Part shown: piece by piece, positions 1-64,000 of the stretch | Numbering within the stretch: the stretch's first letter is position 1 | How the letters are laid out: every line of letters begins with the position of its first letter | Assembly (NCBI RefSeq): GCF_002246015.1 | Contig: NZ_NOLJ01000001.1 | Coordinates: 783,749-847,748, forward strand | Source: Nostoc sp. 'Peltigera membranacea cyanobiont' 210A | GTDB taxonomy: Bacteria; Cyanobacteriota; Cyanobacteriia; Cyanobacteriales; Nostocaceae | Reading direction: 5' to 3' | DNA: 64,000 nucleotides | Translations under genes and position numbers: made by a program | Notes under the pieces: generated by a model | The model's database searches: none | What the model was told of the DNA's origin: nothing | The model's input: only the letters and a program-made list of their open reading frames with translations

Positions 1-128
1 TGCGTTTTTAATTTTAATAGCCTATAGTGAATACCGTCATGGGTAGGCTAGCAAAAACCGCAGACATCGTAACTCATTAGCCTTAAAGTAGTAACAACAA
101 CTTTTTGTGGAATTGCGATCGCGAGACG

Positions 129-1325
129 ATGAATGCTCTAATCAATTTACTGCTTTTTTTGCTGCCGATTCTGAGTAGCTTTTGGATTGCCCAAACTTTC
201 AACCCTCTATCTTCTTATCAGCCTCTCCAAGCTGTAGACGGTGCAGCTTTATATAAAAAACAATTAACGAATGGTAACGAAGCCTATTTACAAGTTATTA
301 ATCTGGGCAAAATGCACATAGACCAAATTACCGGAGAGGTAGATAATATGGGTCTAAAAGAAGGTAAATATTATCAAGGAGAAGGTCAATATTACAGCCC
401 TTTTTTCCAAAACAAGTTGTTTTCTGAAGTTACAGACGAATATCAAAAACTTTATGCAAACAACGTTTTTTCGATGATTAATTGTTCTTTTTTTGAACAA
501 TATCAATCTAGTACTCAATTATCGTTTCCGATTAAACTTAATGGTGTAGTCATCACTGGTGGCACTAGCCCTTATGGGCCAATCAAGAAACCAAAAGATA
601 AATATTATAATAATATTCGCCTCAAGACTTTAGTCTGGGATGATAAGCAGGCATATATTACCGATTACAACCAAGCTAGCGGTGCGCCTCTTAACCAAAA
701 AGCAGTGAAGAATGCGATTGTCACTTACCGATATAGCGATCATCCGGCGAAAGTATTAGCCCAAAACCAAGCGAATAAGTATCAAGTCATCGGTACTCTG
801 AACAAAGATGGTGTTAAAGGTGACGAGTTATTGTTGATTATGACGGTGAACCAAGCAACTCTGGATGAGGCAGCCGATTTATTACGTAAATTAGGAGTCA
901 AAGGCGATATTATTACCGTTGACGGCGGCAGATCAACTTTTTTGTTCAATTTCCAGAAGGGAAACATTATTGTTCCCCAACTGTCTAATCTGCAAGAAAA
1001 TCCTACTTTCCGACATTTACCTCATTATCTGGGATTCCGTAAGAAAAGCAAAAATCAGGTTGCGCCAAAAATCTCGATCGCTCAACCAATTGGTAAGGTA
1101 CTTCCAAAGAAGGATCAGCCTTATTTAATATTGTGGCGGGATAATTTTGATGGCGATGTCTCGATTAAGTTGTACGATGGGAACAAACTTATCCAAAACA
1201 TTTCTTCCCGTACTGCTAGCGATGGAGTTTATGAGTGGACACCACGTATTTCCGTAACAGAAGGCTATTTTATTCGTATTTCTAGCCGGAAAGACCGGAA
1301 TATTTTCGGGCAGTTGCAATTGTAG
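129..1325 (+). CDS. Secreted phosphodiester glycosidase (NAGPA-like) family protein
   Basis: Start taken at the ATG at 129, which directly opens a hydrophobic signal or anchor segment (about residues 3-25); a TTG eight codons upstream also keeps the frame open. The C-terminal half carries the NAGPA/DUF2233-type core: a hydrophobic strand, then DEAADLLRKLGVKGDIITVD followed by GGRSTF, the conserved region around the active site of phosphodiester glycosidases. A final stretch of about 80 residues looks like a small beta-rich domain. By family it would cleave a phosphodiester-linked sugar, probably outside the plasma membrane; the substrate cannot be read from sequence. It ends 61 bases before the next gene on the same strand. 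No functional link to that gene is evident. Confidence 0.75.
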   Translation: MNALINLLLFLLPILSSFWIAQTFNPLSSYQPLQAVDGAALYKKQLTNGNEAYLQVINLGKMHIDQITGEVDNMGLKEGKYYQGEGQYYSPFFQNKLFSEVTDEYQKLYANNVFSMINCSFFEQYQSSTQLSFPIKLNGVVITGGTSPYGPIKKPKDKYYNNIRLKTLVWDDKQAYITDYNQASGAPLNQKAVKNAIVTYRYSDHPAKVLAQNQANKYQVIGTLNKDGVKGDELLLIMTVNQATLDEAADLLRKLGVKGDIITVDGGRSTFLFNFQKGNIIVPQLSNLQENPTFRHLPHYLGFRKKSKNQVAPKISIAQPIGKVLPKKDQPYLILWRDNFDGDVSIKLYDGNKLIQNISSRTASDGVYEWTPRISVTEGYFIRISSRKDRNIFGQLQL

Positions 1326-1386
1326 CAGAATGGGAAAATGAAATGGATAACTAGCTAAACGCAAACCTCTCAACAAGGTTGACGGT

Positions 1387-3903
1387 GTGGCCGCGATCGC
1401 AATTGTTATAGTTTCTCACAGTAAACAACTAGCTTTGGGTGTGCGGGAACTCGCCGCGCAGATGGTTCAAGGCCAAGTTCCCATTGCTGTTGCAGCAGGT
1501 ATTGAAGATCCGGAAAATCCATTGGGTACAGATCCGATTCAGGTTTATGAGGCGATCGCTTCTGTTTTTTCTGATGATGGTGTCTTGGTGTTGATGGATT
1601 TGGGTAGTGCTTTGCTGAGTGCGGAAATGGCAATCGAGTTTCTGCCAGAAGCACAGCAGGAGAAAGTGTATTTGTGTGAAGCACCTCTAGTAGAAGGCGC
1701 GATCGCTGCTGTCGTGGCGGCGGCGGCTGGTAGAGATATTCACCAAGTTATGGCGGAAGCACGCGGCGCACTCTTAGCAAAAGCAACTCAATTGGGTGTA
1801 GTTAGTAGGCCATTGTCTGTTGTCAGCCCAATAACAACCAATATAGAATCGCCAACGCGAGAAATCCGGCTGATTGTGAGCAATCGCTTAGGATTACACG
1901 CCCGCCCCGCAGCCCAGTTTGTGGCAACGGCAGCCCGATTTCAATCCCAAATTCTAGTACGGAATTTAACGAGAAATACTGAGCTAGTCAGGGGTGACAG
2001 TATTAACCAAGTCACAACTTTAGGGGTGCGTCAAGGACACGAACTGCTGATTACTGCCACTGGTTCTGATGCAGATGAGGCGCTGGCAGCATTACAGGGA
2101 TTATTCACAAATAACTTTGGTGAAGATAATGTTGCCTTGCATTTTCCACCAGCATTTCACCATGAAGTTACACCAACAACTTACGGCGAACTTTCGGGGA
2201 TTGCAGCTTCTCCAGGAGTAGCGATCGCACCTGTTGTTCATTATCAACCCACTCACATTGCGATTACGGAATATCACGTAGACGATCCTGATGTAGAGTG
2301 GCAAAGGTTACAGGCAGCAATTAACACTGCCCGACAAGAAATTCAAGCAGTTTTCTCACAAGCATCTCTGCAAATTGGTGATGCTGAAGCCGCCATCTTT
2401 GATGCCCAATTACTATTTTTAGAAGATCCAGTAATGTTGTCAGCGGCTCATCAGCGCATTTTAGATAACCATATCAATGCTGAAGCAGCTTGGCAAGCTG
2501 TAGTCGATGAAGTAGCGACTTCCTACCGCGCACTTGAGGATTCTTATCTGCAAGAGCGAGTTGACGATGTTGTAGATGTTGGGCAAAGAGTGCTGCGATT
2601 ACTAGCTGGGAATGCTGCGGCTAACCTGCATCTTGAATCACCGGCGATTTTAGTGGCGACTGATTTAACTCCCTCAGATACGGCTGGACTAGATCCGACA
2701 AAGGTGTTGGGAATCTGTACTACTTCTGGTAGCGCCACCTCCCATAGTGCAATTATCGCCCGAACGTTGGGTATTCCCGCAGTTTTGGGAGTGGATGCCC
2801 AGGTGTTGCACTTGGCTGATGGTACAATGATGGCACTTGATGGTGAAAGTGGTAGAGCTTGGGTAGAACCAGAATCAGACATCTTGGATTTACTGGCAGC
2901 AAAGCGAGAAGCTTGGCAAATTGCCCAACAGGAAGCACGAGCTACGGCACATCAGCCAGCGATTACTCGTGATGGTCGGCGAGTTAGCGTCTTCGCCAAT
3001 ATTGGTAGTATAAATGATGTGCAAGTTGCTGTGGCTAGCGGTGCAGAAGGTGTGGGACTACTCCGCACTGAGTTTCTGTATTTAGACCGAACAAGCGCCC
3101 CGACTGAAGAAGAGCAATTATTAGTCTATCAGGCGATCGCCCAAGTTTTAGATAATCGTCCGCTAATTATTCGTACCTTAGATGTCGGTGGTGATAAGCC
3201 GCTTCCCTATATCAGAGTAGGGTTCCCAGAAGCTAACCCTTTCTTAGGTTGGCGGGGAATTCGTTTCTGTTTAGATCATCCAGAACTCTTCAAAACTCAG
3301 TTACGGGCAATTTTGAGGGCTAGTGTGGGACACCAAATTAAGATCATGTTGCCGATGATTGCTACTGTAACTGAAGTACGTGCAGCTAAGGTAATTTTGG
3401 GTGAAGTGCAAGCTGAACTAAATCAAGCTGGTATCGCATTTGATGCAGCGATGAAAGTAGGAATTATGGTGGAGGTTCCGTCAGCAGTAGCGATCGCCGA
3501 TCAGTTAGCTGCTGAAGTAGACTTCTTTAGTATAGGGACTAACGATCTGAGTCAGTATGTCATGGCTAGCGATCGCACTAATCCCCGCGTGGCAAATTTG
3601 GTTGATGCACTACATCCAGCCGTGTTACGAATGGTGCAGCAAACTGTCCAAGCTGCCCATACAGCGGGGATTTCGGTAGGATTATGTGGAGAATTGGCAG
3701 CAGATACTTTAGCAACACCAATTTTATTAGGTTTAGGGCTGGATGAGTTGAGCGTGAATCCTCAAAGTATACCTGGAGTGAAACAGGCGATCGCTAGGTT
3801 TTGTATAGTTGAAAGTGAAGCGATCGCGGCATCAGCATTGCAACAAGATTCGGCAGAGTATGTTAGAGAACTAATTTCAACTTTAGTTACTCCCCCTAGT
3901 TAA
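1387..3903 (+). CDS. dhaM: DhaM-type fused phosphotransferase: EIIA(Dha)-HPr-enzyme I
   Basis: GTG start at 1387. Residues 1-140 form an EIIA(Man/Dha) domain with the phospho-histidine in IVSHSK (His11). Residues about 157-240 are an HPr domain with GLHARPAA. From about 268 to the end runs enzyme I: GIAASPGVAIAP opens it, the swivel histidine lies in SATSHSAIIAR, and the PEP-binding barrel shows DVGGDKPLP, FLGWRGIR, SIGTNDLSQY and the catalytic cysteine in GLCGELA. Classical E. coli DhaM has only a truncated enzyme I, so this 838-residue protein contains a whole PEP-to-EIIA phosphoryl chain. The usual acceptor is DhaL-ADP for phosphorylating dihydroxyacetone; dhaK and dhaL are not in the window. 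Confidence 0.9.
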   Translation: MAAIAIVIVSHSKQLALGVRELAAQMVQGQVPIAVAAGIEDPENPLGTDPIQVYEAIASVFSDDGVLVLMDLGSALLSAEMAIEFLPEAQQEKVYLCEAPLVEGAIAAVVAAAAGRDIHQVMAEARGALLAKATQLGVVSRPLSVVSPITTNIESPTREIRLIVSNRLGLHARPAAQFVATAARFQSQILVRNLTRNTELVRGDSINQVTTLGVRQGHELLITATGSDADEALAALQGLFTNNFGEDNVALHFPPAFHHEVTPTTYGELSGIAASPGVAIAPVVHYQPTHIAITEYHVDDPDVEWQRLQAAINTARQEIQAVFSQASLQIGDAEAAIFDAQLLFLEDPVMLSAAHQRILDNHINAEAAWQAVVDEVATSYRALEDSYLQERVDDVVDVGQRVLRLLAGNAAANLHLESPAILVATDLTPSDTAGLDPTKVLGICTTSGSATSHSAIIARTLGIPAVLGVDAQVLHLADGTMMALDGESGRAWVEPESDILDLLAAKREAWQIAQQEARATAHQPAITRDGRRVSVFANIGSINDVQVAVASGAEGVGLLRTEFLYLDRTSAPTEEEQLLVYQAIAQVLDNRPLIIRTLDVGGDKPLPYIRVGFPEANPFLGWRGIRFCLDHPELFKTQLRAILRASVGHQIKIMLPMIATVTEVRAAKVILGEVQAELNQAGIAFDAAMKVGIMVEVPSAVAIADQLAAEVDFFSIGTNDLSQYVMASDRTNPRVANLVDALHPAVLRMVQQTVQAAHTAGISVGLCGELAADTLATPILLGLGLDELSVNPQSIPGVKQAIARFCIVESEAIAASALQQDSAEYVRELISTLVTPPS

Positions 3904-4357
3904 GAGATATTAAACCAATTTGACGAACAAAAATATTTTTATTATTGTAAAAGTGTCTATAACATGCTTAATATCATGTTTGTCCATAAGTAACAATGGA
4001 AGAGAAAACCACACTAAGCCCAATCTTTTCTAAAACAAAAGTGAGTTATCGTCTTATAAGCGAGCTACAGCACTAGAGCGAACGTATCTTCTCAATAAAG
4101 GTCATTGCATTAATTATATTAGCAATAAATTTATCAATAGCTGACCTTTATTGAGAATTCAGATATCGATATATAGTATAGCGTGAAGTCGAAAATACTA
4201 TTTATATTTTCTGGTTAATTTAGATACATTTGGGCTGGCTCTAACCTTGATTTTTGTGTTTATTAGTGTTTTAACTTTGCTTAAACGTTTTTCATTAAAA
4301 CATCTAGGAATAAAGAAAAATTACACCAGTCATGAATAGCTCAGTAAGGATAAAAGG
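3904..4357. other. 454-base intergenic region with a 16-bp inverted repeat
   Basis: AT-rich and without a supported gene. A perfect 16-bp inverted repeat, TTCTCAATAAAGGTCA at 4089-4104 and its complement at 4142-4157, encloses a 37-base AT-rich loop. It could be a transcription terminator for the phosphotransferase gene, a regulatory hairpin upstream of the DM9 gene, or a very small mobile element; there is no T-run after it, which argues against a simple terminator. Confidence 0.5.
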
Positions 4358-4906
4358 ATGAACACCAACTTTACAAAAGTAAGTTCGCTGAAATTCAGTC
4401 GTATCGCTACACTCCTAGCAGTTGGAATAGCAGTTTCTATAGGAGTACCTGCATTGGCGGGTGTTTTATGGGTAAATTACGAAAAGAAAAAAACCAATAA
4501 TTATATCCCTACTAACGCTGTTCTAGGTGGCAGTCAGAATGGAAAGAAACTGTATGTTTGCCAAGCGATACATGATAAAGAGTATACACCTGGAAAGTTA
4601 ACTGAGGCTCATAATTGCTTCATTCCGTGGGGAAATAAAGAACATCGCTACACAAAATATCGTGTACTAACGGGAAACAACTGGCGCTGGAGAAACACTG
4701 GGGGGGAATTGCCTTCTTCTGGAGATAGAGTTTGGGGAGGCAATGAAGATAATGGTGGAAACACATTATATGTTTGCAGAGCCAAGTACAAGGGCGAGTA
4801 TATACCTGGAAAATACTATCACCCGACTAAAACCTGCTACGTTTCATTCGGAGGATTAGAATACCGATTTACGAAAAAAAATTTCGAGTTTTTGATTGCA
4901 AACTAA
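4358..4906 (+). CDS. Secreted protein with two DM9 repeats
   Basis: 182 residues. An N-terminal signal peptide (hydrophobic about residues 17-34, ending VPALAG) suggests export. Two DM9-type repeats follow. The first, about residues 50-107, shows AVLGGSQNGKKLYVCQA, PGKL and CFIPWGNKEHRY. The second, about 125-181, shows VWGGNEDNGGNTLYVCRA, PGKYY and CYVSFGGLEYRF. In animals DM9 proteins are mannose-binding lectins linked to pathogen recognition, and the fold also forms the lectin part of natterin-like toxins. A carbohydrate-binding role at the cell surface is inferred. No neighbour suggests a pathway. Confidence 0.7.
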   Translation: MNTNFTKVSSLKFSRIATLLAVGIAVSIGVPALAGVLWVNYEKKKTNNYIPTNAVLGGSQNGKKLYVCQAIHDKEYTPGKLTEAHNCFIPWGNKEHRYTKYRVLTGNNWRWRNTGGELPSSGDRVWGGNEDNGGNTLYVCRAKYKGEYIPGKYYHPTKTCYVSFGGLEYRFTKKNFEFLIAN

Positions 4907-4919
4907 ACTCAATAGACCA

Positions 4920-5003
4920 AAAACTTCTGCGATGCCTTCTCTGCGAGAGGCTTCTCTTTCAGAGACGCTAACGCGAACGCCAACGGCAGGCGTAGGCATC
5001 ACT
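4920..5003. repeat. Nostoc-type interspersed repeat (GCGATGCC...GTAGGCATC)
   Basis: A GC-rich stretch inside AT-rich intergenic DNA, with GCGATGCCTTCTCTGCG at one end and GGCGTAGGCATC at the other, so its ends are roughly inverted. Related fragments occur at 6520-6560, 17570-17620, 38867-38890, 47645-47672, 53845-53880, 63090-63112 and 63310-63340. These are short dispersed repeats, not genes. Confidence 0.55.
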
Positions 5004-5242
5004 AAAAAATGGCACTCACTTAAACATTTTACCATTTTTATTCTCCTAAGTTAATATTTCGGACAAGTCTATTGGTTTGATGTTGAAACGTCTTGCAAAA
5101 TCTTTTTTTACTACTTCATAATCGGTTACAAACAGCCTATTATAAAAGAGATTACAACATGACATTTTATTAAATATAAAAATATGTTTCAAGCCTTTGT
5201 AAGACTTACATAATATCTATAATTAACATAATATAGGACTCA

Positions 5243-5388
5243 TATCATGTCCGCTTGATTGCTTATTAAACCCGAAGAACCCCACCCCGCCAAAGCTACG
5301 CTTTGTCTCCCCTCCCCGCAGGCGGGGAGGGGGTTGGGGGTGGGGTGTAATGACTGTGGTTAGCATAACTAATTATGCGGACATGATA
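5243..5388 (+). mobile_element. 146-bp MITE, copy 1 (12-bp TIR TATCATGTCCGC, TCA target duplication)
   Basis: Both ends are the perfect 12-bp inverted repeat TATCATGTCCGC / GCGGACATGATA, and the element is flanked by the direct repeat TCA at 5240-5242 and 5389-5391. Inside is a GC-rich hairpin (CCTCCCCGC / GCGGGGAGG). No ORF is present. A nearly identical 148-bp copy lies at 10774-10921 in the same orientation, flanked by TGA. Both duplications fit TNA, the target preference known for the IS1031 subgroup of IS5-family transposases, so mobilisation in trans by such an enzyme is inferred. Confidence 0.85.
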
Positions 5389-5526
5389 TCATATCTGATT
5401 TTTGAACAACATTTCAGATAAAACCCTGATAAAACAGACTTTAGGCTTTTCAGTCTCAGTATTTTTTCAAGACTCAAATCTGAGTCCTATAGAAAGTGTT
5501 AACCATTCAGAAGGGGTAGGAATTCA

Positions 5527-6108
5527 ATGAGGCTTTCTTACACAATAATTGGAATATTAATAGTACTTACTTCTCCCGTAGTAACATTTGCTCAAGATAT
5601 TTCCTTTCAAGATATCAATCCGCTTGAATCTTTTACTGATTATTATGTTGCAAAATATAAACCAAAATTTGAAGCTCTGACAACAAAATACACAAATGTA
5701 CCTATCACACCAGGTGTTCTCATACAATTTAGCAATGATGTAAGCCAACTTGAAAATGAATTCAGCCAAGAGCGTCGTGAAGATTACGAGAGCTTTCGCA
5801 AAGTAACAACATTACAACAAAGTTGTACTAATGGCGTATCTGGTAAAACAAAAGTATGTCCTGCGCCAACAATAACTTGTCCTAGCGATTTTAAATTGGT
5901 ATCAGAAGAAAGTTTCATAACGGGAGGTGGTGCCGCGGAGCTTAGTAGATCTAATACAGAGATATCGTGGCAAGTTAGCAAATCAGGAAAAGGAAGAAAT
6001 GAGGGAACTGCTGTAGTACACTGTAGCTATTCAGATGACTTTATAAGTAATACAGTAGCCAATGAAATCAAAGAGATTAAAAAACTCGCAGGTTTTGGCG
6101 ATAGTTGA
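5527..6108 (+). CDS. Hypothetical secreted protein
   Basis: 193 residues with a clear signal peptide (MRLSYTIIGILIVLTSPVV, cleavage near TFAQD). The sequence GGGGTAGG lies about 6 bases before the ATG and serves as a weak ribosome-binding site. The mature part begins with a helical, charged region (about residues 30-90), then a cysteine-containing beta-like part with paired cysteines near TCPSDFK and VVHCSYSDD. I do not recognise the family. The gene stands alone between a MITE and a second repeat region. Confidence 0.6.
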   Translation: MRLSYTIIGILIVLTSPVVTFAQDISFQDINPLESFTDYYVAKYKPKFEALTTKYTNVPITPGVLIQFSNDVSQLENEFSQERREDYESFRKVTTLQQSCTNGVSGKTKVCPAPTITCPSDFKLVSEESFITGGGAAELSRSNTEISWQVSKSGKGRNEGTAVVHCSYSDDFISNTVANEIKEIKKLAGFGDS

Positions 6109-6362
6109 AAAGCAGGTATTTCCCGGATTTTTCACAAAGCCGGAAAAAATAGTAGTGTATAATACCGTTTTTTTTGAAATGTACAGCTGATTGCCTTGGA
6201 TGAATCATAAGACCAGCTTATTAATAAGCCCTGAAAATCAACCGGAATCAGCCAGATGGTAAATAAACACCCCATAGTTGCGGTCTACTGTTTGACGTAA
6301 AAACTCTCTTCTTTTGTTTGAGGGTAAATAGATGAGAAAAAACTTGTTTATAACTTCTTTTT

Positions 6363-6492
6363 AAACCACTAAGGGACTCCCAGAAAATAAACTATTCCCT
6401 TAATAATAATGATAATTATTCTTTAAAAATCCTGTCTCTTGTTTTTCTTGGAATAATTTATTCTTTGGAAGTCCCTTACATGCGAGTGGTTT
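6363..6492. mobile_element. MITE-like palindromic element (AAGGGACTTCC ends), copy 1
   Basis: A 28-bp imperfect inverted repeat, starting AAGGGACTCCC at 6371 and ending GGAAGTCCCTT at 6477, matches at 24 of 28 positions. It is nested in an outer inverted pair, AAACCACT (6363-6370) and AGTGGTTT (6485-6492). The middle is AT-rich and carries no ORF. A relative with the same ends lies between the antitoxin and PIN genes at about 32820-32947. Confidence 0.6.
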
Positions 6493-6583
6493 ACTAATAA
6501 TGACGTTAGCGTAGTGGTAGTGCGCGTACTCCTGCGTAGCGTCTCGTAGAGAGCGTCATTACGAATTACGAATTACAAATTAG
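6493..6583. repeat. Dispersed repeat and ATTACGA heptamer tract
   Basis: Contains a GCGTAGCGTCTCGTAGAGA fragment of the dispersed Nostoc repeat family and three copies of the heptamer ATTACGA just downstream of the convergent small secreted-protein gene. Nothing coding is visible. Confidence 0.5.
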
Positions 6584-6973
6584 TTAAAATCTGATTCCCA
6601 ATTGCCCGTTAAAGCCACGAATAGAATTGTAACCAGCACCAACAAAAACGTTATTAGTAGCACCTACCTGAACGCCACCTGAAACTGCAACACCTTTATC
6701 CTCTGAATAAAGTCCAATTCCTACATAAGGTGAAATTACAGGCAAATTGATAAATTTTAAAACATCTACTCCCGTAGCACCATCAGCGCCAGTTCCCACT
6801 TCAACCCCGAAATTCAAAGCCCTAGCTCCGACAGCATAAGTTACATCACCATCTTTTCCACCGACTGAAACCCAAGGTTGCGGTATCAGTTGAGCCGATG
6901 CTTGACTTGGGGCAAACAAAGTTAACAAACCTATAGATGTAATTAATGTTTTAGCAATAATCGCTGTTTTCAC
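6584..6973 (-). CDS. Small secreted protein, beta-barrel-like, unknown function
   Basis: 129 residues. The signal peptide spans about residues 1-27 and ends with a classic SQASAQ cleavage site. The mature protein is glycine-rich with alternating hydrophobic and small residues, several short strands (VSPYVGIGLYS, VFVGAGYNS) and a C-terminal GQLGIRF ending in phenylalanine, all features of small outer-membrane barrels. Periplasmic or outer-membrane location is inferred. I cannot assign a family. Confidence 0.6.
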   Translation of the reverse strand: MKTAIIAKTLITSIGLLTLFAPSQASAQLIPQPWVSVGGKDGDVTYAVGARALNFGVEVGTGADGATGVDVLKFINLPVISPYVGIGLYSEDKGVAVSGGVQVGATNNVFVGAGYNSIRGFNGQLGIRF

Positions 6974-7280
6974 GTTGTTCTCCGATTAATTGTTTTTACG
7001 ACTTATACCAATTCTTTATGAAGACGCATAAAAAGAACCCCAGTGCCGTAACATCTCCTTTTGGTAATACCATTTGCAAAAAAATCTACAGATGCAAAGC
7101 TGGAAATCCAGATGAAATCTAACCCCTCTTAATTACGAATTACTAATTACGTAGCTTACTTCTTACCTTTGGCAAGTATTGCGAATTACAAATTGGTATT
7201 ATTATCTCAACAATTTGCTCTCCTTCGTGGGGAGCAAATAAAAACAATTTGAGTATTGGGAATTTGGAGGGGGTTGCAGA
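6974..7280. other. Intergenic region with ATACCAATT-ended repeat
   Basis: Lies between divergent genes. ATACCAATTC at about 7006-7015 and AATTGGTAT at about 7192-7200 could be the ends of an element of the ATACCAATT family seen at 17650-17752. Between them are copies of the AATTACG heptamer. The upstream regions of both flanking genes must lie here; no convincing promoter boxes were identified. Confidence 0.35.
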
Positions 7281-8510
7281 GTGGCTGATGAACGCATAGT
7301 CAATACACAACAGATTTATCCAAAGGATTTTTCCTGGAGATTATGGCCTGTTGTGCCACTCTACCCCTACGGTAGGCGGCAAACAATTCGTCAAGAAGTG
7401 CTTAAGGACACAATCTGGAATTTTGACCAGATTCAAGGCATTTTCTACGTTGTTGTCCCGATTCGCATGACAGTTGTCAAGTTGGAAACCGGGGGTCTGC
7501 TCGTCTATGCGCCTGTTGCACCAACCCCAGAGTGCATCAGACTTGTGAATGAGTTGGTGGCGAAATATGGAAGCATTAAGTACATCATTTTGCCAACTAT
7601 CTCTGGTATAGAACACAAAGTTTTCGTTGGTCCCTTCGCCAGATACTTTTCGACTGCACAGGTGTTTGTGGCTCCCCATCAGTGGAGTTTCCCGCTAAAT
7701 CTCCCCCTTAGCTGGCTTGGCTTACCCCCAAAACGAACTCAAGTACTTCCAGAAGATAGTAGCAAAACACCCTTTGCTGACGAGTTTGATTATGCAATGC
7801 TGGGGCCCATCGGGCTTGGGCCTGGTAGGTTTGCGGAAGTTGCTTTTTTCCACAAGCGATCGCATACTCTTTTAGTCACAGATTCTGTGCTTTCGATCCC
7901 AGAAGATCCACCTGCGATCGTTCTCTTAGATCCATATCCTTTACTATTCCATGCCAAGGATTATGCTTTTGATATTGTTGCAGATAGTCAGGTAAATCGC
8001 CGTAAGGGTTGGCAGCGCATCTGCCTGTTTGCTTTGTACTTTCAACCAAGGGCATTAGATATACGCCAATGGAGTCAGGTATTGCAAGATGCCTTGAAAG
8101 CCCCAGAACGCTCAAGGAAAGCTTATTTTGGATTATATCCCTTTAAATGGCAGTCAGATTGGCAGCGATCGTTTGATGCCCTGCGAGGTGATGGGCGTTT
8201 GTTTGTCGCACCAATTTTACAAACGTTGATTCTCAACCGCGCACCGAAGGAAACCATTGACTGGGCTGATAAAGTTGCAAGTTGGGACTTTGAGTGGATT
8301 ATTTCTTGCCACTTTGATTCACCGATTAAAGCTAAACCGCATCAGTTTCGCCAAGCTTTCTCTTTTTTGGAAAAGCAGCCTGCTATTAGTGGGAGTTTGT
8401 TCAGCAGTAGCAGCTATCCTTTACCAGAGGAGGATTTTAAAACACTTAGGGAAATCGACGCAGGTTTAAATAAGTTTGGCATTGTGCCAGCAGCAAAGGA
8501 AAAGGTATAA
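7281..8510 (+). CDS. DUF4336 domain-containing protein
   Basis: 409 residues, starting at the GTG at 7281 with GGAGGGGG about 9 bases upstream. The domain spans about residues 15-300: YPYGRRQTIR, VPIRMTVVKLETGGLLVYAP, a metallo-beta-lactamase-like stretch with KYIILPT and VTDSVLSIP, and a C-terminal IISCHFDSP. DUF4336 proteins are distant members of the metallo-hydrolase fold found in cyanobacteria and plants; the usual HxHxDH signature is not evident here, so catalytic activity is uncertain. No signal peptide. It stands alone, convergent with the GTPase gene. Confidence 0.8.
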   Translation: MADERIVNTQQIYPKDFSWRLWPVVPLYPYGRRQTIRQEVLKDTIWNFDQIQGIFYVVVPIRMTVVKLETGGLLVYAPVAPTPECIRLVNELVAKYGSIKYIILPTISGIEHKVFVGPFARYFSTAQVFVAPHQWSFPLNLPLSWLGLPPKRTQVLPEDSSKTPFADEFDYAMLGPIGLGPGRFAEVAFFHKRSHTLLVTDSVLSIPEDPPAIVLLDPYPLLFHAKDYAFDIVADSQVNRRKGWQRICLFALYFQPRALDIRQWSQVLQDALKAPERSRKAYFGLYPFKWQSDWQRSFDALRGDGRLFVAPILQTLILNRAPKETIDWADKVASWDFEWIISCHFDSPIKAKPHQFRQAFSFLEKQPAISGSLFSSSSYPLPEEDFKTLREIDAGLNKFGIVPAAKEKV

Positions 8511-8659
8511 CAGAGCGGTATGTAGTTTATTTGACCCGCGACTAAAAAATGATGTCCTGATTGCTGCTATTACTAGTGTTGAAATTGTCGGTGCCATTAC
8601 ACGGCGATCGCGTGGTGGAAGTATCATTGCTACTGATGCGATCGCAGCAACAACTACCC

Positions 8660-9994
8660 CTAATGTTTGATTCCCTTAAACCGTTCTTGCGCTGCCTTAA
8701 ATGCTTCTTGCATCACCAACTGAATTTTCTCTCGATCGGGTTTCTTCCCTCCCATTAGATCGCCAAAGTAAACACAGGCTGCTTCCCCTAGTGCCCAGGT
8801 ATAGGCAGCTGCCCAAGAAGCGGCGATCGCACTCCCAATACCTGGTATAAATTTAATTAACTCACGGGCAATTGCTTGTGCTAAAAAACCACCTGCGATC
8901 GCACTCACAACGCCTCCTGCTTGAGATGGGGTAAGTGTCTGCCCATATAATTTACCCAACAGACCCACCATTGATACTTGCAAGGCAGTGAGTACGGGCA
9001 TTGTCGTAAATGGCAAAGGTACAGCAGCAAGAGTTGCAGACATAATCGCAAATGGCAAAATATAACGGCGTGCAGCATCTCGGTAAAGGTTGCCAATTTG
9101 CTTCCCAACTTCTTCTCGATCTAATAGCTGATAAATCGCCTGGGCTTCTGCTTGTGGGAGTAGTTCTGCTAAGGAATCTCGCAGTGCTTCTAAGCCATAA
9201 AATACCGGAGTATAGCCATCTTCTTCTAAGGTAAAGTCAATGAGTACAGAGCGATCGCTTATTCCTGCGAAGGCTTGTTGCATTGCCGCAAATGCGCGGT
9301 TGACTTCCTGATAATCTGGCGGATAGGTGGGATGATCGACGATATCGCCAGGATAAACTTCGTGCAAGCAGGTAACTACCAGCAGACAGGGAATGTCTGG
9401 ATACTTTTGGCGCAGTTGTTGAGCAATTTGTCGTAGGGTGTCAGTTGCAAAATCATTAATTTTGACAGTCAAAAGCAGGATTCTGGCGGAACGAGTTTCC
9501 TGTTGTAGATCGCCAACTAACTCTTGAATAATTGTTTGAGTATCTTGTTTGACATCACCCAGCCCCACCGTATCCGTAAAAATCAGTAATGGCAGGTCAT
9601 TGGAAGGATAGGCATAGCGCTGGGTGTGTTGTGTGTGTGGGCGAAATCCTTGACCGACAATTTCAGCAGCAACTCCCGTCAATCCCCTGACAATAGAACT
9701 TTTTCCGGCTTGAGGTTTACCAATTAAGAGGGCTTCTGTGGTTGGCAGTTCGGCTCGGATTTTCTCTAAAATCTCTGCAACCTGAGTATCGCTCACACTA
9801 AACCATTCCACAACTGTCTGTGCCACTTGTTCTACGGGTAGGAGTTGGGTTAGACGTGTTGTTGCTTTGTTCCAGACACCACCAATCTGATTTGTCCAGG
9901 AATTATCAACCGACTTGGTAATCTTTTTGTCGCTCGGTTCACTCAATTGCTGAGAATCAGTTGACGGTAAGTCGGCATCACGTTGCTCAGTCAT
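8660..9994 (-). CDS. GTPase with DUF697 membrane domain
   Basis: The frame is open to 10129, but the upstream part reads like untranslated sequence; ATG at 9994 (MTEQRDADLP) is the more natural start, with ATG at 10000 as alternative. The G domain has the P-loop GKPQAGKSS, the G3 motif DTVGLGD and a hydrophobic strand before the G4 region (LLVVTCLHE in place of NKxD). The C-terminal third has glycine- and alanine-rich membrane-like helices (SATLAAVPLPFTTMPVLTAL, GGVVSAIAGGFLAQAIA) characteristic of DUF697. Such Era/dynamin-like GTPases are membrane associated; the function here is unknown. The missing canonical G4 lysine-aspartate pair suggests altered nucleotide specificity. Confidence 0.8.
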   Translation of the reverse strand: MTEQRDADLPSTDSQQLSEPSDKKITKSVDNSWTNQIGGVWNKATTRLTQLLPVEQVAQTVVEWFSVSDTQVAEILEKIRAELPTTEALLIGKPQAGKSSIVRGLTGVAAEIVGQGFRPHTQHTQRYAYPSNDLPLLIFTDTVGLGDVKQDTQTIIQELVGDLQQETRSARILLLTVKINDFATDTLRQIAQQLRQKYPDIPCLLVVTCLHEVYPGDIVDHPTYPPDYQEVNRAFAAMQQAFAGISDRSVLIDFTLEEDGYTPVFYGLEALRDSLAELLPQAEAQAIYQLLDREEVGKQIGNLYRDAARRYILPFAIMSATLAAVPLPFTTMPVLTALQVSMVGLLGKLYGQTLTPSQAGGVVSAIAGGFLAQAIARELIKFIPGIGSAIAASWAAAYTWALGEAACVYFGDLMGGKKPDREKIQLVMQEAFKAAQERFKGIKH

Positions 9995-10145
9995 TTTCAT
10001 CCAAACATAGAAGACCCTTTTTGTCATCTTATAGCGATTTTTAAAGGGATAACTAGTACCTTTAGTAGTGTTCCTGAGCATGAGTGATCGCTTTTTAGGG
10101 GCTGACAATGCGATTGTTTCGGCTAACAATGCGATTGGTCTTTCA

Positions 10146-10165
10146 AGACGCGATAAATCGCGTCT
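10146..10165. repeat. Palindromic repeat AGACGCGAT-AA-ATCGCGTCT
   Basis: Perfect 9-bp arms around a 2-base centre. Three relatives occur in the window at 17693-17712, 28399-28418 and 37025-37045, always intergenic, always with the same arms or one change. Confidence 0.7.
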
Positions 10166-10317
10166 CTACAATCTGGGTTTTGTCGCAAAATTTGTCCACC
10201 CTGCGGGATCTTGCTACATCCCCCAACCCCTTCTCCCAATATTGGGGGAGCGAATTTCAAAGTCCCTCTGCCAAGCTTGGGAGAGGGATTTAGGGTGAGG
10301 GCTTTTGATTCAGGATT

Positions 10318-10565
10318 TAGTATCAACTTGGTTCAATCAAATCAGCGATCGCTTTCACCAATACATCTGGCCTGGATTTCTCACTTGTGAGAAATCCAAG
10401 GGGTGTGGGAGGTGTGGGAAGTGTGGGAGGATGAGGAAGAAGTCTTACCCCCCACACTCCCCACACTCCCCACACTCCTCTTCCCCTGAAGCCTACACTA
10501 TGTGTGAGAAATCCGGGCTGGCTCTACTGGAAATATACATTTGAAATCTTGCTGCTGATTCATTT
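10318..10565 (-). pseudogene. Degenerate second copy of the 3' end of the downstream hybrid kinase gene
   Basis: Bases 10321-10370 match 11380-11429 (the end of the kinase receiver domain and just beyond) with about five differences, and 10520-10565 continues the match to about 11495 with two gaps. The two halves are separated by a palindromic insert (10374-10513). The toxin-antitoxin pair lies between this remnant and the intact kinase. The same arrangement is seen at 33431-33510. Confidence 0.7.
10374..10513. repeat. Palindromic GT-rich insert in the kinase remnant
   Basis: Starts with the palindrome GGATTTCTCAC-TT-GTGAGAAATCC and ends with GTGAGAAATCC. Inside are three GTGTGGGA-type repeats and three complementary CCCCACACT repeats, giving a long potential hairpin. 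It has no ORF and separates two parts of the duplicated kinase 3' end. Confidence 0.55.
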
Positions 10566-10593
10566 TTAGAAATTTATTTATTTCGAGTTTATT

Positions 10594-11056
10594 TTATCCA
10601 TCTGATGGTTTCTCTGTGAGGCGCTCTTTCCAGTATCCCGGTTCACGGCTACAGTGCATTACCGCCAAAATTAAAACGCGATCTTCCTCAATAGTGTATA
10701 AAATTCCATAGGGAAATTTGCGCGTTAGACATCGACGAATGTCTTCGTCAACAACAGCCCAACGAGTCGGTGATATCATGTCCGCTTAATTGCTTATTAA
10801 ACCTGAAGAACCCCACCCCCGCCAAAGCTACGCTTTGTCTCCCCTCCCCGCAAGCGGGGAGGGGATTAAGGGGTGGGGTGCAATGACTGTGGTTAGCATA
10901 ACTAATTATGCGGACATGATATGACTGGATAATTCGGAAAATTGCATCCTCAACCGCATTAATCAATGCTTGTGCTAATTCAACCCGGCGCTCTGCGTAA
11001 AACTTGACTGCTTCACCGTATTCACTCAATGCTGCTGGATGAAAGACGTATTTCAT
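10594..11056 (-). pseudogene. RelE/ParE-family toxin gene split by a MITE
   Basis: The N-terminal 46 codons (MKYVFHPAALSEYGEAVKFY ... FRIIQS) and the C-terminal 58 codons (PTRWAVVDEDIRRC ... GYWKERL) are both intact but separated by the 148-bp MITE plus its 3-bp duplication, 151 bp in all, which breaks the frame. Removing the element and one TCA repeat rejoins the codons for Gln-Ser-Pro-Thr-Arg-Trp and restores a toxin of about 104 residues with the conserved RRCL..FPYGILY core. Toxins of this family inhibit translation or gyrase. The ATG overlaps the antitoxin stop by one base, the usual operon layout. Confidence 0.85.
10774..10921 (+). mobile_element. 148-bp MITE, copy 2, inserted in the toxin gene (TGA duplication)
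   Basis: Same 12-bp ends (TATCATGTCCGC / GCGGACATGATA) and same interior as the element at 5243-5388. It is flanked by TGA at 10771-10773 and 10922-10924, which reads TCA on the toxin strand. Few substitutions separate the two copies, so movement was probably recent. Confidence 0.9.
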
Positions 11057-11298
11057 TACTCCAAAAGTTGTCTTACTCTAGCTAAGGCTTCCTCTCCAGG
11101 AATGGGTGAAACCGCACCGCTACGAACTTCATCTCTACGCTTCTTGGCTTCATCTGTCCACAGTGTTTGGAGTGTTTCGTCTACATCAAATTCAAGACTT
11201 TCAACCAGTTTTTCTGCCAACAATGCTCTCGCTGCACTGGGCAAAGTTAAGGCTTCTTTCATGATCTGCTCAACAGATGCCATAATTCCTGAAAGCAT
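11056..11298 (-). CDS. Addiction-module antitoxin (TIGR02574-like)
   Basis: 80 residues: an N-terminal helix, then LTLPSAARALLAEKLVESLE, the typical segment of the short antitoxins paired with RelE/ParE-type toxins, and a charged C-terminus (EEALARVRQLLE) that would cover the toxin. Start could be the Met at position 1 or the Met at position 6 (MASVEQ). It overlaps the disrupted toxin gene by one base and appears intact. With the partner broken, selection for its neutralising role should be gone, although it may still act on related toxins elsewhere. Confidence 0.8.
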   Translation of the reverse strand: MLSGIMASVEQIMKEALTLPSAARALLAEKLVESLEFDVDETLQTLWTDEAKKRRDEVRSGAVSPIPGEEALARVRQLLE

Positions 11299-11381
11299 AA
11301 GGACTATTCAGAGTCTAGCAGGAAAGCAGTAGACATCGCACAACACTAAAGTGATGGACAGCCGACGGACGCTTACTTGTA

Positions 11382-14018
11382 TCAGCCTGGCTCAATCAAA
11401 TCAGCGATCGCTTTTACCAATACATCTGGATCTACTGGTTTGGAAATATGCATTTGAAATCCTGCGGCTAATGCTTGCTGCTGATTCATTTCCCCTGCAT
11501 AAGCCGTCAGAGCGATCGCTGGTATGTTTCCTCCCTGTTGGGGCGATCGCGATCGCACTTCACGCATCAGCATATAACCGTCAGTTTTTGGCATTCCAAT
11601 ATCGCTAATTAAAACATCTGGTATCGACTCAGATAGTGCTTGTAATGCTTCTTGTGCTGATGACACGGCGGTTACTTGCACGCCGTAGTCTTGCAAAATA
11701 AAGGTAATTAAATCGCGGATATCTGGTTCATCGTCCACTACCAAAACTTGAGTGTCTGCAAGCAGCGAGGATTCCGGCTCAGAATATGAAGATTGATTCT
11801 CTTCACCCCGAACCTGTTCGCTTCTAACCAAAAGCGGTAACTCGACACTGAAGGTTGCACCCAGTCCTTCTCCAAGACTTTCGGCTTGAACATTTCCCCC
11901 ATGCATTTCTACAACCTTACGCACGATCGCAAGTCCTAAACCTAGTCCACCAAATGTCCGTGTAGTTGTGCCATCAGCTTGGCGAAAGTAATCGAACACA
12001 TAAGGCAAAAAGTCTAGGCTAATTCCCTTACCTGTATCGCTGACCTGAATTTGAGCCTGATTACCAACTTCCATGAGTCGAATTTCTACCCGTCCGCCTG
12101 TTGGTGTAAATTTTACCGCATTAGAAAGCAAGTTCCACACAACTTGTTGCAGCCGATTTGGGTCGCCCATCACTTGTCCCAAATTGGCATCAAATACCGT
12201 CTGAATTTGAATTGACTTGGCTTGTGCTGCTAGTTTTACCGTTTCTAGTGCTGCTTCAACTACCATTACCAAGCTGACGGGACAGATATTCAAGTTTAAT
12301 TTTCCTTGGAGGATGCGCGACACATCCAACAAATCTTCAATTAGCTGGGTTTGTAACTTCGCATTGCGTTCAATGGTTTCTAAGGCGTGATGAGTAGTTT
12401 TTTCATCAAACTTGCGAGTCCGCAGCATTTTCGACCATCCCAGAATGGAGTTGAGTGGGGTTCGCAGTTCATGGGAGAGAACCGCCAGAAATTCATCTTT
12501 AATTTTGTTGGCGATTTCTGCTTGTTGCCGTGCTGCCTTTTCGCAGTCGAGTAGGCGATCGCATTCTTTTTCAGCCAATTTGCGCTCGGTAATATCCAGT
12601 ACAAAAGCAACACCATGTTCTTGAGAATCATTCAGCAAAGCTATCCCTAAAACAATCGGTACTCGCTTGCCGTTGCGGTGGATATATTCTTTCTCATAAA
12701 TTTTGGAAACTCCAGTGGTTTGCACCTCCAAAATGGCGCGATCGTCTAAATCCTGATACTTAACAGGAGTAAGTTCTTTCCAATTAATTCTGCCTAAAGT
12801 AGCAAACTCATCACGAGTGTAACCAGCTAATTCAAGAAAGGCATCATTGGCATCAATCACAAAGCCATGCACATTCCAAAAAGCGACCCCAATCAAGTTA
12901 GATTCAAACAAACGCCGAAATCGTGCTTCACTTTCACGTAAAACTTTTTCTGCCCGTTTGTGTTCGGTAATATCGCGAGAAACAGTAATTACGCCTTCAA
13001 TAGTTTGGTCAACATTCCGTAATGGTGTGAGAATATATTCATAATAATGTACGCCATCACGAGTAACATATCTACACTCATCTTTGAGCGGCTGTCCAGT
13101 GTTCATCACAGCTTGTCGTTGATTATCTACCTGCGTGATTAGGTCTGCGGGTAAATCCATTTCTGACAACGTTTTGCCAATAATATCTTGGGTATTTAAA
13201 CCTAGTATACTTGCTCCATCACGGCTGACATACTGATAACAACCTTGGCGATTAAAAATATAAATATGATCGACTGAAGCGGTAAGGATGGCATTTAAAA
13301 TATTTGCCTGTTCTTGGACTTGTGTCGTGAGTTCGCGAGTACTTTCTACTGCTTGCTTACACACAGTAGTTTCCATACAAACGCCGATCATTCGCACCGC
13401 TTGCCCTTGAGGGTTATAGATAAATTTTCCGTTGGCAGAAATCCAATGTGTACTTTGGTCTGAGCGAACTATACGAAATTCATCATTGTAGTCAGTCTTT
13501 TGTGCCAAAGCCTGAGCGATCGCTTGCATTACAGATTGGCTATCTTCAGGATGAACGCACTTTTGAAACGTCTCATAAGGACTATCAGAACTACTTGGAA
13601 GTAGACCAAAAAGCAGTCCATAATTTTCCGACCAGATGACTTGATTGGTAACAATATTCCAGTCCCATAAACCCATTTGAGATACATCTAGAGTTAGCCT
13701 CAGCCGTTCTTGACTCTCCCTGAGAAGTACTTCTAGCTGCTGACGCGCCGCAGTTTCTTGTTGGAGTTGCTCTAAAATTACTGCTACCTCTGTTGGCATG
13801 AGATGTACAGATGTTTCCTTAACTTTAATATGAGAATTTTCTGCTTCTAATGGCAGCTTTCTTTTTAGTTCTGTTAATTGTTCCTCAAGTGCTGCTTGCC
13901 TTTGTTGATAAAATCTCTCTGATTGCTCTAACTCAGCTACTCGCTGCTGCAAAACTGCTAATTCATCAGTGAGTTGAAAGTTAATTTTATTAACATTTTG
14001 CTTTTGCATATTGTACAC
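11382..14018 (-). CDS. Hybrid sensor histidine kinase with three PAS domains and receiver
   Basis: 878 residues, soluble. Order: N-terminal coiled coil (about 15-105), PAS (105-225), PAS (235-355), PAS (365-482), HisKA with the phospho-acceptor His516 in LSHELRTPL, HATPase with N-box NLLSNAVKF and GGLGLGLAI, and a C-terminal receiver with VVDDEPD and phospho-acceptor Asp806 (SDIGMP) and the conserved lysine in HISKPVD. There are no membrane helices, so it senses an intracellular signal, possibly redox or light through a PAS cofactor. No output regulator is adjacent. A degenerate duplicate of its last codons lies at 10318-10565. Confidence 0.93.
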   Translation of the reverse strand: MYNMQKQNVNKINFQLTDELAVLQQRVAELEQSERFYQQRQAALEEQLTELKRKLPLEAENSHIKVKETSVHLMPTEVAVILEQLQQETAARQQLEVLLRESQERLRLTLDVSQMGLWDWNIVTNQVIWSENYGLLFGLLPSSSDSPYETFQKCVHPEDSQSVMQAIAQALAQKTDYNDEFRIVRSDQSTHWISANGKFIYNPQGQAVRMIGVCMETTVCKQAVESTRELTTQVQEQANILNAILTASVDHIYIFNRQGCYQYVSRDGASILGLNTQDIIGKTLSEMDLPADLITQVDNQRQAVMNTGQPLKDECRYVTRDGVHYYEYILTPLRNVDQTIEGVITVSRDITEHKRAEKVLRESEARFRRLFESNLIGVAFWNVHGFVIDANDAFLELAGYTRDEFATLGRINWKELTPVKYQDLDDRAILEVQTTGVSKIYEKEYIHRNGKRVPIVLGIALLNDSQEHGVAFVLDITERKLAEKECDRLLDCEKAARQQAEIANKIKDEFLAVLSHELRTPLNSILGWSKMLRTRKFDEKTTHHALETIERNAKLQTQLIEDLLDVSRILQGKLNLNICPVSLVMVVEAALETVKLAAQAKSIQIQTVFDANLGQVMGDPNRLQQVVWNLLSNAVKFTPTGGRVEIRLMEVGNQAQIQVSDTGKGISLDFLPYVFDYFRQADGTTTRTFGGLGLGLAIVRKVVEMHGGNVQAESLGEGLGATFSVELPLLVRSEQVRGEENQSSYSEPESSLLADTQVLVVDDEPDIRDLITFILQDYGVQVTAVSSAQEALQALSESIPDVLISDIGMPKTDGYMLMREVRSRSPQQGGNIPAIALTAYAGEMNQQQALAAGFQMHISKPVDPDVLVKAIADLIEPG

Positions 14019-14328
14019 CGCTAATATTTAACAATATCGACTTGAAGAGTAGGTATCCCCTAGTTTGATCTATGATTTTTTCAACTACCAAATGTAATCT
14101 ATCAAAGGTTACATAAAAATCAAAAAATAATAACACTAATTATTTTATTTTTTTAATATATACTTTATTTTTAAGCAAAAACAGTTGAGTAATTTCAGCC
14201 AAAAGGTATATATGAGTTTCGATAAATTTAGGGTAAGCACTGCCAACAACATCAAAATTGAGCTTTTTAACATCAGTTAGTTAATATTGCCCACCCTAAA
14301 AAATAGCTAGATAGTTAAATAAAAAAGG
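14019..14328. other. 310-base AT-rich intergenic region
   Basis: Very AT-rich between the kinase start and the end of the rhomboid-like gene. It should contain the kinase promoter. No repeat or hairpin stands out. Confidence 0.4.
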
Positions 14329-15027
14329 TTATCTCTTCAATCGAATGAAAGCTGCACCAATTAATAATCCCACAACCTGCCCTAAGAAAACAACACCCGA
14401 TTGATTTACGCCAACAGGAGGAATATTTAAACTGCCGATACCATAAAATAATTGTTGCACAAACCACCAAAATATATAGAAAAAGGCTGGTATTTGGATA
14501 GGAATATACAAGATTATTAGCGGCAAAACAGTATCAATTTTAGCTTTAGGAAACTTCATAACGTATGCTCCTAAAATAGCTGCGATCGCACCGTTGCCTC
14601 CAATCAATGGGACTGTCAAACTCGGTTCAGCCAGAATTTGTATTACCCCTGTCATTACACCAGCAGCCAGATAAAACCCTAAATAGCGTCTATGTCCTAG
14701 AAGATTTTCTACAGTTTTCCCAAAAACCCACAAAAATAGTAAATTTCCTAATATTTGACTAAAACTGCCGTGCAGAAATATGCCAAAAAATAGGGTAAAT
14801 ACCCGCCAAATGACAACTATCCAAGCAGCAGAGTTGAAAAAGAGAGCATTGGTAACTGCTCCACTAATCTGCGCTGGAATCATACCCCAAGTATTCACAA
14901 AATAACCTAATTGACCGATAAACTCTAGTTGAAGTTCCCATAAAAATACAGCCAGGTTAATGGCAATCAACCAGTAATTAATAATTGGTTTACTTCGACA
15001 AAGAATATTATCACTAATAGGAATCAT
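14329..15027 (-). CDS. Rhomboid-family membrane protein lacking catalytic residues
   Basis: 232 residues with six to seven membrane helices. The rhomboid core is clear: FLHGSFSQILGNLLFLWVFG (residues 84-103), VENLLGHRRYLGFYLAAG, and the segment that normally reads GxSGAIxxxLGAY. Here that segment is GGNGAIAAILGAY, so the nucleophilic serine is Asn145. The second catalytic residue, the histidine of the AH(I/V)GG motif in the last helix, is also absent: the segment reads VVFLGQVVG, with Phe214 in its place. By family knowledge it should be proteolytically inactive, like iRhoms and derlins, and may bind membrane clients instead. Confidence 0.85.
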   Translation of the reverse strand: MIPISDNILCRSKPIINYWLIAINLAVFLWELQLEFIGQLGYFVNTWGMIPAQISGAVTNALFFNSAAWIVVIWRVFTLFFGIFLHGSFSQILGNLLFLWVFGKTVENLLGHRRYLGFYLAAGVMTGVIQILAEPSLTVPLIGGNGAIAAILGAYVMKFPKAKIDTVLPLIILYIPIQIPAFFYIFWWFVQQLFYGIGSLNIPPVGVNQSGVVFLGQVVGLLIGAAFIRLKR

Positions 15028-15034
15028 ATAAATT

Positions 15035-15165
15035 GGTCATTAGTCATTGGTCATTGGTCATTTGTCATTAGTCATTAGTCATTAGTCATTTGTAATTGGC
15101 ATTAGTCATTAGTTATTCTCCCCCTGCCTCCCCTGCCTCCCCTGCCTCCCTCACTCCCACACTCC
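15035..15165. repeat. Short tandem repeats (TTAGTCA/TTGGTCA heptamers, then CCCTGCCTC)
   Basis: About ten degenerate copies of a heptamer of the type TTAGTCA or TTGGTCA (15035-15113), then three CCCTGCCTC nonamers. This matches the STRR class described in heterocystous cyanobacteria. It lies between the divergently transcribed rhomboid-like and kinase genes. Confidence 0.7.
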
Positions 15166-15239
15166 CCCACTCCGTCAGTCCTCCTTAACCTGTGGCAAGA
15201 TTGAAATCAGATCGCATCGCACTTAACTAGGCAAACAAG

Positions 15240-17369
15240 ATGCTAGGAAACACACTTGTAGGAAGATACCAAATTATTAGTAACTTGGGAGGTGGGGGTT
15301 TTGGTGAAACTTTTGTGGCTTGTGATACCCAATTACCTGGTTCACCTCTATGTGTTGTTAAGAAACTCAAACCCCAGGCAAGCGATCCGGTAACTTTGGA
15401 AACAGCTAGACGTTTATTTGATACGGAAGCACAAGTTCTGTATAAATTAGGAACTCACGATCGCATTCCCCAACTTTTAGCTTACTTTGAAGAAAATGCC
15501 GAATTCTATCTTGTACAGGAATTGATCGAAGGTCATAACCTGAGTCAAGAATTAACATCAGGTAAAGTCCTCAGTCAAGAAGAAGTCATTTCACTTTTAC
15601 AAGAGCTTTTGGCAATCTTAGAATTTGTCCATCAACAGAATGTAATTCATCGTGATGTCAATCCCCACAATATCCTCAGACGCCAACCAGATGGCAAATT
15701 AATTTTAATTGATTTTGGTGCAGTTAAACAAATTGCAACTCAAGTTATTACTCCCCAAGGTCAAACTTTAGCAACAGTAGCTATCGGTACGCCTGGATAT
15801 ATTCCTGGCGAACAAGCTCATGGTACGCCAAAATTAAGCAGTGATATCTATGCTGCGGGAATAATTGCTATTCAAGCTCTCACTGGATTATCACCAGAGG
15901 AAATAGTAAAAGATGCTGATACTAATGAAATTATCTGGCACGATAAAGCTACAGTAACACCAGAATTTGCTCAATTCTTAGATAAAATGGTGTGCTACGA
16001 CTTTCGGCAACGCTATCCTTCGGCAACAGTGGCATTACAAGCGCTGAAAGAGTTAAGACAACCACCTGTTCAGACAATAGCGTTAACTCCTCCTTCTCCA
16101 CCAAAAAATATCAACAAACCTGAACCAAAAAAAGGTATTTTAGGTAAAATTTTACTAACAATATTTTTTATTGCTGTTGGCGGAGTAGCATCAATATTTA
16201 TTTGGAATTACATTAATTCAAATAATGCCATAGAATTATCTAAACAAGGAAATACATTTTTTGATTTACAACGCTATCAAGACGCGCTAGAAGTATATGA
16301 AAAAGCCGTTAATCTTAGACCAGATTATGCTAAAGGCTGGAATGGTCAAGGTAAAACGCTAAATAAATTACGAAAATACAAAGACGCATTAGTGGCGTAT
16401 GATAAAGCAATTCAAATTCAGCCAGATTATTTAGATGCTTGGATTGGGCGTGGTACTGTATTGGGAAATTTACAGCGATATCAAGAAGCGATCGCCTCTT
16501 TTGATAAAGCCTTAGAATTAAAGAATGACAACTCAGAAGTCTGGAATGCTAAAGGTGAAGCTTTCAGTAATTTAAACCAATATGACCAGGCAATTAAATC
16601 TTATGAAAAGGCAATTGAACTCAAACCAGATAATTACGAAGCTTGGTATAAAAAAGGATTAGCTTTACAGAATTCTAGGCAATATGAAGAAGCGATCGCA
16701 GCTTATCAAAAAGTCGTTGATTTAAAACCAGACTACGAGCAAGCCTGGTATAATTTAGGGAATGCGCTAGTAAATTTAAAACGCTATCAAGATGCATTTA
16801 CAGCTTATGATAAATCGGTGCAATATCAGCCAAATTATTACCAAGCTTGGTTGTCTAGAGGTAATATATTACTGAATTTACAACGTTATCCAGAAGCAAT
16901 TGAATCTTTTAATCAAGTAATTAAATACAGTCCCAGAAACTATCAAGCATGGTATAATTTGGGATGGTCGCTGCATCAAAATCAACGCTATGAAGAAGCA
17001 ATAAAAGCTTATAATAAAGCGGCAACGCTTAAGCAAAATAACTATCAACTCTGGTATAATTTAGGGAATTCACAATACATATTACAGAAATACGAAGATG
17101 CGATCGCGTCTTATAATAAGGCAGTTCGTTATAAAGTAGACCATTCCGAAAGCTGGTTTAGTAGAGGCAATGCTCTATTAAATTTGAAACGGTATCAGGA
17201 TGCGATCGCTTCTTACGATCGAGCAATAAAATACAAGCCTAATTACCAACAAGCAATAGACGGCCGCAATCAAGCCCAAATTCAACTGCAAGGCGAAAAA
17301 GCAAAGCCTGTAATCGTACCAACTCTTCCATTTCCTAATTCCACCAATCCACCGCAGACGACACCCTAA
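15240..17369 (+). CDS. Ser/Thr protein kinase with C-terminal TPR repeats
   Basis: 709 residues. The kinase domain occupies about residues 8-275: glycine loop NLGGGGFGET, ATP lysine in VVKKLK, catalytic loop HRDVNPHN (137-144) and DFGAVKQ (158-164), then GTPGYIPGEQ. The usual HRDxKxxN lysine is Asn141. A proline-rich linker leads to one membrane helix (about 301-322), followed by roughly ten TPR units (330-690) with the recurring pattern A-W-Y-N-L-G-N. The kinase is thus cytoplasmic and the TPR part outside the membrane, or the reverse. Targets are unknown. Many such kinases exist in Nostoc. Confidence 0.93.
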   Translation: MLGNTLVGRYQIISNLGGGGFGETFVACDTQLPGSPLCVVKKLKPQASDPVTLETARRLFDTEAQVLYKLGTHDRIPQLLAYFEENAEFYLVQELIEGHNLSQELTSGKVLSQEEVISLLQELLAILEFVHQQNVIHRDVNPHNILRRQPDGKLILIDFGAVKQIATQVITPQGQTLATVAIGTPGYIPGEQAHGTPKLSSDIYAAGIIAIQALTGLSPEEIVKDADTNEIIWHDKATVTPEFAQFLDKMVCYDFRQRYPSATVALQALKELRQPPVQTIALTPPSPPKNINKPEPKKGILGKILLTIFFIAVGGVASIFIWNYINSNNAIELSKQGNTFFDLQRYQDALEVYEKAVNLRPDYAKGWNGQGKTLNKLRKYKDALVAYDKAIQIQPDYLDAWIGRGTVLGNLQRYQEAIASFDKALELKNDNSEVWNAKGEAFSNLNQYDQAIKSYEKAIELKPDNYEAWYKKGLALQNSRQYEEAIAAYQKVVDLKPDYEQAWYNLGNALVNLKRYQDAFTAYDKSVQYQPNYYQAWLSRGNILLNLQRYPEAIESFNQVIKYSPRNYQAWYNLGWSLHQNQRYEEAIKAYNKAATLKQNNYQLWYNLGNSQYILQKYEDAIASYNKAVRYKVDHSESWFSRGNALLNLKRYQDAIASYDRAIKYKPNYQQAIDGRNQAQIQLQGEKAKPVIVPTLPFPNSTNPPQTTP

Positions 17370-17783
17370 GCAACCTATCAAATTGACGGGTTAGGATTAA
17401 TATCATGTTTATTGAATTGCCAGTGCTACATCTCTCTAAGGATTGTGGATAACGCATATTTAATTGGGAGCATCTCACTTTTGTAAAAACACGCCTGTCC
17501 TGGCGAATGGAATTTGCGGCTATACAAACAAAACCCACCTCCGTGGGTTTCAAATTCTTTGAGTCCGCGTAGGCGGACTTCTCTGCGAGACGCTACACAA
17601 ACGTTCGCGTAGCGGCGATTTCTAATCGCTTGGTATATTTGCAAAGGTGATACCAATTGGAAAAAAGAATGCGACAAATAGACCATTTGTAGAGACGCGA
17701 TTCATCGCGTCTTTACCCAAGGATGTGTTGCAATCATTAATTGAATTGGTATGAGATCCTCCCTATTTAATTTCAACAAATGT
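17370..17783. other. Intergenic repeat cluster with ATACCAATT-ended element
   Basis: Contains a dispersed GCGTAGGCGG-type repeat (17567-17618) and a 103-bp element at 17650-17752 bounded by ATACCAATT and AATTGGTAT, with the palindrome AGACGCGAT-TC-ATCGCGTCT inside it at 17693-17712. No supported gene. Confidence 0.5.
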
Positions 17784-18575
17784 CTAATCAATCCTACGAC
17801 TAGGTAACTTAGTCCCGCACCTCTGACAAAACCCAGCATTTACATCATGGAAAGCTAAACCACAACCTGAACAAACTATTTCTACCTGATTAGCAGTTTT
17901 CACCACTCGCTTAATTAAATCCCCTACTTGCCAAGGAATCAGTGCGATTCCTGTAAAAATCATCAATACTGTTAGCAAGCGTCCTAATTCCGAAATTGGA
18001 ATAACATCACCAAATCCTACAGTTGTCATTGTGACAACAGAGAAGTAGAATGCATCCAAAAATGTACCGTAATTTTCAGGATTAACCGGATGCTCGACTT
18101 GATAAATTAAGCCAGAATAAATAAAAACAATTGCAAATAATGTAAATAATATTCGCGCAAAAATCATCCCATCTTCACTGCTGATACTAGCGAATAAAAA
18201 CTTTCTATCTATAAATCTAATTAATCGTAAAATCCGAAACCATCGTAATAGGCGGATAAAGCTAATATCCACCATACCTAGAAAAAATGGCAGAATCGCC
18301 ATTAAGTCAATAATCGAATAAAAGCTAAAAATATACTTAATTTTGTTTTCCGCACTCCACAGGCGGAGTAAATATTCCACAGCGAAGATGATGACGATCG
18401 CAGTATCAGCTACATTTAACTGAAACCGCATATAATCAGGAATATTATATGTTTCTGCCACAAAAATTCCTGATGATATTAGCACCAAAGAGGCAAGGGT
18501 TAAATTAATCGCTTTACCTATTGGTGTTTCTAGGTCTTCTAAGTAAAACTCTGTTTCTTGTCTGCTCAGTAACAT
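17784..18575 (-). CDS. Voltage-gated-type potassium channel with C-terminal zinc ribbon
   Basis: 263 residues. Six membrane helices with an S4-like segment rich in arginines (RLLRWFRILRLIRF, 108-121), a pore loop with the selectivity filter TTVGFGD (184-190), and a last helix. The C-terminus carries a zinc ribbon: CSGC (235-238) and CQRC (250-253). That ribbon is cytoplasmic in the predicted topology and could be a metal- or redox-sensitive gate. It is divergent from the deaminase gene, with about 70 bases between them. Confidence 0.9.
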   Translation of the reverse strand: MLLSRQETEFYLEDLETPIGKAINLTLASLVLISSGIFVAETYNIPDYMRFQLNVADTAIVIIFAVEYLLRLWSAENKIKYIFSFYSIIDLMAILPFFLGMVDISFIRLLRWFRILRLIRFIDRKFLFASISSEDGMIFARILFTLFAIVFIYSGLIYQVEHPVNPENYGTFLDAFYFSVVTMTTVGFGDVIPISELGRLLTVLMIFTGIALIPWQVGDLIKRVVKTANQVEIVCSGCGLAFHDVNAGFCQRCGTKLPSRRID

Positions 18576-18663
18576 ATTCGACCATTAATACATCTTAATT
18601 CCCAGTTATAACATTAGAAATACGATATTATTAACCATTATCGTTATGTTAACCTCAGCTTAT

Positions 18664-19089
18664 ATGAACCCAGAATCTTTTATGCGTTTAGCATTGGCAG
18701 AAGCAAAAGAAGGTGATGCACCCTACGGTGCAGTGATTGTTAAAGATAACGAAGTCGTTGCCGTAGCTCATAATACTGTGAGGAGAGACAACGATCCATC
18801 AGCCCATGCAGAAATCAATGTTATTCGTAGTTTAACAGCTAAACTGAAAAACCCCTCTTTAGAAGGTTATAGCATATATACAACTGGCGAACCTTGTCCG
18901 ATGTGTGCAAGTGCTTGTGTTTGGAGTGGTTTATCAGAGATTGTATATGGTGCTTCAATTCAAGATTTAATTTCAGTCAATCAATCACAAATTAATATAT
19001 CTTGCGAAGAGGTAATCGCTAAGTCATTTAGGAAAATAAAAGTCACAAAATACGTTTTAAAAAATGAATGCTTGGATCTATTTAAATAA
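18664..19089 (+). CDS. Nucleoside deaminase (CMP/dCMP deaminase fold)
   Basis: Start chosen at ATG 18664 (MNPESFMRLA), six codons into a longer open frame. About 141 residues. Zinc-binding motif HAEINVI (catalytic His and Glu) and PCPMCASAC (two zinc cysteines) define the cytidine-deaminase superfamily; the spacing and the C-terminal helix resemble guanine deaminase and TadA-like proteins. The substrate cannot be fixed from sequence. A likely terminator follows the stop. Confidence 0.88.
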   Translation: MNPESFMRLALAEAKEGDAPYGAVIVKDNEVVAVAHNTVRRDNDPSAHAEINVIRSLTAKLKNPSLEGYSIYTTGEPCPMCASACVWSGLSEIVYGASIQDLISVNQSQINISCEEVIAKSFRKIKVTKYVLKNECLDLFK

Positions 19090-19098
19090 TCTGAATTT

Positions 19099-19129
19099 AG
19101 ATTCCTGACTTATTTAAAGTCGGGAATCT
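19099..19129 (+). terminator. Terminator hairpin after the deaminase gene
   Basis: AGATTCCTGACTT and AAGTCGGGAATCT form a 13-bp stem with one G-T pair around a 5-base loop, 10 bases after the stop. There is no strong T-run, so efficiency is uncertain. Confidence 0.55.
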
Positions 19130-19189
19130 ATGGGTTGCAATTCTCAACACTAAAATAGAACTGCTATAGAGCTTAAAATTACGAATTAT

Positions 19190-19864
19190 TTAACTTGGCT
19201 CATTCAAATAGGATAAATATGTATTTGCCCAAATCGCAGCTTGAGTGCGATCGCGCAAATTCAACCTGTTTAAAATATTCGTAACATGATTTTTTACTGT
19301 CCCCTCAGAAATGTAGAGTCCGTGAGCAATTTCTCGGTTACTAGCGCCTGTAGCAATTAATCGCAAAACCTCTTTTTCTCTAGGAGTAAGTTCAGCTAAA
19401 CTAGATGGTAAAGGCAGTGAATGAGTTGGTGCAACATGAGAAAATTGAGTCAACAGCTTTTTAACTATACCTGGGCCTAATTGCGTATATCCTTTATGAA
19501 CGGCACGAATAGCAACAGCTAATTCTTCTGATGGCGTATCTTTCAATAAATAACCCATTGCCCCATTCTTTAAAGCTGCTGACACATATTCATCATCATC
19601 AAAAGTCGTTAATACTAAAATCTTAGTTTTGGCAAAACGTTTTTGAATCTCCTTTGTGGCTGCAACTCCATCCATAATCGGCATTCTGATATCTAGCAAT
19701 ATTACATCTGGCTGAAATTCTGCAACAAAATTAATCGCTTGCTCGCCATTTTCTGCTTCTCCAACTATTTCTAAATCTGGTTCTAGTTCCAATAACGCTC
19801 TTAATCCTTGACGAATTAAACTTTGGTCATCTACCAGCAAGACTTTAATCATTATGTTAACCAT
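19190..19864 (-). CDS. NarL/LuxR-family response regulator
   Basis: 224 residues. Receiver domain about 5-122 with VDDQS, the phospho-acceptor aspartate in VILLDIRMP, and the conserved lysine in YLLKDTP. A LuxR-type HTH follows: [20 protein letters not shown] and [13 protein letters not shown]. The Met at position 5 is an alternative start. The coding frames of this gene and of the upstream kinase overlap by 13 bases, so they are co-transcribed and translationally coupled. It would bind DNA once phosphorylated by that kinase. Confidence 0.93.
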
Positions 19865-21126
19865 GTTAAGGGAATATTAACTGTAATTTTGCAACCAGAA
19901 CCAAGAGCGCTATTAATATTAAAGTTACCCCCAAGTGCTAAAGTGCGATCGCGCATACTATGAAGTCCAAAACCAGTAGTATTTTGCCCTACATCAAAAC
20001 CTTTACCATTATCCTGAATTATCAATCGCAAATTGCCTTTAGTCGTAGTGAGTTCCAATTTAACCTCTGTGGCATAGGCATATTTAGATATATTAGTTAA
20101 AGATTCTTGAGTAATCCGGTAAATAGCAGTATTTATTTCAGGTGGTAGAGAATATTCCAGGTTGATTTGATATATTGGTAATATCCCATTAAAGCGATGA
20201 AAATTTTCTGAAAGACTAGCGATCGCATCTTCTAAAGATTGTTCTTGTAAGGGATTAGAACGCATAGTAGAAACAGATTGACGAACATCTTTTAGCGCTT
20301 TTGAACCCAATTCCTTTGCAGTTGCGAGAAATGTTTCAGCCTTACCTGGGTTAGATTGCCATAGTTTTAAAGCAGTTTCTAATTGCAGATTTAAAGCAGT
20401 CAAAGAGTGTCCTAATGAATCATGAATTTCACGAGCAATGCGGTTACGTTCTTCTAAGGTAGCTTGATTTTCAATTTGCATGGCATATTGACGGAGTTTG
20501 TCGTTAGCAAGAGCTAGCTTTTCTCGACTTTGCCGTTCAGACAAAACTGCATTCATCATCAACAACACAAAAACCAAACTTAAGCCAAATACTAGCGACG
20601 AATTCAAAATCAAAAATCGATATCGCTCTTGTGCCTGCGGCGATGCTTGAAAATTGAATAACTGATATTTTAGTTGTGTAGTAACTAAAAATAAGGCAAA
20701 TGACAAAGCTGTAACGAATAAGCGCCCATTCAACTGAAAAATCAGACAACTACGAGTAACTAAAATTATATATAGAAAAGGGAAAAGCCGAGCAAATCTT
20801 TCTCCAAAAAGTCCAACTATTAAAATTAATAAAATTTCCATAGCTGTATAGATTATCTTAGTTGTCTGATTTTTTCTGGGTAATTTTAAGCCCATTAACG
20901 CAAAAATAATCAGACTATAAATTGATAGCTCTGGCAATATACTACAAACTGACAAGTCTGGAAATGCACCACAAATTGATAGTTCTGGAGGCTTGAGACG
21001 AAAACGCCGTAACGGAGGTGGTATAACAGCTGTCAATGCGGTGATCGCCAGTAATGTCCACTCCAGATAAAGCAGAGACGGAAAAGGATGTTTCTTAATT
21101 TCAATTGGACGACTCATGAGTCGCAT
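19852..21126 (-). CDS. NarL-type sensor histidine kinase (HisKA_3)
   Basis: 424 residues. About five or six membrane helices in the first 190 residues, a short coiled coil, then the HisKA_3 dimerisation domain with phospho-acceptor histidine in [10 protein letters not shown], and a HATPase domain with [18 protein letters not shown] and [10 protein letters not shown]. This is the LiaS/DegS class. The tail overlaps the response-regulator gene, so they form one two-component pair. The membrane part is the likely sensor; the signal is unknown. Confidence 0.93.
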
Positions 21127-21311
21127 TGCTCCAGTTATAAGTTATAAGTTTTGAATTAGAAGTTAAGAATTACGAAAAATCGAGCAGATATTTCACCGCT
21201 TACAATTTTCACTGAGTAAAAAAGCAAAAGTAAATTCAAAGAACAAAACAGTTAGTTAATCAGCTAACTAATGACTTATGAAATCATCATAATCAAAATT
21301 TTCATAATTTA

Positions 21312-21352
21312 TAACTTCTAACTTCTAACTTCTAACTTCTAACTCTTAACTA
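21312..21352. repeat. STRR heptamer tract (CTTCTAA)
   Basis: Four to five tandem CTTCTAA copies followed by a CTCTTAA variant, in the intergenic space between the kinase and the Spy-like gene. Together with 21127-21311, which is AT-rich, it accounts for this gap of about 300 bases. Confidence 0.7.
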
Positions 21353-21428
21353 TCTATTGTCAATCATGACTAAAGTCATGGGTATAACCATGACTTTCTC
21401 CTCATGTAACTGCTGAAGATAAGTTCTT

Positions 21429-21989
21429 ATGATGGTGGCATCCAACCAGGAAAAACCCACCAAACAAGTAATGAAACTCAAAGCATTATCGCTAGTTGCT
21501 TCCGCCATCGCCTTAACTTTAACTGCAACCTCCTTTGCTGTTCACGCTCAAACAGCCTCTCCTTCACCTCTGTTACTTGCACAAACTCCACAAAAAGAAA
21601 GAGGCCCTTGGAAAGAGTTGGGTCTAACAGATGCCCAAAAAGCCCAAATTCAGACGATTCGCCGCGATAGCCGCGCCAAATTTGAAGCAGTTTTGACCCC
21701 AGAACAAAAAGCAAAATTAGAGGCAGCGAAACAAGCACGTCGGGCTGAGTGGCAAGCGCGTAAGGCTCAAGGGCAAACAGGTCAAGGTCAAGGCCAACCC
21801 GGCCAACGTCGAGGAAAGGGTGGTTTTGGTGATTTAAATCTAACTGAAGCACAAAAAACCCAAATGCGACAAATCCGCGAGTCTGAAAAACAACAGATTC
21901 AAGCAGTCTTAACCCCGGAACAGCGTCAAAAAATGGAGCAATTTCGTCAAAATGCTCCATCACGCCGTCAACAAGGCAATCCTCAATAA
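21429..21989 (+). CDS. Spy/CpxP-like periplasmic protein (LTxxQ motifs)
   Basis: 186 residues. A signal peptide follows a short charged start (hydrophobic about 18-37, cleavage near VHAQ); the Met at position 15 is an alternative start. Two copies of the LTxxQ unit are visible: LTDAQKAQIQTIRR with LTPEQKAKLEAAK, and LTEAQKTQMRQIRE with LTPEQRQKMEQFR, separated by a glycine-glutamine-rich linker. In enterobacteria such proteins are ATP-independent periplasmic chaperones or stress sensors. Its position beside a membrane sensor kinase on the opposite strand hints at an envelope-stress link, which is inference. Confidence 0.8.
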   Translation: MMVASNQEKPTKQVMKLKALSLVASAIALTLTATSFAVHAQTASPSPLLLAQTPQKERGPWKELGLTDAQKAQIQTIRRDSRAKFEAVLTPEQKAKLEAAKQARRAEWQARKAQGQTGQGQGQPGQRRGKGGFGDLNLTEAQKTQMRQIRESEKQQIQAVLTPEQRQKMEQFRQNAPSRRQQGNPQ

Positions 21990-22630
21990 TCATCTTTCAA
22001 AAAATAATAATTCTGGGGTGGGCAATACTCGCCCATCTCAATCCCAAAGATGCTGGGACTGGGACTGTTGCGAGTCATCCATAAAAACTTAAATTCTTGA
22101 CAACAATTCACCTGGGACAGACTTTGGCAAGCATACCAACGCGGTTGTCACTCTCACTTTGACCCAGATACTTGGCAACCAGAGTTACTTTGGCACTTAC
22201 CCTTGACTGATGTCCAGGCATTGTTTTCTATAGTTAAAAATTAACAGACTTCTTGCAGAAGATGCGGAAAGGGGAAAAACTTTATCCCCTTTCCCTTTCC
22301 CTATTTATCAAGGAAGGCAGGAGGCAGAAGGCAGAAGGCAGGAGGCAGGAGGAAAACTGCCCTCACTCTTGAACTGCCGCGATCGCTACGGTCTTGGGTT
22401 TAAGACAAGAACTCCAAATTTTCAATTTGGTGGCTCTTTTTCAGGAGGGGTTTGAATCCCCAACTGAGGTAAAACATAAAAGCCTTCTGCCTTCTGCCTT
22501 CTGCCTCCTTCAATCCCCTGCCCCTTATGAGTGCTGACTTCTGAGTTAGTTCTGAGTTCTGAGTACAATTTAGTAGACTTTCAAGATCGTTTTGAGTTAT
22601 GAGTTAATCAAAACTCCTAGCTTGATTAAG
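21990..22630. other. 641-base intergenic region with gene remnant and STRR hairpin
   Basis: Bases 22101-22244 keep an open frame that reads like the end of a lost gene (WDRLWQAYQRGCHSHF, then DVQALFSIVKN and a stop) with no start. A hairpin AAAGGGG / CCCCTTT follows at 22268-22292. AGGCAGG/AGGCAGA heptamers (22312-22350) face complementary CCTTCTG heptamers (22484-22510), so they could pair. Between them, 22392-22461 contains three tRNA-like arms but no matching acceptor stem. Confidence 0.5.
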
Positions 22631-22873
22631 ATGTCCAAAGAATTCGCAATTGGTAGTAAAGTCCGTGTTCTGGCGCTACCAGCCTACGTCAAAACTGCTG
22701 AACCTATGCCCATGTTGCGCCCTCCCAATGTCATTCACATTGGTGAAGAAGGTATAGTCATTGACCGTAGACCCGGTGGATATTGGGGTATTCGCTTTGC
22801 TAGGGGGGCTTTTCTCCTAGATAGTCAATACATCGAAAGCACAGATACCCCTGCCGAATCTCACTTAGAATAA
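22631..22873 (+). CDS. sipA: SipA, NblS-interacting regulatory protein
   Basis: Start at ATG 22631 (MSKEFAIGSKVRV); the frame is open 13 codons further, but this start matches the family length of about 80 residues. The sequence is the conserved SipA/Ycf39-context type: SKVRVLALPAYVKTAEPMPM, VIHIGEEGIVIDRRPGGYWG, FARGAFLLDSQYIE. In unicellular cyanobacteria SipA binds the histidine kinase NblS and modulates the high-light response; some databases name the family an NDH assembly protein. nblS itself is at 39526 in this window. Confidence 0.88.
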   Translation: MSKEFAIGSKVRVLALPAYVKTAEPMPMLRPPNVIHIGEEGIVIDRRPGGYWGIRFARGAFLLDSQYIESTDTPAESHLE

Positions 22874-22930
22874 GATTTCTCGTAACCAAGAATTGTAAAC
22901 TTGTGTAAAGTTGTGATTCTGGTTTACACC

Positions 22931-23488
22931 ATGATTTCCCGCCGCACTTTTTTAAGCATATTATTTGCCAGCTGTATTTCTGTCATCAGCTGGCTGAATT
23001 TTACCCCTGCTGCTGATGCTATGGGTGGTAAACTTCCGGCAATTAATCAACCCGCACCAGAGTTTACTTTGCCAACCAACACAGGTGATGGCAAAATTTC
23101 CCTCTCTGACTTGCGCGGTAAATGGCTAGTCCTGTACTTTTATCCTAAAGACTTCACGTCTGGTTGTACTATAGAGGCTCGTCGTTTTCAGCAAGACTTA
23201 CCCCAATACCTTGAAAAAAATACCCAAATTATTGGTGTTAGTGCCGATGATATTGATTCTCACGCCAAATTTTGCGATTCAGAGGGACTAAAATTCCCCC
23301 TGTTGGCTGACACTGATGGTTCAGTGAGCAAAGCTTACGGTTCGTGGCTCGGCTTTTTATCTATGCGCCACAGTTTCATCATCGATCCTCAAGGCGTCTT
23401 GCGCGAGACTTTTGTCAAAGTTAACCCAACTATTCACAGTTCAGAAGTGCTGGCACGACTAGAAAAATTACAGTCCACAGCTTCTTAA
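22931..23488 (+). CDS. Exported peroxiredoxin, BCP/PrxQ type
   Basis: Start at ATG 22931 (MISRRTFLSI): an arginine pair followed by a hydrophobic stretch looks like a Tat or Sec signal, cleaved near AADAMG. The thioredoxin-fold core has PAPEFTLP, LVLYFYPKDFTSGCT with the peroxidatic cysteine at residue 79, and a terminal RHSFIIDPQG. In most PrxQ enzymes a resolving cysteine sits five residues later (CxxxxC); here it is arginine (CTIEARR), so this is probably a 1-Cys variant. It would reduce peroxides in the periplasm or thylakoid lumen. It lies 57 bases after sipA, on the same strand. Confidence 0.87.
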   Translation: MISRRTFLSILFASCISVISWLNFTPAADAMGGKLPAINQPAPEFTLPTNTGDGKISLSDLRGKWLVLYFYPKDFTSGCTIEARRFQQDLPQYLEKNTQIIGVSADDIDSHAKFCDSEGLKFPLLADTDGSVSKAYGSWLGFLSMRHSFIIDPQGVLRETFVKVNPTIHSSEVLARLEKLQSTAS

Positions 23489-23505
23489 ATCTCAATTAAC
23501 AAGAC

Positions 23506-23523
23506 AAGGGGCTTAAGCCCCTT
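23506..23523. terminator. Bidirectional terminator palindrome
   Basis: AAGGGGCTTAAGCCCCTT is a perfect 18-bp palindrome followed by ATTTTAA. It lies between the convergent ends of the peroxiredoxin gene and modA and can serve both. Confidence 0.75.
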
Positions 23524-23526
23524 ATT

Positions 23527-24321
23527 TTAACTCACAATAAACCCATATTTTCTGAGTACAGTTTTGACTTCACTGCCAGATAGAAACTGGACAAATTCTT
23601 TGGCAGCAGAAGGATTTTTACTGCTTTTAATTATTGCTACCGGATAGACAATCGGTGAGTGAAATTTATCATCAGCAGCAACTACGACTTTTACCTTATT
23701 GGAAATTTTGGCATCAGTGGCATAAACTAAACCCGCTTCGGCGTTACCACTTTCTACTGCTGCTAAAACTTGACGCACATTGTTAGCAAAGACAAATTTT
23801 GACTTGAGGCGATCGTAAAGTTTCAATTTCTTCAAGACTTGCTCGCCATATTGACCAGCGGGTACGCTTCTGGGTTCACCGATCGCAATTTTTTTAATCT
23901 TACTATCTGTTAAATTGTAGAAGCTATTGATGCCAACAACATCCTGAGCCACAATCAAGACTAGACGGTTATTTGCCAGGTTAGTACGGCTACCCGGTAG
24001 CAATAGTCCTTTTTGTTCCAAGGCATCCACTTGCTTTTTGCCAGCAGAAATAAAGATATCCGCTGGCGCACCTTGCTCAATCTGTTGCTGCAAAGCACCA
24101 GAGGCCCCAAAATTATAACTAATATTGATATTTGATTTACTTTGTTGGTATAAAGGCTTAATTTCTTCCAGTGCCTCTTTTAAGCTGGCGGCTGCGGACA
24201 CGAGTATGCTGGTGTTCGACTGTGCTATTACAGGAGAAGGAGTAAACAACGGTAAACCAATTGCTAGGAGCAAGCCAGCGATCGCTATACCCAGGAAGCC
24301 AAAAATTTGTCTTCTTTTCAT
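23527..24321 (-). CDS. modA: Molybdate ABC transporter substrate-binding protein
   Basis: 264 residues with a signal peptide (about 1-33, cleavage near VIAQS). ModA hallmarks: ILVSAAASLKEALEEI near the mature start, NFGASGALQQQIEQGAPADI, SAGKKQVDALEQKG, and GNAEAGLVYATDA. It would bind molybdate in the periplasm and feed a ModBC permease. No modB or modC lies beside it, so they are elsewhere or this is an orphan receptor. The gene is divergent from an RHH-Mop protein with only 95 bases between the starts. Confidence 0.92.
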   Translation of the reverse strand: MKRRQIFGFLGIAIAGLLLAIGLPLFTPSPVIAQSNTSILVSAAASLKEALEEIKPLYQQSKSNINISYNFGASGALQQQIEQGAPADIFISAGKKQVDALEQKGLLLPGSRTNLANNRLVLIVAQDVVGINSFYNLTDSKIKKIAIGEPRSVPAGQYGEQVLKKLKLYDRLKSKFVFANNVRQVLAAVESGNAEAGLVYATDAKISNKVKVVVAADDKFHSPIVYPVAIIKSSKNPSAAKEFVQFLSGSEVKTVLRKYGFIVS

Positions 24322-24363
24322 ATAAAAGGCGTTTGAAAGGTTTCTTCCATAAAATTGATGCTA

Positions 24364-24377
24364 GGTAAAATAGTACC
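24364..24377. promoter_or_regulatory. Possible operator GGTA-N6-TACC between modA and the RHH-Mop gene
   Basis: A small inverted repeat, GGTAAAATAGTACC, lies in the centre of the 95-base divergent promoter region. It is a candidate binding site for the adjacent ribbon-helix-helix protein. This is inference from position only. Confidence 0.25.
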
Positions 24378-24416
24378 AAAAATACCAACATTTAACCAAC
24401 TAAAGCGGTAAAAAAT

Positions 24417-24860
24417 ATGCCTAGAAAAGAACAAGGGTGGGTCACATTCCAAACCTCAGAAGAGGAGCGAAAGATTTTGGAAGAGTTTTGTGGCCAGTCT
24501 CAGCGAACTAAGACCGAGATTCTCCGGGAACTGGTACGTGGTCTTAATCAACACTCTTCACCATCAAACTTGCTACCATCCATAAACACAGAAGAGGAAG
24601 ATATATACACTCAAATGCCTGAGATAGAAATTAGTCTTCAAAAGAAACCACTCAAAGTTAGCTCTCGCAATATTCTCAAGGGTGTTGTTAAGCGAGTTGT
24701 TACTGGAGCCGTTAATAGTGAAGTAACGCTGGAGATTGTTCACAAAGTTGAGTTAACTTCAATTATCACCAGAGTATCGGTAGAAGAGTTGGATTTGTCT
24801 GAAGGGAAAGAAGCTTATGCTGTTATTAAGTCCAACGATATAGTTATTGCCAGAGAATAG
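24417..24860 (+). CDS. Ribbon-helix-helix protein fused to a molybdate-binding Mop/TOBE domain
   Basis: 147 residues. Residues about 6-45 read as an RHH DNA-binding fold: strand GWVTFQTSEEE, helix RKILEEFCGQSQ, turn, helix TKTEILRELVRGL. A linker of about 35 residues follows. Residues 80-147 form a TOBE/Mop domain: SSRNILKGVVKRVVTGAVNS, EVTLEI, ITRVSVEELDLSEGKEAYA, VIKSNDIVIARE. Mop domains bind molybdate. With modA divergently transcribed 95 bases away, a molybdate-responsive repressor of modA, analogous to but unrelated in its DNA-binding part to ModE, is the natural inference. Confidence 0.75.
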   Translation: MPRKEQGWVTFQTSEEERKILEEFCGQSQRTKTEILRELVRGLNQHSSPSNLLPSINTEEEDIYTQMPEIEISLQKKPLKVSSRNILKGVVKRVVTGAVNSEVTLEIVHKVELTSIITRVSVEELDLSEGKEAYAVIKSNDIVIARE

Positions 24861-25048
24861 GCTGTGGTGATGTCTCTGAACCATTGCTTGGGATTCACTC
24901 AAAAGAAACGATCGAAATGTTCTCATGAATCATTCGGAGTTGCTGTAAAAATTACTTAATGCTACACAAATAAATTTATATTTCGCGAAATACTTCAGTA
25001 GGTAAACTGGGCTACGAACAGCGCAGCCTTTGTTTACCACTCTGTAGC

Positions 25049-26017
25049 TTATGAAAGCGCTGCTACTGCTTCTTGCTTCTCAGTTTTGTTCTTCAATACG
25101 GTTGGTAGTTCGCTATTGAACGCCTCACCTTCAACCACTTGCGATCGGAAACCATCGGGCCCAACTGGAACATCGCCCGTAATGGTGGTGCGATAGAGGA
25201 CGCGCTCGACTTCCAGATGATCCAAGTCTTGAGGGGCCAAATGGGAGGTGGCGCGGTTGTCCCAGAATGCAATGTCACCGTTATTCCAGCGGAAGCGGGT
25301 GGTGTAGGCGGGCTTGGTGATCTGGTTGAAGAATAACTCAAGCAGAAGATCGCTCTCTTGTCGTGATACGTCAAGAATGTGCGAGGTGAAGCCAGGGTTT
25401 ACATATAAGGCGCGTTCACCAGTCTCAGGATGAACCCTTACTACTGGGTGGATTGAAACCAGGGGATTGGCTGCGATGCGCTGGGCAATCTTGCTGTTGC
25501 TGGGGAAATTCAAACGCGCATTGAAACGATGTTCGGCTTTTAATGTGTCTGCCAACGCCCGTAGGGGTGCTGATAGACCCTCATAAGCTGCGACTAGATT
25601 TGTCCATTGTGTGTCACCACCGAAGCTAGGGACATTAACTGCACGCAAAATTGACGCCGCAGGTGGGTTGACAACTGCTGTGACATCGGTGTGCCAGCGA
25701 CTTTCGTAGCTGGAACGGCGTAGACCATTGCGCCGCTCGTATCGGCTGCGGTCAATGGGCAGGATTTCTGAAAAGCCTTCAATCGGCTCATCTTCGTGGG
25801 GATGTGCGTAGGTAACTTCGCCGAAACGAGCCGTGAATGCAATCTGTGCCGCATGATCGATGTTTTGACCGCGAAAGAACACGACTTTCCACTTCAATAG
25901 CGCTTGACGAATTTCTTTGACCGCATCATCGTGCAAAGGACGCGACAAATCTACGCCGCTGATTTCGGCACCGATGAAACCTGCTACTTGTTTGACCTCA
26001 ATGTGTTTGTTGCTCAT
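25049..26017 (-). CDS. TauD/TfdA-family Fe(II)/2-oxoglutarate dioxygenase
   Basis: 322 residues. The facial triad is visible: His109 and Asp111 in WHTDVT and the distal His260 in NRATSHLAP, plus the 2-oxoglutarate arginine at about 277 (VLYRTT). VVFFRGQ near residue 45 is typical of taurine dioxygenase relatives. These enzymes hydroxylate sulfonates, sulfates or similar acids; the substrate is not determined. There is no sulfonate transporter nearby, so it is not in a recognisable sulfur-starvation operon. The codon pattern is more GC-rich than the flanking regions, which could mean transfer. Confidence 0.88.
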   Translation of the reverse strand: MSNKHIEVKQVAGFIGAEISGVDLSRPLHDDAVKEIRQALLKWKVVFFRGQNIDHAAQIAFTARFGEVTYAHPHEDEPIEGFSEILPIDRSRYERRNGLRRSSYESRWHTDVTAVVNPPAASILRAVNVPSFGGDTQWTNLVAAYEGLSAPLRALADTLKAEHRFNARLNFPSNSKIAQRIAANPLVSIHPVVRVHPETGERALYVNPGFTSHILDVSRQESDLLLELFFNQITKPAYTTRFRWNNGDIAFWDNRATSHLAPQDLDHLEVERVLYRTTITGDVPVGPDGFRSQVVEGEAFNSELPTVLKNKTEKQEAVAALS

Positions 26018-26771
26018 GTCAATTCTCCATAGTTTGATTGATTGGGCGGTGTTCGCACTCGTCCGTTTACTTTAGATATGTTGCTTGCGCTTAATGGCTA
26101 CATAGCAAAGGAAGCGATCGCAATTTAACTATCATACTATAACCCGATAAATTTACCGTAGTATACGCTCACCATATTTTAGACTGCTGGAACAACGGTC
26201 GATTTAGTCCAGGCAGGGGCAAGTTAAAATTCGCAACACAGATTAAAAAGCTTCTTAACGGAGGCGACAAGCAAGCTACGGATACCGGATACTGTCGGGC
26301 AACCATATTCGTAGGTGAGAGTAGGTGGTACAACTCTTACGCTTCTGTCAAGAAGGAGTCTTTTTGGAACTTACAACGATTCCACAATGGCGTCTCTGTA
26401 TTCTTTGCTACTCACAGACGTATTTATAATAATATTTTCATCTAAACTTTATAAAATCTTTTTATTTGTAACTCCAGTATTTTATTGATTGATTAATTTA
26501 TACTGTAGGATGACAAAGAAACAATTATATTTACTATAACTATAAGTATAATTTTGCCCAAAGCTGCAAAATCAATTAATACTTGTTAAAAATAAAATAA
26601 TATCTTGTATTTATTTTTTAATTTGTAAATTATACAAATAAATCCTAATTTTAGTCCACTTTCCTATTCCAAAATACTAATTTGATTTTATTATTAGCCT
26701 GTTGCTAATAATAAATTGTGAGTAGCCTTTTTACCAAGGTTAATTAAGGCTTTGAGGAGATTGAAAACTAC
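26018..26771. other. 754-base AT-rich intergenic region
   Basis: Between divergent genes. The first 80 bases hold the dioxygenase promoter region and one HIP1-like site. 26160-26400 is less AT-rich but has no sustained ORF or recognisable repeat. 26400-26771 is very AT-rich and ends with AGGAG at about 26755-26759, a good ribosome-binding site for the next gene. Confidence 0.4.
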
Positions 26772-28364
26772 ATGAAAAAGCGATTATCACAGAAATGGGC
26801 TATTTCTAAATATTGGTTACGTTTTTTAATCATCATCCTATTAGTAATAGGTGTATTTTTTCGTTTCGTCAATATTGACAAAAAAATTTATTGGGGTGAT
26901 GAAGTTTTGTCATCATTACGCATATCTGGCTATCAGCTGTCGGAAATGAAAACGCAATTAAGTAATGGTCGTTTGATTGGCATAGAAGATTTACATAAAT
27001 ACCAGCATACTAATCCTGAAAAAAATGTAATTGATACAATTAAAGGGCTTATTTTAGAAGACTCGCAGATATTGCCACTATATATCTTGATGACCCGGTT
27101 TTGGGTAGAGTGCTTTGGCAATTCTATAGCAGCGATCAGAAGTTTTTCGGCATTTATTAGTCTGCTTACCTTTCCTTGTCTTTATTGGCTATGTCAAGAA
27201 TTATTTGAGTCTTCACTAGTCGGGTGGATAGCCATCGGGTTAGTAGCCATTTCACCTATTCATATCGTGTATGCACAAGAAGCGCGAGCGTACAGTTTAG
27301 GGATAGTAGCCATCTTAATGTCGAGCGTAGCACTGCTGCGAGCCATGCGCCTTCAAACAAAAGTTAGTTGGTGCATTTATGTAGCAACATTATCAATAGG
27401 GTTTTATACTCATCTATTTTTTACCTTGGTTGCTTTTGCACAGGGAATTTATGTAGTTATAATCGAACGCTTTCGATTGAGTAAAACATCGATTTACTAC
27501 GTGCTATCATTGCTTGCGGGGTTTATAAGTTTTGTACCTTGGATTTGGATTATTATTACCAATCCTCAGCCAGAAGCAGTTACTTGGGCGAATACTAAAC
27601 AAACATTGTTTATGTCAGTTGCAAGGTGGGCTGGTATCTTTAGTCGCGCTTTTCTTGATTTAGGTATTAGTCCTAATGAACCTGGAAAACTGAAGTTTGT
27701 CTTAATTCCTTTTATTTTAATTATTTTAGCTTTAATCAGCTACTCAATTTATGTTGTGTATCGAAAAACCTCTAAAGAAGTTTGGTTATTTGTCTTAACC
27801 TTGATTGGATCTTTAGGGCTTCCTTTACTGATAACAGATTTCGTATTTCAAAAGCGATTCGCGACTAGTCGATATACACTTCCTTCAGTTTTAGGTATAC
27901 AGTTAGCTGTGGCTTACCTATTTACCACTAAGATTGCGTCTATTTCTACTAAAGCTTGGCAAAAAAAGTTTTGGTCGCTTGTAGCATTTATGGTAATTAT
28001 GGGCGAAGTTGTATCTTGTGTGGTTCACTCTCAAGCACAGATTTGGTGGAACCAAGTGCCTGATAAATACCAAGAATATCCTCAAATTGCTAATATTATT
28101 AATCAAGGAAAGAAACCGCTTTTAATTAGTGATGAGGATAATATTATTCCGCCACTACAAGTACTTAGTGAATTAATCGATCCAAAAGTGCAATTTCAAA
28201 TTGTCGGAAAAAATCAGTTACCAGAGATTACTAATGGCTTTAGTGACATATTTTTGTTCTTGTTCGAGCCGTCTGACTTTTTAAAAGCTGGAATTGAAAA
28301 AGTTTATAACTCAAAGTTACAGCAGGTAAACCAATATCTCTGGAAAATAACAAAACCTAATTAA
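26772..28364 (+). CDS. Polytopic glycosyltransferase, GT39/ArnT-like
   Basis: 530 residues with about 11-12 membrane helices. The first extracytoplasmic loop has the acidic motif WGDEVLSSLR that GT39/ArnT/GT83-type enzymes use as catalytic base, and a later loop carries YAQEARAYSLG, the second conserved motif of this superfamily. Such enzymes transfer sugars from polyprenyl-phosphate carriers to lipids or proteins on the outer face of the plasma membrane. The acceptor is unknown and there are no neighbours in the same pathway. Confidence 0.82.
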   Translation: MKKRLSQKWAISKYWLRFLIIILLVIGVFFRFVNIDKKIYWGDEVLSSLRISGYQLSEMKTQLSNGRLIGIEDLHKYQHTNPEKNVIDTIKGLILEDSQILPLYILMTRFWVECFGNSIAAIRSFSAFISLLTFPCLYWLCQELFESSLVGWIAIGLVAISPIHIVYAQEARAYSLGIVAILMSSVALLRAMRLQTKVSWCIYVATLSIGFYTHLFFTLVAFAQGIYVVIIERFRLSKTSIYYVLSLLAGFISFVPWIWIIITNPQPEAVTWANTKQTLFMSVARWAGIFSRAFLDLGISPNEPGKLKFVLIPFILIILALISYSIYVVYRKTSKEVWLFVLTLIGSLGLPLLITDFVFQKRFATSRYTLPSVLGIQLAVAYLFTTKIASISTKAWQKKFWSLVAFMVIMGEVVSCVVHSQAQIWWNQVPDKYQEYPQIANIINQGKKPLLISDEDNIIPPLQVLSELIDPKVQFQIVGKNQLPEITNGFSDIFLFLFEPSDFLKAGIEKVYNSKLQQVNQYLWKITKPN

Positions 28365-28398
28365 ACTAAGTACACGAGCATATCCAGGGGTATCGCAA

Positions 28399-28418
28399 AG
28401 ACGCGATAAATCACGTCT
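28399..28418. repeat. Palindromic repeat AGACGCGAT-AA-ATCACGTCT
   Basis: Third member of the AGACGCGAT palindrome family, with one base changed in the right arm, between two membrane-protein genes. Confidence 0.6.
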
Positions 28419-28558
28419 CTACATCAGGGTTTTGGGTTTATCTAAACTGTATTGGGTTAAAAATTAATATCAATTAGCCTGATAAGTGGCACAGTTAGAG
28501 CAAAAATATACTTTAATTAAACAAATAATTTAAGTATATACTTGTACTGCTGCCGCTT

Positions 28559-31500
28559 ATGTCATCGCCCCTTGAGCGCCCGCTAAAAATTGAAATCAGA
28601 CTACCATCTTCCCATCCTCAGTTATTAGAAGGACTGGATATATGGCTGCGTTTAGGTCTAATATCTGATGCCCAAGTCAGGCAGTTATGTCGAGAGTTTC
28701 TGGTATGTGCGGTGGTGTTGCAACCTCAAGCTGAAGCTCAAACAAAGGTAGTATTTGCAACTTCCGACCCCATGCAGCAGTTGCCCATAGCAGCTTTACA
28801 ATCTAGTAGCGGTAAACAACCACAACAAAAACCAGCTAAACCCAACTTCATCGGCACAATGTTGCAGTCCTTGGGAGCAGAACTGAGTGTCCGTTGGCTA
28901 CTTTTTCTAGGGGTTTTCCTGGTAGTCGTATCTTCTGGGGTACTGGCTGCTAGTCAATGGGCGAGGTTTCCCGCTTCTGGACAGTACGGGGTTTTATTTG
29001 CTTATACTTTGAGTTTTTGGGGATTAAGCTTTTGGGCGACTAGGCAAAATAACCTCAGATTGACGGCTCAGACATTGTTGATTGCCACTCTTTTGTTGGT
29101 GCCTGTAAATTTTTGGGCAATGGATAGCTTTAAATTGTGGCAAAATCCTGTGGATTGGATTGTAGTTGCGATCGCCTGTCCTACCCTGACTGCTATAACT
29201 GTTTTACTCTCCAAAAATCGGACTATTTTTACCAATTTACATCCTGGCAAATTACCTCTGATAAATATTCTAGGGCTGAGTTATCTGCATTGGGGTTGGC
29301 AGTTCCCAGGATTTCCTTTAATTGCTGTTTATCTGGCAACGATCGCTACAACTATCATTACCGTTTATCACAATCTTTTCCAACAGCCTCGTACTGTCAG
29401 CGACGATCGCCAGAAGGTAAGTATTAGTTTACCTGCTGCTGTAATTATTTATTCTTTAATAGTATTGTTGGTGCGGGCAATTTTTGTTACCAAGGTAGAT
29501 ATCACACTGTTGGGGTTAGCTATTGGCATTTGCGGCTGGTTGATGACTTGGTTAGCGCAGCAGAGGAGGGCAGAGGGGCAGGGGGGCAGGGGGGCAGAGG
29601 AGGTAACATTAATATTCCCCTCATCTCCCTCATCCCTCTTACTCTGGGAAAGACTCGGCGCAATTTTACTCTTCCTGGGTTGGGTGGTATCGGTAGTAAA
29701 TTATCCTTGGCAAGCAATAGCTGTCAGTGGTTTGGGTTTGTGGTTTGTGGGGAGTCGTTTGCGGCGGTACAGTTTAAAGCGAGACTTTGCAGGGGTTTTC
29801 GTCATCGGCTTAGAGACGATTTTGCTAGGTTGGCGATTAGTACCTAATAACTTACAGAAATTAGCGATCGCAACTAGTACCCAACTCACCAATTCTCAAA
29901 ATGAACCTTGGGCATTACTGGGTATCGCTTTATTTCCCTACGTAATTTTGATGGTGGCGCTTACAGATAATTTGTATCGCAGCCAAAAGCGAGAATTAGC
30001 TAAATTTGGCGAACTGCTTGCTCTGTTATTTGGAGCTTTTTTAACAACGATCGCTCTCGTAAATCCCCCATTGCGATCGCTAAATCTGCTATTTTCTACC
30101 GCCACTCTCGCATTCGTTACTCAACGCCGCTCCCCCTCATCTCTTCCCCTGGTATACCTAACTCACATTATGGGGATACTGACGTTTTGCTTTACCATTA
30201 ATTGGCTATTCCCAAGCCTGACTCAACAATGCTGGGCAAGTATTTTATTGGCTCTCATGGTTGCAGAATGGCGATTTAGCTTGCAGGAAGGACTATGGCA
30301 ACGTAGTGCATGGGATATCGGTTTAGGATTAGCCGCAGCGAGTTTTTTCCTCTTGTGGATAAATTCAGAATCATCTTGGTATGCCATCACTGATAACCGA
30401 TCTGATTGGGGAGTTTTATGGCTAGTTACGCCTTTAGCTCTCACAGGTGTTGCCAATGCCGCAATTATAGAGCGACGGATTACTAGCCGTTACTTGAGTG
30501 TCTTGGCTGTGATAATTGCCCAGCTACTAACTTTACAACTACCAGGAATCAGATTAATCGGTTTGGCTATAGGTGCTGGATTGATGTTTGCAAATACGCG
30601 CTATTTGCGAAACCAAGTATCTGCGGTAATTACAGAAGGATTTGTTTTAAGTTTTATTGGGGCGTTGCTGTGGACAGGTGTGCCTGGTTTGCCTCGCCTA
30701 GCGGTAGCAGGTTGGTTTGTTGTAGGAGCGATCGCAACTCTAAGTCTATGGTTAGCGCGGACTGTTTTAAGCCGACGCGGTAACGAATTAGCAGTTATCT
30801 ATGCAGCCGCTAGCGATAAATGGGCGATCGCTTTGTGTAGTGTTGAATTATTAAGTTTGACACTGCATTCAGTGCTGATTTACCAAGGGTTTACGACTTC
30901 AGGATTTTTGTTCTTAATTGCCACTGCAATAACCCTGGCAGCCATTGTTTATCGGAGTTGGCGCGAACCGACAAATTGGGCATTTTATGGCATTGGTTGG
31001 TGTTTGGAATTGTTGATTGCTCAGGTGCTAGGGTTGGGGGAACATTCAATTGTGAGAATTGGCTTCGCAAACATCGCCTTGGGTTTAATTACTCAACTTG
31101 TCGGCGAGTGGTGGCGGCGACGACATCAATTAGAAAGGTTTCCTAGCAGCTTGCACATTTTGCCATTAATTTATGGTGCATTTAGTGTGTTGCTGCGTTT
31201 GAATACCTTCACCGAGTGGACAGGTTTGTATTCCTTGGGTGTAGCTTTAATTATTATTGGCGTAGGGCGACGGCACGAGAGCTTCAAACCCTTGCTGTAT
31301 TTAGGAATTATTGGCGTATCAATTTCTGCTTATGAACTTTTGTTCTATCAAATGTTACAAGCTTCAGGAGGAGCATTAGGTGATGGATTAATTGCCATGT
31401 CTACCCTTGGCGCGAGTATCATGTATGCTTACCGCATTCTGTCGCCAAGGCTAGTCAGCTACTTACACCTAACTCCTCAAGAATTAAAAAGAATTGCCCA

Positions 31501-32482
31501 TATTCACTGGGTTTGGAGTAGCTGTTTATTAATGGCTGCTATTATTACACCCATTGCAGTTAACCGTTTGGTGGGATTGGGAACTGGAGTATTTTTGATT
31601 CGCTATGCCATCTTTCAGGGACGAAATTTCCGCACTTCCCCCAGTATTTTGGGAAGAATTACAATCGCCGAAATGTGGGTTTACCTTGGGTTATTAGAGG
31701 TAGCCGGCATGAGGATTTATTGGCGAGAGACAGCAGTAGGGCGATTTTGGGCTGGGCCATTAGTTCCTTGGAATGGTGCGATCGCTTGTGTGGTAGCCTA
31801 CTTTTTGTACATTCTACCTTGGGAAAATTGGGGTTGGTCTAAAAGACCTTGGCAACAAGCTGCATACATCATACCTCTGATAATTTTATGGGAAACCAGA
31901 CTGCAAACTTACCCGATTACCTTAGTACTCGCAGCTGGATTTTACATCTTTTTAGCAAAAGTCGGTGAAAACATCCGTTTCACCTATATTAGTGCGGCGT
32001 TGATTGATTGGGCACTTTACCGTTGGTTTGATTCTTTACGTCTTACTGATACTTTGTGGTATGTAACACCAATTGGGTTCTCACTGCTTTATATTGCTCA
32101 AGTCGATACCCAACTGAAGTTACCAGAGTACAAAATATCTCGTCATTTTCTGAGAGTGGTAGGTAGTGGTTTAATTTGTGGATGGGCAATTTTATTTCAT
32201 CAAAACGCAGCTTGGATACCGGGAATTTTTAGTCTCATCGCCATTTTTGCCGGATTAGCTTTACGAGTGCGCGCTTTTCTCTACATTGGTACAGCCACTT
32301 TTTTAATTACGACAATCTATCAATCAGTAATTTTCAGCTTACAGTACTCCTTTTTAAAATGGATTATTGGCTTGCTAGTTGGCATTTTACTGATTTACAT
32401 CGCCGCCAACTTTGAAACCCGTCGCGCTCAAATAACTTCCTTAATTCGTAGCGCCATTGATGAATTTCAATCATGGGAATAG
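28559..32482 (+). CDS. Very large polytopic membrane protein, unknown function
   Basis: 1307 residues. A soluble N-terminal 100 residues is followed by roughly 30 or more predicted membrane helices, and a short cytoplasmic tail (NFETRRAQITSLIRSAIDEF). It resembles the large DUF2157-like membrane proteins of cyanobacteria, but I cannot name a function. At residues about 337-355 the hydrophobic pattern is broken by QQRRAEGQGGRGAEEVT, encoded by a G-rich minisatellite of GGGCAGAG units (29560-29610), an in-frame insertion between helices. A remnant copy of parts of its 3' end lies downstream at 33431-33510, beyond a toxin-antitoxin pair. Confidence 0.8.
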   Translation: MSSPLERPLKIEIRLPSSHPQLLEGLDIWLRLGLISDAQVRQLCREFLVCAVVLQPQAEAQTKVVFATSDPMQQLPIAALQSSSGKQPQQKPAKPNFIGTMLQSLGAELSVRWLLFLGVFLVVVSSGVLAASQWARFPASGQYGVLFAYTLSFWGLSFWATRQNNLRLTAQTLLIATLLLVPVNFWAMDSFKLWQNPVDWIVVAIACPTLTAITVLLSKNRTIFTNLHPGKLPLINILGLSYLHWGWQFPGFPLIAVYLATIATTIITVYHNLFQQPRTVSDDRQKVSISLPAAVIIYSLIVLLVRAIFVTKVDITLLGLAIGICGWLMTWLAQQRRAEGQGGRGAEEVTLIFPSSPSSLLLWERLGAILLFLGWVVSVVNYPWQAIAVSGLGLWFVGSRLRRYSLKRDFAGVFVIGLETILLGWRLVPNNLQKLAIATSTQLTNSQNEPWALLGIALFPYVILMVALTDNLYRSQKRELAKFGELLALLFGAFLTTIALVNPPLRSLNLLFSTATLAFVTQRRSPSSLPLVYLTHIMGILTFCFTINWLFPSLTQQCWASILLALMVAEWRFSLQEGLWQRSAWDIGLGLAAASFFLLWINSESSWYAITDNRSDWGVLWLVTPLALTGVANAAIIERRITSRYLSVLAVIIAQLLTLQLPGIRLIGLAIGAGLMFANTRYLRNQVSAVITEGFVLSFIGALLWTGVPGLPRLAVAGWFVVGAIATLSLWLARTVLSRRGNELAVIYAAASDKWAIALCSVELLSLTLHSVLIYQGFTTSGFLFLIATAITLAAIVYRSWREPTNWAFYGIGWCLELLIAQVLGLGEHSIVRIGFANIALGLITQLVGEWWRRRHQLERFPSSLHILPLIYGAFSVLLRLNTFTEWTGLYSLGVALIIIGVGRRHESFKPLLYLGIIGVSISAYELLFYQMLQASGGALGDGLIAMSTLGASIMYAYRILSPRLVSYLHLTPQELKRIAHIHWVWSSCLLMAAIITPIAVNRLVGLGTGVFLIRYAIFQGRNFRTSPSILGRITIAEMWVYLGLLEVAGMRIYWRETAVGRFWAGPLVPWNGAIACVVAYFLYILPWENWGWSKRPWQQAAYIIPLIILWETRLQTYPITLVLAAGFYIFLAKVGENIRFTYISAALIDWALYRWFDSLRLTDTLWYVTPIGFSLLYIAQVDTQLKLPEYKISRHFLRVVGSGLICGWAILFHQNAAWIPGIFSLIAIFAGLALRVRAFLYIGTATFLITTIYQSVIFSLQYSFLKWIIGLLVGILLIYIAANFETRRAQITSLIRSAIDEFQSWE

Positions 32483-32600
32483 GTAAGCTAAGGATTAAAC
32501 TAATTAAACAGGCGATCGCCTAAATTCAAGATACTTGTAAAATTAAGCAAGAGCGATGGCTTTGCCAAAGCTTTAAGCTAACGCATAGAAGTACAAAATA

Positions 32601-32837
32601 ATGACACGGATTCCATTAACAGAAGCTCAACTTCGTTTACCCGAACTGATTGCAAATCTCCAACCCGGTGAAGAAGTGCAGATTTTTTCCGGCAATCGCA
32701 CCGTTGCCAGATTGATTGGCGAATTCCAACCACCCCGGAAGCCTCGCCAGCCCGGTACTGCAATTGGAACCCTAACCATTGTGTCCGAAGATGAAACCCA
32801 CTTGGAAGACTTTAACGACTACGGGACTTCCAAATAA
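32601..32837 (+). CDS. Phd/YefM-type antitoxin
   Basis: 78 residues. TEAQLRLPELIANLQPGEEV and RTVARLIGEFQP match the short prevent-host-death antitoxins that pair with PIN-domain toxins. The last four codons (Gly-Thr-Ser-Lys) and the stop come from the left end of a MITE-like element, so the natural C-terminus was probably replaced. It would bind operator DNA with its N-terminal domain and neutralise the PIN toxin with its C-terminal part. The partner downstream is nonsense-mutated. Confidence 0.8.
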   Translation: MTRIPLTEAQLRLPELIANLQPGEEVQIFSGNRTVARLIGEFQPPRKPRQPGTAIGTLTIVSEDETHLEDFNDYGTSK

Positions 32838-32947
32838 AAAAATACTCAAAAAACTGACGAAAAAACTCTCTCCTCCTCATTTCTCTGTGTTCTCTGTGTC
32901 TCTGTGGTTCGTTTATTTGGGTAATTTATTTCTTGGAAGTCCCTACA
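32820..32947. mobile_element. MITE-like element between antitoxin and toxin, copy 2
   Basis: The left end GGGACTTCCAAATAAA at 32823 and the right end ATTTATTTCTTGGAAGTCCC at 32924-32943 are inverted copies and match the ends of the element at 6363-6492. The flanking trinucleotide TAC occurs on both sides (32819-32821 is approximate). Two genes of this family normally touch or overlap; here they are 114 bases apart because of the element. Confidence 0.6.
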
Positions 32948-32951
32948 TACC

Positions 32952-33338
32952 ATGAAATTTCTGCTCGATACTCAAGCATTTCTCTGGTTTGTACTCAACG
33001 ATCGCGCCCTTAGTCAAGTTGCCTGTGATTTGATTGTCGATCCCCTCAATGACATCTTGCTCAGTCCTGCTTCCTATTGGGAAATTGCCATCAAAGTTAG
33101 TATTGGTAAGTATCAAATTCCTGAAAATTTTGAAACATGGATGGAGCATTAAATCCAAGTTAACGAATTTGAAATATTACCAATTAAAGTTGCTCATGCA
33201 GCCGCAATCGTGACTCTGCCATTCCATCATAAAGATCCCTTTGATCGGCTTTTGCTTGCTCAAGCACTCACAGAAAAGATCCCGATCGTTAGTGTAGATA
33301 GAGTATTAGACAATTATGCAATTACTCGTGATTGGTAA
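32952..33338 (+). pseudogene. PIN-domain toxin (VapC-like) with one in-frame stop
   Basis: Reading 129 codons from 32952 to the TAA at 33336-33338 gives a full PIN protein except for a TAA at codon 67 (33150-33152). Before the stop: MKFLLDTQAFLWF with catalytic Asp6 and SYWEIAIK with Glu44. After it: HHKDPFDRLLLAQA with the Asp98 acidic residue, and IVSVDRVLDNY with Asp116. All four acidic positions of an active PIN nuclease are thus encoded but split by the stop. No frameshift is needed. The first 66 residues alone cannot form an active site. Confidence 0.85.
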
Positions 33339-33430
33339 GTACGATAACCTGCCGTCAACCGCAGTGCAATCGCTCATCACCGTAAGTTGAGTTGACGTAA
33401 GTAAACCCAACATTCATTAGCTCAAATAAA

Positions 33431-33510
33431 GTGCGATCGCTTGTGTGGTAGTGTACTTTCTGTACATTAATTTGTAGCGCCATAGATGAATTTTAATCAT
33501 GGCAATAGAG
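33431..33510 (+). pseudogene. Degenerate second copy of the large membrane-protein gene 3' end
   Basis: 33431-33468 matches 31776-31813 at 35 of 38 positions. Immediately after, 33469-33508 matches 32443-32482 (the gene's last codons) at about 36 of 40. Between those two parts, about 630 bases of the original are missing. The toxin-antitoxin pair therefore lies between the intact gene end and this remnant, as with the kinase at 10318-10565. Confidence 0.75.
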
Positions 33511-33747
33511 CTAGGTATTAAGCCGATCGCCAATATCTCTAAGTTCCCTAACTAGAGTCCCGATTGTAGCTATACCGACGTTTATAATCGCGTTTGAAAT
33601 AACTTCTCCTAATCTGATTAAGCCACTTAAAATATCAATAAAATTCTGGGTTTCTTGAATTTTTGTAGAGTGTAAGTTGGGTTGAGGAACGAAACCCAAC
33701 ATTTTTAGAACTTTGTTGGGTTTCAAGTCTCCAACAGAATCCCACAT
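33511..33747 (-). CDS. Doubtful 78-residue ORF
   Basis: An amphipathic 45-residue helix-like stretch (FIDILSGLIRLGEVISNAII) follows an N-terminal part encoded by the palindromic repeat GTTGGGTTGAGGAACGAAAC at 33674-33705. There is no clear ribosome-binding site. It may be a gene fragment. I do not recognise a family. Confidence 0.2.
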   Translation of the reverse strand: MWDSVGDLKPNKVLKMLGFVPQPNLHSTKIQETQNFIDILSGLIRLGEVISNAIINVGIATIGTLVRELRDIGDRLNT

Positions 33748-34098
33748 TTAGTATCCATCAAAAAATATTGCTCCAGGGTTGACGTTTCGGTGTTTCGCGC
33801 AGTCTGTAGCAGCTTCCGTCTTCCCTGTAAGAACTTCCGGCTTGACATTTCGGTGTTTCGCGCAGTCTGTAGTAGCTTCCGTCTTCCCTGTAAGAACTTC
33901 CGGTTTGACATTTCGGTGTTTTGCGCACTCTGTAGCAACTTCCGCCTTGACGTTTCGGTATTTTGCGCAGCCTGTAGAAACTTCCGTCTTCCCTGTAAGA
34001 ACTTCTGCTTTTGCTGTAGCAACTTCTGCTTTAACTTTACTGAGTCTTGAGTGAGAAAAAAGTAAGAGCGGGTTTACTAGACTTCTTGCATGAATCAA
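33748..34098 (-). CDS. Tandem-repeat ORF, coding status uncertain
   Basis: 116 codons, two thirds of them from the 21/63-bp tandem repeat at 33779-34035. The repeated protein unit is VKPEVLTGKTEATTDCAKHR or a variant. Because 21 and 63 are multiples of three, other frames on both strands stay open as well, so an open frame is weak evidence. The non-repeat start (MIHARSLVNPLLLFSHSR) has no obvious ribosome-binding site. Confidence 0.25.
   Translation of the reverse strand: MIHARSLVNPLLLFSHSRLSKVKAEVATAKAEVLTGKTEVSTGCAKYRNVKAEVATECAKHRNVKPEVLTGKTEATTDCAKHRNVKPEVLTGKTEAATDCAKHRNVNPGAIFFDGY
33779..34035. repeat. 63-bp tandem repeat built of 21-bp subunits
   Basis: Units begin TTGACGTTTCGG or TTGACATTTCGG at 33779, 33842, 33905 and 33947. 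The first two are 63 bases long; the third is 42 because one 21-base subunit is missing. Subunits of the type CTGTAGCAACTTCCGTCTT recur every 21 bases, and the last copies decay towards 34035. It is not a CRISPR: there are no unique spacers. Confidence 0.85.
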
Positions 34099-34302
34099 AA
34101 ACCCTCACCCTAAATCCCTCTCCCAAAATTGGGCTATGGTGTACACACATCACTACCAGTCATTGAATTACCCCTCCCGAACCCTTCCCGTATGTATTGG
34201 GGAGAGAACTAGATTTCCGATTTCCCCCCTTTATAGAACCCATTTGAGATCTATACAGGAGGGCAATCGAATTTGGCTGAACTACAAGCTAAGTTACAAA
34301 TT

Positions 34303-34647
34303 TTATAGATTGATCGTCAGGATTTTTTTCTTGCTTTTTTTGTCGCTCAACACGACTGTATTGTAGGGTAATGTATCCGTTCCCAGCGGAATTGGCAGCC
34401 TAAAACTGGGGCTTTTATGATCGAGTTCGCCTAAATCAATGCTTTTCGTTATATTGCCATCTGTTGCCAGATAAGCGGTAAGTTCGCCTTTATAATCTTC
34501 AATTAAAAAGTCTTTAAAGAAAACGACTTCCCCACCCTCAGGATCTATACCAAGGATGACCGTACCGCTGAAAGTTGCGCCTTTTCGTTCTTCATCAACC
34601 GTTGCCATTGTGATTTCCGAGGGGTCTTGACCGGACATATTTGCCAT
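34303..34647 (-). CDS. Small beta-sandwich-like protein, possibly DM13-like
   Basis: 114 residues, no signal peptide. ATFSGTVILGIDPEGGEVVF, FKDFLIEDYKGELTAYLA, KSIDLGELDH and LPYNTVVLSDKKSKK give a run of beta strands whose order (hydrophobic strand, Phe-x-Asp, LDLG-L, tyrosine-x-TVV) recalls DM13 domains, but the match is weak. The gene lies inside the inverted-repeat element and could be a passenger or a displaced native gene. Confidence 0.4.
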   Translation of the reverse strand: MANMSGQDPSEITMATVDEERKGATFSGTVILGIDPEGGEVVFFKDFLIEDYKGELTAYLATDGNITKSIDLGELDHKSPSFRLPIPLGTDTLPYNTVVLSDKKSKKKILTINL

Positions 34648-34720
34648 AAACTTTTTCCTGGGCGAATTCTCAACAATTGAAAATGATTTTACAAGAGCGC
34701 TATGGGCGATCGCAAAACTC

Positions 34721-35103
34721 TCAGGACGTATTTCTGCATCGGTCTTGCAAATGTATAGCCAAGTTACTTCTGGTTATACGCCTAATTGGAAGATTGAGTA
34801 GGGATGAGTAGGGGCCCAAAGCGATCACGAAGCGTTGCTGCAAAGCAGATCGCATCGCAGAAACCTGATAGAGGGGAGACGTTGAGAAGTTTCGCCACTG
34901 CAAGGAGATGCCAAAACACCGTTGAGTAGGGCGGTAAATATGCAGGGTAAATCACACCAGTTACACCCATTCTTGAGTTGATAGAAGATACCATCTAAGA
35001 TTTGTCGCTTTGTCCACTTTGGTGGTCTGGTTTGCTTTTTCTGCGGCAATAGTGGTTCAATGATTGCCCACTCTTTGTCGGTTAAGCTGCTGGAGTACGG
35101 CAT
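34721..35103 (-). pseudogene. IS5-family transposase remnant (N-terminal part, frameshifted)
   Basis: From the ATG at 35103: MPYSSSLTDKEWAIIEPLLP, RPPKWTKRQILDGIFYQLKN and GCNWCDLP are the conserved start of IS5-group transposases. Continuation is found in another frame as YLPPYSTVFWH and in a third as QWRNFSTSP. After about 90 codons no transposase sequence remains; the DDE catalytic core is absent. It cannot be active. IS5-family enzymes are the class expected to mobilise the TNA-duplicating MITEs in this window. Confidence 0.8.
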
Positions 35104-35398
35104 TTATTTCTCATTTTACCCGTTCTTCCAAGATCCCAAATGGGTTCTATAAGGGGGGATTAAGGGGGGTAATTCGACTTGTGTATACACCGTAGCTCAA
35201 AATTGGGAGAGGGACTTTGAAATTGGCTCCTCTTCTCCCAAAATTGAGAGAAGCAGCAAGGGAGATAAAAATTGGTGAAATTACTCAAATTTTAGGCTTT
35301 AAAAAAATAAATAATTTTACTCAGGACAATCTTTTAAAAAATAGTCCACTATGGAATGACTAAAAGTTTAGGTTATCTTTTCAGGTGAAGGAGTATTA

Positions 35399-35761
35399 AT
35401 GGCAAGGCCAAAACGCGATTCACGTATTCTTAGCAAAGCTGAGATGCGCTTGGCAAGTATTAAATCTATCAGTCCTACTCTAGATGTAGGAGATAGCTTA
35501 ACAGTTAAAGATTATACTGATAAAATTGAAGGTCTTCGTCAATCACTGGAAGCTTACAATACTACCCTCTCTACTATTGATGTTTTACTAACCCAAATCA
35601 CCGAAAATGAACGGGCTTTGGCAGATTATTCTGAAAAAATTTTACTTGGCGTTGCTCATAAGTTTGGTAAAAATAGCCATCAATATCAGATGGCTGGGGG
35701 TACTCGTAAAAGCAATCGCAAGCGTGCTGTGCGCCAAGGTGTTGTTTTGACTACCAGCTAA
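35399..35761 (+). CDS. Hypothetical cyanobacterial protein
   Basis: 120 residues with AAGGAG about 8 bases upstream of the ATG. A basic N-terminus (MARPKRDSRILSKAEMRLAS) is followed by a long helical region (DYTDKIEGLRQSLEAYNTTL to YSEKILLGVAHKFG, likely coiled coil) and a basic glycine-containing tail (GGTRKSNRKRAVRQG). It might bind nucleic acid or form filaments. I do not recognise the family. Good ribosome-binding site and codon use support a real gene. Confidence 0.65.
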   Translation: MARPKRDSRILSKAEMRLASIKSISPTLDVGDSLTVKDYTDKIEGLRQSLEAYNTTLSTIDVLLTQITENERALADYSEKILLGVAHKFGKNSHQYQMAGGTRKSNRKRAVRQGVVLTTS

Positions 35762-35799
35762 GGGCAAGACGGTTAAACAGATAAACAGAATGAGGAAAA

Positions 35800-36759
35800 T
35801 TAGGAAGATAGGGAATACAAAGATTTCACCCACTCCCATTCCTGCGTCAAACCCTCTTTTAAAGAGATTTGCGGCTGATATCCAAGAATTTTCTGCGCTT
35901 TAGATACATCAGCAGCCGTGTGGCGCGCGTCTCCCATCGCTTTTTCTATGTAGTTTCTTTTGATTGACTTCCCAACAATTTCTTCAATCGTATCTAAAAC
36001 TTCTGCTAAAACTACCCTACTACCACCACCGATATTAAAGATTTCTCCCACTGCTTGGGGTGCGGTGGCGGCGGCTAAATTAGCGGCGACAATATCACTA
36101 ACAAACGTAAACTCCCGCGTTTGCTGGCCATCGCCGTAAATAGGAATCGCCTCATCGTGCAAAATGGATTGAAAAAACTTATTAAATGCCATATCTGGGC
36201 GCTGTTTGGGGCCATAAACTGTGAAATAGCGCAATGTCACACAGGGCACACCAAAGTTCTTGTAATACAGTTCACACAAAAACTCTGCTGCTAGCTTTGT
36301 AATGCCGTAAGGAGAAACCGGTTGAGGACAAATCCTCTCGTGGGTAGGTAATGTTTCTGCATCACCATATACACTAGATGAAGAGGCAAACACTAATCTT
36401 TTGAGGTCTTTAGCATCTTTAGCAGCTTCCAGCAAAACTTGTGTAGCGTTAACATTTCGTTCTGTATAGCCTCGAAAAGCTTTACCCCAACTTGCTCTCA
36501 CCCCTGCTTGTGCCGCTTGATGGTAAACTACATCAACATCTTTTAGGAGTTTCTGCCAATCTAAAAACTGCATATCTCCTTCAACTAATGCAAAACCAGG
36601 TAAACGATACAAGTGTGCAACATTGTTTCGCTTTAACATCGGATCGTAATAATCATTAAATTCATCAATCCCGATCACTTCATTTCCTTGTTGCAACAAT
36701 CTTTCTGCAAGATGAGAACCAATAAAGCCTGCGACTCCAGTAACGATAGTTTTAGCCAT
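35800..36759 (-). CDS. NAD-dependent sugar-nucleotide epimerase (UDP-glucuronate 4-epimerase type)
   Basis: 319 residues of an extended SDR: Rossmann motif GVAGFIGSHLAE, the acidic position in IGIDEFNDYYD, catalytic serine in FASSSSVYGD and YGITK with the Tyr-xxx-Lys pair. QQTREFTFVSDIV and FNIGGG are characteristic of the UDP-glucuronate/UDP-galacturonate epimerase branch. It would interconvert UDP-sugars for exopolysaccharide or lipopolysaccharide. It is divergent from purD, with no sugar genes adjacent. Confidence 0.88.
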   Translation of the reverse strand: MAKTIVTGVAGFIGSHLAERLLQQGNEVIGIDEFNDYYDPMLKRNNVAHLYRLPGFALVEGDMQFLDWQKLLKDVDVVYHQAAQAGVRASWGKAFRGYTERNVNATQVLLEAAKDAKDLKRLVFASSSSVYGDAETLPTHERICPQPVSPYGITKLAAEFLCELYYKNFGVPCVTLRYFTVYGPKQRPDMAFNKFFQSILHDEAIPIYGDGQQTREFTFVSDIVAANLAAATAPQAVGEIFNIGGGSRVVLAEVLDTIEEIVGKSIKRNYIEKAMGDARHTAADVSKAQKILGYQPQISLKEGLTQEWEWVKSLYSLSS

Positions 36760-37233
36760 TTTGCCGATTTTTTATATCCTGATTAACCGCGATATTCACA
36801 AGTTAATAATTATAATCAAAAATTGGTTATTGATTGATGATTATTTCATAGATAATTTGATTTGGATCAACAGAAAAAATAATTCAACTAATACAGTTGT
36901 GCTGAAAAGATGTTACTAACTTTATTTAGTAATTGTTGACAATAAAAATTAAAATTTTACTAATTAGTTAAATTTAATTTTTAAGACAAAACTTACAATT
37001 CAAATAAGCCCAAAATACTTGTAGAGACGGCGATTTATCGCGTCTCAAATGTATGTGGGACAAGCATTTGACCTTAAATCGACACCATAAGCCTATTCTG
37101 ACTCCTGAATCCTGACTCCTGAATTCTTTTGTAAACCAGAAGAAACTTGCATAAGTGTGAGAATTGATGAAAAAATTGATCCGCGAGAGCAGTTAAGGTA
37201 TTCTCATTTTGCAAGGGACGCACGAGGAAATCA
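36760..37233. other. 474-base divergent intergenic region
   Basis: AT-rich, containing the promoters of the epimerase and purD. The fourth copy of the AGACGCGAT palindrome (AGACGGCGAT-TT-ATCGCGTCT) is at 37025-37045. CCTGACTCCTGAATTC-type short repeats lie at 37095-37125. Confidence 0.4.
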
Positions 37234-38535
37234 GTGAAAGTTTTAGTTGTCGGTAATGGGGGGCGCGAACACGCTCTGGCATGGAAACTGTTGCAATCTA
37301 AGCAAATTGAGCAAGTTGTCTGTGTACCAGGGAATGGGGGCACGGCAAGTATGGAACGTTGCCAAAACTTGCCCTTAGCAGTAGACGATTTTGAGGGGAT
37401 GAGCCGATATGCTCTAGAACATGACATAACTCTGGTGATAGTTGGGCCAGAAGTCCCCCTATCTAAGGGAATCACAGATTACCTCCAAGATAAAGGATTG
37501 ATGGTATTTGGCCCAGTCAGAGCCGGAGCGCAAATTGAGGCGAGTAAAGCTTGGGCAAAAGCCTTGATGCAAGAAGCAGGGATTCCGACGGCACGGGCTG
37601 CGGTATTTACGGAAGCTGCGGCAGCAAAATCTTACGTCAAATCTCAGGGAGCGCCAATTGTTGTTAAAGCTGATGGCTTGGCGGCTGGTAAGGGTGTAAC
37701 GGTAGCTGAAACACTTACACAGGCAGAAAGTGCCATTGATGCGATTTTTCAAGGACAATTTGGCAGTGCTGGGGAATTTGTCGTCATTGAAGAATGTTTG
37801 ATTGGGCAAGAGGTGTCAGTTTTAGCGTTGACTGATGGGTTAACAATTAGACCCTTGTTGCCAGCCCAAGATCATAAGCGAATTGGTGAGGGCGATACAG
37901 GCGAAAATACTGGCGGGATGGGAGCATACAGCCCCGCACCCATCGCTACACCAGAGTTGATGGCACGCATTCAAACAGAAGTATTAGAAAGAGCGATCGC
38001 CACCTTAAGAGCTAAAGGCATTGATTACCGAGGCGTGCTGTATGCTGGGTTAATGATTGCACCCAATGGCGACTTGAAGGTTTTGGAATTTAACTGTCGC
38101 TTTGGCGATCCCGAAACCCAGGTGATTTTGCCACTGTTAGAAACACCCCTAGAAGAGTTGATTCTAGCCTGTGTACAGCAGCGCTTAAGTGAATTGCCGC
38201 CCATTGCTTGGAAAGGGGGAGCATCTGCCACTGTGGTTGCGGCTTCCGGTGGTTATCCAGGAGAATATGAGAAGGGCCAGGTGATTACTGGCATTGAAGA
38301 AGCAGAGGCAACAGGAGCAACTGTATTTCATGCAGGTACAAAGTTGAACCAGCAACAAGAAATAGCCACAGATGGGGGTCGAGTATTAAATGTGACAGGA
38401 ATTGGAGAAAATTTTGAGCAAGCGATCGCTCAAGCCTACGCAGGTATCAAACATATTCAGTTTCAGGGAATATATTACCGGAGAGATATTGGTCATAGAG
38501 TAGCGAGTGGGAAACAAGAGAAGCAAACCCCATAA
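37234..38535 (+). CDS. purD: Phosphoribosylamine-glycine ligase (GAR synthetase)
   Basis: 433 residues, start GTG at 37234. Full-length PurD: N-terminal MKVLVVGNGGREHALAWKL, ATP-grasp loop VVKADGLAAGKGVTVAET, QDHKRIGEGDTGENTGGMGA, and the metal-binding VLEFNCRFGDPETQ. It joins 5-phosphoribosylamine and glycine with ATP in step two of purine synthesis, in the cytoplasm. The end is followed 33 bases later by a truncated xisH; the two are probably unrelated. Confidence 0.97.
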   Translation: MKVLVVGNGGREHALAWKLLQSKQIEQVVCVPGNGGTASMERCQNLPLAVDDFEGMSRYALEHDITLVIVGPEVPLSKGITDYLQDKGLMVFGPVRAGAQIEASKAWAKALMQEAGIPTARAAVFTEAAAAKSYVKSQGAPIVVKADGLAAGKGVTVAETLTQAESAIDAIFQGQFGSAGEFVVIEECLIGQEVSVLALTDGLTIRPLLPAQDHKRIGEGDTGENTGGMGAYSPAPIATPELMARIQTEVLERAIATLRAKGIDYRGVLYAGLMIAPNGDLKVLEFNCRFGDPETQVILPLLETPLEELILACVQQRLSELPPIAWKGGASATVVAASGGYPGEYEKGQVITGIEEAEATGATVFHAGTKLNQQQEIATDGGRVLNVTGIGENFEQAIAQAYAGIKHIQFQGIYYRRDIGHRVASGKQEKQTP

Positions 38536-38567
38536 GCCAGACAGCAAGTCCGACTTATACTTAAGCT

Positions 38568-39003
38568 ATGCCCAAATTAGACATTATCCATAATGCGGTA
38601 AAAAACGCACTTATCAAGGACGGCTGGGCGATTACAGACGACCCCTACGTAATTCAGTATCGAAGAACAACCTTATACGCTGATCTCGGTGCTGAACGCC
38701 CAATTGGGGCTGAACGAGATGGGCAGAAACTTGTTGTTGAGGTGAAAAGCTTTGTTGGTGCATCAAAGATACAAGATTTGAAAGAAGCTCTCGGTCAGTA
38801 TGACATCTACCGTTATCTTTTAGAGGAAACAGCACCAGAGCGTAAACTTTACCTTGCTGTTGGTGCGTAGCTTGCCGCCGTAGGCATCGCTTAATAATTG
38901 CTTTTTCAACCAGGATGTGATTCAACTCATCCTCCACAAACATCAACTTCCACTCATTGTTGTCGATACAGAAATAGAGGAAATCACACAATGGATAAAT
39001 TAA
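38568..39003 (+). pseudogene. xisH: xisH, PD-(D/E)XK-like excision control factor, interrupted by a repeat
   Basis: The first 100 codons (MPKLDIIHNAVKNALIKDGW, RPIGAERDGQKLVVEVKSF) are normal XisH, with the Glu-x-Lys pair of the nuclease-like core. The rest of the family sequence (FFNQDVIQLILHKHQLPLIV, then EIEEITQWIN) is present in the +1 frame from about 38899 to the TAA at 39001-39003. Between the parts sits GCGTAGCTTGCCGCCGTAGG at 38865-38884 plus CATCGCT, a member of the dispersed repeat family. Net insertion length is 1 modulo 3, and it also adds an immediate stop. The true 3' end overlaps xisI, as usual. Confidence 0.85.
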
Positions 39004-39335
39004 CGGAGTATCCCAAAATAATCAAACGTATCCTGACAGAGTATGTTGAACTATGTAACCGTCGTCCTAACAAAGACATCGAAACATTTTTGATTATGGA
39101 TGAGCCAAAGGGCCACTATATTTGGATGAACCTTGGTTGGCAAAATGGCGAACGCATTACTGGTATGACTGTCTACATTCGGATTCGAGATTGCAAATTT
39201 TGGATTGAGGAAGATTGGACTGAAAATGGGATCGCAACTGACTTAGTTAGTGCAGGTGTTGCCAAGGAAGATATAATTTTGGCATTCCATGAGCCTAAGA
39301 TGAGGCAGTACACAGATTTTGCAGTAGCATCCTAG
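38991..39335 (+). CDS. xisI: XisI, fdxN element excision controlling factor
   Basis: Start at ATG 38991 (MDKLTEYPKIIKRILTEYVE); the frame is open upstream but only over xisH sequence. 114 residues, the normal XisI length, with ETFLIMDEPKGHYIWMNLGW and VSAGVAKEDIILAFHEPKMR, the family hallmarks. XisH and XisI were first found as factors needed for excision of the fdxN element in Anabaena heterocysts, but many copies exist in cyanobacteria without an element. It overlaps the old xisH stop by 13 bases and appears intact although its partner is broken. Confidence 0.92.
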   Translation: MDKLTEYPKIIKRILTEYVELCNRRPNKDIETFLIMDEPKGHYIWMNLGWQNGERITGMTVYIRIRDCKFWIEEDWTENGIATDLVSAGVAKEDIILAFHEPKMRQYTDFAVAS

Positions 39336-39525
39336 CGATCGCGCCCTCTTACAATGGGGTATTTGGGACAATAGAAATATTTTGCTACTGATGCCCAATC
39401 CCCACTTGCCCTGAGCGAAGTCGAAGGGATGCCCAATCCCCAATTCCTAACATATTTGTCAAATTAACTGTTAATTTTTAAGTTGTTGAGCTTTATAACA
39501 AAGACTACTAACAACTTTATTTAAG

Positions 39526-41472
39526 ATGCTAAGTCTGTTAAAAACAATTCGAGATGCGATCGCAAGTTGGTGGTCGGAGTTCACACTCCAGACTAAACTG
39601 CTAGCTGTGGCCACAATGGTAGTTTCGTTGGTGATGAGTGGTCTGACATTCTGGGCTGTGAATACAATTCAGCAGGATGCGCGGATGAATGACACCCGCT
39701 TTGGTCGTGATTTGGGGCTGCTGCTTGCTGCCAACGTTGCCCCCTTAATCGCGGACAATAATCTCACAGAGGTTGCCCAATTTTCCCAACGCTTTTATAG
39801 CAGCACCTCTAGCGTGCGTTATATGCTCTACGCCGATGAAAACGGAGAAATCTTTTTTGGCATTCCTTTTTGGGAAGCTGAGGTAGAAAACTCCCTTACC
39901 ATTAAACGGCGGATACAACTGCCAGAAGATTACCCTGGCGATGGCGAAAAGCCGATGGTGCGGCAACACACGACCCCAGATGGGATAGTTACCGATGTAT
40001 TTATTCCCCTGATTGTCAATAAAAAATACTTAGGTGTATTAGCGATCGGGATCAACCCCAATCAAACCGCTATTATCTCCACCAATTTTACCCGCGATGT
40101 CACCATTGCCGTTTTTATCACAATTTGGGTAATGGTGATTTTGGCAGGAGTGATTAACGCCTTGACCATCACCAAGCCCATTAAAGAACTGCTAGTGGGG
40201 GTAAAGCAAATTGCTACCGGGAATTTTAAGCAGCGCATTAATTTACCTTTAGGGGGCGAACTAGGGGAATTAATTTTAAGTTTTAATGAAATGGCAGAGC
40301 GATTAGAGCGCTATGAAGAACAGAATATTGAGGAACTGACCGCAGAAAAAGCCAAACTAGAAACCCTAGTTTCCACGATCGCAGATGGGGCTGTATTGAT
40401 TGATAACAACATGCAGGTGATTTTAGTCAACCCCACAGCAAAGCGAATTTTTGGCTGGGAAGCCGCTAATGTAGTAGGTTGCAATGTCTTACATCACTTA
40501 CCCCCAGCGGTACAAACCGAAATTACCCGTCCCTTGTACGAAATGGCAGCAGGGGAATGCGAAAGCGCCGAATTCCGAATTTTTATTAACCAACCCATCC
40601 CACGGACGATCCGCATTCTCTTGACTACAGTACTTAACCTGCAAAGAGAAAGCATCAAAGGTATTGCGATTACTATTCAAGATATAACCCGTGAGGTCGA
40701 ACTAAACGATGCAAAAAGTCAATTTATCAGCAACGTTTCTCACGAACTGCGAACGCCTCTATTCAACATTAAAACCTATATTGAAACCCTGCACGACTAC
40801 GGCGAAGATTTAGCTTTACAAGAACGGCAAGAGTTTCTGCAAACAGTCAACAATGAAACCGATCGCCTAACCCGCCTAGTTAACGATGTTTTGGATTTGT
40901 CAAAACTCGAATCTGGTCGCAACTACAGCTTTGATGGGGTAGATTTAGCCCAAGCGATCGAGCAAACCCTGCGTACTTACCAACTCAATGCAAAAGATAA
41001 AGGTGTTGAACTTGTTCAGGAAGTTGCCCCTAATTTGCCGCTAGTATTAGGTAATTACGATCTGTTAGTACAAGTGTTTGGCAACCTAATTGGTAATGCG
41101 CTTAAATTCACCAAAGCCGGTGGTAAAGTAGCAATCCGCGCCTACCAACTAGATTTCAAACCCAGTCACACCGAATCTGCTCCAGTGCGGATTGAAATTT
41201 CCGATACTGGAATTGGCATCGCCACAGAAGATCAACACTCAATTTTTGAACGTTTCTTTCGCGTAGAAAACCGAGTTCACACGCTAGAAGGCACGGGTTT
41301 AGGTTTATCGATTGTTAGAAATATCATCGACAGACATCGTAGTAAAGTCCATCTAGTGAGTGAAGTCGGCATTGGTACCACTTTTTGGTTCGACTTAGCC
41401 GCTTTTGAGGAAAAAGCGCCACTGATACAAGTTGAACCTATTGCAGAAGCATCCAAAATCACCACAGCTTGA
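39526..41472 (+). CDS. nblS: Sensor histidine kinase NblS (Hik33/DspA orthologue)
   Basis: 648 residues. One membrane helix about 23-45, an extracytoplasmic sensor region to about 188, a second helix at 190-212, HAMP (213-265), PAS (275-385), HisKA with His406 in SNVSHELRTPL, and HATPase ending LEGTGLGLSIVRNIIDRHRS. The order TM-sensor-TM-HAMP-PAS-HisKA and the motifs FTLQTKLLAVATMVVSLVMS and FGWEAANVVGCNVLHHLP match NblS. It controls high-light, cold and nutrient-stress responses, usually through RpaB; SipA binds it. The regulator is not adjacent. Confidence 0.92.
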   Translation: MLSLLKTIRDAIASWWSEFTLQTKLLAVATMVVSLVMSGLTFWAVNTIQQDARMNDTRFGRDLGLLLAANVAPLIADNNLTEVAQFSQRFYSSTSSVRYMLYADENGEIFFGIPFWEAEVENSLTIKRRIQLPEDYPGDGEKPMVRQHTTPDGIVTDVFIPLIVNKKYLGVLAIGINPNQTAIISTNFTRDVTIAVFITIWVMVILAGVINALTITKPIKELLVGVKQIATGNFKQRINLPLGGELGELILSFNEMAERLERYEEQNIEELTAEKAKLETLVSTIADGAVLIDNNMQVILVNPTAKRIFGWEAANVVGCNVLHHLPPAVQTEITRPLYEMAAGECESAEFRIFINQPIPRTIRILLTTVLNLQRESIKGIAITIQDITREVELNDAKSQFISNVSHELRTPLFNIKTYIETLHDYGEDLALQERQEFLQTVNNETDRLTRLVNDVLDLSKLESGRNYSFDGVDLAQAIEQTLRTYQLNAKDKGVELVQEVAPNLPLVLGNYDLLVQVFGNLIGNALKFTKAGGKVAIRAYQLDFKPSHTESAPVRIEISDTGIGIATEDQHSIFERFFRVENRVHTLEGTGLGLSIVRNIIDRHRSKVHLVSEVGIGTTFWFDLAAFEEKAPLIQVEPIAEASKITTA

Positions 41473-41585
41473 AAGTTAGGGAATGGGGATTGGGTACAAG
41501 AGGCAGAGGTGCAGAGGGGCAGAGGGAAAACTTACTGCAACTCTCCCCTGCTCCTCTGCCTCCCTTGCTCCCCACTAAACCCAAA

Positions 41586-41999
41586 TCAAGACCTTAATAT
41601 CACGAACAACAAACAGACCAATAATAAACCCAAAAGTAACAGCAAAGCCTGATTGCGTTTTACCCAACTTTTCACAGTTACTGCAAAACTGTTAGTGTAA
41701 TGCTGCTGTTTCAACTCTACCTTTGTCTCTTCAATATTTTGGTAAAGGGTGCAGTCTTTGGCGTAGGGACGTTTAGGAAAATTGCAAGTATCATCAGCGT
41801 GATAGGTGCAGGTGTCGCACAGATACCCATCCCCAGCGGCGCGGTGCAATGGAATACCGGGATGACCGTAAGCTTTGAGTGTAGTCCGACAATAGGGACA
41901 ACTAATAGCTTGACTATCAACAAGTTGATGGCAGTGGGGACAAGATACAGTAGCCAAAACCTTTAGCGCAAATAGGTAAACACTATTGATTCTAGCCAT
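41586..41999 (-). CDS. Zinc-ribbon membrane protein
   Basis: 137 residues. Zinc ribbon near residues 20-38 (CPHCHQLVDSQAISCPYC) and a second cysteine cluster, CDTCTYHADDTCNFPKRPYA. A linker leads to one C-terminal membrane helix (ALLLLLGLLLVCLLFVIL). The cysteine parts face the cytoplasm if the tail is an anchor. A cyanobacterial family of unknown function; a role in metal or redox sensing is possible but unsupported. Convergent with nblS. Confidence 0.75.
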   Translation of the reverse strand: MARINSVYLFALKVLATVSCPHCHQLVDSQAISCPYCRTTLKAYGHPGIPLHRAAGDGYLCDTCTYHADDTCNFPKRPYAKDCTLYQNIEETKVELKQQHYTNSFAVTVKSWVKRNQALLLLLGLLLVCLLFVILRS

Positions 42000-42118
42000 T
42001 TACAGGGATAATGGGGAAATACATACGTAGCCTGTTAATTTTGAATATGGCTAGCTCTCAAAATTGGTTACTTTATCAGCAAAAGTACTAACTTTATGAT
42101 AATTTTTTAGCTTTTTTA

Positions 42119-42134
42119 AGTGATTTATATCACT
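42119..42134. promoter_or_regulatory. Candidate operator or parS-like palindrome AGTGA-N6-TCACT
   Basis: AGTGATTTATATCACT, 83 bases upstream of the ParA-fusion start, is the only obvious palindrome in that intergenic space. Centromere-like sites of ParAB systems and operators of ParA-type autoregulators often have this form. Function is inference from position. Confidence 0.3.
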
Positions 42135-42216
42135 CAACCTAATTAAAGCTATGCCATAATCTAGCAAATATCAGGTTTTGTCCCAAGTCCAATAATTATT
42201 TAGAGGTAGAAAAATA

Positions 42217-43596
42217 TTGCCTTTTAATCCTGAGATGTGCCGTAACGAAAGCGAAGTTGAAAGCAAACTCATAGTGCAATATTTGCTACCACAGCTAGGT
42301 TATACTCCTGACACCTGGCATCAAGAGGTTGCCATTGGTAGCATCCGCTTAGATTTTTTGGCATTTGCTGCCCAAGTAATTCCCTTTGTCTTAGATGCCA
42401 ACTCACCGCTAAGTGTTGTCATGGAGGCAAAGCATCCCAAACAAAACTTAAATCATCATGTCCCTCGACTCAGGCATTATTTAACCAGCTTGAATGTCAG
42501 GTATGGATTGCTGACTAATGGCAAAGAAATCAGAATTTATCAAAAATTTCAATACGATATTCAATTAGTATTTCAATGTTCTGGGAAGGAAGTTGAGATA
42601 AAGTTAGATGAAATTAAAACTTTAATTGGTAGAGAGAGCCTTAAAGAAGGACAGCTAGTAGATAAGTCAGAAGTTCAAATACCTGGAAATAATTTAAATT
42701 TTGAAATAAAGAGGCAACATTTAATGAAAACGATTGCAATCTACCACAATAAAGGCGGCGTTGGAAAGACTACTGTTGCAGTCAATCTTGCAGCAGCATT
42801 ACGTAAAAAAGGTAAAAATGTACTTTTAGTTGATATAGATTCCCAGGCAAATACTACTTTTGCTACAGGATTAATAAAATTTCAATTTGAAGAAGATGAT
42901 AATTTAAGAGAGTTAAACGTATATCATTTATTAGAATCAGGAGATTTTAACTTTATTCCAGAAGTAGTGCGTACATCGGATTATTTCAACAATCCAGAAA
43001 TTGATGTTATTCCTTCACATATTACATTAATTGAATATCAGGATAAACTAAATAAAATATTAGCTAGTAGGAGCAGGCTAGTAACAAAACTAAAAAGGGT
43101 AGAAAATAATTATGATATTGTAATTATTGATACTCCCCCCTCTAGAGATTTGTATGCTGAAGTTGCACTGATTGCTAGTGATTACCTGATAATTCCATCC
43201 GACTTGAAACCATTTGCTAACCAAGGTTTACCAACGGTCAAAAATTTTGTTAATCAAATTAATGAATCTAGAGAAATGATGGGTAAACCGCCTATTAGTA
43301 TAATGGGCGTCCTTGCTTCTAAAATCTCAACAAATGCTAAATTTTTACAATACAATTTCCCTAAACAGAGAGAAGTAATTTCAGAGCGTTATCAACTGCC
43401 ACTGATGGAAGCTGTAATTTATGACAGAACAGCGTTATCAGAATGTATGAATCAGACTATCCCAGTTGGAGATTTAGAATATCCTGACCCTAAATCTATT
43501 ATAAAATTTGCCGAGTTAAAAACTTCTGCTCAAATTTCTGCTGAAGAATTTAATGTATTAGCAGATGAAGTTATCAAAAAAATGGGAGTTTATTAA
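42217..43596 (+). CDS. Fusion of HsdR_N-type PD-(D/E)XK domain to a ParA-family ATPase
   Basis: 459 residues, TTG start at 42217 with AGAGGT about 11 bases upstream. Residues 8-145 form a type I restriction HsdR N-terminal-like domain: NESEVESKLIVQYLLPQLGY, RLDF with Asp46, and VVMEAK with Glu70 and Lys72, the putative nuclease triad. Residues 170-455 are a complete ParA ATPase: deviant Walker A KGGVGKTT with signature Lys179 and Lys184, LLVDIDSQANTT (A' motif), and YDIVIIDTPPSRD (Walker B). An internal ATG at 42724 precedes the ATPase. It overlaps the next gene by one base. Confidence 0.85.
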   Translation: MPFNPEMCRNESEVESKLIVQYLLPQLGYTPDTWHQEVAIGSIRLDFLAFAAQVIPFVLDANSPLSVVMEAKHPKQNLNHHVPRLRHYLTSLNVRYGLLTNGKEIRIYQKFQYDIQLVFQCSGKEVEIKLDEIKTLIGRESLKEGQLVDKSEVQIPGNNLNFEIKRQHLMKTIAIYHNKGGVGKTTVAVNLAAALRKKGKNVLLVDIDSQANTTFATGLIKFQFEEDDNLRELNVYHLLESGDFNFIPEVVRTSDYFNNPEIDVIPSHITLIEYQDKLNKILASRSRLVTKLKRVENNYDIVIIDTPPSRDLYAEVALIASDYLIIPSDLKPFANQGLPTVKNFVNQINESREMMGKPPISIMGVLASKISTNAKFLQYNFPKQREVISERYQLPLMEAVIYDRTALSECMNQTIPVGDLEYPDPKSIIKFAELKTSAQISAEEFNVLADEVIKKMGVY

Positions 43597-44312
43597 TGAT
43601 TAATTTTTCTTTAGTGGATGTCAAAAGTATTGCTTCTAATGAACCTCGTTCAAATTTTGCAGAAGCTGATTTAGAAAACCTTGCAGATATAATTATAGAA
43701 ACTGGAGGAATTATCAGACCATTAGTTGTGAAAGTGACAGGAGTGGAGAGCTATACAGTAGTTGATGGACATTTTGAATATTATGCTGCTGTCAGAGCAA
43801 GAGAAAAAAATCCTCGACAAGGTGAGATGGTTAATGCTTTTGTCATTGCTCCTAAATTAGAGGATTTAGTAGTAAAACAAGTTGCATCTCTCAAAGGCAT
43901 TGATTCTTCTACCAAACCAGTAACACCACAGCCTGAAACAACAAAATTAGAACCACGTCTGGCAAATTTAGAATTACGTCTTGAGAAACAATTTAATGAG
44001 TTTAAGTCAGAATTTATACAAGAAAGACAGAGAATAGATAGTCAGTTCAAGCAGCTTGAAAACCTTATTCCTCAAAAGAGCGAACAGAGTAATCCACTTA
44101 GTTTATTGAACTCTTTGGATAAAGACGAGTTATCTATAAAGTTACAACGCTCTAGGATTCCTGGGGCTGAAAAACTTGCAAAGGGTATATTTGATGCTCG
44201 AACTAAGAAACCGAAGCAAAAGTTTGAAGATTACCGCGATGTAGTAAAGTCTGTTAAAAACTTGGGTGATAAAACAATTTTGACTATTATTGATGAGTGG
44301 TCAAGAAGTTAG
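43596..44312 (+). CDS. ParB-like protein, partner of the HsdR_N-ParA fusion
   Basis: 238 residues. The N-terminal 95 resemble the ParB/Noc CTPase fold: EPRSNFAEADLENLADIIIE, GGIIRPLVVK, VVDGHFEYYAAVRAREKNPR (the GERR position reads GHFE). There is no HTH domain where ParB normally has one. Residues about 118-165 are a coiled coil (LANLELRLEKQFNEFKSEF). The C-terminus (IPGAEKLAKGIFDAR, NLGDKTILTIIDEW) looks like a small helical domain. Start ATG overlaps the ParA stop (TAATG), so translation is coupled. It should be the regulator or DNA anchor of the ATPase. Confidence 0.8.
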   Translation: MINFSLVDVKSIASNEPRSNFAEADLENLADIIIETGGIIRPLVVKVTGVESYTVVDGHFEYYAAVRAREKNPRQGEMVNAFVIAPKLEDLVVKQVASLKGIDSSTKPVTPQPETTKLEPRLANLELRLEKQFNEFKSEFIQERQRIDSQFKQLENLIPQKSEQSNPLSLLNSLDKDELSIKLQRSRIPGAEKLAKGIFDARTKKPKQKFEDYRDVVKSVKNLGDKTILTIIDEWSRS

Positions 44313-44399
44313 TAGTTATTTAAATAAGTTATTCGCGATGTAAAAGCTTGCATAGCTCTTCTCTGCGTTTTTGTGTGAGCCATGAGACACCAAAAAAAT

Positions 44400-44478
44400 C
44401 GTAGGTTGGGTTGAACGGAGTGAAACCCAACAATTAACGCCTAATGTTGGGTTTCGTTCCTCAACCCAACCTACACAG
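44400..44478. repeat. Palindromic repeat GTAGGTTGGGTTGA...TCAACCCAACCTAC
   Basis: Arms of about 30 bases (GTAGGTTGGGTTGAACGGAG and its inverted counterpart CGTTCCTCAACCCAACCTAC) around a short loop. A fragment of the same family lies at 33674-33705. It is intergenic, between the ParB-like gene and a glycosyltransferase. Confidence 0.65.
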
Positions 44479-44523
44479 CTTTTCCAAATAACGTCAAAAG
44501 TAAGTTGCACAATATGTTAATCT

Positions 44524-45471
44524 CTAACCCTGCATCTGTCGCAGTGCATTAAACGCCTTACCTCGCAACCCAACTGGTAACAACGATAAACCTAAACCAG
44601 TCCAAGCTTTAACAGTCGAAAAAGACTGTCCCGCCAAAACTAGCTCTCTGCCTTTTTGCGTTTCACCCTTTTCAATTAAACGCAAACCTAATAATAATTG
44701 TGTTTCAGTTAAACGATTTTTTCTGACTTTCTCTAATTTCTCAGACTCAAACTTATAATTTTCTAAATACTGAATTTTATCAAATAAATAAGGAATGGCT
44801 CGATTAATACCTTGCTGCTCTGCATGGTAGCGATATTCCATCAATAATTCTGGTAAGTAATAGCCCTTTTTTCCAGCCAAAGCTAGACGCACAAATAAAT
44901 CATTATCCTCACAATTTTGCAGATTTGGCTGCATATATCCTAATTCTTGCAAGGTTTTACGGCGAAATAATGTCGCCCCAACTTGAAAACTTTGCTGAAT
45001 AAATACGACTTCCAGCAAATTATTTACAACACCTGCTGGTAAATTCTTCCTACCCCAGCGATGAGAATTTTCTTGAGTTTTTGCCTCATCCCGGACATTG
45101 TTAATATCAATTATCCAATGGTCTGTACCAACAAAATCAATGCTAGAGTCTTCAGCAAGAATAGCTGCTGTACTTGCGAGAAAATCGGGTGTTAGTCGGT
45201 CATCATCATCAAATTTGATAAAATATTCACCAGTGGCAGCATCAAAGCCAGAGCGCATATTATTACTTTTACCAATATTTTGCTGATGACGGATATATTT
45301 AATCCGATTGTCTGTATATTGTGACATCAATTCGGGTGTGCGATCGCGAGAACCGTCATCACAGATAATTAGCTCAAAGTCTTGCTCAGACTGGTTGAGT
45401 ACACTGTCAATTGCCAAAGGCAGTAAATTAACTCGATTAAATGTGGGAATGGAAACACTAACTTTAGGCAT
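44524..45471 (-). CDS. Family 2 glycosyltransferase
   Basis: Start at ATG 45471 (MPKVSVSIPTFNRVNLLPLA), ten codons inside a longer frame. About 315 residues with the GT-A fold: FELIICDDGSRD binds the nucleotide, FDDDDRLTPDF is the DxD metal site, and later residues (FQVGATLFRR, NCEDNDLFVRLALAG) complete the fold, with an ED acid-base candidate. It transfers a sugar from a nucleotide donor, probably for surface polysaccharide. Next to another glycosyltransferase-like gene on the same strand, so they may be in one operon. Confidence 0.88.
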   Translation of the reverse strand: MPKVSVSIPTFNRVNLLPLAIDSVLNQSEQDFELIICDDGSRDRTPELMSQYTDNRIKYIRHQQNIGKSNNMRSGFDAATGEYFIKFDDDDRLTPDFLASTAAILAEDSSIDFVGTDHWIIDINNVRDEAKTQENSHRWGRKNLPAGVVNNLLEVVFIQQSFQVGATLFRRKTLQELGYMQPNLQNCEDNDLFVRLALAGKKGYYLPELLMEYRYHAEQQGINRAIPYLFDKIQYLENYKFESEKLEKVRKNRLTETQLLLGLRLIEKGETQKGRELVLAGQSFSTVKAWTGLGLSLLPVGLRGKAFNALRQMQG

Positions 45472-45536
45472 TTTTGCAAGATGAGAGTGGACATTGCTCA
45501 CTAACTAAACGCTTAATGAGCAAGGCTGGGCAAAAG

Positions 45537-46565
45537 CTAAGTGTAAGAGATAGTTTGATTAATTTTATTCAAAAGTTTTTTGATAAATCGATTGCTTCTA
45601 GCCGCTATGGTAGGTGGCTTTAATCGCTTCGGTTTTTGCTCTGGTTGCTTCAGAAAGCGATAGTGCAAAAATTCATTTTTGTAACGGATATCAACATCTT
45701 CACCTTTACACAAGCGGGTAAATCCAATAGCAGAATAGCCCATATAGTGAAGGCGATGAATTGGTTTTAATCCCTGTTGGTTGTAAAGAACATTATCAAT
45801 GTTCACAAATGGATTTGCATTAGCACAGTTGCCAGTTCTATCTTCACCATTGGGACTGAGTGTAAAGTTAAATAGTGGTCGAGCAATTCTAAAAGTCATG
45901 TAACTAAATAAATCTGCGTCACACCACCAAGCGATTTCGTTAATCAATTCGACTTCTTTATCTTCTATCAATCGCTTTTTGAGTATTTTTAATTCTTCAA
46001 CGCCTAAAATACCCTTTTTTGAACCAAAAAAACTAGAACAGTGAATTTCTCGTCTGATTTCAGATTCAGGCAAAGACATTTTTTGTTCTAACTTCGGCAA
46101 GTCGAAAGCTGCAACTGAAGTTTGTTTGGTGTGTTCCCAGTCATCAAACACAAAGTCGTATTGGTCTAGTTTTTCTAAAACCTTGTCCAGCTTATTCATT
46201 GCCAAACTATCAGCATCATAAAATACAAATCTTTCAAACTCACCATCAAAAGCACACATTTTTCGGATTAAATTATTTTTTTTATTCCATTCGATAGAAG
46301 GTTTATTTTTTCGGCTATTTCTTGGATAAGCGTTCCAAACTTGAACGGCAAAATCCTCCCATTTTTTAATCGAGCTTTTATCGTCAAACAGGGTGACATT
46401 CGGTCGAGAACGTATCTCCTGCTTAACTCGTTTTAAGCGGTCATCATAGGGAATAATACAAATCGGAATATCTGGACTAACATTCACCTCAATGCTATTT
46501 AGCAAAGCTACTAGTTGGTCAAATACCACGTCATTAGCAAGTGTGTAAATTCCAAAATTATCCAT
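45537..46565 (-). CDS. Glycosyltransferase-like protein (GT-A/GT8-like)
   Basis: Start chosen at ATG 46565 (MDNFGIYTLANDVVFDQLVA); the frame is open to 46631, but those codons lie in the end of a repeat element. About 342 residues. FVFYDADSLAMNKLDKVLEK has a DxD metal motif in GT8-like context, and DFVFDDWEHTK and WWCDADLFSYM add acidic sites. Its tail is basic. I recognise it as a type common in Nostoc without an assigned function. Likely acts with the neighbouring GT2. Confidence 0.7.
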   Translation of the reverse strand: MDNFGIYTLANDVVFDQLVALLNSIEVNVSPDIPICIIPYDDRLKRVKQEIRSRPNVTLFDDKSSIKKWEDFAVQVWNAYPRNSRKNKPSIEWNKKNNLIRKMCAFDGEFERFVFYDADSLAMNKLDKVLEKLDQYDFVFDDWEHTKQTSVAAFDLPKLEQKMSLPESEIRREIHCSSFFGSKKGILGVEELKILKKRLIEDKEVELINEIAWWCDADLFSYMTFRIARPLFNFTLSPNGEDRTGNCANANPFVNIDNVLYNQQGLKPIHRLHYMGYSAIGFTRLCKGEDVDIRYKNEFLHYRFLKQPEQKPKRLKPPTIAARSNRFIKKLLNKINQTISYT

Positions 46566-46604
46566 TGTAATAAATTCTTGTGATCTTTGATTTACTGAGT
46601 AATG

Positions 46605-46699
46605 CCAATTCTCTGTGAAGCTGAACATCATTTAGACCCCTCCCAACCTTACCGAACTAGGTAGTGGGGTTATTTCTACACATCTTTATACAGAATTGG
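46605..46699. mobile_element. 95-bp element with CCAATTCT...AGAATTGG ends
   Basis: CCAATTCTCTGTGAAG at 46605-46620 and CTTTATACAGAATTGG at 46684-46699 are inverted at 13 of 16 positions. Interior is CCCTCCCAACC-type sequence. A related 115-bp copy lies at 62277-62391, upstream of another gene. Confidence 0.6.
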
Positions 46700-46856
46700 T
46701 CTAACGCGAATAATACGATCGCTATTTTTTGACCGATTATTCTCAAATAATAATATACACATTTTCAACTTTATGCTGAAATAAGCAGGAAGCTATTTTG
46801 GTTAGTTTGGATGATATTAAACATTAACCACCTACTTAGAAGTGCCTAAAACCTAG

Positions 46857-47306
46857 CTAGCTGTTAAACAATTGCCTCCTAGAGAATAATCTCAGCAACC
46901 CGGCGGTTCCCACACCCCAAGCGCCATTAACCAATAAACCTGTCACTATTCCCACAAGTTTCCAGCCGCCAGCGATGGGTTGACCCTTGAGCGGTGCAAC
47001 CACAAACCAAGCCACTAGCGTCGGAGCAATTGCACCAAAGACTAAAGCTCCTAACCAATAGTTTTTATCATGTCGAAAACGAGGTGCAATTCCTACCAAA
47101 ATTAGTCCCCAAATGCCTCCCCAGAAAGCATTTGACCAAATTTGTGGAATTCCTAATGGTGGTGTTGGTGCAGTTGAATAAGGGGCGCGAGGTGTAAAAT
47201 TTACTGCATGTAGCAGAGCCAATACACCTTGATGAAATAGCAAAACAGACACAAAGCCTGCAATAAATCCGAAAGCAAATCGAGATAAGGCAGCTTTTTG
47301 AGTCAT
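46857..47306 (-). CDS. Small membrane protein, four helices
   Basis: 149 residues. Four hydrophobic helices (FAFGFIAGFVSVLLFHQGVL, FWGGIWGLILVGIA, YWLGALVFGAIAPTLVAWFV, LVGIVTGLLVNGAWGVGTAG) with a proline-rich loop PRAPYSTAPTPPLGIPQ. It is conserved as a type in bacteria and cyanobacteria without a named function. It stands alone. Confidence 0.65.
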   Translation of the reverse strand: MTQKAALSRFAFGFIAGFVSVLLFHQGVLALLHAVNFTPRAPYSTAPTPPLGIPQIWSNAFWGGIWGLILVGIAPRFRHDKNYWLGALVFGAIAPTLVAWFVVAPLKGQPIAGGWKLVGIVTGLLVNGAWGVGTAGLLRLFSRRQLFNS

Positions 47307-47810
47307 TGCTTATACAAAAAGGTACTTATTTGCAGTTGCAGATGTGACTTTAATAATTGACATTTCCCATTCCCTATTCTCCATTTTATTTAGAGCTTGC
47401 TTCTGAGAGTTGTCTATGATAGTTTGCTAACTAGTCTCAATTACAGTAACTCTATCAAATTACCGTACTTTGTTGATTTTTATTGTTGATATAGCCGAAG
47501 GAGTGCAGAGTTAAGAGTACTTAAGTACTTTACCAAATATATGACAAGTGGAAAAGCCAATCTTGCCGATTGGGAAGTAGATACCTGACATAAACCTGAA
47601 TTTTTCAAACCATCCAGAGCATTTCCGCTCGACCAAGCGCCTGCTGCGATGGCTACGCCCGCCGCAGGCATCGCACTCAAAAAAATTGCCAACTTAGAAA
47701 TAGAAGCAGTAAACTTCGTTTCCCGAACTTAGTAGCGAGAATAGCACCCTACAATGAATATACGTATGCAAACTATTTACAACCGTAAAGTCAAAGGTGG
47801 AGGCTAAACG
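47307..47810. other. 504-base intergenic region with a dispersed repeat
   Basis: No supported gene. A dispersed repeat (GCGATGGCTACGCCCGCCGC) lies at 47647-47666. GGTGGAGG at about 47796-47803 is the ribosome-binding site of the next gene, which starts at TTG. A minus-strand open frame here (47480-47692) is made from the repeat and is not supported. Confidence 0.4.
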
Positions 47811-49316
47811 TTGGCACAATTCCAAGCAGAACCTCTGGCTTTATCAGGCTCTCAAAAAAATTGGGTCTTACTCGGTGTCGGACTTGGGGTATTCATGTCT
47901 ACCCTGGATGTGGGCATCATTAATGTTGCTTTGCCCACATTGGTGCAAGCCTTTGGCACTAGTTTTCCTACCACCCAATGGGCTGTATTGAGTTACCAGT
48001 TGGTCAGTTCTGGTTTAGTTTTGGGAGCAACCCGCTTGGGGGATATGTGGGGTAAGAAGTCCTTATACCAGGGGGGACTTGTTCTGTTCACTTTCAGTTC
48101 GCTATTGTGTGGTTTTGCACCTAGTATCGAGTGGTTGATCGGCTTTCGGGCACTTCAAGGACTAGGTGCTGTCTTCATTTCTGGGCTTGGTTTGGCAATC
48201 ATCACAGAAGTTTTTCCCTCTTCCGAACGAGGTCGGGCTGTTGGCGTCATCGGTAGTGTAGTGTCACTGGGAATTGCTTTTGGCCCCTCTGCTGGCGGAT
48301 TGCTTTTAAGCTGGTCAGGCTGGCATAGTATATTCTTCATCAATGTACCCTTGGGGATTATTGCTAGTTTCTTAATAGCTCGTGTAGTACCACCTTCTGC
48401 ACCCATTGAGGGCAAACAGAAATTTGACTTTTTGGGAGCCATATTGGCTTTATTGACTCTGGGTAGTTTTGGTTTAGGTATGACGCTAGGGCAGAGCCAG
48501 GGCTTTGGCAGTACTAATGCATTGGTATTATTAGCGATCGCTGCCGTAAGTTTCACTACTTTTTTGGTAGTTGAAGCGATTCTAAAGCAGCCACTACTAG
48601 AGCTAAAGCTGTTTCGCAATCTTCAGTTGAGTATGGGTTTGCTAAGTGGCTGGCTAGCATTCATTGTTATTGGCGGTTCGCTACTCATCGTCCCTTTCTT
48701 TCTAGAGAGGGTCAAGCAATATCCGACGGTAAAAGTAGGGCTGTTACTAGCCGTATCGCCTGTACTGAGTGGGTTAATTGCCCCCCTAGCTGGAATACTT
48801 TCAGACCGCTTTGGCGCTCGACTAATCAGTTCAATTGGGCTGGGGTTGATGATTGGCGGCTGTCTGGGGATTAGTACCTTTGATGCTCAAATTACAGAGC
48901 TAGGCTATGTATCGCGCTATTTTATTTACGGCATTGGTCTAGGTTTATTCCAATCGCCCAACAACAGCACTGTTATGGGATCGGTACCGAGAGAGCGGCT
49001 AGGGATTGCTTCTGGGCTTTTGTCTTTGTCACGTACATCAGGTAACACCGTAGGAGTTTCTGTAATCGGGGCAGTATTTGGAGCCTTAATCGCTAGTATG
49101 TCTGCGGGTGCAGATGTCTCTGTTGCCCCTCCTGATGCGATCGTTGCAGGGTTCCAAGGAACTTTTCGCTTTGCAGCTCTAATACTGTGTGGGGCGGCTG
49201 TTGCATCTGTTTTGAGGATTGGTAAGAGGCAAGGAGGGGAGGGGAGCAGCACTTCGGCTCCTTTCGACTTCGCTCAAGGCAAGTCGCTCAGTGACCGGGG
49301 AGCAGGGGAGGAATAA
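47811..49316 (+). CDS. MFS drug exporter, DHA2 (14-helix) family
   Basis: 501 residues, start at TTG 47811. The helix count is about 14. Motif A-like DRFGAR, motif D1 (GVFMSTLDVGIINVALPTL), and motif C (GIAFGPSAGGLLLSW) are those of QacA/EmrB-type proton antiporters. The last 30 residues (GEGSSTSAPFDFAQGKSLSD) are encoded by a repeat with CTTTCGACTTCGCTCAAGGC, also found at 39405-39430, so the C-terminus was extended by repeat insertion. It exports toxic compounds. Followed 37 bases later by an SDR gene on the same strand. Confidence 0.9.
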   Translation: MAQFQAEPLALSGSQKNWVLLGVGLGVFMSTLDVGIINVALPTLVQAFGTSFPTTQWAVLSYQLVSSGLVLGATRLGDMWGKKSLYQGGLVLFTFSSLLCGFAPSIEWLIGFRALQGLGAVFISGLGLAIITEVFPSSERGRAVGVIGSVVSLGIAFGPSAGGLLLSWSGWHSIFFINVPLGIIASFLIARVVPPSAPIEGKQKFDFLGAILALLTLGSFGLGMTLGQSQGFGSTNALVLLAIAAVSFTTFLVVEAILKQPLLELKLFRNLQLSMGLLSGWLAFIVIGGSLLIVPFFLERVKQYPTVKVGLLLAVSPVLSGLIAPLAGILSDRFGARLISSIGLGLMIGGCLGISTFDAQITELGYVSRYFIYGIGLGLFQSPNNSTVMGSVPRERLGIASGLLSLSRTSGNTVGVSVIGAVFGALIASMSAGADVSVAPPDAIVAGFQGTFRFAALILCGAAVASVLRIGKRQGGEGSSTSAPFDFAQGKSLSDRGAGEE

Positions 49317-49353
49317 TTAATGCTCAATAATCAATTACTAAGGAGTTAGATAA

Positions 49354-50103
49354 ATGACAGGTAAATTAGAAGGAAAAGTGGCAATTATCACTGGGGCTTC
49401 AGCGGGAATTGGAGAAGCAACTGCGATCGCCTTGGCTTCAGTTGGAGCAACAGTAGTACTTGCTGCTAGGCGTGGCGATCGCATTCAGGCATTAGCAGAA
49501 CGCATCGAGGCTAGTGGTGGCAAGGCATTGCCTATTGTCACTGATGTAACTGATGAAACCCAGGTAAATAACTTGGTGGCAAAGGCAAATGCAGAATTGG
49601 GAAGGGTTGATATCCTCGTCAACAATGCCGGGATTGCCTTACTCGGAACTATTGAAGCTGGAAATAGCTCAGACTGGCGGCGATCGTTTGACCTCAACGT
49701 ATTAGGACTGCTATATGCGACTCATGCTGTTTTGCCTCTGTTGAAGGCGCAAAAATCGGGGCATATAGTCAATATCTCCTCAGTGGCTGGTCGAACAGCG
49801 CGGGCGGGCCTTGGTGTTTATAATGCTACCAAATGGGGTGTTAATGCCCTTTCGGAAGCATTGCGTCAAGAAGTCCACAAGGACAACATCCGTGTCACCA
49901 TTATTGAACCTGGTTTGGTGGATACGGAAATTGACAACCAAATTACCGATCCCGTTGCCAAACAACGGATTCAAGAACGACGCAAGTCAATAGAACCTCT
50001 GCAAAGCGAAGACGTTGCAGCTGCGATCGTTTACGCTCTTACGCAACCACCACGCGTTAATGTCAACGAAATCCTCATCCGACCAACGGGACAAGAACAT
50101 TAA
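49354..50103 (+). CDS. Short-chain dehydrogenase/reductase (classical SDR)
   Basis: 249 residues with the Rossmann motif TGASAGIGEAT, NNAGIALLG, catalytic serine in VNISSVAGR and YNATK. AARRGDR after the second strand suggests NADP preference. The substrate is unknown. It follows the MFS gene by 37 bases with AAGGAG upstream and may share its transcript. Confidence 0.9.
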   Translation: MTGKLEGKVAIITGASAGIGEATAIALASVGATVVLAARRGDRIQALAERIEASGGKALPIVTDVTDETQVNNLVAKANAELGRVDILVNNAGIALLGTIEAGNSSDWRRSFDLNVLGLLYATHAVLPLLKAQKSGHIVNISSVAGRTARAGLGVYNATKWGVNALSEALRQEVHKDNIRVTIIEPGLVDTEIDNQITDPVAKQRIQERRKSIEPLQSEDVAAAIVYALTQPPRVNVNEILIRPTGQEH

Positions 50104-50105
50104 AA

Positions 50106-50148
50106 TAATTCGTAATTCGTAATTCGTAATTCGTAATTCGTAATTAAA
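50106..50148. repeat. STRR heptamer tract (TAATTCG)
   Basis: Five to six tandem TAATTCG copies right after the SDR stop. The same heptamer in the other orientation (ATTACGA) recurs at 50317-50332. Confidence 0.75.
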
Positions 50149-50371
50149 GACTGTTACGTAAGGGGATTTAGAACCAGATGTTTCTTGGGTCTGTCTTACC
50201 TATACGAGGAAGAAAGCTACCCATAGCGTCTCGCAGGGAACTACTGAAAGAAAACGCCACGTATAGACGGATTTAGCTTCTCTCTTTGGGAGAAGAGGAA
50301 TTAAACCCAAAAATTACGAATTACGAATTAGGAACTCAACACTGAGCATAAATTATCTCACTTAGTAGTTA

Positions 50372-51364
50372 CTAAATTTTAGAAAGAATCATTTGGGCAG
50401 CAGCTTCATCGGTAATCAGTCCTGTAATTAACTTGCCATGCAGAGCAGCCAAAATCGCCTCAGCCTTTCTCACACCACCCGCCACACCAATAATTAGTCG
50501 ATGAGCCGGTTGTTCGAGAGCTACACTGGCAACCCGACTGTTTGTCCCTTTTAGCAGCAATACTCCGCGATCGCTATAAGCCCAACCTGCAATTTCTCCG
50601 ACTGCTCCCAGTTCAATCAATTCAGCCACCTCATCGTCATTGATAAAGCCATCTTGATGTAACGGAGCATTCCAGGCAATGTGACTAATTCCAACAAAGG
50701 TTACTTTGGCTTGCTCTGCAAGAGTTTTCACAGCGATAAACGATCGCTGAGTCTGCAAAAGTTCTCGTTCTTCAATGCTAGTCGCAACAACCGGAGTCGG
50801 CACTGGGTAAGCTTGGGAACCGACGCGATCGGATAAATGCATAACCACTTCGTGACGACCTGCACGCCCAGAGTGGGACATATTGCCAATAATTGACACA
50901 ATTTTATGCTGGGGTTGGTTCATTGAGGGAATCTGCTCTACCATTGTTCGCAATGTCTGACCTGATGACAAAGCTAGTATGGTCGGGGTTTTAGCCATCA
51001 GGTAAGCCTCTAGGTGGGTGGCAGCACATACACCAATTCCGTATAATGTATCACCACTACCTGCGTCAGTTGGTACTACTTCACAAAGTGACAGAGCAAA
51101 GCGATCGCGTAATGACTCAGCTAGAGCAATGCATTCACTCAAGGGATGATCGAGTCGAAATTTAATCAGTTTTTCACTGACCGCCAGTGCCACTAAACGT
51201 TGTGCAGCTTGCCGGGACACATTGAGCTTGACAGCAATTTCTTCTTGCGTATTGCCGGCGATGTAATAGAGCCAAGCAGCATGAGCAGCCAGGTCTAATT
51301 TGCGCGCCCTAAGGGGCAAGCCAGCCTTGCTGGCATCGCGCCGCTCCAAAAAAGGTTGTCCCAT
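50372..51364 (-). CDS. SorC/DeoR-family sugar-binding transcriptional regulator
   Basis: 330 residues. N-terminal HTH (residues 33-60: AGNTQEEIAVKLNVSRQAAQ), then the SorC effector domain with LALSSGQTL, the phosphosugar-binding stretch VGISHIAWN and GVAGGVRKAEAILAAL. SorC proteins sense a sugar phosphate and control polyol operons. It sits 100 bases downstream of the dehydrogenase gene on the same strand and next to the divergent ABC genes, so this polyol cluster is its probable target. Confidence 0.92.
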   Translation of the reverse strand: MGQPFLERRDASKAGLPLRARKLDLAAHAAWLYYIAGNTQEEIAVKLNVSRQAAQRLVALAVSEKLIKFRLDHPLSECIALAESLRDRFALSLCEVVPTDAGSGDTLYGIGVCAATHLEAYLMAKTPTILALSSGQTLRTMVEQIPSMNQPQHKIVSIIGNMSHSGRAGRHEVVMHLSDRVGSQAYPVPTPVVATSIEERELLQTQRSFIAVKTLAEQAKVTFVGISHIAWNAPLHQDGFINDDEVAELIELGAVGEIAGWAYSDRGVLLLKGTNSRVASVALEQPAHRLIIGVAGGVRKAEAILAALHGKLITGLITDEAAAQMILSKI

Positions 51365-51466
51365 ATACTACCTGCAAAAGCTATGTATCTGTCAAAAGTA
51401 TGATTGCATTATTTAGACTATATGCCCAAAGATATAATCTTTGCTCAATGTATTTTTAAATTTCTA

Positions 51467-52267
51467 TTATCCCCCAGTAACCTCCAAGTTAAACCCAGTA
51501 ATGTAGCTTGCCTCTTCGCTCATCAAAAATGCAACCCCATTCGCCACCTCTTCTAAACTTCCTAAACGTCGCATTGGCACTGAATTGATCATTTGTTGCT
51601 CAACTACCTTGGGATCGGCATCAAAGTACTGGGAACCTACTGCTGCTTGTAATTCGGTTTGCCGCGTCCACATAAAACCAGGGCCGATAAGCGCAGGGGA
51701 GAGTGCATTTACCCGAATGCCATAAGGAGCCAAGTCTTTCGCTGCCGTTTGAGTAATTCCAATGACAGCAAACTTAGAAGCGGCGTAAGCCAACATATTT
51801 GGCGGCCCAACCACCCCCGCATAACTCCCCATATTAACGATCGCACCTCCACCGGCATCGCGTAGTTGCTGTGCAGCCGCCTTGAGAATGTGGAAAACAC
51901 CGACAACATTAACGTTGATCACCTTTTGAAAGTCGTCTTCAGGATATTCGTCAGTCTTGGCAAACACTCCTTGATAACCCGCATTATTAAATACATAATC
52001 TATGCGCCCAAACTGCTTTACAGCGCCAGTAAAGGCTTTGGCAACATCATCACTAGATGTAACATCACAGCGAAACGTACCAACTGGAACGTTGTACTCT
52101 TTTAGTTCCTCAGCCACATCTGCCATCTTCGGTTCATTCAAATCTAGCAGGGCTATTCCTGCGCCATTAGCAGCAAAACGGTGTGCAGTTGCCTTGCCAA
52201 TATCTCCTGCACCGCCAGTAATTAAGATCGTCTTACCTGCAAACTGATAAGTTGCTTTAGCCGTCAT
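51467..52267 (-). CDS. Sugar-alcohol-type short-chain dehydrogenase
   Basis: 266 residues. TGGAGDIGKAT Rossmann motif, acidic residue at strand 2 end (ALLDLNE) predicting NAD, NNAGYQGVF, NMGSYAGV and YAASK. The arrangement with SorC and polyol genes suggests oxidation of a sugar alcohol such as sorbitol, arabitol or galactitol to a ketose. The starts of this gene and of the binding-protein gene face each other across about 150 bases. Confidence 0.88.
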   Translation of the reverse strand: MTAKATYQFAGKTILITGGAGDIGKATAHRFAANGAGIALLDLNEPKMADVAEELKEYNVPVGTFRCDVTSSDDVAKAFTGAVKQFGRIDYVFNNAGYQGVFAKTDEYPEDDFQKVINVNVVGVFHILKAAAQQLRDAGGGAIVNMGSYAGVVGPPNMLAYAASKFAVIGITQTAAKDLAPYGIRVNALSPALIGPGFMWTRQTELQAAVGSQYFDADPKVVEQQMINSVPMRRLGSLEEVANGVAFLMSEEASYITGFNLEVTGG

Positions 52268-52415
52268 AGATTCAACCTCTTATTGAAGAATTGTTGCAAA
52301 TGACCGTGATGGAAATCAGATTGGTATGATTTCTATTATTGAGCTTTTGCCCAAAGTTAGAGCATAAAATCAAAAATTTATTTCGTTCGGTTTTTTACTT
52401 TAAAGGAGTTATGCG
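52268..52415. promoter_or_regulatory. Divergent promoter region of the polyol cluster
   Basis: Separates the dehydrogenase-regulator genes from the ABC genes. It holds AAGGAGTT just before the binding-protein ATG. This is where the SorC regulator is expected to bind; no clear operator palindrome was found by eye. Confidence 0.4.
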
Positions 52416-53762
52416 ATGCGTATCCGCCGCTTCGCTAAAGTGCTAGCTGCATTTCTCACTGGAGTAATGCTGGTGCATCTGCTATATGCTTGTTCACCAC
52501 GTTCTCAAGCCGCAGAGAAAACTAGACTAACGATCGCCACCGTTAATAATGGCGACATGGTGGTGATGCAAGGGCTTTCTCGCAAATTTGAGCAAGCTAA
52601 TCCTGATATTCAACTCCGGTGGGTTGTGCTGGAAGAAAATGTGTTACGCCAACGCACAACTACAGATGTTGCAAGCCAAGGTGGGCAATTTGATGTGATG
52701 ACCATCGGTTCCTATGAAACACCAATCTGGGCTAGACGGGATTGGTTAAGACCCTTGGATTTAGGCGCAAACTATGACGTAAATGACCTACTCAAACCTA
52801 TACGAGAAGGGCTTTCCAATAACGGGAAACTCTATGCCGTGCCATTCTATGGGGAAAGTTCCATGCTGTACTACCGCAAAGACTTGTTTGAAAAAGCCGG
52901 GATTGCGGTTCCTCAACAGCCAACTTATCCCCAAATGAGAGAATGGGCAAGCAAAATCCACGACCCAGCGCATGGGGTTTATGGGGTTTGCCTGCGTGGG
53001 AAACCTGGTTGGGGTGAAAACATGGCATTTGTTTCCACATTGGTTAATACCTATGGTGGACAGTGGTTTGATATGAAGTGGCAACCAACGATCAATACTC
53101 CAGCTTGGAAAGAGGCGATCGCTTTTTATGTCGATCTGCTCAACAAATATGGGCCGCCAGGAGCCAGTTCCAATGGATTTAACGAGAATCTGGCATTATT
53201 CTCAACAGGTAAATGCGGTATGTGGGTAGATGCAACTGTTGCCGCAGGGTTGTTATCCAATCCCAAAGAATCCCAAGTTTATAACAAAGTTGGCTTCGCT
53301 CGTGCGCCAATTGAAAAATATCCCAATGGCTCAAATTGGCTTTGGGCTTGGGCGTTAGCGGTTCCAAAAACCTCAAAATCACCAGAAGCCGCGCAAAAAT
53401 TCGTTGCTTGGGCAACCTCTAAAGAATACATTCAACTGGTTGCCAAGGAAAATGGCTGGGTTGCTGTACCACCAGGAACTCGGACTTCCACTTATGAGAA
53501 TCCCAACTATCGGAAAGCTGCACCCTTTGCAGAAATCGTGCTGGCAGCGATTCAATCTGCTGATGTTACCCGTCCATCTGCACAACCAACTCCTTATAAG
53601 GGAGTTCAATACGTTGATATTCCAGAATTTCAGGCGATTGGTTCTTCAGTCGGGCAAACTTTAGCGGCGGCATTGACCAATCGAACTTCGGTAGATCAAG
53701 CGTTGCAGCGATCGCAGAAATCAACTGAACGTTTCATGAAACACACAGGTTATATCGAATAA
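52416..53762 (+). CDS. Polyol ABC transporter substrate-binding lipoprotein
   Basis: 448 residues. Signal peptide with lipobox LLYACS, giving a lipid-anchored cysteine at 26. The solute-binding family 1 pattern follows: RLTIATVNNGDMVVMQGLSR, EQANPDIQLRWV, VPFYGESSMLYYRKDLFEKA. It resembles the sorbitol/mannitol binding proteins SmoE and MtlE. It would deliver a polyol to the membrane permease, which in this locus is damaged. First gene of the forward cluster. Confidence 0.92.
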   Translation: MRIRRFAKVLAAFLTGVMLVHLLYACSPRSQAAEKTRLTIATVNNGDMVVMQGLSRKFEQANPDIQLRWVVLEENVLRQRTTTDVASQGGQFDVMTIGSYETPIWARRDWLRPLDLGANYDVNDLLKPIREGLSNNGKLYAVPFYGESSMLYYRKDLFEKAGIAVPQQPTYPQMREWASKIHDPAHGVYGVCLRGKPGWGENMAFVSTLVNTYGGQWFDMKWQPTINTPAWKEAIAFYVDLLNKYGPPGASSNGFNENLALFSTGKCGMWVDATVAAGLLSNPKESQVYNKVGFARAPIEKYPNGSNWLWAWALAVPKTSKSPEAAQKFVAWATSKEYIQLVAKENGWVAVPPGTRTSTYENPNYRKAAPFAEIVLAAIQSADVTRPSAQPTPYKGVQYVDIPEFQAIGSSVGQTLAAALTNRTSVDQALQRSQKSTERFMKHTGYIE

Positions 53763-53902
53763 TTCTCAGATGTTCCACAGCGATACCAAACCCAGAAACC
53801 CAGATTTAATCTGATTTTCTTAATTACGAATTACGAACTTGTACTGAGCGTAGCCGTTGGCGCAGCCTCTCGTAGAGAAGTATTACGAATTACGAATTGC
53901 TT

Positions 53903-54619
53903 ATGTCTTCTTCATTAGCGGTAAAACCTCAATCCGAAACGCCACCTCCCACCAAGCAACGGACTACGCGGCAAGTGTCAACCTTACCTCTGGTTGCGCC
54001 TTCGGTCGTTCTCCTACTGCTGTGGATGATTGTACCTCTGGTGATGACTGTATGGTTTTCCTTTCAGCGTTATAACTTGCTGAATCCAGATGCACGCAAA
54101 TTCATCGGGATTGAAAATTTCACTTTCATCCTCAGTGACTCAGCTTTATGGACATCGATCGCCATCACAATAGTTTTGGTTGTTTCCGTTTTAGCAATCA
54201 CAATTGGTTTGGGCACACTCCTAGCAATTCTCTTTGACCAAGACTTTTATGGTCGTGGAGTGGCGCGGGTGCTGGCAATTTCCCCATTTTTCGTTATGCC
54301 CACAGTTAGCGCCCTGATCTGGAAAAATATGCTGATGCATCCAGTGAATGGGCTGTTTGCTCAAATTACTAGAGGTTTGGGTTTGGGGGCGATCGATTGG
54401 TTTGCCAGTGTTCCATTACTTGCCATCATTATTATTGTTTCGTGGGAATGGCTGCCCTTTGCTTTGCTGATTTTGTTGACTGCAATTCAGTCACTCGATC
54501 GCGATCAGTTAGAAGCTGCCCGGATGGATGGCGCAAATGCGATCGCACCCATCCTCATCTTCGGCTGGCTGAGTCAACGGCAATTAGTCCGGGGTCTGAC
54601 TTTTGGTGCGGTGAAATGA
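53903..54619 (+). pseudogene. Chimeric sugar ABC permease: MalF-like start fused to MalG-like end
   Basis: Start ATG 53903. Residues 1-211 are the first 70 percent of a MalF/SmoF-type permease with membrane helices and the EAA loop (QSLDRDQLEAARMDGANA). Immediately after comes PILIFGWLSQRQLVRGLTFG and AVK-stop, the terminal helix and tail of the second, MalG/SmoG-type permease. The join coincides with the HIP1 octamer GCGATCGC at 54539-54546. About 1.1 kb encoding the end of one permease and most of the other is missing, so no full channel can form from this locus. Confidence 0.85.
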
Positions 54620-54798
54620 GTGAAGGCAGACACTCTTACAGCTTTGCGTAAAATCCTGGCAAATTGAGGGTTGAGATTTAAACGCAAAGGGACGCAGAGG
54701 TAAGCGCAAAGGTACGCAGAGAATTTGCTACGAATTAATTAAATGTTGCACTCTTCTCTGTGTGACAAAAAACTTAAACCCATTAATGGAAACATTTT

Positions 54799-55956
54799 AT
54801 GTCAACAGTTGCTTTAAGAAATATCCATAAAACCTACGCCGACACAGAGATCATTAAAGGCATCGATCTCGACGTGGGCGATCGCGAATTTGTTGTTTTC
54901 GTCGGCCCCTCCGGCTGTGGAAAATCAACCTTACTCCGCATGATTGCTGGACTAGAAGAAATTTCCTCCGGCGATTTACTCATTGATGGACAAAAAGTCA
55001 ATGATGTACCACCCGATAAACGTGGTTTAGCAATGGTGTTTCAAACTTATGCCCTGTATCCCCACATGACAGTGGCAGAAAATATGGCCTTTAGCCTCCG
55101 GCTTGCGGGTATGCAGAAAGCCCAGCGTTATGAAAGGGCGCGTGAAGTCGCTCGCATCCTGCAACTAGAGCCACTCTTAAACCGGAAGCCCAAAGAACTA
55201 TCAGGAGGACAACGGCAACGGGTGGCGATCGGTCGTGCTTTGGTGCGTAATCCCAAAGTATTTTTGTTTGATGAGCCACTGTCTAACCTAGATGCTTCAT
55301 TGCGGGTGCAGATGCGGATTGAGCTTGCCAGTTTACACGACAGTCTGCAAGCCACGATGATTTATGTTACCCACGATCAAGTTGAGGCAATGACCCTTGC
55401 CGACAAGATTGTGGTGTTGCAGGGCGGCATCATCGAACAAATGGGTTCTCCCCTGGAACTTTACCATCATCCCCGCAATCTATTCGTTGCCGGATTTATT
55501 GGTTCGCCAAAAATGAACTTTATCTCGGTTACGGTGTCAGCCGTCAATGACTCTGGTACAACAGTCAGACTCCCTGGTGACGCAACCGTAATGATTCCGG
55601 TGAAACCCAAAACCCTCTCAGTTGGGGATAGAGCAACATTAGGGATTCGTCCCGAACATCTGCGGCTGGATCAAAATAACCCAAGCGTGAATGGCGAAGT
55701 ATTAGTCGTAGAACGATTGGGCGGAGAAACCTATCTCTACATCAAGATTGCAGGTGGCGAAACCATAGTTGTGCAAACAGACGGAGATAATCCAGCCAAA
55801 ATGCACGATTACGTTCCTATTTGCATTAACGGTGAGCTTTGCCATCTGTTCGATCGCGACGGTGAAGCCATCCCCAAAGTTCATCGTCACCACCTAACCC
55901 AGAATGAATCCCATGAACAGCAATATCAGCACAGACTCAGCAATCAAGCTGAATGA
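54799..55956 (+). CDS. Sugar ABC transporter ATP-binding protein (MalK/SmoK/UgpC type)
   Basis: 385 residues. Walker A GPSGCGKST, Q-loop, signature LSGGQRQRVAIGRAL, Walker B VFLFDEPLSNLD and the H-loop in VTHDQVEAMT. The C-terminal TOBE/regulatory domain is that of MalK-type ATPases (IRPEHLRL). It would energise polyol import, but its channel partners are fused and truncated just upstream. Its end overlaps the dehydrogenase gene by 44-53 bases, so the two are translationally linked. Confidence 0.93.
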   Translation: MSTVALRNIHKTYADTEIIKGIDLDVGDREFVVFVGPSGCGKSTLLRMIAGLEEISSGDLLIDGQKVNDVPPDKRGLAMVFQTYALYPHMTVAENMAFSLRLAGMQKAQRYERAREVARILQLEPLLNRKPKELSGGQRQRVAIGRALVRNPKVFLFDEPLSNLDASLRVQMRIELASLHDSLQATMIYVTHDQVEAMTLADKIVVLQGGIIEQMGSPLELYHHPRNLFVAGFIGSPKMNFISVTVSAVNDSGTTVRLPGDATVMIPVKPKTLSVGDRATLGIRPEHLRLDQNNPSVNGEVLVVERLGGETYLYIKIAGGETIVVQTDGDNPAKMHDYVPICINGELCHLFDRDGEAIPKVHRHHLTQNESHEQQYQHRLSNQAE

Positions 55957-57400
55957 GGCATCTCTGTCTCATTTAGGCAATAATATTCGCGTACCCAATT
56001 ACGATCGCCATCAAATCACTAACGGTATTGTCCATATCGGTGTGGGTGGGTTCCATCGCGCACATCAGGCTTTATACCTGGATAATTACTTTCATCAAAA
56101 TCCCGGTAGTGAATGGGGAATCTGCGGGGTTGGGCTACTAGAATTCGATAAACGAATGCGGGATGCACTTAAATCACAAGATTGTTTGTATACCTTAGTT
56201 GAGAGATCCCCAGAAGGCGATCGCGCTCGTGTGATTGGAGCAATTACAGAATATCTGTTTGCCCCAGATAACCGCCAAGCTGTGATTGACACCTTAGCAG
56301 ATCCTAAATGCCGCATCGTCACCCTCACCATTACCGAAGGAGGCTACTACTATATTGAAGGTAGTGGTGAATTCGATACCAATCACCCAACAATCCAGTA
56401 CGATTTGCAGCATCCTGACGAGCCAATTGGAGTATATGGCTTTTTGACAGCAGCCCTCGATCGCCGTCGTCAACAAGGAATAGCACCATTTACCGTGTTG
56501 TCCTGCGACAATCTCCAAGGTAACGGCAACATTGCCCGCAAAATGTTAACCGCATTTGCCCAAATGCAGAACCCGAAATTGGGGCATTGGGTTGCCGAAC
56601 AGGTAGCTTTTCCTAACTGCATGGTCGATCGCATTACCCCCGCCACAACTCCAGCAGATATCAAAATGGTGGCGGAACAGTTTAACATCGATGATGCCTT
56701 TCCAGTTGTTGCCGAACCGTTTCTTCAGTGGGTAGTTGAAGACAATTTCAGCGCAGGTAGACCTGATTGGGAATCAGTTGGGGTTCAAATGACTAGCGAT
56801 GTTCATCCCTACGAGATGATGAAAATCCGGTTGCTCAACGCCAGTCACTTGTTGATTGGCTATCTCGGTTCTTTGGCAGGTTACACATACGTCCATGAGG
56901 TCATGGCAGATCCATTGATTCGGCAAGCTATCGATCGTTTGATGGCAGAAGTTACACCGACACTGCAACCTGTACCGGGGATTGATTTAGATAATTACAA
57001 AAAGACCTTAATTGAACGCTTTGCCAATCCCAAGATTCGCGATCAACTCCCGCGTCTTTGCCTGAATAGCTCCGCTAAAATGCCAAAATTTGTTCTTGGC
57101 TCAGTCCGTGACGCGCTGCATCAAGGAGGAGCGATTGACTACATGAGCCTAACGGTTGCTGCTTGGTTCCGTTACCTCAACGGACAAGATGATCAAGGTA
57201 ACACCATTCCCATTGATGACCCAATAGCAGGTACTTTGACTCAACTAGCTCATTCAAGTGGCTCTGATGCCAAACCATTGCTCAATTTAACTGAGATTTT
57301 TGGCGATTTGTCCCAATCACCGCTTTTTGTTGATGCAGTTACGAACCATTTACGCAGGTTATATGAGTTTGGAGCTAAAGAAACATTAGCCCGATTCTGA
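55904..57400 (+). CDS. Mannitol/fructuronate-type polyol dehydrogenase
   Basis: 498 residues; start at ATG 55904 or 55913. Long-chain dehydrogenase of the MtlK/UxuB family: GIVHIGVGGFHRAHQALYLD near the N-terminus binds NAD, and the catalytic lysine region is in the C-terminal half (MMKIRLLNASHLLIGYLGSL). It oxidises mannitol, arabitol or sorbitol to fructose or xylulose. In proteobacteria the same gene follows the ATPase gene of the mtl/smo operon. It is out of frame with, and overlaps, the ABC gene. Confidence 0.92.
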   Translation: MNPMNSNISTDSAIKLNEASLSHLGNNIRVPNYDRHQITNGIVHIGVGGFHRAHQALYLDNYFHQNPGSEWGICGVGLLEFDKRMRDALKSQDCLYTLVERSPEGDRARVIGAITEYLFAPDNRQAVIDTLADPKCRIVTLTITEGGYYYIEGSGEFDTNHPTIQYDLQHPDEPIGVYGFLTAALDRRRQQGIAPFTVLSCDNLQGNGNIARKMLTAFAQMQNPKLGHWVAEQVAFPNCMVDRITPATTPADIKMVAEQFNIDDAFPVVAEPFLQWVVEDNFSAGRPDWESVGVQMTSDVHPYEMMKIRLLNASHLLIGYLGSLAGYTYVHEVMADPLIRQAIDRLMAEVTPTLQPVPGIDLDNYKKTLIERFANPKIRDQLPRLCLNSSAKMPKFVLGSVRDALHQGGAIDYMSLTVAAWFRYLNGQDDQGNTIPIDDPIAGTLTQLAHSSGSDAKPLLNLTEIFGDLSQSPLFVDAVTNHLRRLYEFGAKETLARF

Positions 57401-57519
57401 CAGAGAACTTAACCAGAAGTAAAAACCGCAACCTGCCAAAAAATTCCTTTTTAATCTCTTAACTCTGTGTTCTCTGTGCCTCTGCGGTTTAATTTAACGT
57501 GAGTTCGACAGAACTAAAA

Positions 57520-57755
57520 ACCGAATAAAGTTAATAGTAAAACTGGACGACGACCATAGCGATCGCTAATGCTTCCCCAGAAGGGTGTAAAAAGAATTAC
57601 ATCAACGAATATGCTGCGAAAAGTAGTGTGGCTTCGTGAGGTTTTGCACCATAATGTTGAGCGTACAAAGGAAGTAATGGCAGGATAATTCCAAACCCTA
57701 CTAAGTCAATGAATACGTTTAAAAATAATATCAACTTAGCTTTGCTATTGTGCAT
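57520..57755 (-). pseudogene. MFS transporter remnant (TetA-type N-terminus)
   Basis: From ATG 57755: [40 protein letters not shown] and LLFAAYSLM, then a stop. A shifted frame continues [20 protein letters not shown], which is motif A of MFS transporters. Only about 80 codons remain, so it is a dead fragment, at the junction between the polyol cluster and the RTX gene. Confidence 0.8.
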
Positions 57756-57805
57756 AAAATTTCCTTAATTTATTTATTTTGTGAGTTGCAATCCGATGGA
57801 AAGTT

Positions 57806-60800
57806 TTAGATCAATACGTTATTATCAATAATGAGCGACTCAGCAGAGACGTTATTTAAGGTGACTAATAAGCTGAATTCTTGCGTGGGTCTAAATCCAT
57901 CTGCATCGATTTTAATTTGGGTATTGACACCACTAGAAGTAAACCTTAAGTAGCCATCAGTAATTGGATTACTACTGCTGTAACCGAGACTTGCTAACAA
58001 GTTTGTCAAAACTAGTTTGTCTTGTTTGGTATTAAAATCAGTGATGGTGTCAGCGCCAGTGCGATCGCTGAAGGCTTGATAAATAAATTGGTCAAAACCA
58101 GTTCCTCCCATGAGGATATCATTGCCATCTCCACCCACAAGTTGGTCGTTGCCTCCACCACCAAACAGAATATCATTACCTACACTTCCACGTAAAAAAT
58201 CATCACCACTGCCTCCATCAATAGTGTCATTACCGCCTTGACCATTGATGACATCATTTGATTTATCAAGACCTTTGATGTTGTTGTCGAGGTCATTAAT
58301 AAATGTGACTGTGTTGCCTTGAAAGATACTAGTTTGAGTGGAATCAGCATTAATTACATCAAAGCTGTCGCTGGGTTTATTTTCTCCATCGAATAAAAAA
58401 TTGCCAATTGATATGGAAAGATTATCTAGATTTTCCAGAGCTAAGTTTTCTAAGGTAACTTTAGTATCGCTGTCAGCAATTCCTTCAAATGTAATCTCTA
58501 CATTGCTGCCGATTTGAGTTAGAAGTAAATTTTGCGCTGTTAAGCCAGTTCGCTGGAATTTCATAGTATCGACTTCGGCGATCGCTGCTGAAGAAAGACT
58601 ATTACCTCTACCGACACCTGTAAAATTAACAATTGTATGGCTTCCCTCGCCATGAGATATAACAAACTGTTTTTTACCGCCAGTACCGGAAACTGTATCT
58701 GATTCATCAGCACCAATATCCACAGTGGCGAACTTCACACGATTAAAACCAATGCCACCTTGGTCGAAGGGGATAGCTTCTGTGGTATTACCGTTTTTAT
58801 CTAAATCAGTTGTGTCTGTTGGAATATTGGCATTATTGCCAGCATTAACAGCAATACTAGTCGGAATTAAAGCATGAGTCGCTGTAGCTTTCTCATTATT
58901 CTGCAAAATCGGGTTGAGAACCTGATTGATGTTTGTAATGCCCGCTTGGGCAAAAGTAATATCACTACCAGTACCAACTGTACCAACTGCCCCAGCAGTA
59001 GTAGCAATTAAGTTATTTGCATTGCCTGCGATCTGACTGGTGTCCCTATCACTAAACAAATCAGGTGCTTCACCACCAACATCAATATTACCAGCAACAA
59101 TAGTGTTTTTGAGGGTGACACCTTCAACCGAAGCAAAGATTCCTCCACCGTTGCCAACTCCATCATTGTCGGCATCAGCTTTGTTATTGGTAACAGTAAC
59201 GTTAGTGAAGGTAGTTAGGGCATTGTTATATAGTCCACCACCATCGCCAGTGCTTTGATTGCCAGAGATTGTACTATTGACAACATTAATTGTATTAACG
59301 TTATAGATACCACCACCACCACCTAGCACTTGGTTATTGGCAAAGGTACTGTTGATTATATAAGCTGTTCCTTGGTTATAGATACCGCCGCCTAAAAAAG
59401 CTTGATTATCTGCAAAAGTACTGTTAATGACAGTCGTACTACCAAAGTTAGCGATGCCACTACCCAAGTTTGCTTGGTTGTTAGTTACAGTAGTATCTGT
59501 CAAAGTTAGAGTCGTACCGCGATTAACTTGAATCCCGCCACCAAAGGCAAATCCTACATTACCTTGAGCAATTTTCAAATTATCAATTGTGACATCTGTC
59601 CCATTCTTTGATATTTGGAAAACGCGAGAAGAATTGTTGCCACTGATTGTTAAATTGTTTGCCCCTGTTCCAGAGATAATCACATCGTCTGTAATGTTCA
59701 ATTGCCCAGAGGTCAAGGTAATACTTTGGGGAGTAGCAAACACTCCAGAAGTATCAAAGCTGACTGTATCAGCGCCTGCAAAATTATTAGCGTTTTCTAT
59801 CGCTTGTCGCAGCGACCCTTCTCCACTGTCATTGATGTTAGTGACTACTGTATCGTTAGCAGCAATAGTCACACTAGCTGTTGCGTTTGCTGTATCAATA
59901 TCGTAAGCTGCATTGGCAACTAAATTCAGTTTTAAGGTTTCATTTCCTTCTGCTGCAATATCGTTAATGCCAGCAAGGTTAATATCAATCAAGCTTTGCC
60001 CATCTGGGATTATAACTGTGAGGTTATTACCGGAAACCGATACATTACCACCATTCAAAGTGTAATCTTGAACAGAAGCGCTACTGATGTTATTAAGAGT
60101 CAGGAAAACTGTTAAATTGCCATTCGTATCAGTGCGGTTGAGGCGATAAGTGCCTATTGTGCCGTTTTCTGTGGCTGTGGATGCGATCGCACTCAGACTA
60201 ACATAAGATTTTTGAACTTCAAAAGCACCAATATCAACACTGCCAAATTTGATGCGGTCAAATCCTGTACCGCGTTGGTCATTAGTTACGCCAGGAAGGA
60301 TAAAAATATTATTACCAGCGTTAATGGCAACTGAGTCGGCCAGTAAGGCTTGGGTTTGGGTAAAACCGCCGTTATTGGCTAAAGAACCTAACCCCGGATT
60401 GGGATTTACAATATCGTTGCCAGTACCAATAGTTCCAATTGTTCCGGCAGTACTACCTACAAGATTATTGGCATTGCCAGTAACATTGCCAAATATATCA
60501 GGAGCTTCATTACCTTTATCAAAATTCGCAGCTATGATGCTGTTTTTCAAGATAATATCGCTATCAAAGACAACATCAAAGTTAAAAATTCCTCCACCTT
60601 CACCATTACCATCATTGTCTGCATCTGCTGTATTATTAGCCACGGTGCTGTTAATGGAAGTCAATGTTCCGCCACTTTGAAAAATCCCGCCACCGTCTAA
60701 GTTAGCCTTATTACCAGAAACAGTACTATTGATGGCTGTAAATGTGCCATTGAAATTGCCGACACCGCCGCCAGACAGACCAGCTTGGTTGCCAGATACC

Positions 60801-61669
60801 GTACTATTAACAAGTGTGACTGTACCTCTATTGTCAATACCTGCATCTAAGTTTGCCGAGTTTTCAGATATTGTGCTGCTGGTTATGGTAGTTGTACCGA
60901 AGTTGAAGATGCCCCCGCCACGAGTAGCTGTGTTGTTAAAGAGTATGCTGTTACTTAGATTAAGAGTGCTACCATTATTAACTCGAATACCACCTCCAGT
61001 ATCAAAACCGGCATTCCCATTGCTAACAGTAATAGCATCAATGGTGACATCTGTTCCGGTTTCAGAGATGTTGAAGACACGAAAAGCATTACTTCCGCTA
61101 ACATTAAGCTTATCTGCACTAGTGCCTTGAATAGTGACATTATCAGTAATTGCCAGTTGATCTGATGTCAAGATAATTCGATCGGGCAAGTCATCAGTAA
61201 ACACAGCCCCAGCAAAGCTGATTGTGTCAGCCCCAGCAAAAGTATTAGCATTTTCAATCGCTTGCCTGAGTGACCCTTCACCTCTGTCATTGGCGTTAAT
61301 TACTACTGTATCGTTATGGTTAATCGTAACGGTAGCTGCATTTTGCGTGGTATCGATGTCGTAAGGTGCATCAGCAGTCAAAGTGAGTTTAACTGTTTCA
61401 TCAGCTTCGGCTTGAATGTCATCAATGGCAGTTAGGTTTATATCGACAAAACTTTGTCCATCGGGAATAACTACTGTGATGTTATTTCCAGAAAGTGTTA
61501 CGTTGTTGGCGCTGAGATTGTAGTCATCGATCGCAGCACTACCATCAATGGTAAGTTTGACGGTTAAATCGCCAATAGTGCGATCGCGACTAATACGGTA
61601 AGTCCCGCGAGTGCCACCTTCTGTAATAGTAGAGCCTAAAGAGGTAATTGCAGCTTTAGATAACATCAT
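57806..61669 (-). CDS. RTX-type surface protein with Calx-beta and parallel beta-helix repeats
   Basis: 1287 residues, no signal peptide. Two large internal repeats: Calx-beta-like domains (about 5-105 and 490-600) each followed by a parallel beta-helix region with [11 protein letters not shown] at the start and the choice-of-anchor pattern (about 130-480 and 630-970). The C-terminal part has RTX nonapeptides ([37 protein letters not shown] at about 1150-1215) and a terminal [15 protein letters not shown]-type secretion signal. Such proteins are exported by type I secretion, folded by calcium, and act as adhesins or matrix proteins. No T1SS genes are adjacent. Confidence 0.88.
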
Positions 61670-62407
61670 TCTCAGTATTTTTATGCCAATATTAGAATTG
61701 AAAGTGTAATCAGGCTAAAACAAAATATTTATAAAATAATTTCTCATTCTCATCTCTGTACTGTTATTTTTAGAAATGTTATCAATATGGATAAATATTA
61801 AATCTCACTAATTTTTAAAGTAAATATATATTATATTACTGAAAATATTTCTACACTATAAATAATAAAATAAATATATTTAAATTTTAAAAGATACTCC
61901 AGCCAAGTCTTTGTTTAAGATAAATCTTAATAGTCCTTACCTTAGAAGTTTCTTTTAATACTCTCTATTTTAGTTAAAATTAATCGCGAACTACTAGAAA
62001 ATGCTTTATAAAATAACCGATTTTGAAGTTTTTTTCAGACTATATAATTTCTTAAAGTTAATAGCGTTTTGGTGATTGAGAAACTTTTTCACCGCTACCT
62101 GAAGAGAGTGAAAGGTAGTATGTACTGCTAAATTCCCTCAGATAAAATCTTCAAACTTTAACAGCTTTTACTTTCACTAAATCTCTATACAGGTAGCAGT
62201 AATAATTTTACACTCTGTTAAGTTCAAAGCAACAATTTAGTTACTTTGAATCATACATATTATCTTGGACTAATACCAATTCTCTGTGAAGCTGCATATT
62301 ATTTTGCTCCCTCCCAGCCTCCCCGCAAGTTCGGGGAGAGGCCGCAGGCGGTAGGGTTCTTTCTATGCTTCTTCATACAAAATTGCTATAAATTAGAACA
62401 ATTTTAT
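61670..62407. other. 738-base AT-rich region upstream of the RTX gene
   Basis: Very AT-rich, no supported ORF. It must hold the RTX promoter. At 62277-62391 lies a second copy of the CCAATTCTCTGTGAAG element (compare 46605-46699), with the right end CTTCATACAAAATTG. Confidence 0.45.
62277..62391. mobile_element. 115-bp element with CCAATTCTCTGTGAAG end, copy 2
   Basis: Left end CCAATTCTCTGTGAAGCTG is identical to that at 46605; the right end CTTCATACAAAATTGC is an imperfect inverted match. The interior contains CCTCCCCGCAAGTTCGGGGA, a GC-rich hairpin. Confidence 0.55.
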
Positions 62408-62668
62408 TTAGCCACCAGATAATGCTTTTAGGAAATTATAACCAACTAGTAAAGTCCCAGTTGTACTGTTGAAAACTGTATTATTAACAACCTTATTCCC
62501 GGCTTGTCCAGCATCAGTAGTTATATCGTTAAGGTCACTCCCAGTCTGTGTAAGAGTACCATTCAACCCATCGACAGTACCACTAAGACCGGTACCACCA
62601 TTACAAATTTTGAGTTCTTCTTCAGTAAGTTCAATTATCACACCTAAATTCACGATTTCATAATTCAT
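62408..62668 (-). CDS. Double-glycine-leader peptide, putative bacteriocin-like precursor
   Basis: 86 residues. The leader (1-25) ends with LTEEELKICNGG, the pattern of leaders cleaved by C39 peptidase-ABC exporters after Gly-Gly. The core of 61 residues (TGLSGTVDGLNGTLTQTGSD ... YNFLKALSGG) is rich in Gly, Thr, Asn and Val, has no cysteine and little charge, and may form a membrane-active helix or beta structure. The exporter and modification enzymes are not in the window. A repeat of GACAGTTAA lies upstream (62923-62982). Confidence 0.7.
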   Translation of the reverse strand: MNYEIVNLGVIIELTEEELKICNGGTGLSGTVDGLNGTLTQTGSDLNDITTDAGQAGNKVVNNTVFNSTTGTLLVGYNFLKALSGG

Positions 62669-62922
62669 AATTTGTTACCTTCAGGCTAATGTTTGTTAAC
62701 GGGACTTAGATATTTTTGAGCAGAAATAAGCCTCAAACCCATACAGATTAAATAAAATACATCAAAGACTCAAAAATGCTTGAAACCTAGATATATTAAG
62801 AAACTAGGCTTAACCATGTCCAAGGATCTCTGTATATAGATTTGAGTTTTTTTATGGCTACTTTTTGTTTAAGTCCCATTAATTGCATACTAATATTCTC
62901 ATTTGTGAACATAGCTGTCAAG

Positions 62923-62982
62923 GACAGTTAAGACAGTTAAGACAGTTAAGCAATTAATTAAAAAAATATAGTGGACAGTTAA
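62923..62982. repeat. GACAGTTAA direct repeats (three in tandem, one apart)
   Basis: GACAGTTAA occurs at 62923, 62932 and 62941 in tandem with 9-base period, and once more at 62974. It lies about 260 bases upstream of the double-glycine peptide gene and could be an operator for it or be unrelated. Confidence 0.7.
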
Positions 62983-63072
62983 GACATTCAATTTAAAAAT
63001 TAAGTCCTAACTAAAGAAAAAGTAAGTCATCAATAACTGATTTAATATCTGACTTTTCCCGTTAAGTCTCTT

Positions 63073-63228
63073 ATGCAAGCTGCCAGCCCTCTCTACGAGA
63101 CGCTACGCGAACACAGAGGTCGTGTAATTTTAACCAGCCTCGCCACAGTACCTGGATACCAATGGGTGTTTTGCTTCGATGTTCGAGGTAGCCACCAAGA
63201 CGAGCAACAGGTTCAACAGTCCAACTAA
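63073..63228 (+). CDS. Possible 51-residue ORF, perhaps a gene fragment
   Basis: The frame reads MQAASPLYETLREHRGRVIL, VPGYQWVFCFDVRGS and a Q-rich end. The first part is encoded by a dispersed repeat fragment. Aromatic residues and a smooth codon pattern in the second half suggest the end of a real protein. There is no ribosome-binding site. Confidence 0.2.
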   Translation: MQAASPLYETLREHRGRVILTSLATVPGYQWVFCFDVRGSHQDEQQVQQSN

Positions 63229-63422
63229 ACAGTTAACGTGAGTTCGATGGATAGAAAAGCCCAAAAAGGTTGCTAGATATGAATTTGCTCAACTGGGAAG
63301 GTCATAAGGCGATGCCTGCGGCGGGCTACACCTACGCTAAGATTGATTGAGAATGGGGAAAAAAGTCACAAAAAAACGCCGAGACTAAAAATATCTAAGA
63401 AAAAATAAAATAGGAGAGAAAA

Positions 63423-64000
63423 TTGACTGATGTTGTAATTGGCTTAGATTTGGGTACAGGAGGAATACGAGCGATCGCAGTTAATCTGCAAGGGCAAATT
63501 ATCGCTCAGTCAACCAGAAGCTATCCTCTATTAACTCCACAACCCGGTTGGACGGAACAGAACTCATCAGATTGGGTTGAAGCCAGTTTGGATGCTCTCT
63601 TCGATGTTACTCAACAGCTAAACGGACATCGTGCGATGTCTGGCGACAAGCCGCTGCGCGTCTACGCCCTCGGTTTATCTGGACAAATGCATGGTATGGT
63701 TCCTCTCGACGCAGAAGGCAAAGCGATTAGACCAGCAATTTTGTGGAATGACCAGCGCACAGGTAAAGCTGTTGCTGAGATTGAAGCTGCTATTCCCCGC
63801 CATGAGTTGATTCAGCGGACTGGAAATCCAGCAATTACAGGGTTTCAACTGCCGAAGCTTCTATGGTTGCGGACTGAAGAACCACAAGCTTATGCTCGGC
63901 TGTGGCAGATTCTTTTGCCCAAAGATTATCTGGGATATGTGCTAACGGGCGAAGCAGTAACAGAACCATCCGATGCCTCTGGTATTGGCTGTCTGAATCT
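63423..64000 (+). CDS. xylB: Xylulokinase (FGGY carbohydrate kinase), cut by window end
   Basis: TTG start at 63423 with AGGAG at 63412-63416. 192 codons are visible: [15 protein letters not shown] (phosphate 1 loop), [32 protein letters not shown] and [11 protein letters not shown], all xylulokinase motifs. It phosphorylates D-xylulose, the product expected from arabitol or xylitol oxidation, and is the kinase of the mtl-type pathway. Residues about 71-82 ([13 protein letters not shown] region) are encoded by a dispersed repeat at 63633-63667 inserted in frame. It lies 6 kb from the dehydrogenase. Confidence 0.9.

What the first reader, a model, noticed from the sequence alone, without database searches (positions are those of the whole stretch)
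42217..44312. Two-gene HsdR_N-ParA fusion plus ParB-like protein: candidate undescribed module
A type I restriction HsdR_N-like domain with an apparent nuclease triad (Asp46, Glu70, Lys72) is fused to a complete ParA ATPase, and the next gene, overlapping by one base, is a ParB-like protein without HTH. Known chromosomal or plasmid ParA proteins do not carry a nuclease domain. The arrangement suggests a DNA-targeting system: the ParB-like part recognises or slides on DNA, the ATPase positions it, and the PD-(D/E)XK domain could cut. Defence against plasmids or phage, or a novel segregation function, are both possible. HsdR_N homologues without nuclease activity exist, so the cutting is inferred.
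Basis: partly seen in the sequence, partly recalled or inferred. Interest (0 to 1): 0.82.

Follow-up and report, generated by a model that had tools for sequence, protein, structure and literature searches.

The report
Nuclease-ParA gene with hidden short form
Many cyanobacteria carry a two-gene cassette in which a DNA-cutting type of domain is fused to a chromosome-segregation type of ATPase and paired with a partner whose likely DNA-recognition end is swapped between strains, a pattern expected of a system that tells one DNA from another rather than of ordinary segregation.

Summary
In detail: 42217-43596 encodes an HSDR_N/PD-(D/E)XK domain fused to a complete ParA, and 43596-44312 a ParB_N-fold partner. 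The D46/E70/K72 triad is kept in 116 of 118 distinct N-domains. (2) The partner's C-terminal module is swapped between near-identical pairs. (3) A second, ~30% identical family of the same build sits at the same sites (11 of 15 loci). (4) Two empty sites were found. Best reading: a DNA-discrimination and interference system with an intragenic modulator. Function and cutting are inferred; no recurrent defence neighbour was seen, and pairs lacking the nuclease domain exist.

The parts
42217..43596 (+). gene A: long form, HSDR_N/PD-(D/E)XK domain fused to ParA ATPase (459 aa, TTG start)
   Evidence: ORF, Pfam, model, relatives
42203..42206 (+). GAGG, Shine-Dalgarno-like core, 10 nt before the TTG start of gene A
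42217..42651 (+). HSDR_N-like nuclease domain (residues 1-145); D46 at 42352-42354, E70 at 42424-42426, K72 at 42430-42432
   Evidence: triad 116 of 118 distinct domains
42711..42714 (+). GAGG, internal Shine-Dalgarno-like core (part of AAAGAGG, 42708-42714), 9 nt before the internal ATG
   Evidence: such cores exceed a synonymous control
42724..43596 (+). predicted short form: stand-alone ParA (residues 170-459) from internal ATG at 42724; signature K179, Walker A K184 at 42766-42768
   Evidence: invariant ATPase residues; Soj-like fold
43596..44312 (+). gene B: ParB-like partner (238 aa)
43596..43895 (+). ParB_N/Srx-fold domain of B (residues 1-100); canonical GERR box not kept
   Evidence: GERR box recalled
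43950..44066 (+). long helix of B, possibly a coiled coil (residues 119-157)
   Evidence: helix 119-157; coiled coil is inference
44073..44309 (+). swappable C-terminal module of B, HhH-like type here (residues 160-238)
   Evidence: (weak matches)
42049..44518 (.). extent of the cassette: 108 bp stand in its place in the empty site of one same-genus genome (L163); in a second (L164) 81 bp stand in place of 42004-44522

Best explanation
A chromosomal, horizontally exchanged DNA-discrimination and interference cassette. Gene A yields two proteins: a long form (nuclease + ParA ATPase) and, from an internal start, a short form (ParA alone). Gene B yields a ParB-fold protein with a helical stalk and an exchangeable C-terminal module that sets which DNA is recognised. 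Proposed cycle: B settles on its target through the C-terminal module; ATP-bound ParA dimers, which bind DNA without sequence preference (recalled for ParA), meet B there; long-long dimers bring two HSDR_N domains together and cut or nick that DNA, while long-short and short-short dimers hold the nuclease in check, so that the long:short ratio is the safety catch. Shown here by sequence: both genes, conserved catalytic residues, conserved internal start codon with ribosome-binding-like sequence in about half of the genes, module swaps, a second family at the same sites, empty sites. Inferred: that the short form is made, DNA binding by B, dimer gating, cutting, inhibition by the short form, and that the target is foreign DNA.
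For: Triad D/E/K in 116 of 118 distinct N-domains, 74 of 74 in the loci. Internal start: start codon in 87 of 87 distinct fused genes; SD-like core 48 of 87, mean 11.4 and at most 20 in 500 synonymous redraws of the same peptides; most cores start 10-14 nt upstream; 70 different preceding pentapeptides; other internal Met codons 38 of 684. Family II: ATG 15 of 15, SD-like 12 of 15 against mean 5.65, max 11 in 500. Module swaps: L038/L020 ParA 95.9%, ParB_N 92.9%, C-part 28.6%; L132/L133 90.8/86.0/27.3% (SAP against third kind), with a sharp break inside B at DNA level and homologous flanks on both sides for L132/L133. The third-kind module is shared across families: 55% identity over 147 residues of L022 B and L165 B, no significant match of their N-terminal parts. 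Family II occupies the same site as a family I pair of a relative in 11 of 15 loci; co-occurrence 1 genome against 7.3 expected. Accessory: 94 of 192 and 55 of 386 genomes match (the draws overlap). Precedents: RpnL/RpnS (PMC10327210, abstract and discussion read) and IncC1/IncC2 (PMC2666795, abstract read).
Confidence: 0.42

Rival explanations
1. A ParA-type positioning or segregation system for a chromosomal locus or other cargo; the HSDR_N fold serves as a non-cutting DNA-binding or regulatory extension, like the N-terminal extension of IncC1.
For: Full ParA active site with a Soj-like fold; ParB_N-fold partner; pairs lacking the nuclease domain persist; IncC1/IncC2 shows a long and a short ParA from one gene (PMC2666795, abstract).
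Against: Triad kept in 116 of 118, which a mere scaffold does not need; patchy, with two empty sites; no ori linkage in 15 genomes; C-terminal module swapped between near-identical pairs.
Confidence: 0.27
2. A gene-within-gene toxin-antitoxin or addiction cassette: the long form damages DNA, the short ParA is its intragenic antitoxin, and the pair persists selfishly.
For: Internal start; precedent of PD-(D/E)XK RpnL blocked by RpnS (PMC10327210, abstract); found at several sites and replaced by a rival family at the same site.
Against: Partner B is kept in 49 of the 52 first loci (two of the three misses end at a contig end), which a two-product toxin-antitoxin would not need; copies with the nuclease decayed keep ParA and B (L091, L098).
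Confidence: 0.2
3. A replicon-exclusion or mobile-element control device remaining from integrated elements (the ParA/ParB-like part targets a rival element's partition site).
For: ParA/ParB build; swappable module resembles incompatibility changes; two families exchange at sites.
Against: No plasmid or phage record holds 80% of gene A; no integrase or transfer gene among the 10 neighbours annotated (other recurrent neighbours were not annotated).
Confidence: 0.11

Closest known systems
ParABS partition systems (Soj/Spo0J, plasmid ParA/ParB)
   Different: Nuclease domain fused; partner lacks the GERR box and any HTH match, has an HhH-like, SAP or third-kind module; no obvious parS array near the window copy; not ori-linked; no plasmid record found.
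IncC1/IncC2 and KorB of plasmid RK2 (PMC2666795, abstract and outline read)
   Same: One ParA gene giving a long and a short protein from two starts.
   Different: IncC1's extension is not a nuclease and KorB has an HTH (both recalled); plasmid partition.
RpnL/RpnS (PMC10327210, abstract and discussion read)
   Same: PD-(D/E)XK nuclease gene with an internal start giving a nuclease-free C-terminal product; a variable part.
   Different: No ParA ATPase, no ParB-like partner (recalled); the variable part is in the short form itself, here it is in gene B.
Type I restriction HsdR and type IV McrBC (McrB long and short forms, recalled; papers with the word McrBS only seen in the listing)
   Same: HSDR_N nuclease domain; replacement of divergent families at one site and swapping of recognition modules recall hsd loci and HsdS (recalled).
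   Different: No helicase motor in gene A, no HsdM/HsdS or McrC seen; the motor is a ParA switch.
ParB-CTPase-fold fusions surveyed by Kaljevic et al. 2025 (PMC12704722: abstract, outline, search passages and section 7 read; supplements not seen)
   Same: ParB fold fused to lineage-specific domains; survey notes nucleases (HNH) among fusion partners.
   Different: Main text has no hit for HsdR or helix-hairpin and none for SAP as a domain; it reports only the ParB-DUF3850 fusion as consistently beside a parA homologue.
PadC and McdA-type positioning systems
   Different: No nuclease, no swappable DNA-binding module (recalled).

Membership tests
ParABS partition system | ParA ATPase with deviant Walker A | tested here: met
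   K179, G180-T186 invariant in 45 sequences; Soj-like fold
ParABS partition system | adjacent ParB with CTPase GERR box and HTH (definition recalled) | tested here: not met
   ParB_N fold present, but G58 is mostly followed by H/D, F/L, E; R at position 60 in 6 of 133 and none among the residues listed at 61; no HTH family among the matches shown. Nucleotide binding itself was not testable
ParABS partition system | parS sites nearby | tested here: inconclusive
   only short, chance-like or degenerate repeats near the window copy; relatives not scanned for parS
ParABS partition system | on a plasmid or near the chromosomal origin | tested here: not met
   no plasmid record covers 80%; 15 genomes, distance to dnaA 3-48% of the replicon, KS P 0.78 against uniform
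Type I restriction-modification | HSDR_N domain with D/ExK triad | tested here: met
Type I restriction-modification | SF2 helicase domain in HsdR plus HsdM and HsdS | tested here: not met
   ATPase is ParA-type; no such genes among the neighbours annotated
Rpn-type gene-within-gene toxin-antitoxin | internal start giving a nuclease-free product | tested here: met
   sequence signal only, no product seen
Rpn-type gene-within-gene toxin-antitoxin | short form blocks the toxic long form | not testable with these tools
   needs expression assays
Known anti-phage systems in PADLOC-DB 2023 | specific model match to either protein | tested here: not met
   best PDC-M28B, E 2.4e-9, residues 140-286 of gene A, mainly the ATPase part; none for gene B; family II likewise best PDC-M28B, with weak Cas4 and mad2 matches (E 0.0017, 0.0066) over its N-domain

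The most novel reading that the evidence does not exclude
A new kind of bacterial immune or plasmid-interference system built on a ParA DNA-binding switch: a nuclease-armed ParA is steered by a ParB-fold adaptor whose recognition module is swapped like a restriction specificity subunit, and is restrained by a nuclease-free ParA made from the same gene; two divergent versions compete for the same chromosomal sites.
Probability: 0.36. Interest if true: 0.9.

Novelty: categorically new. Interest (0 to 1): 0.74.

Why it matters
ParA/ParB proteins are textbook machines for moving DNA and cargo. A widespread version that carries a conserved nuclease site, probably hides a second product inside its gene and swaps its likely DNA-recognition end would show the same machinery used to tell DNAs apart. 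It would also give a simple, testable logic for controlling a dangerous nuclease (long:short ratio plus ATP-driven dimerisation), and add a common, so far unnamed system to cyanobacterial biology, where foreign DNA is hard to establish (recalled).

Tried and rejected
Rejected: plasmid partition system (4 plasmid records match, none over 80%; no ori linkage). Phage-borne (67 phage records match, none over 80%; the 20 shown match the ParA part only; 40 viral-contig pattern matches, none confirmed). Single freak fusion or start-codon artefact. Inactive nuclease (116 of 118 triads; L043 and L048 depart at all three positions, and the L048 N-domain match is doubtful). Conserved Met170 as mere relic of fusion: the synonymous control argues against it. 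Another domain replacing HSDR_N in L066: the extra part is the C-terminal half of a broken SF1 helicase in frame with ParA, probably a chance fusion. ParA of 294 aa beside many copies as a component: it is a core gene, in 76 of 80 tested genomes that lack both families (80 of the 84 such genomes given); 20 of those 76 sites fetched, none with a pair in the 6.2 kb on its 5' side.

Led nowhere: N-domain profile against PDB sequences (only chance-like matches); paper searches for ParA with HsdR, nuclease or ParB-like terms whose listings show no description of this pair (open-access library only; the listed papers were mostly not opened). The structural look-up of gene A returned ParA chains only, so the N-domain fold was not tested by structure; no family is excluded by that. 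The defence-neighbour scan had no control set. The tree is a quick one, with 46 of 129 inner branches open and one aberrant row (L103); four contig-edge or aberrant rows were dropped before the N-domain count. Loci and of the genome draws include some species twice; identical sequences were dropped where I say distinct. One search counted 88 fused genes (49 with SD-like core), with another rule for dropping duplicates, 87 (48).

Full report

How widespread. A pattern scan of one genome per species gave 52 relatives, mostly cyanobacteria, plus Desulfobacter, Electrothrix, Riflebacteria, Thiotrichaceae, Bacteroidales, Synergistaceae and Chloroflexaceae records, most of these from metagenomes (this set is biased by the 8-residue patterns used). 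Draws without such a bias: 94 of 192 genomes of the window's family (92 of 185 of high quality) and 55 of 386 of the phylum match at E<=1e-60, nuclease-free and broken copies included (the two draws overlap). I fetched 100 loci from these: 79 hold a frame with both domains and B (L100 among them is broken further on), 12 a ParA without N-domain and B, 1 such a ParA without B, 6 N-domain and ParA in separate frames with B, 2 an N-domain only. Partner B is on the same strand in 147 of 147 loci holding both, overlapping A or within 10 nt in 140. No plasmid record covers 80% of gene A, nor does any phage record.

The nuclease site. D46, E70 and K72 are each kept in 116 of 118 distinct N-domains of 100 residues or more; the exceptions (L043, L048) depart at all three. 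In the 74 distinct domains the triad is complete in all. Family II (below) keeps D and E-x-K in 15 of 15. Yet 18 of 128 scored ParA rows have no such domain, with at least 9 changes on the ParA tree, and two of these keep remnants of it upstream (L091, L098). The core therefore can live without the nuclease.

A start inside the gene. ParA's first residue in the fusion, Met170 (ATG at 42724), is preceded by AAAGAGG. In 87 distinct fused genes with the NKGGVGK motif in one frame with the N-domain, this codon is ATG 84 times, GTG twice and TTG once: always a bacterial start codon. An SD-like core lies within the 18 nt before it in 48 of 87. Redrawing codons for the same peptides from each gene's own usage gives 11.4 on average and never more than 20 in 500 draws; anti-SD pairing is -4.1 against -1.5 kcal/mol (60 draws). 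The preceding five residues come in 70 versions, and taking one gene for each still gives 34 of 70. Other internal Met codons have such a core in 38 of 684. In family II the codon is ATG in 15 of 15 and the core is present in 12 of 15, against 5.65 expected and at most 11 in 500 draws. In L095-L098, which lost the N-domain, a like sequence (AAGAGG) stands before the ParA start; over all 17 stand-alone ParA genes a core is present in 9. I conclude that gene A very probably makes a long and a short protein. Precedents: IncC1/IncC2 of RK2 (PMC2666795, abstract) and the nuclease/antitoxin pairs RpnL/RpnS (PMC10327210, abstract and discussion).

Swapped modules. The last 75-90 residues of B fall into three kinds by BLAST clustering: HhH-like (121 of 140 loci), SAP/Rho_N (11) and a third kind without Pfam name (8); four further family I sequences, left out of the 140, joined no cluster (L030, L050, L084, L094) (Rho_N best E 2.2e-12, HhH matches weak). 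L038 and L020 share 95.9% of ParA and 92.9% of the ParB_N part but 28.6% of the C-part; L132 and L133 share 90.8% and 86.0% but have SAP and third-kind modules. DNA identity falls abruptly inside gene B; for L132/L133 it rises again in the downstream flank (for L038/L020 the downstream flank is not homologous). At least 9 changes of kind are needed on the ParA tree. At 85-90% ParA identity the median C-part identity is 55%, against 78% for the ParB_N part (71 pairs, not independent).

A second family at the same sites. In seven same-genus genomes without the pair, the flanking zinc-ribbon gene is present in all. The site is empty in two (108 and 81 bp between the flanks); in two the right flank was not found in the stretch fetched, so the site is unresolved; and in three it holds another two-gene set, same orientation, whose first protein is again HSDR_N-ParA (about 30% identical) and whose second is a divergent ParB_N-like protein (weak Pfam match, E 0.023 and 2.4e-4 for the two scanned). 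This family II occurs in 15 of 192 and 16 of 386 genomes. In 11 of its 15 loci in the family both flanks, within 1.5 kb, match the flanks of a family I pair in a relative. Both families co-occur in one of 192 genomes against 7.3 expected (E<=1e-60, kinship not corrected). Family II partners carry the same kinds of C-terminal module: L165 B and L022 B share 55% over 147 C-terminal residues while their N-terminal parts show no significant match; L166 B and L168 B have the SAP kind. Replacement of one divergent family by another at one site, and swapping of recognition ends, are what one sees at restriction loci (recalled for hsd loci), and are not expected of a housekeeping segregation system.

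Surroundings. The flanking genes that I annotated are mostly housekeeping: a tRNA synthetase with an IleRS zinc finger, glycosyltransferases, a carboxypeptidase, a desaturase, and in the window purD-like and nblS-like genes (named from recall), with XisH/XisI between them. Distances to dnaA in 15 genomes spread from 3% to 48% of the replicon. A PADLOC scan of 88 flanking proteins from loci outside the window's family found no recurrent defence gene; single proteins matched kinase- and helicase-type models (types recalled in part). A defence role is therefore not supported by neighbourhood.

Verdict. The interference reading is the most likely single explanation (0.42), but segregation-like positioning, a selfish gene-within-gene toxin or replicon exclusion are not excluded. 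The claim of two products from gene A is the firmest new statement (my estimate 0.85) and the easiest to test.

Noticed in passing
window 38568-38870 and 38898-39335: XisH and XisI pair (Pfam E 5e-44 and 6e-41) between the purD-like and kinase genes; such pairs are common in cyanobacteria (recalled).
   Followed up: no
   Followed up: partly
L005:6603-7487 and homologues: A 294-aa ParA, present in 76 of 80 tested genomes lacking both families, is a frequent neighbour of the insertion site; whether it has a ParB of its own was not checked.
   Followed up: partly
L090 (same copy as L022): Second, nuclease-free ParA (about 62% identical) directly upstream of a fused copy.
   Followed up: no
window 44401-44474: Perfect 14-nt inverted repeat GTAGGTTGGGTTGA with a second imperfect pair inside, downstream of gene B; may be a small repeat element.
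   Followed up: no
window 45537-46631 and 46857-47306: Two ORFs without any Pfam match at E<=1.
   Followed up: no
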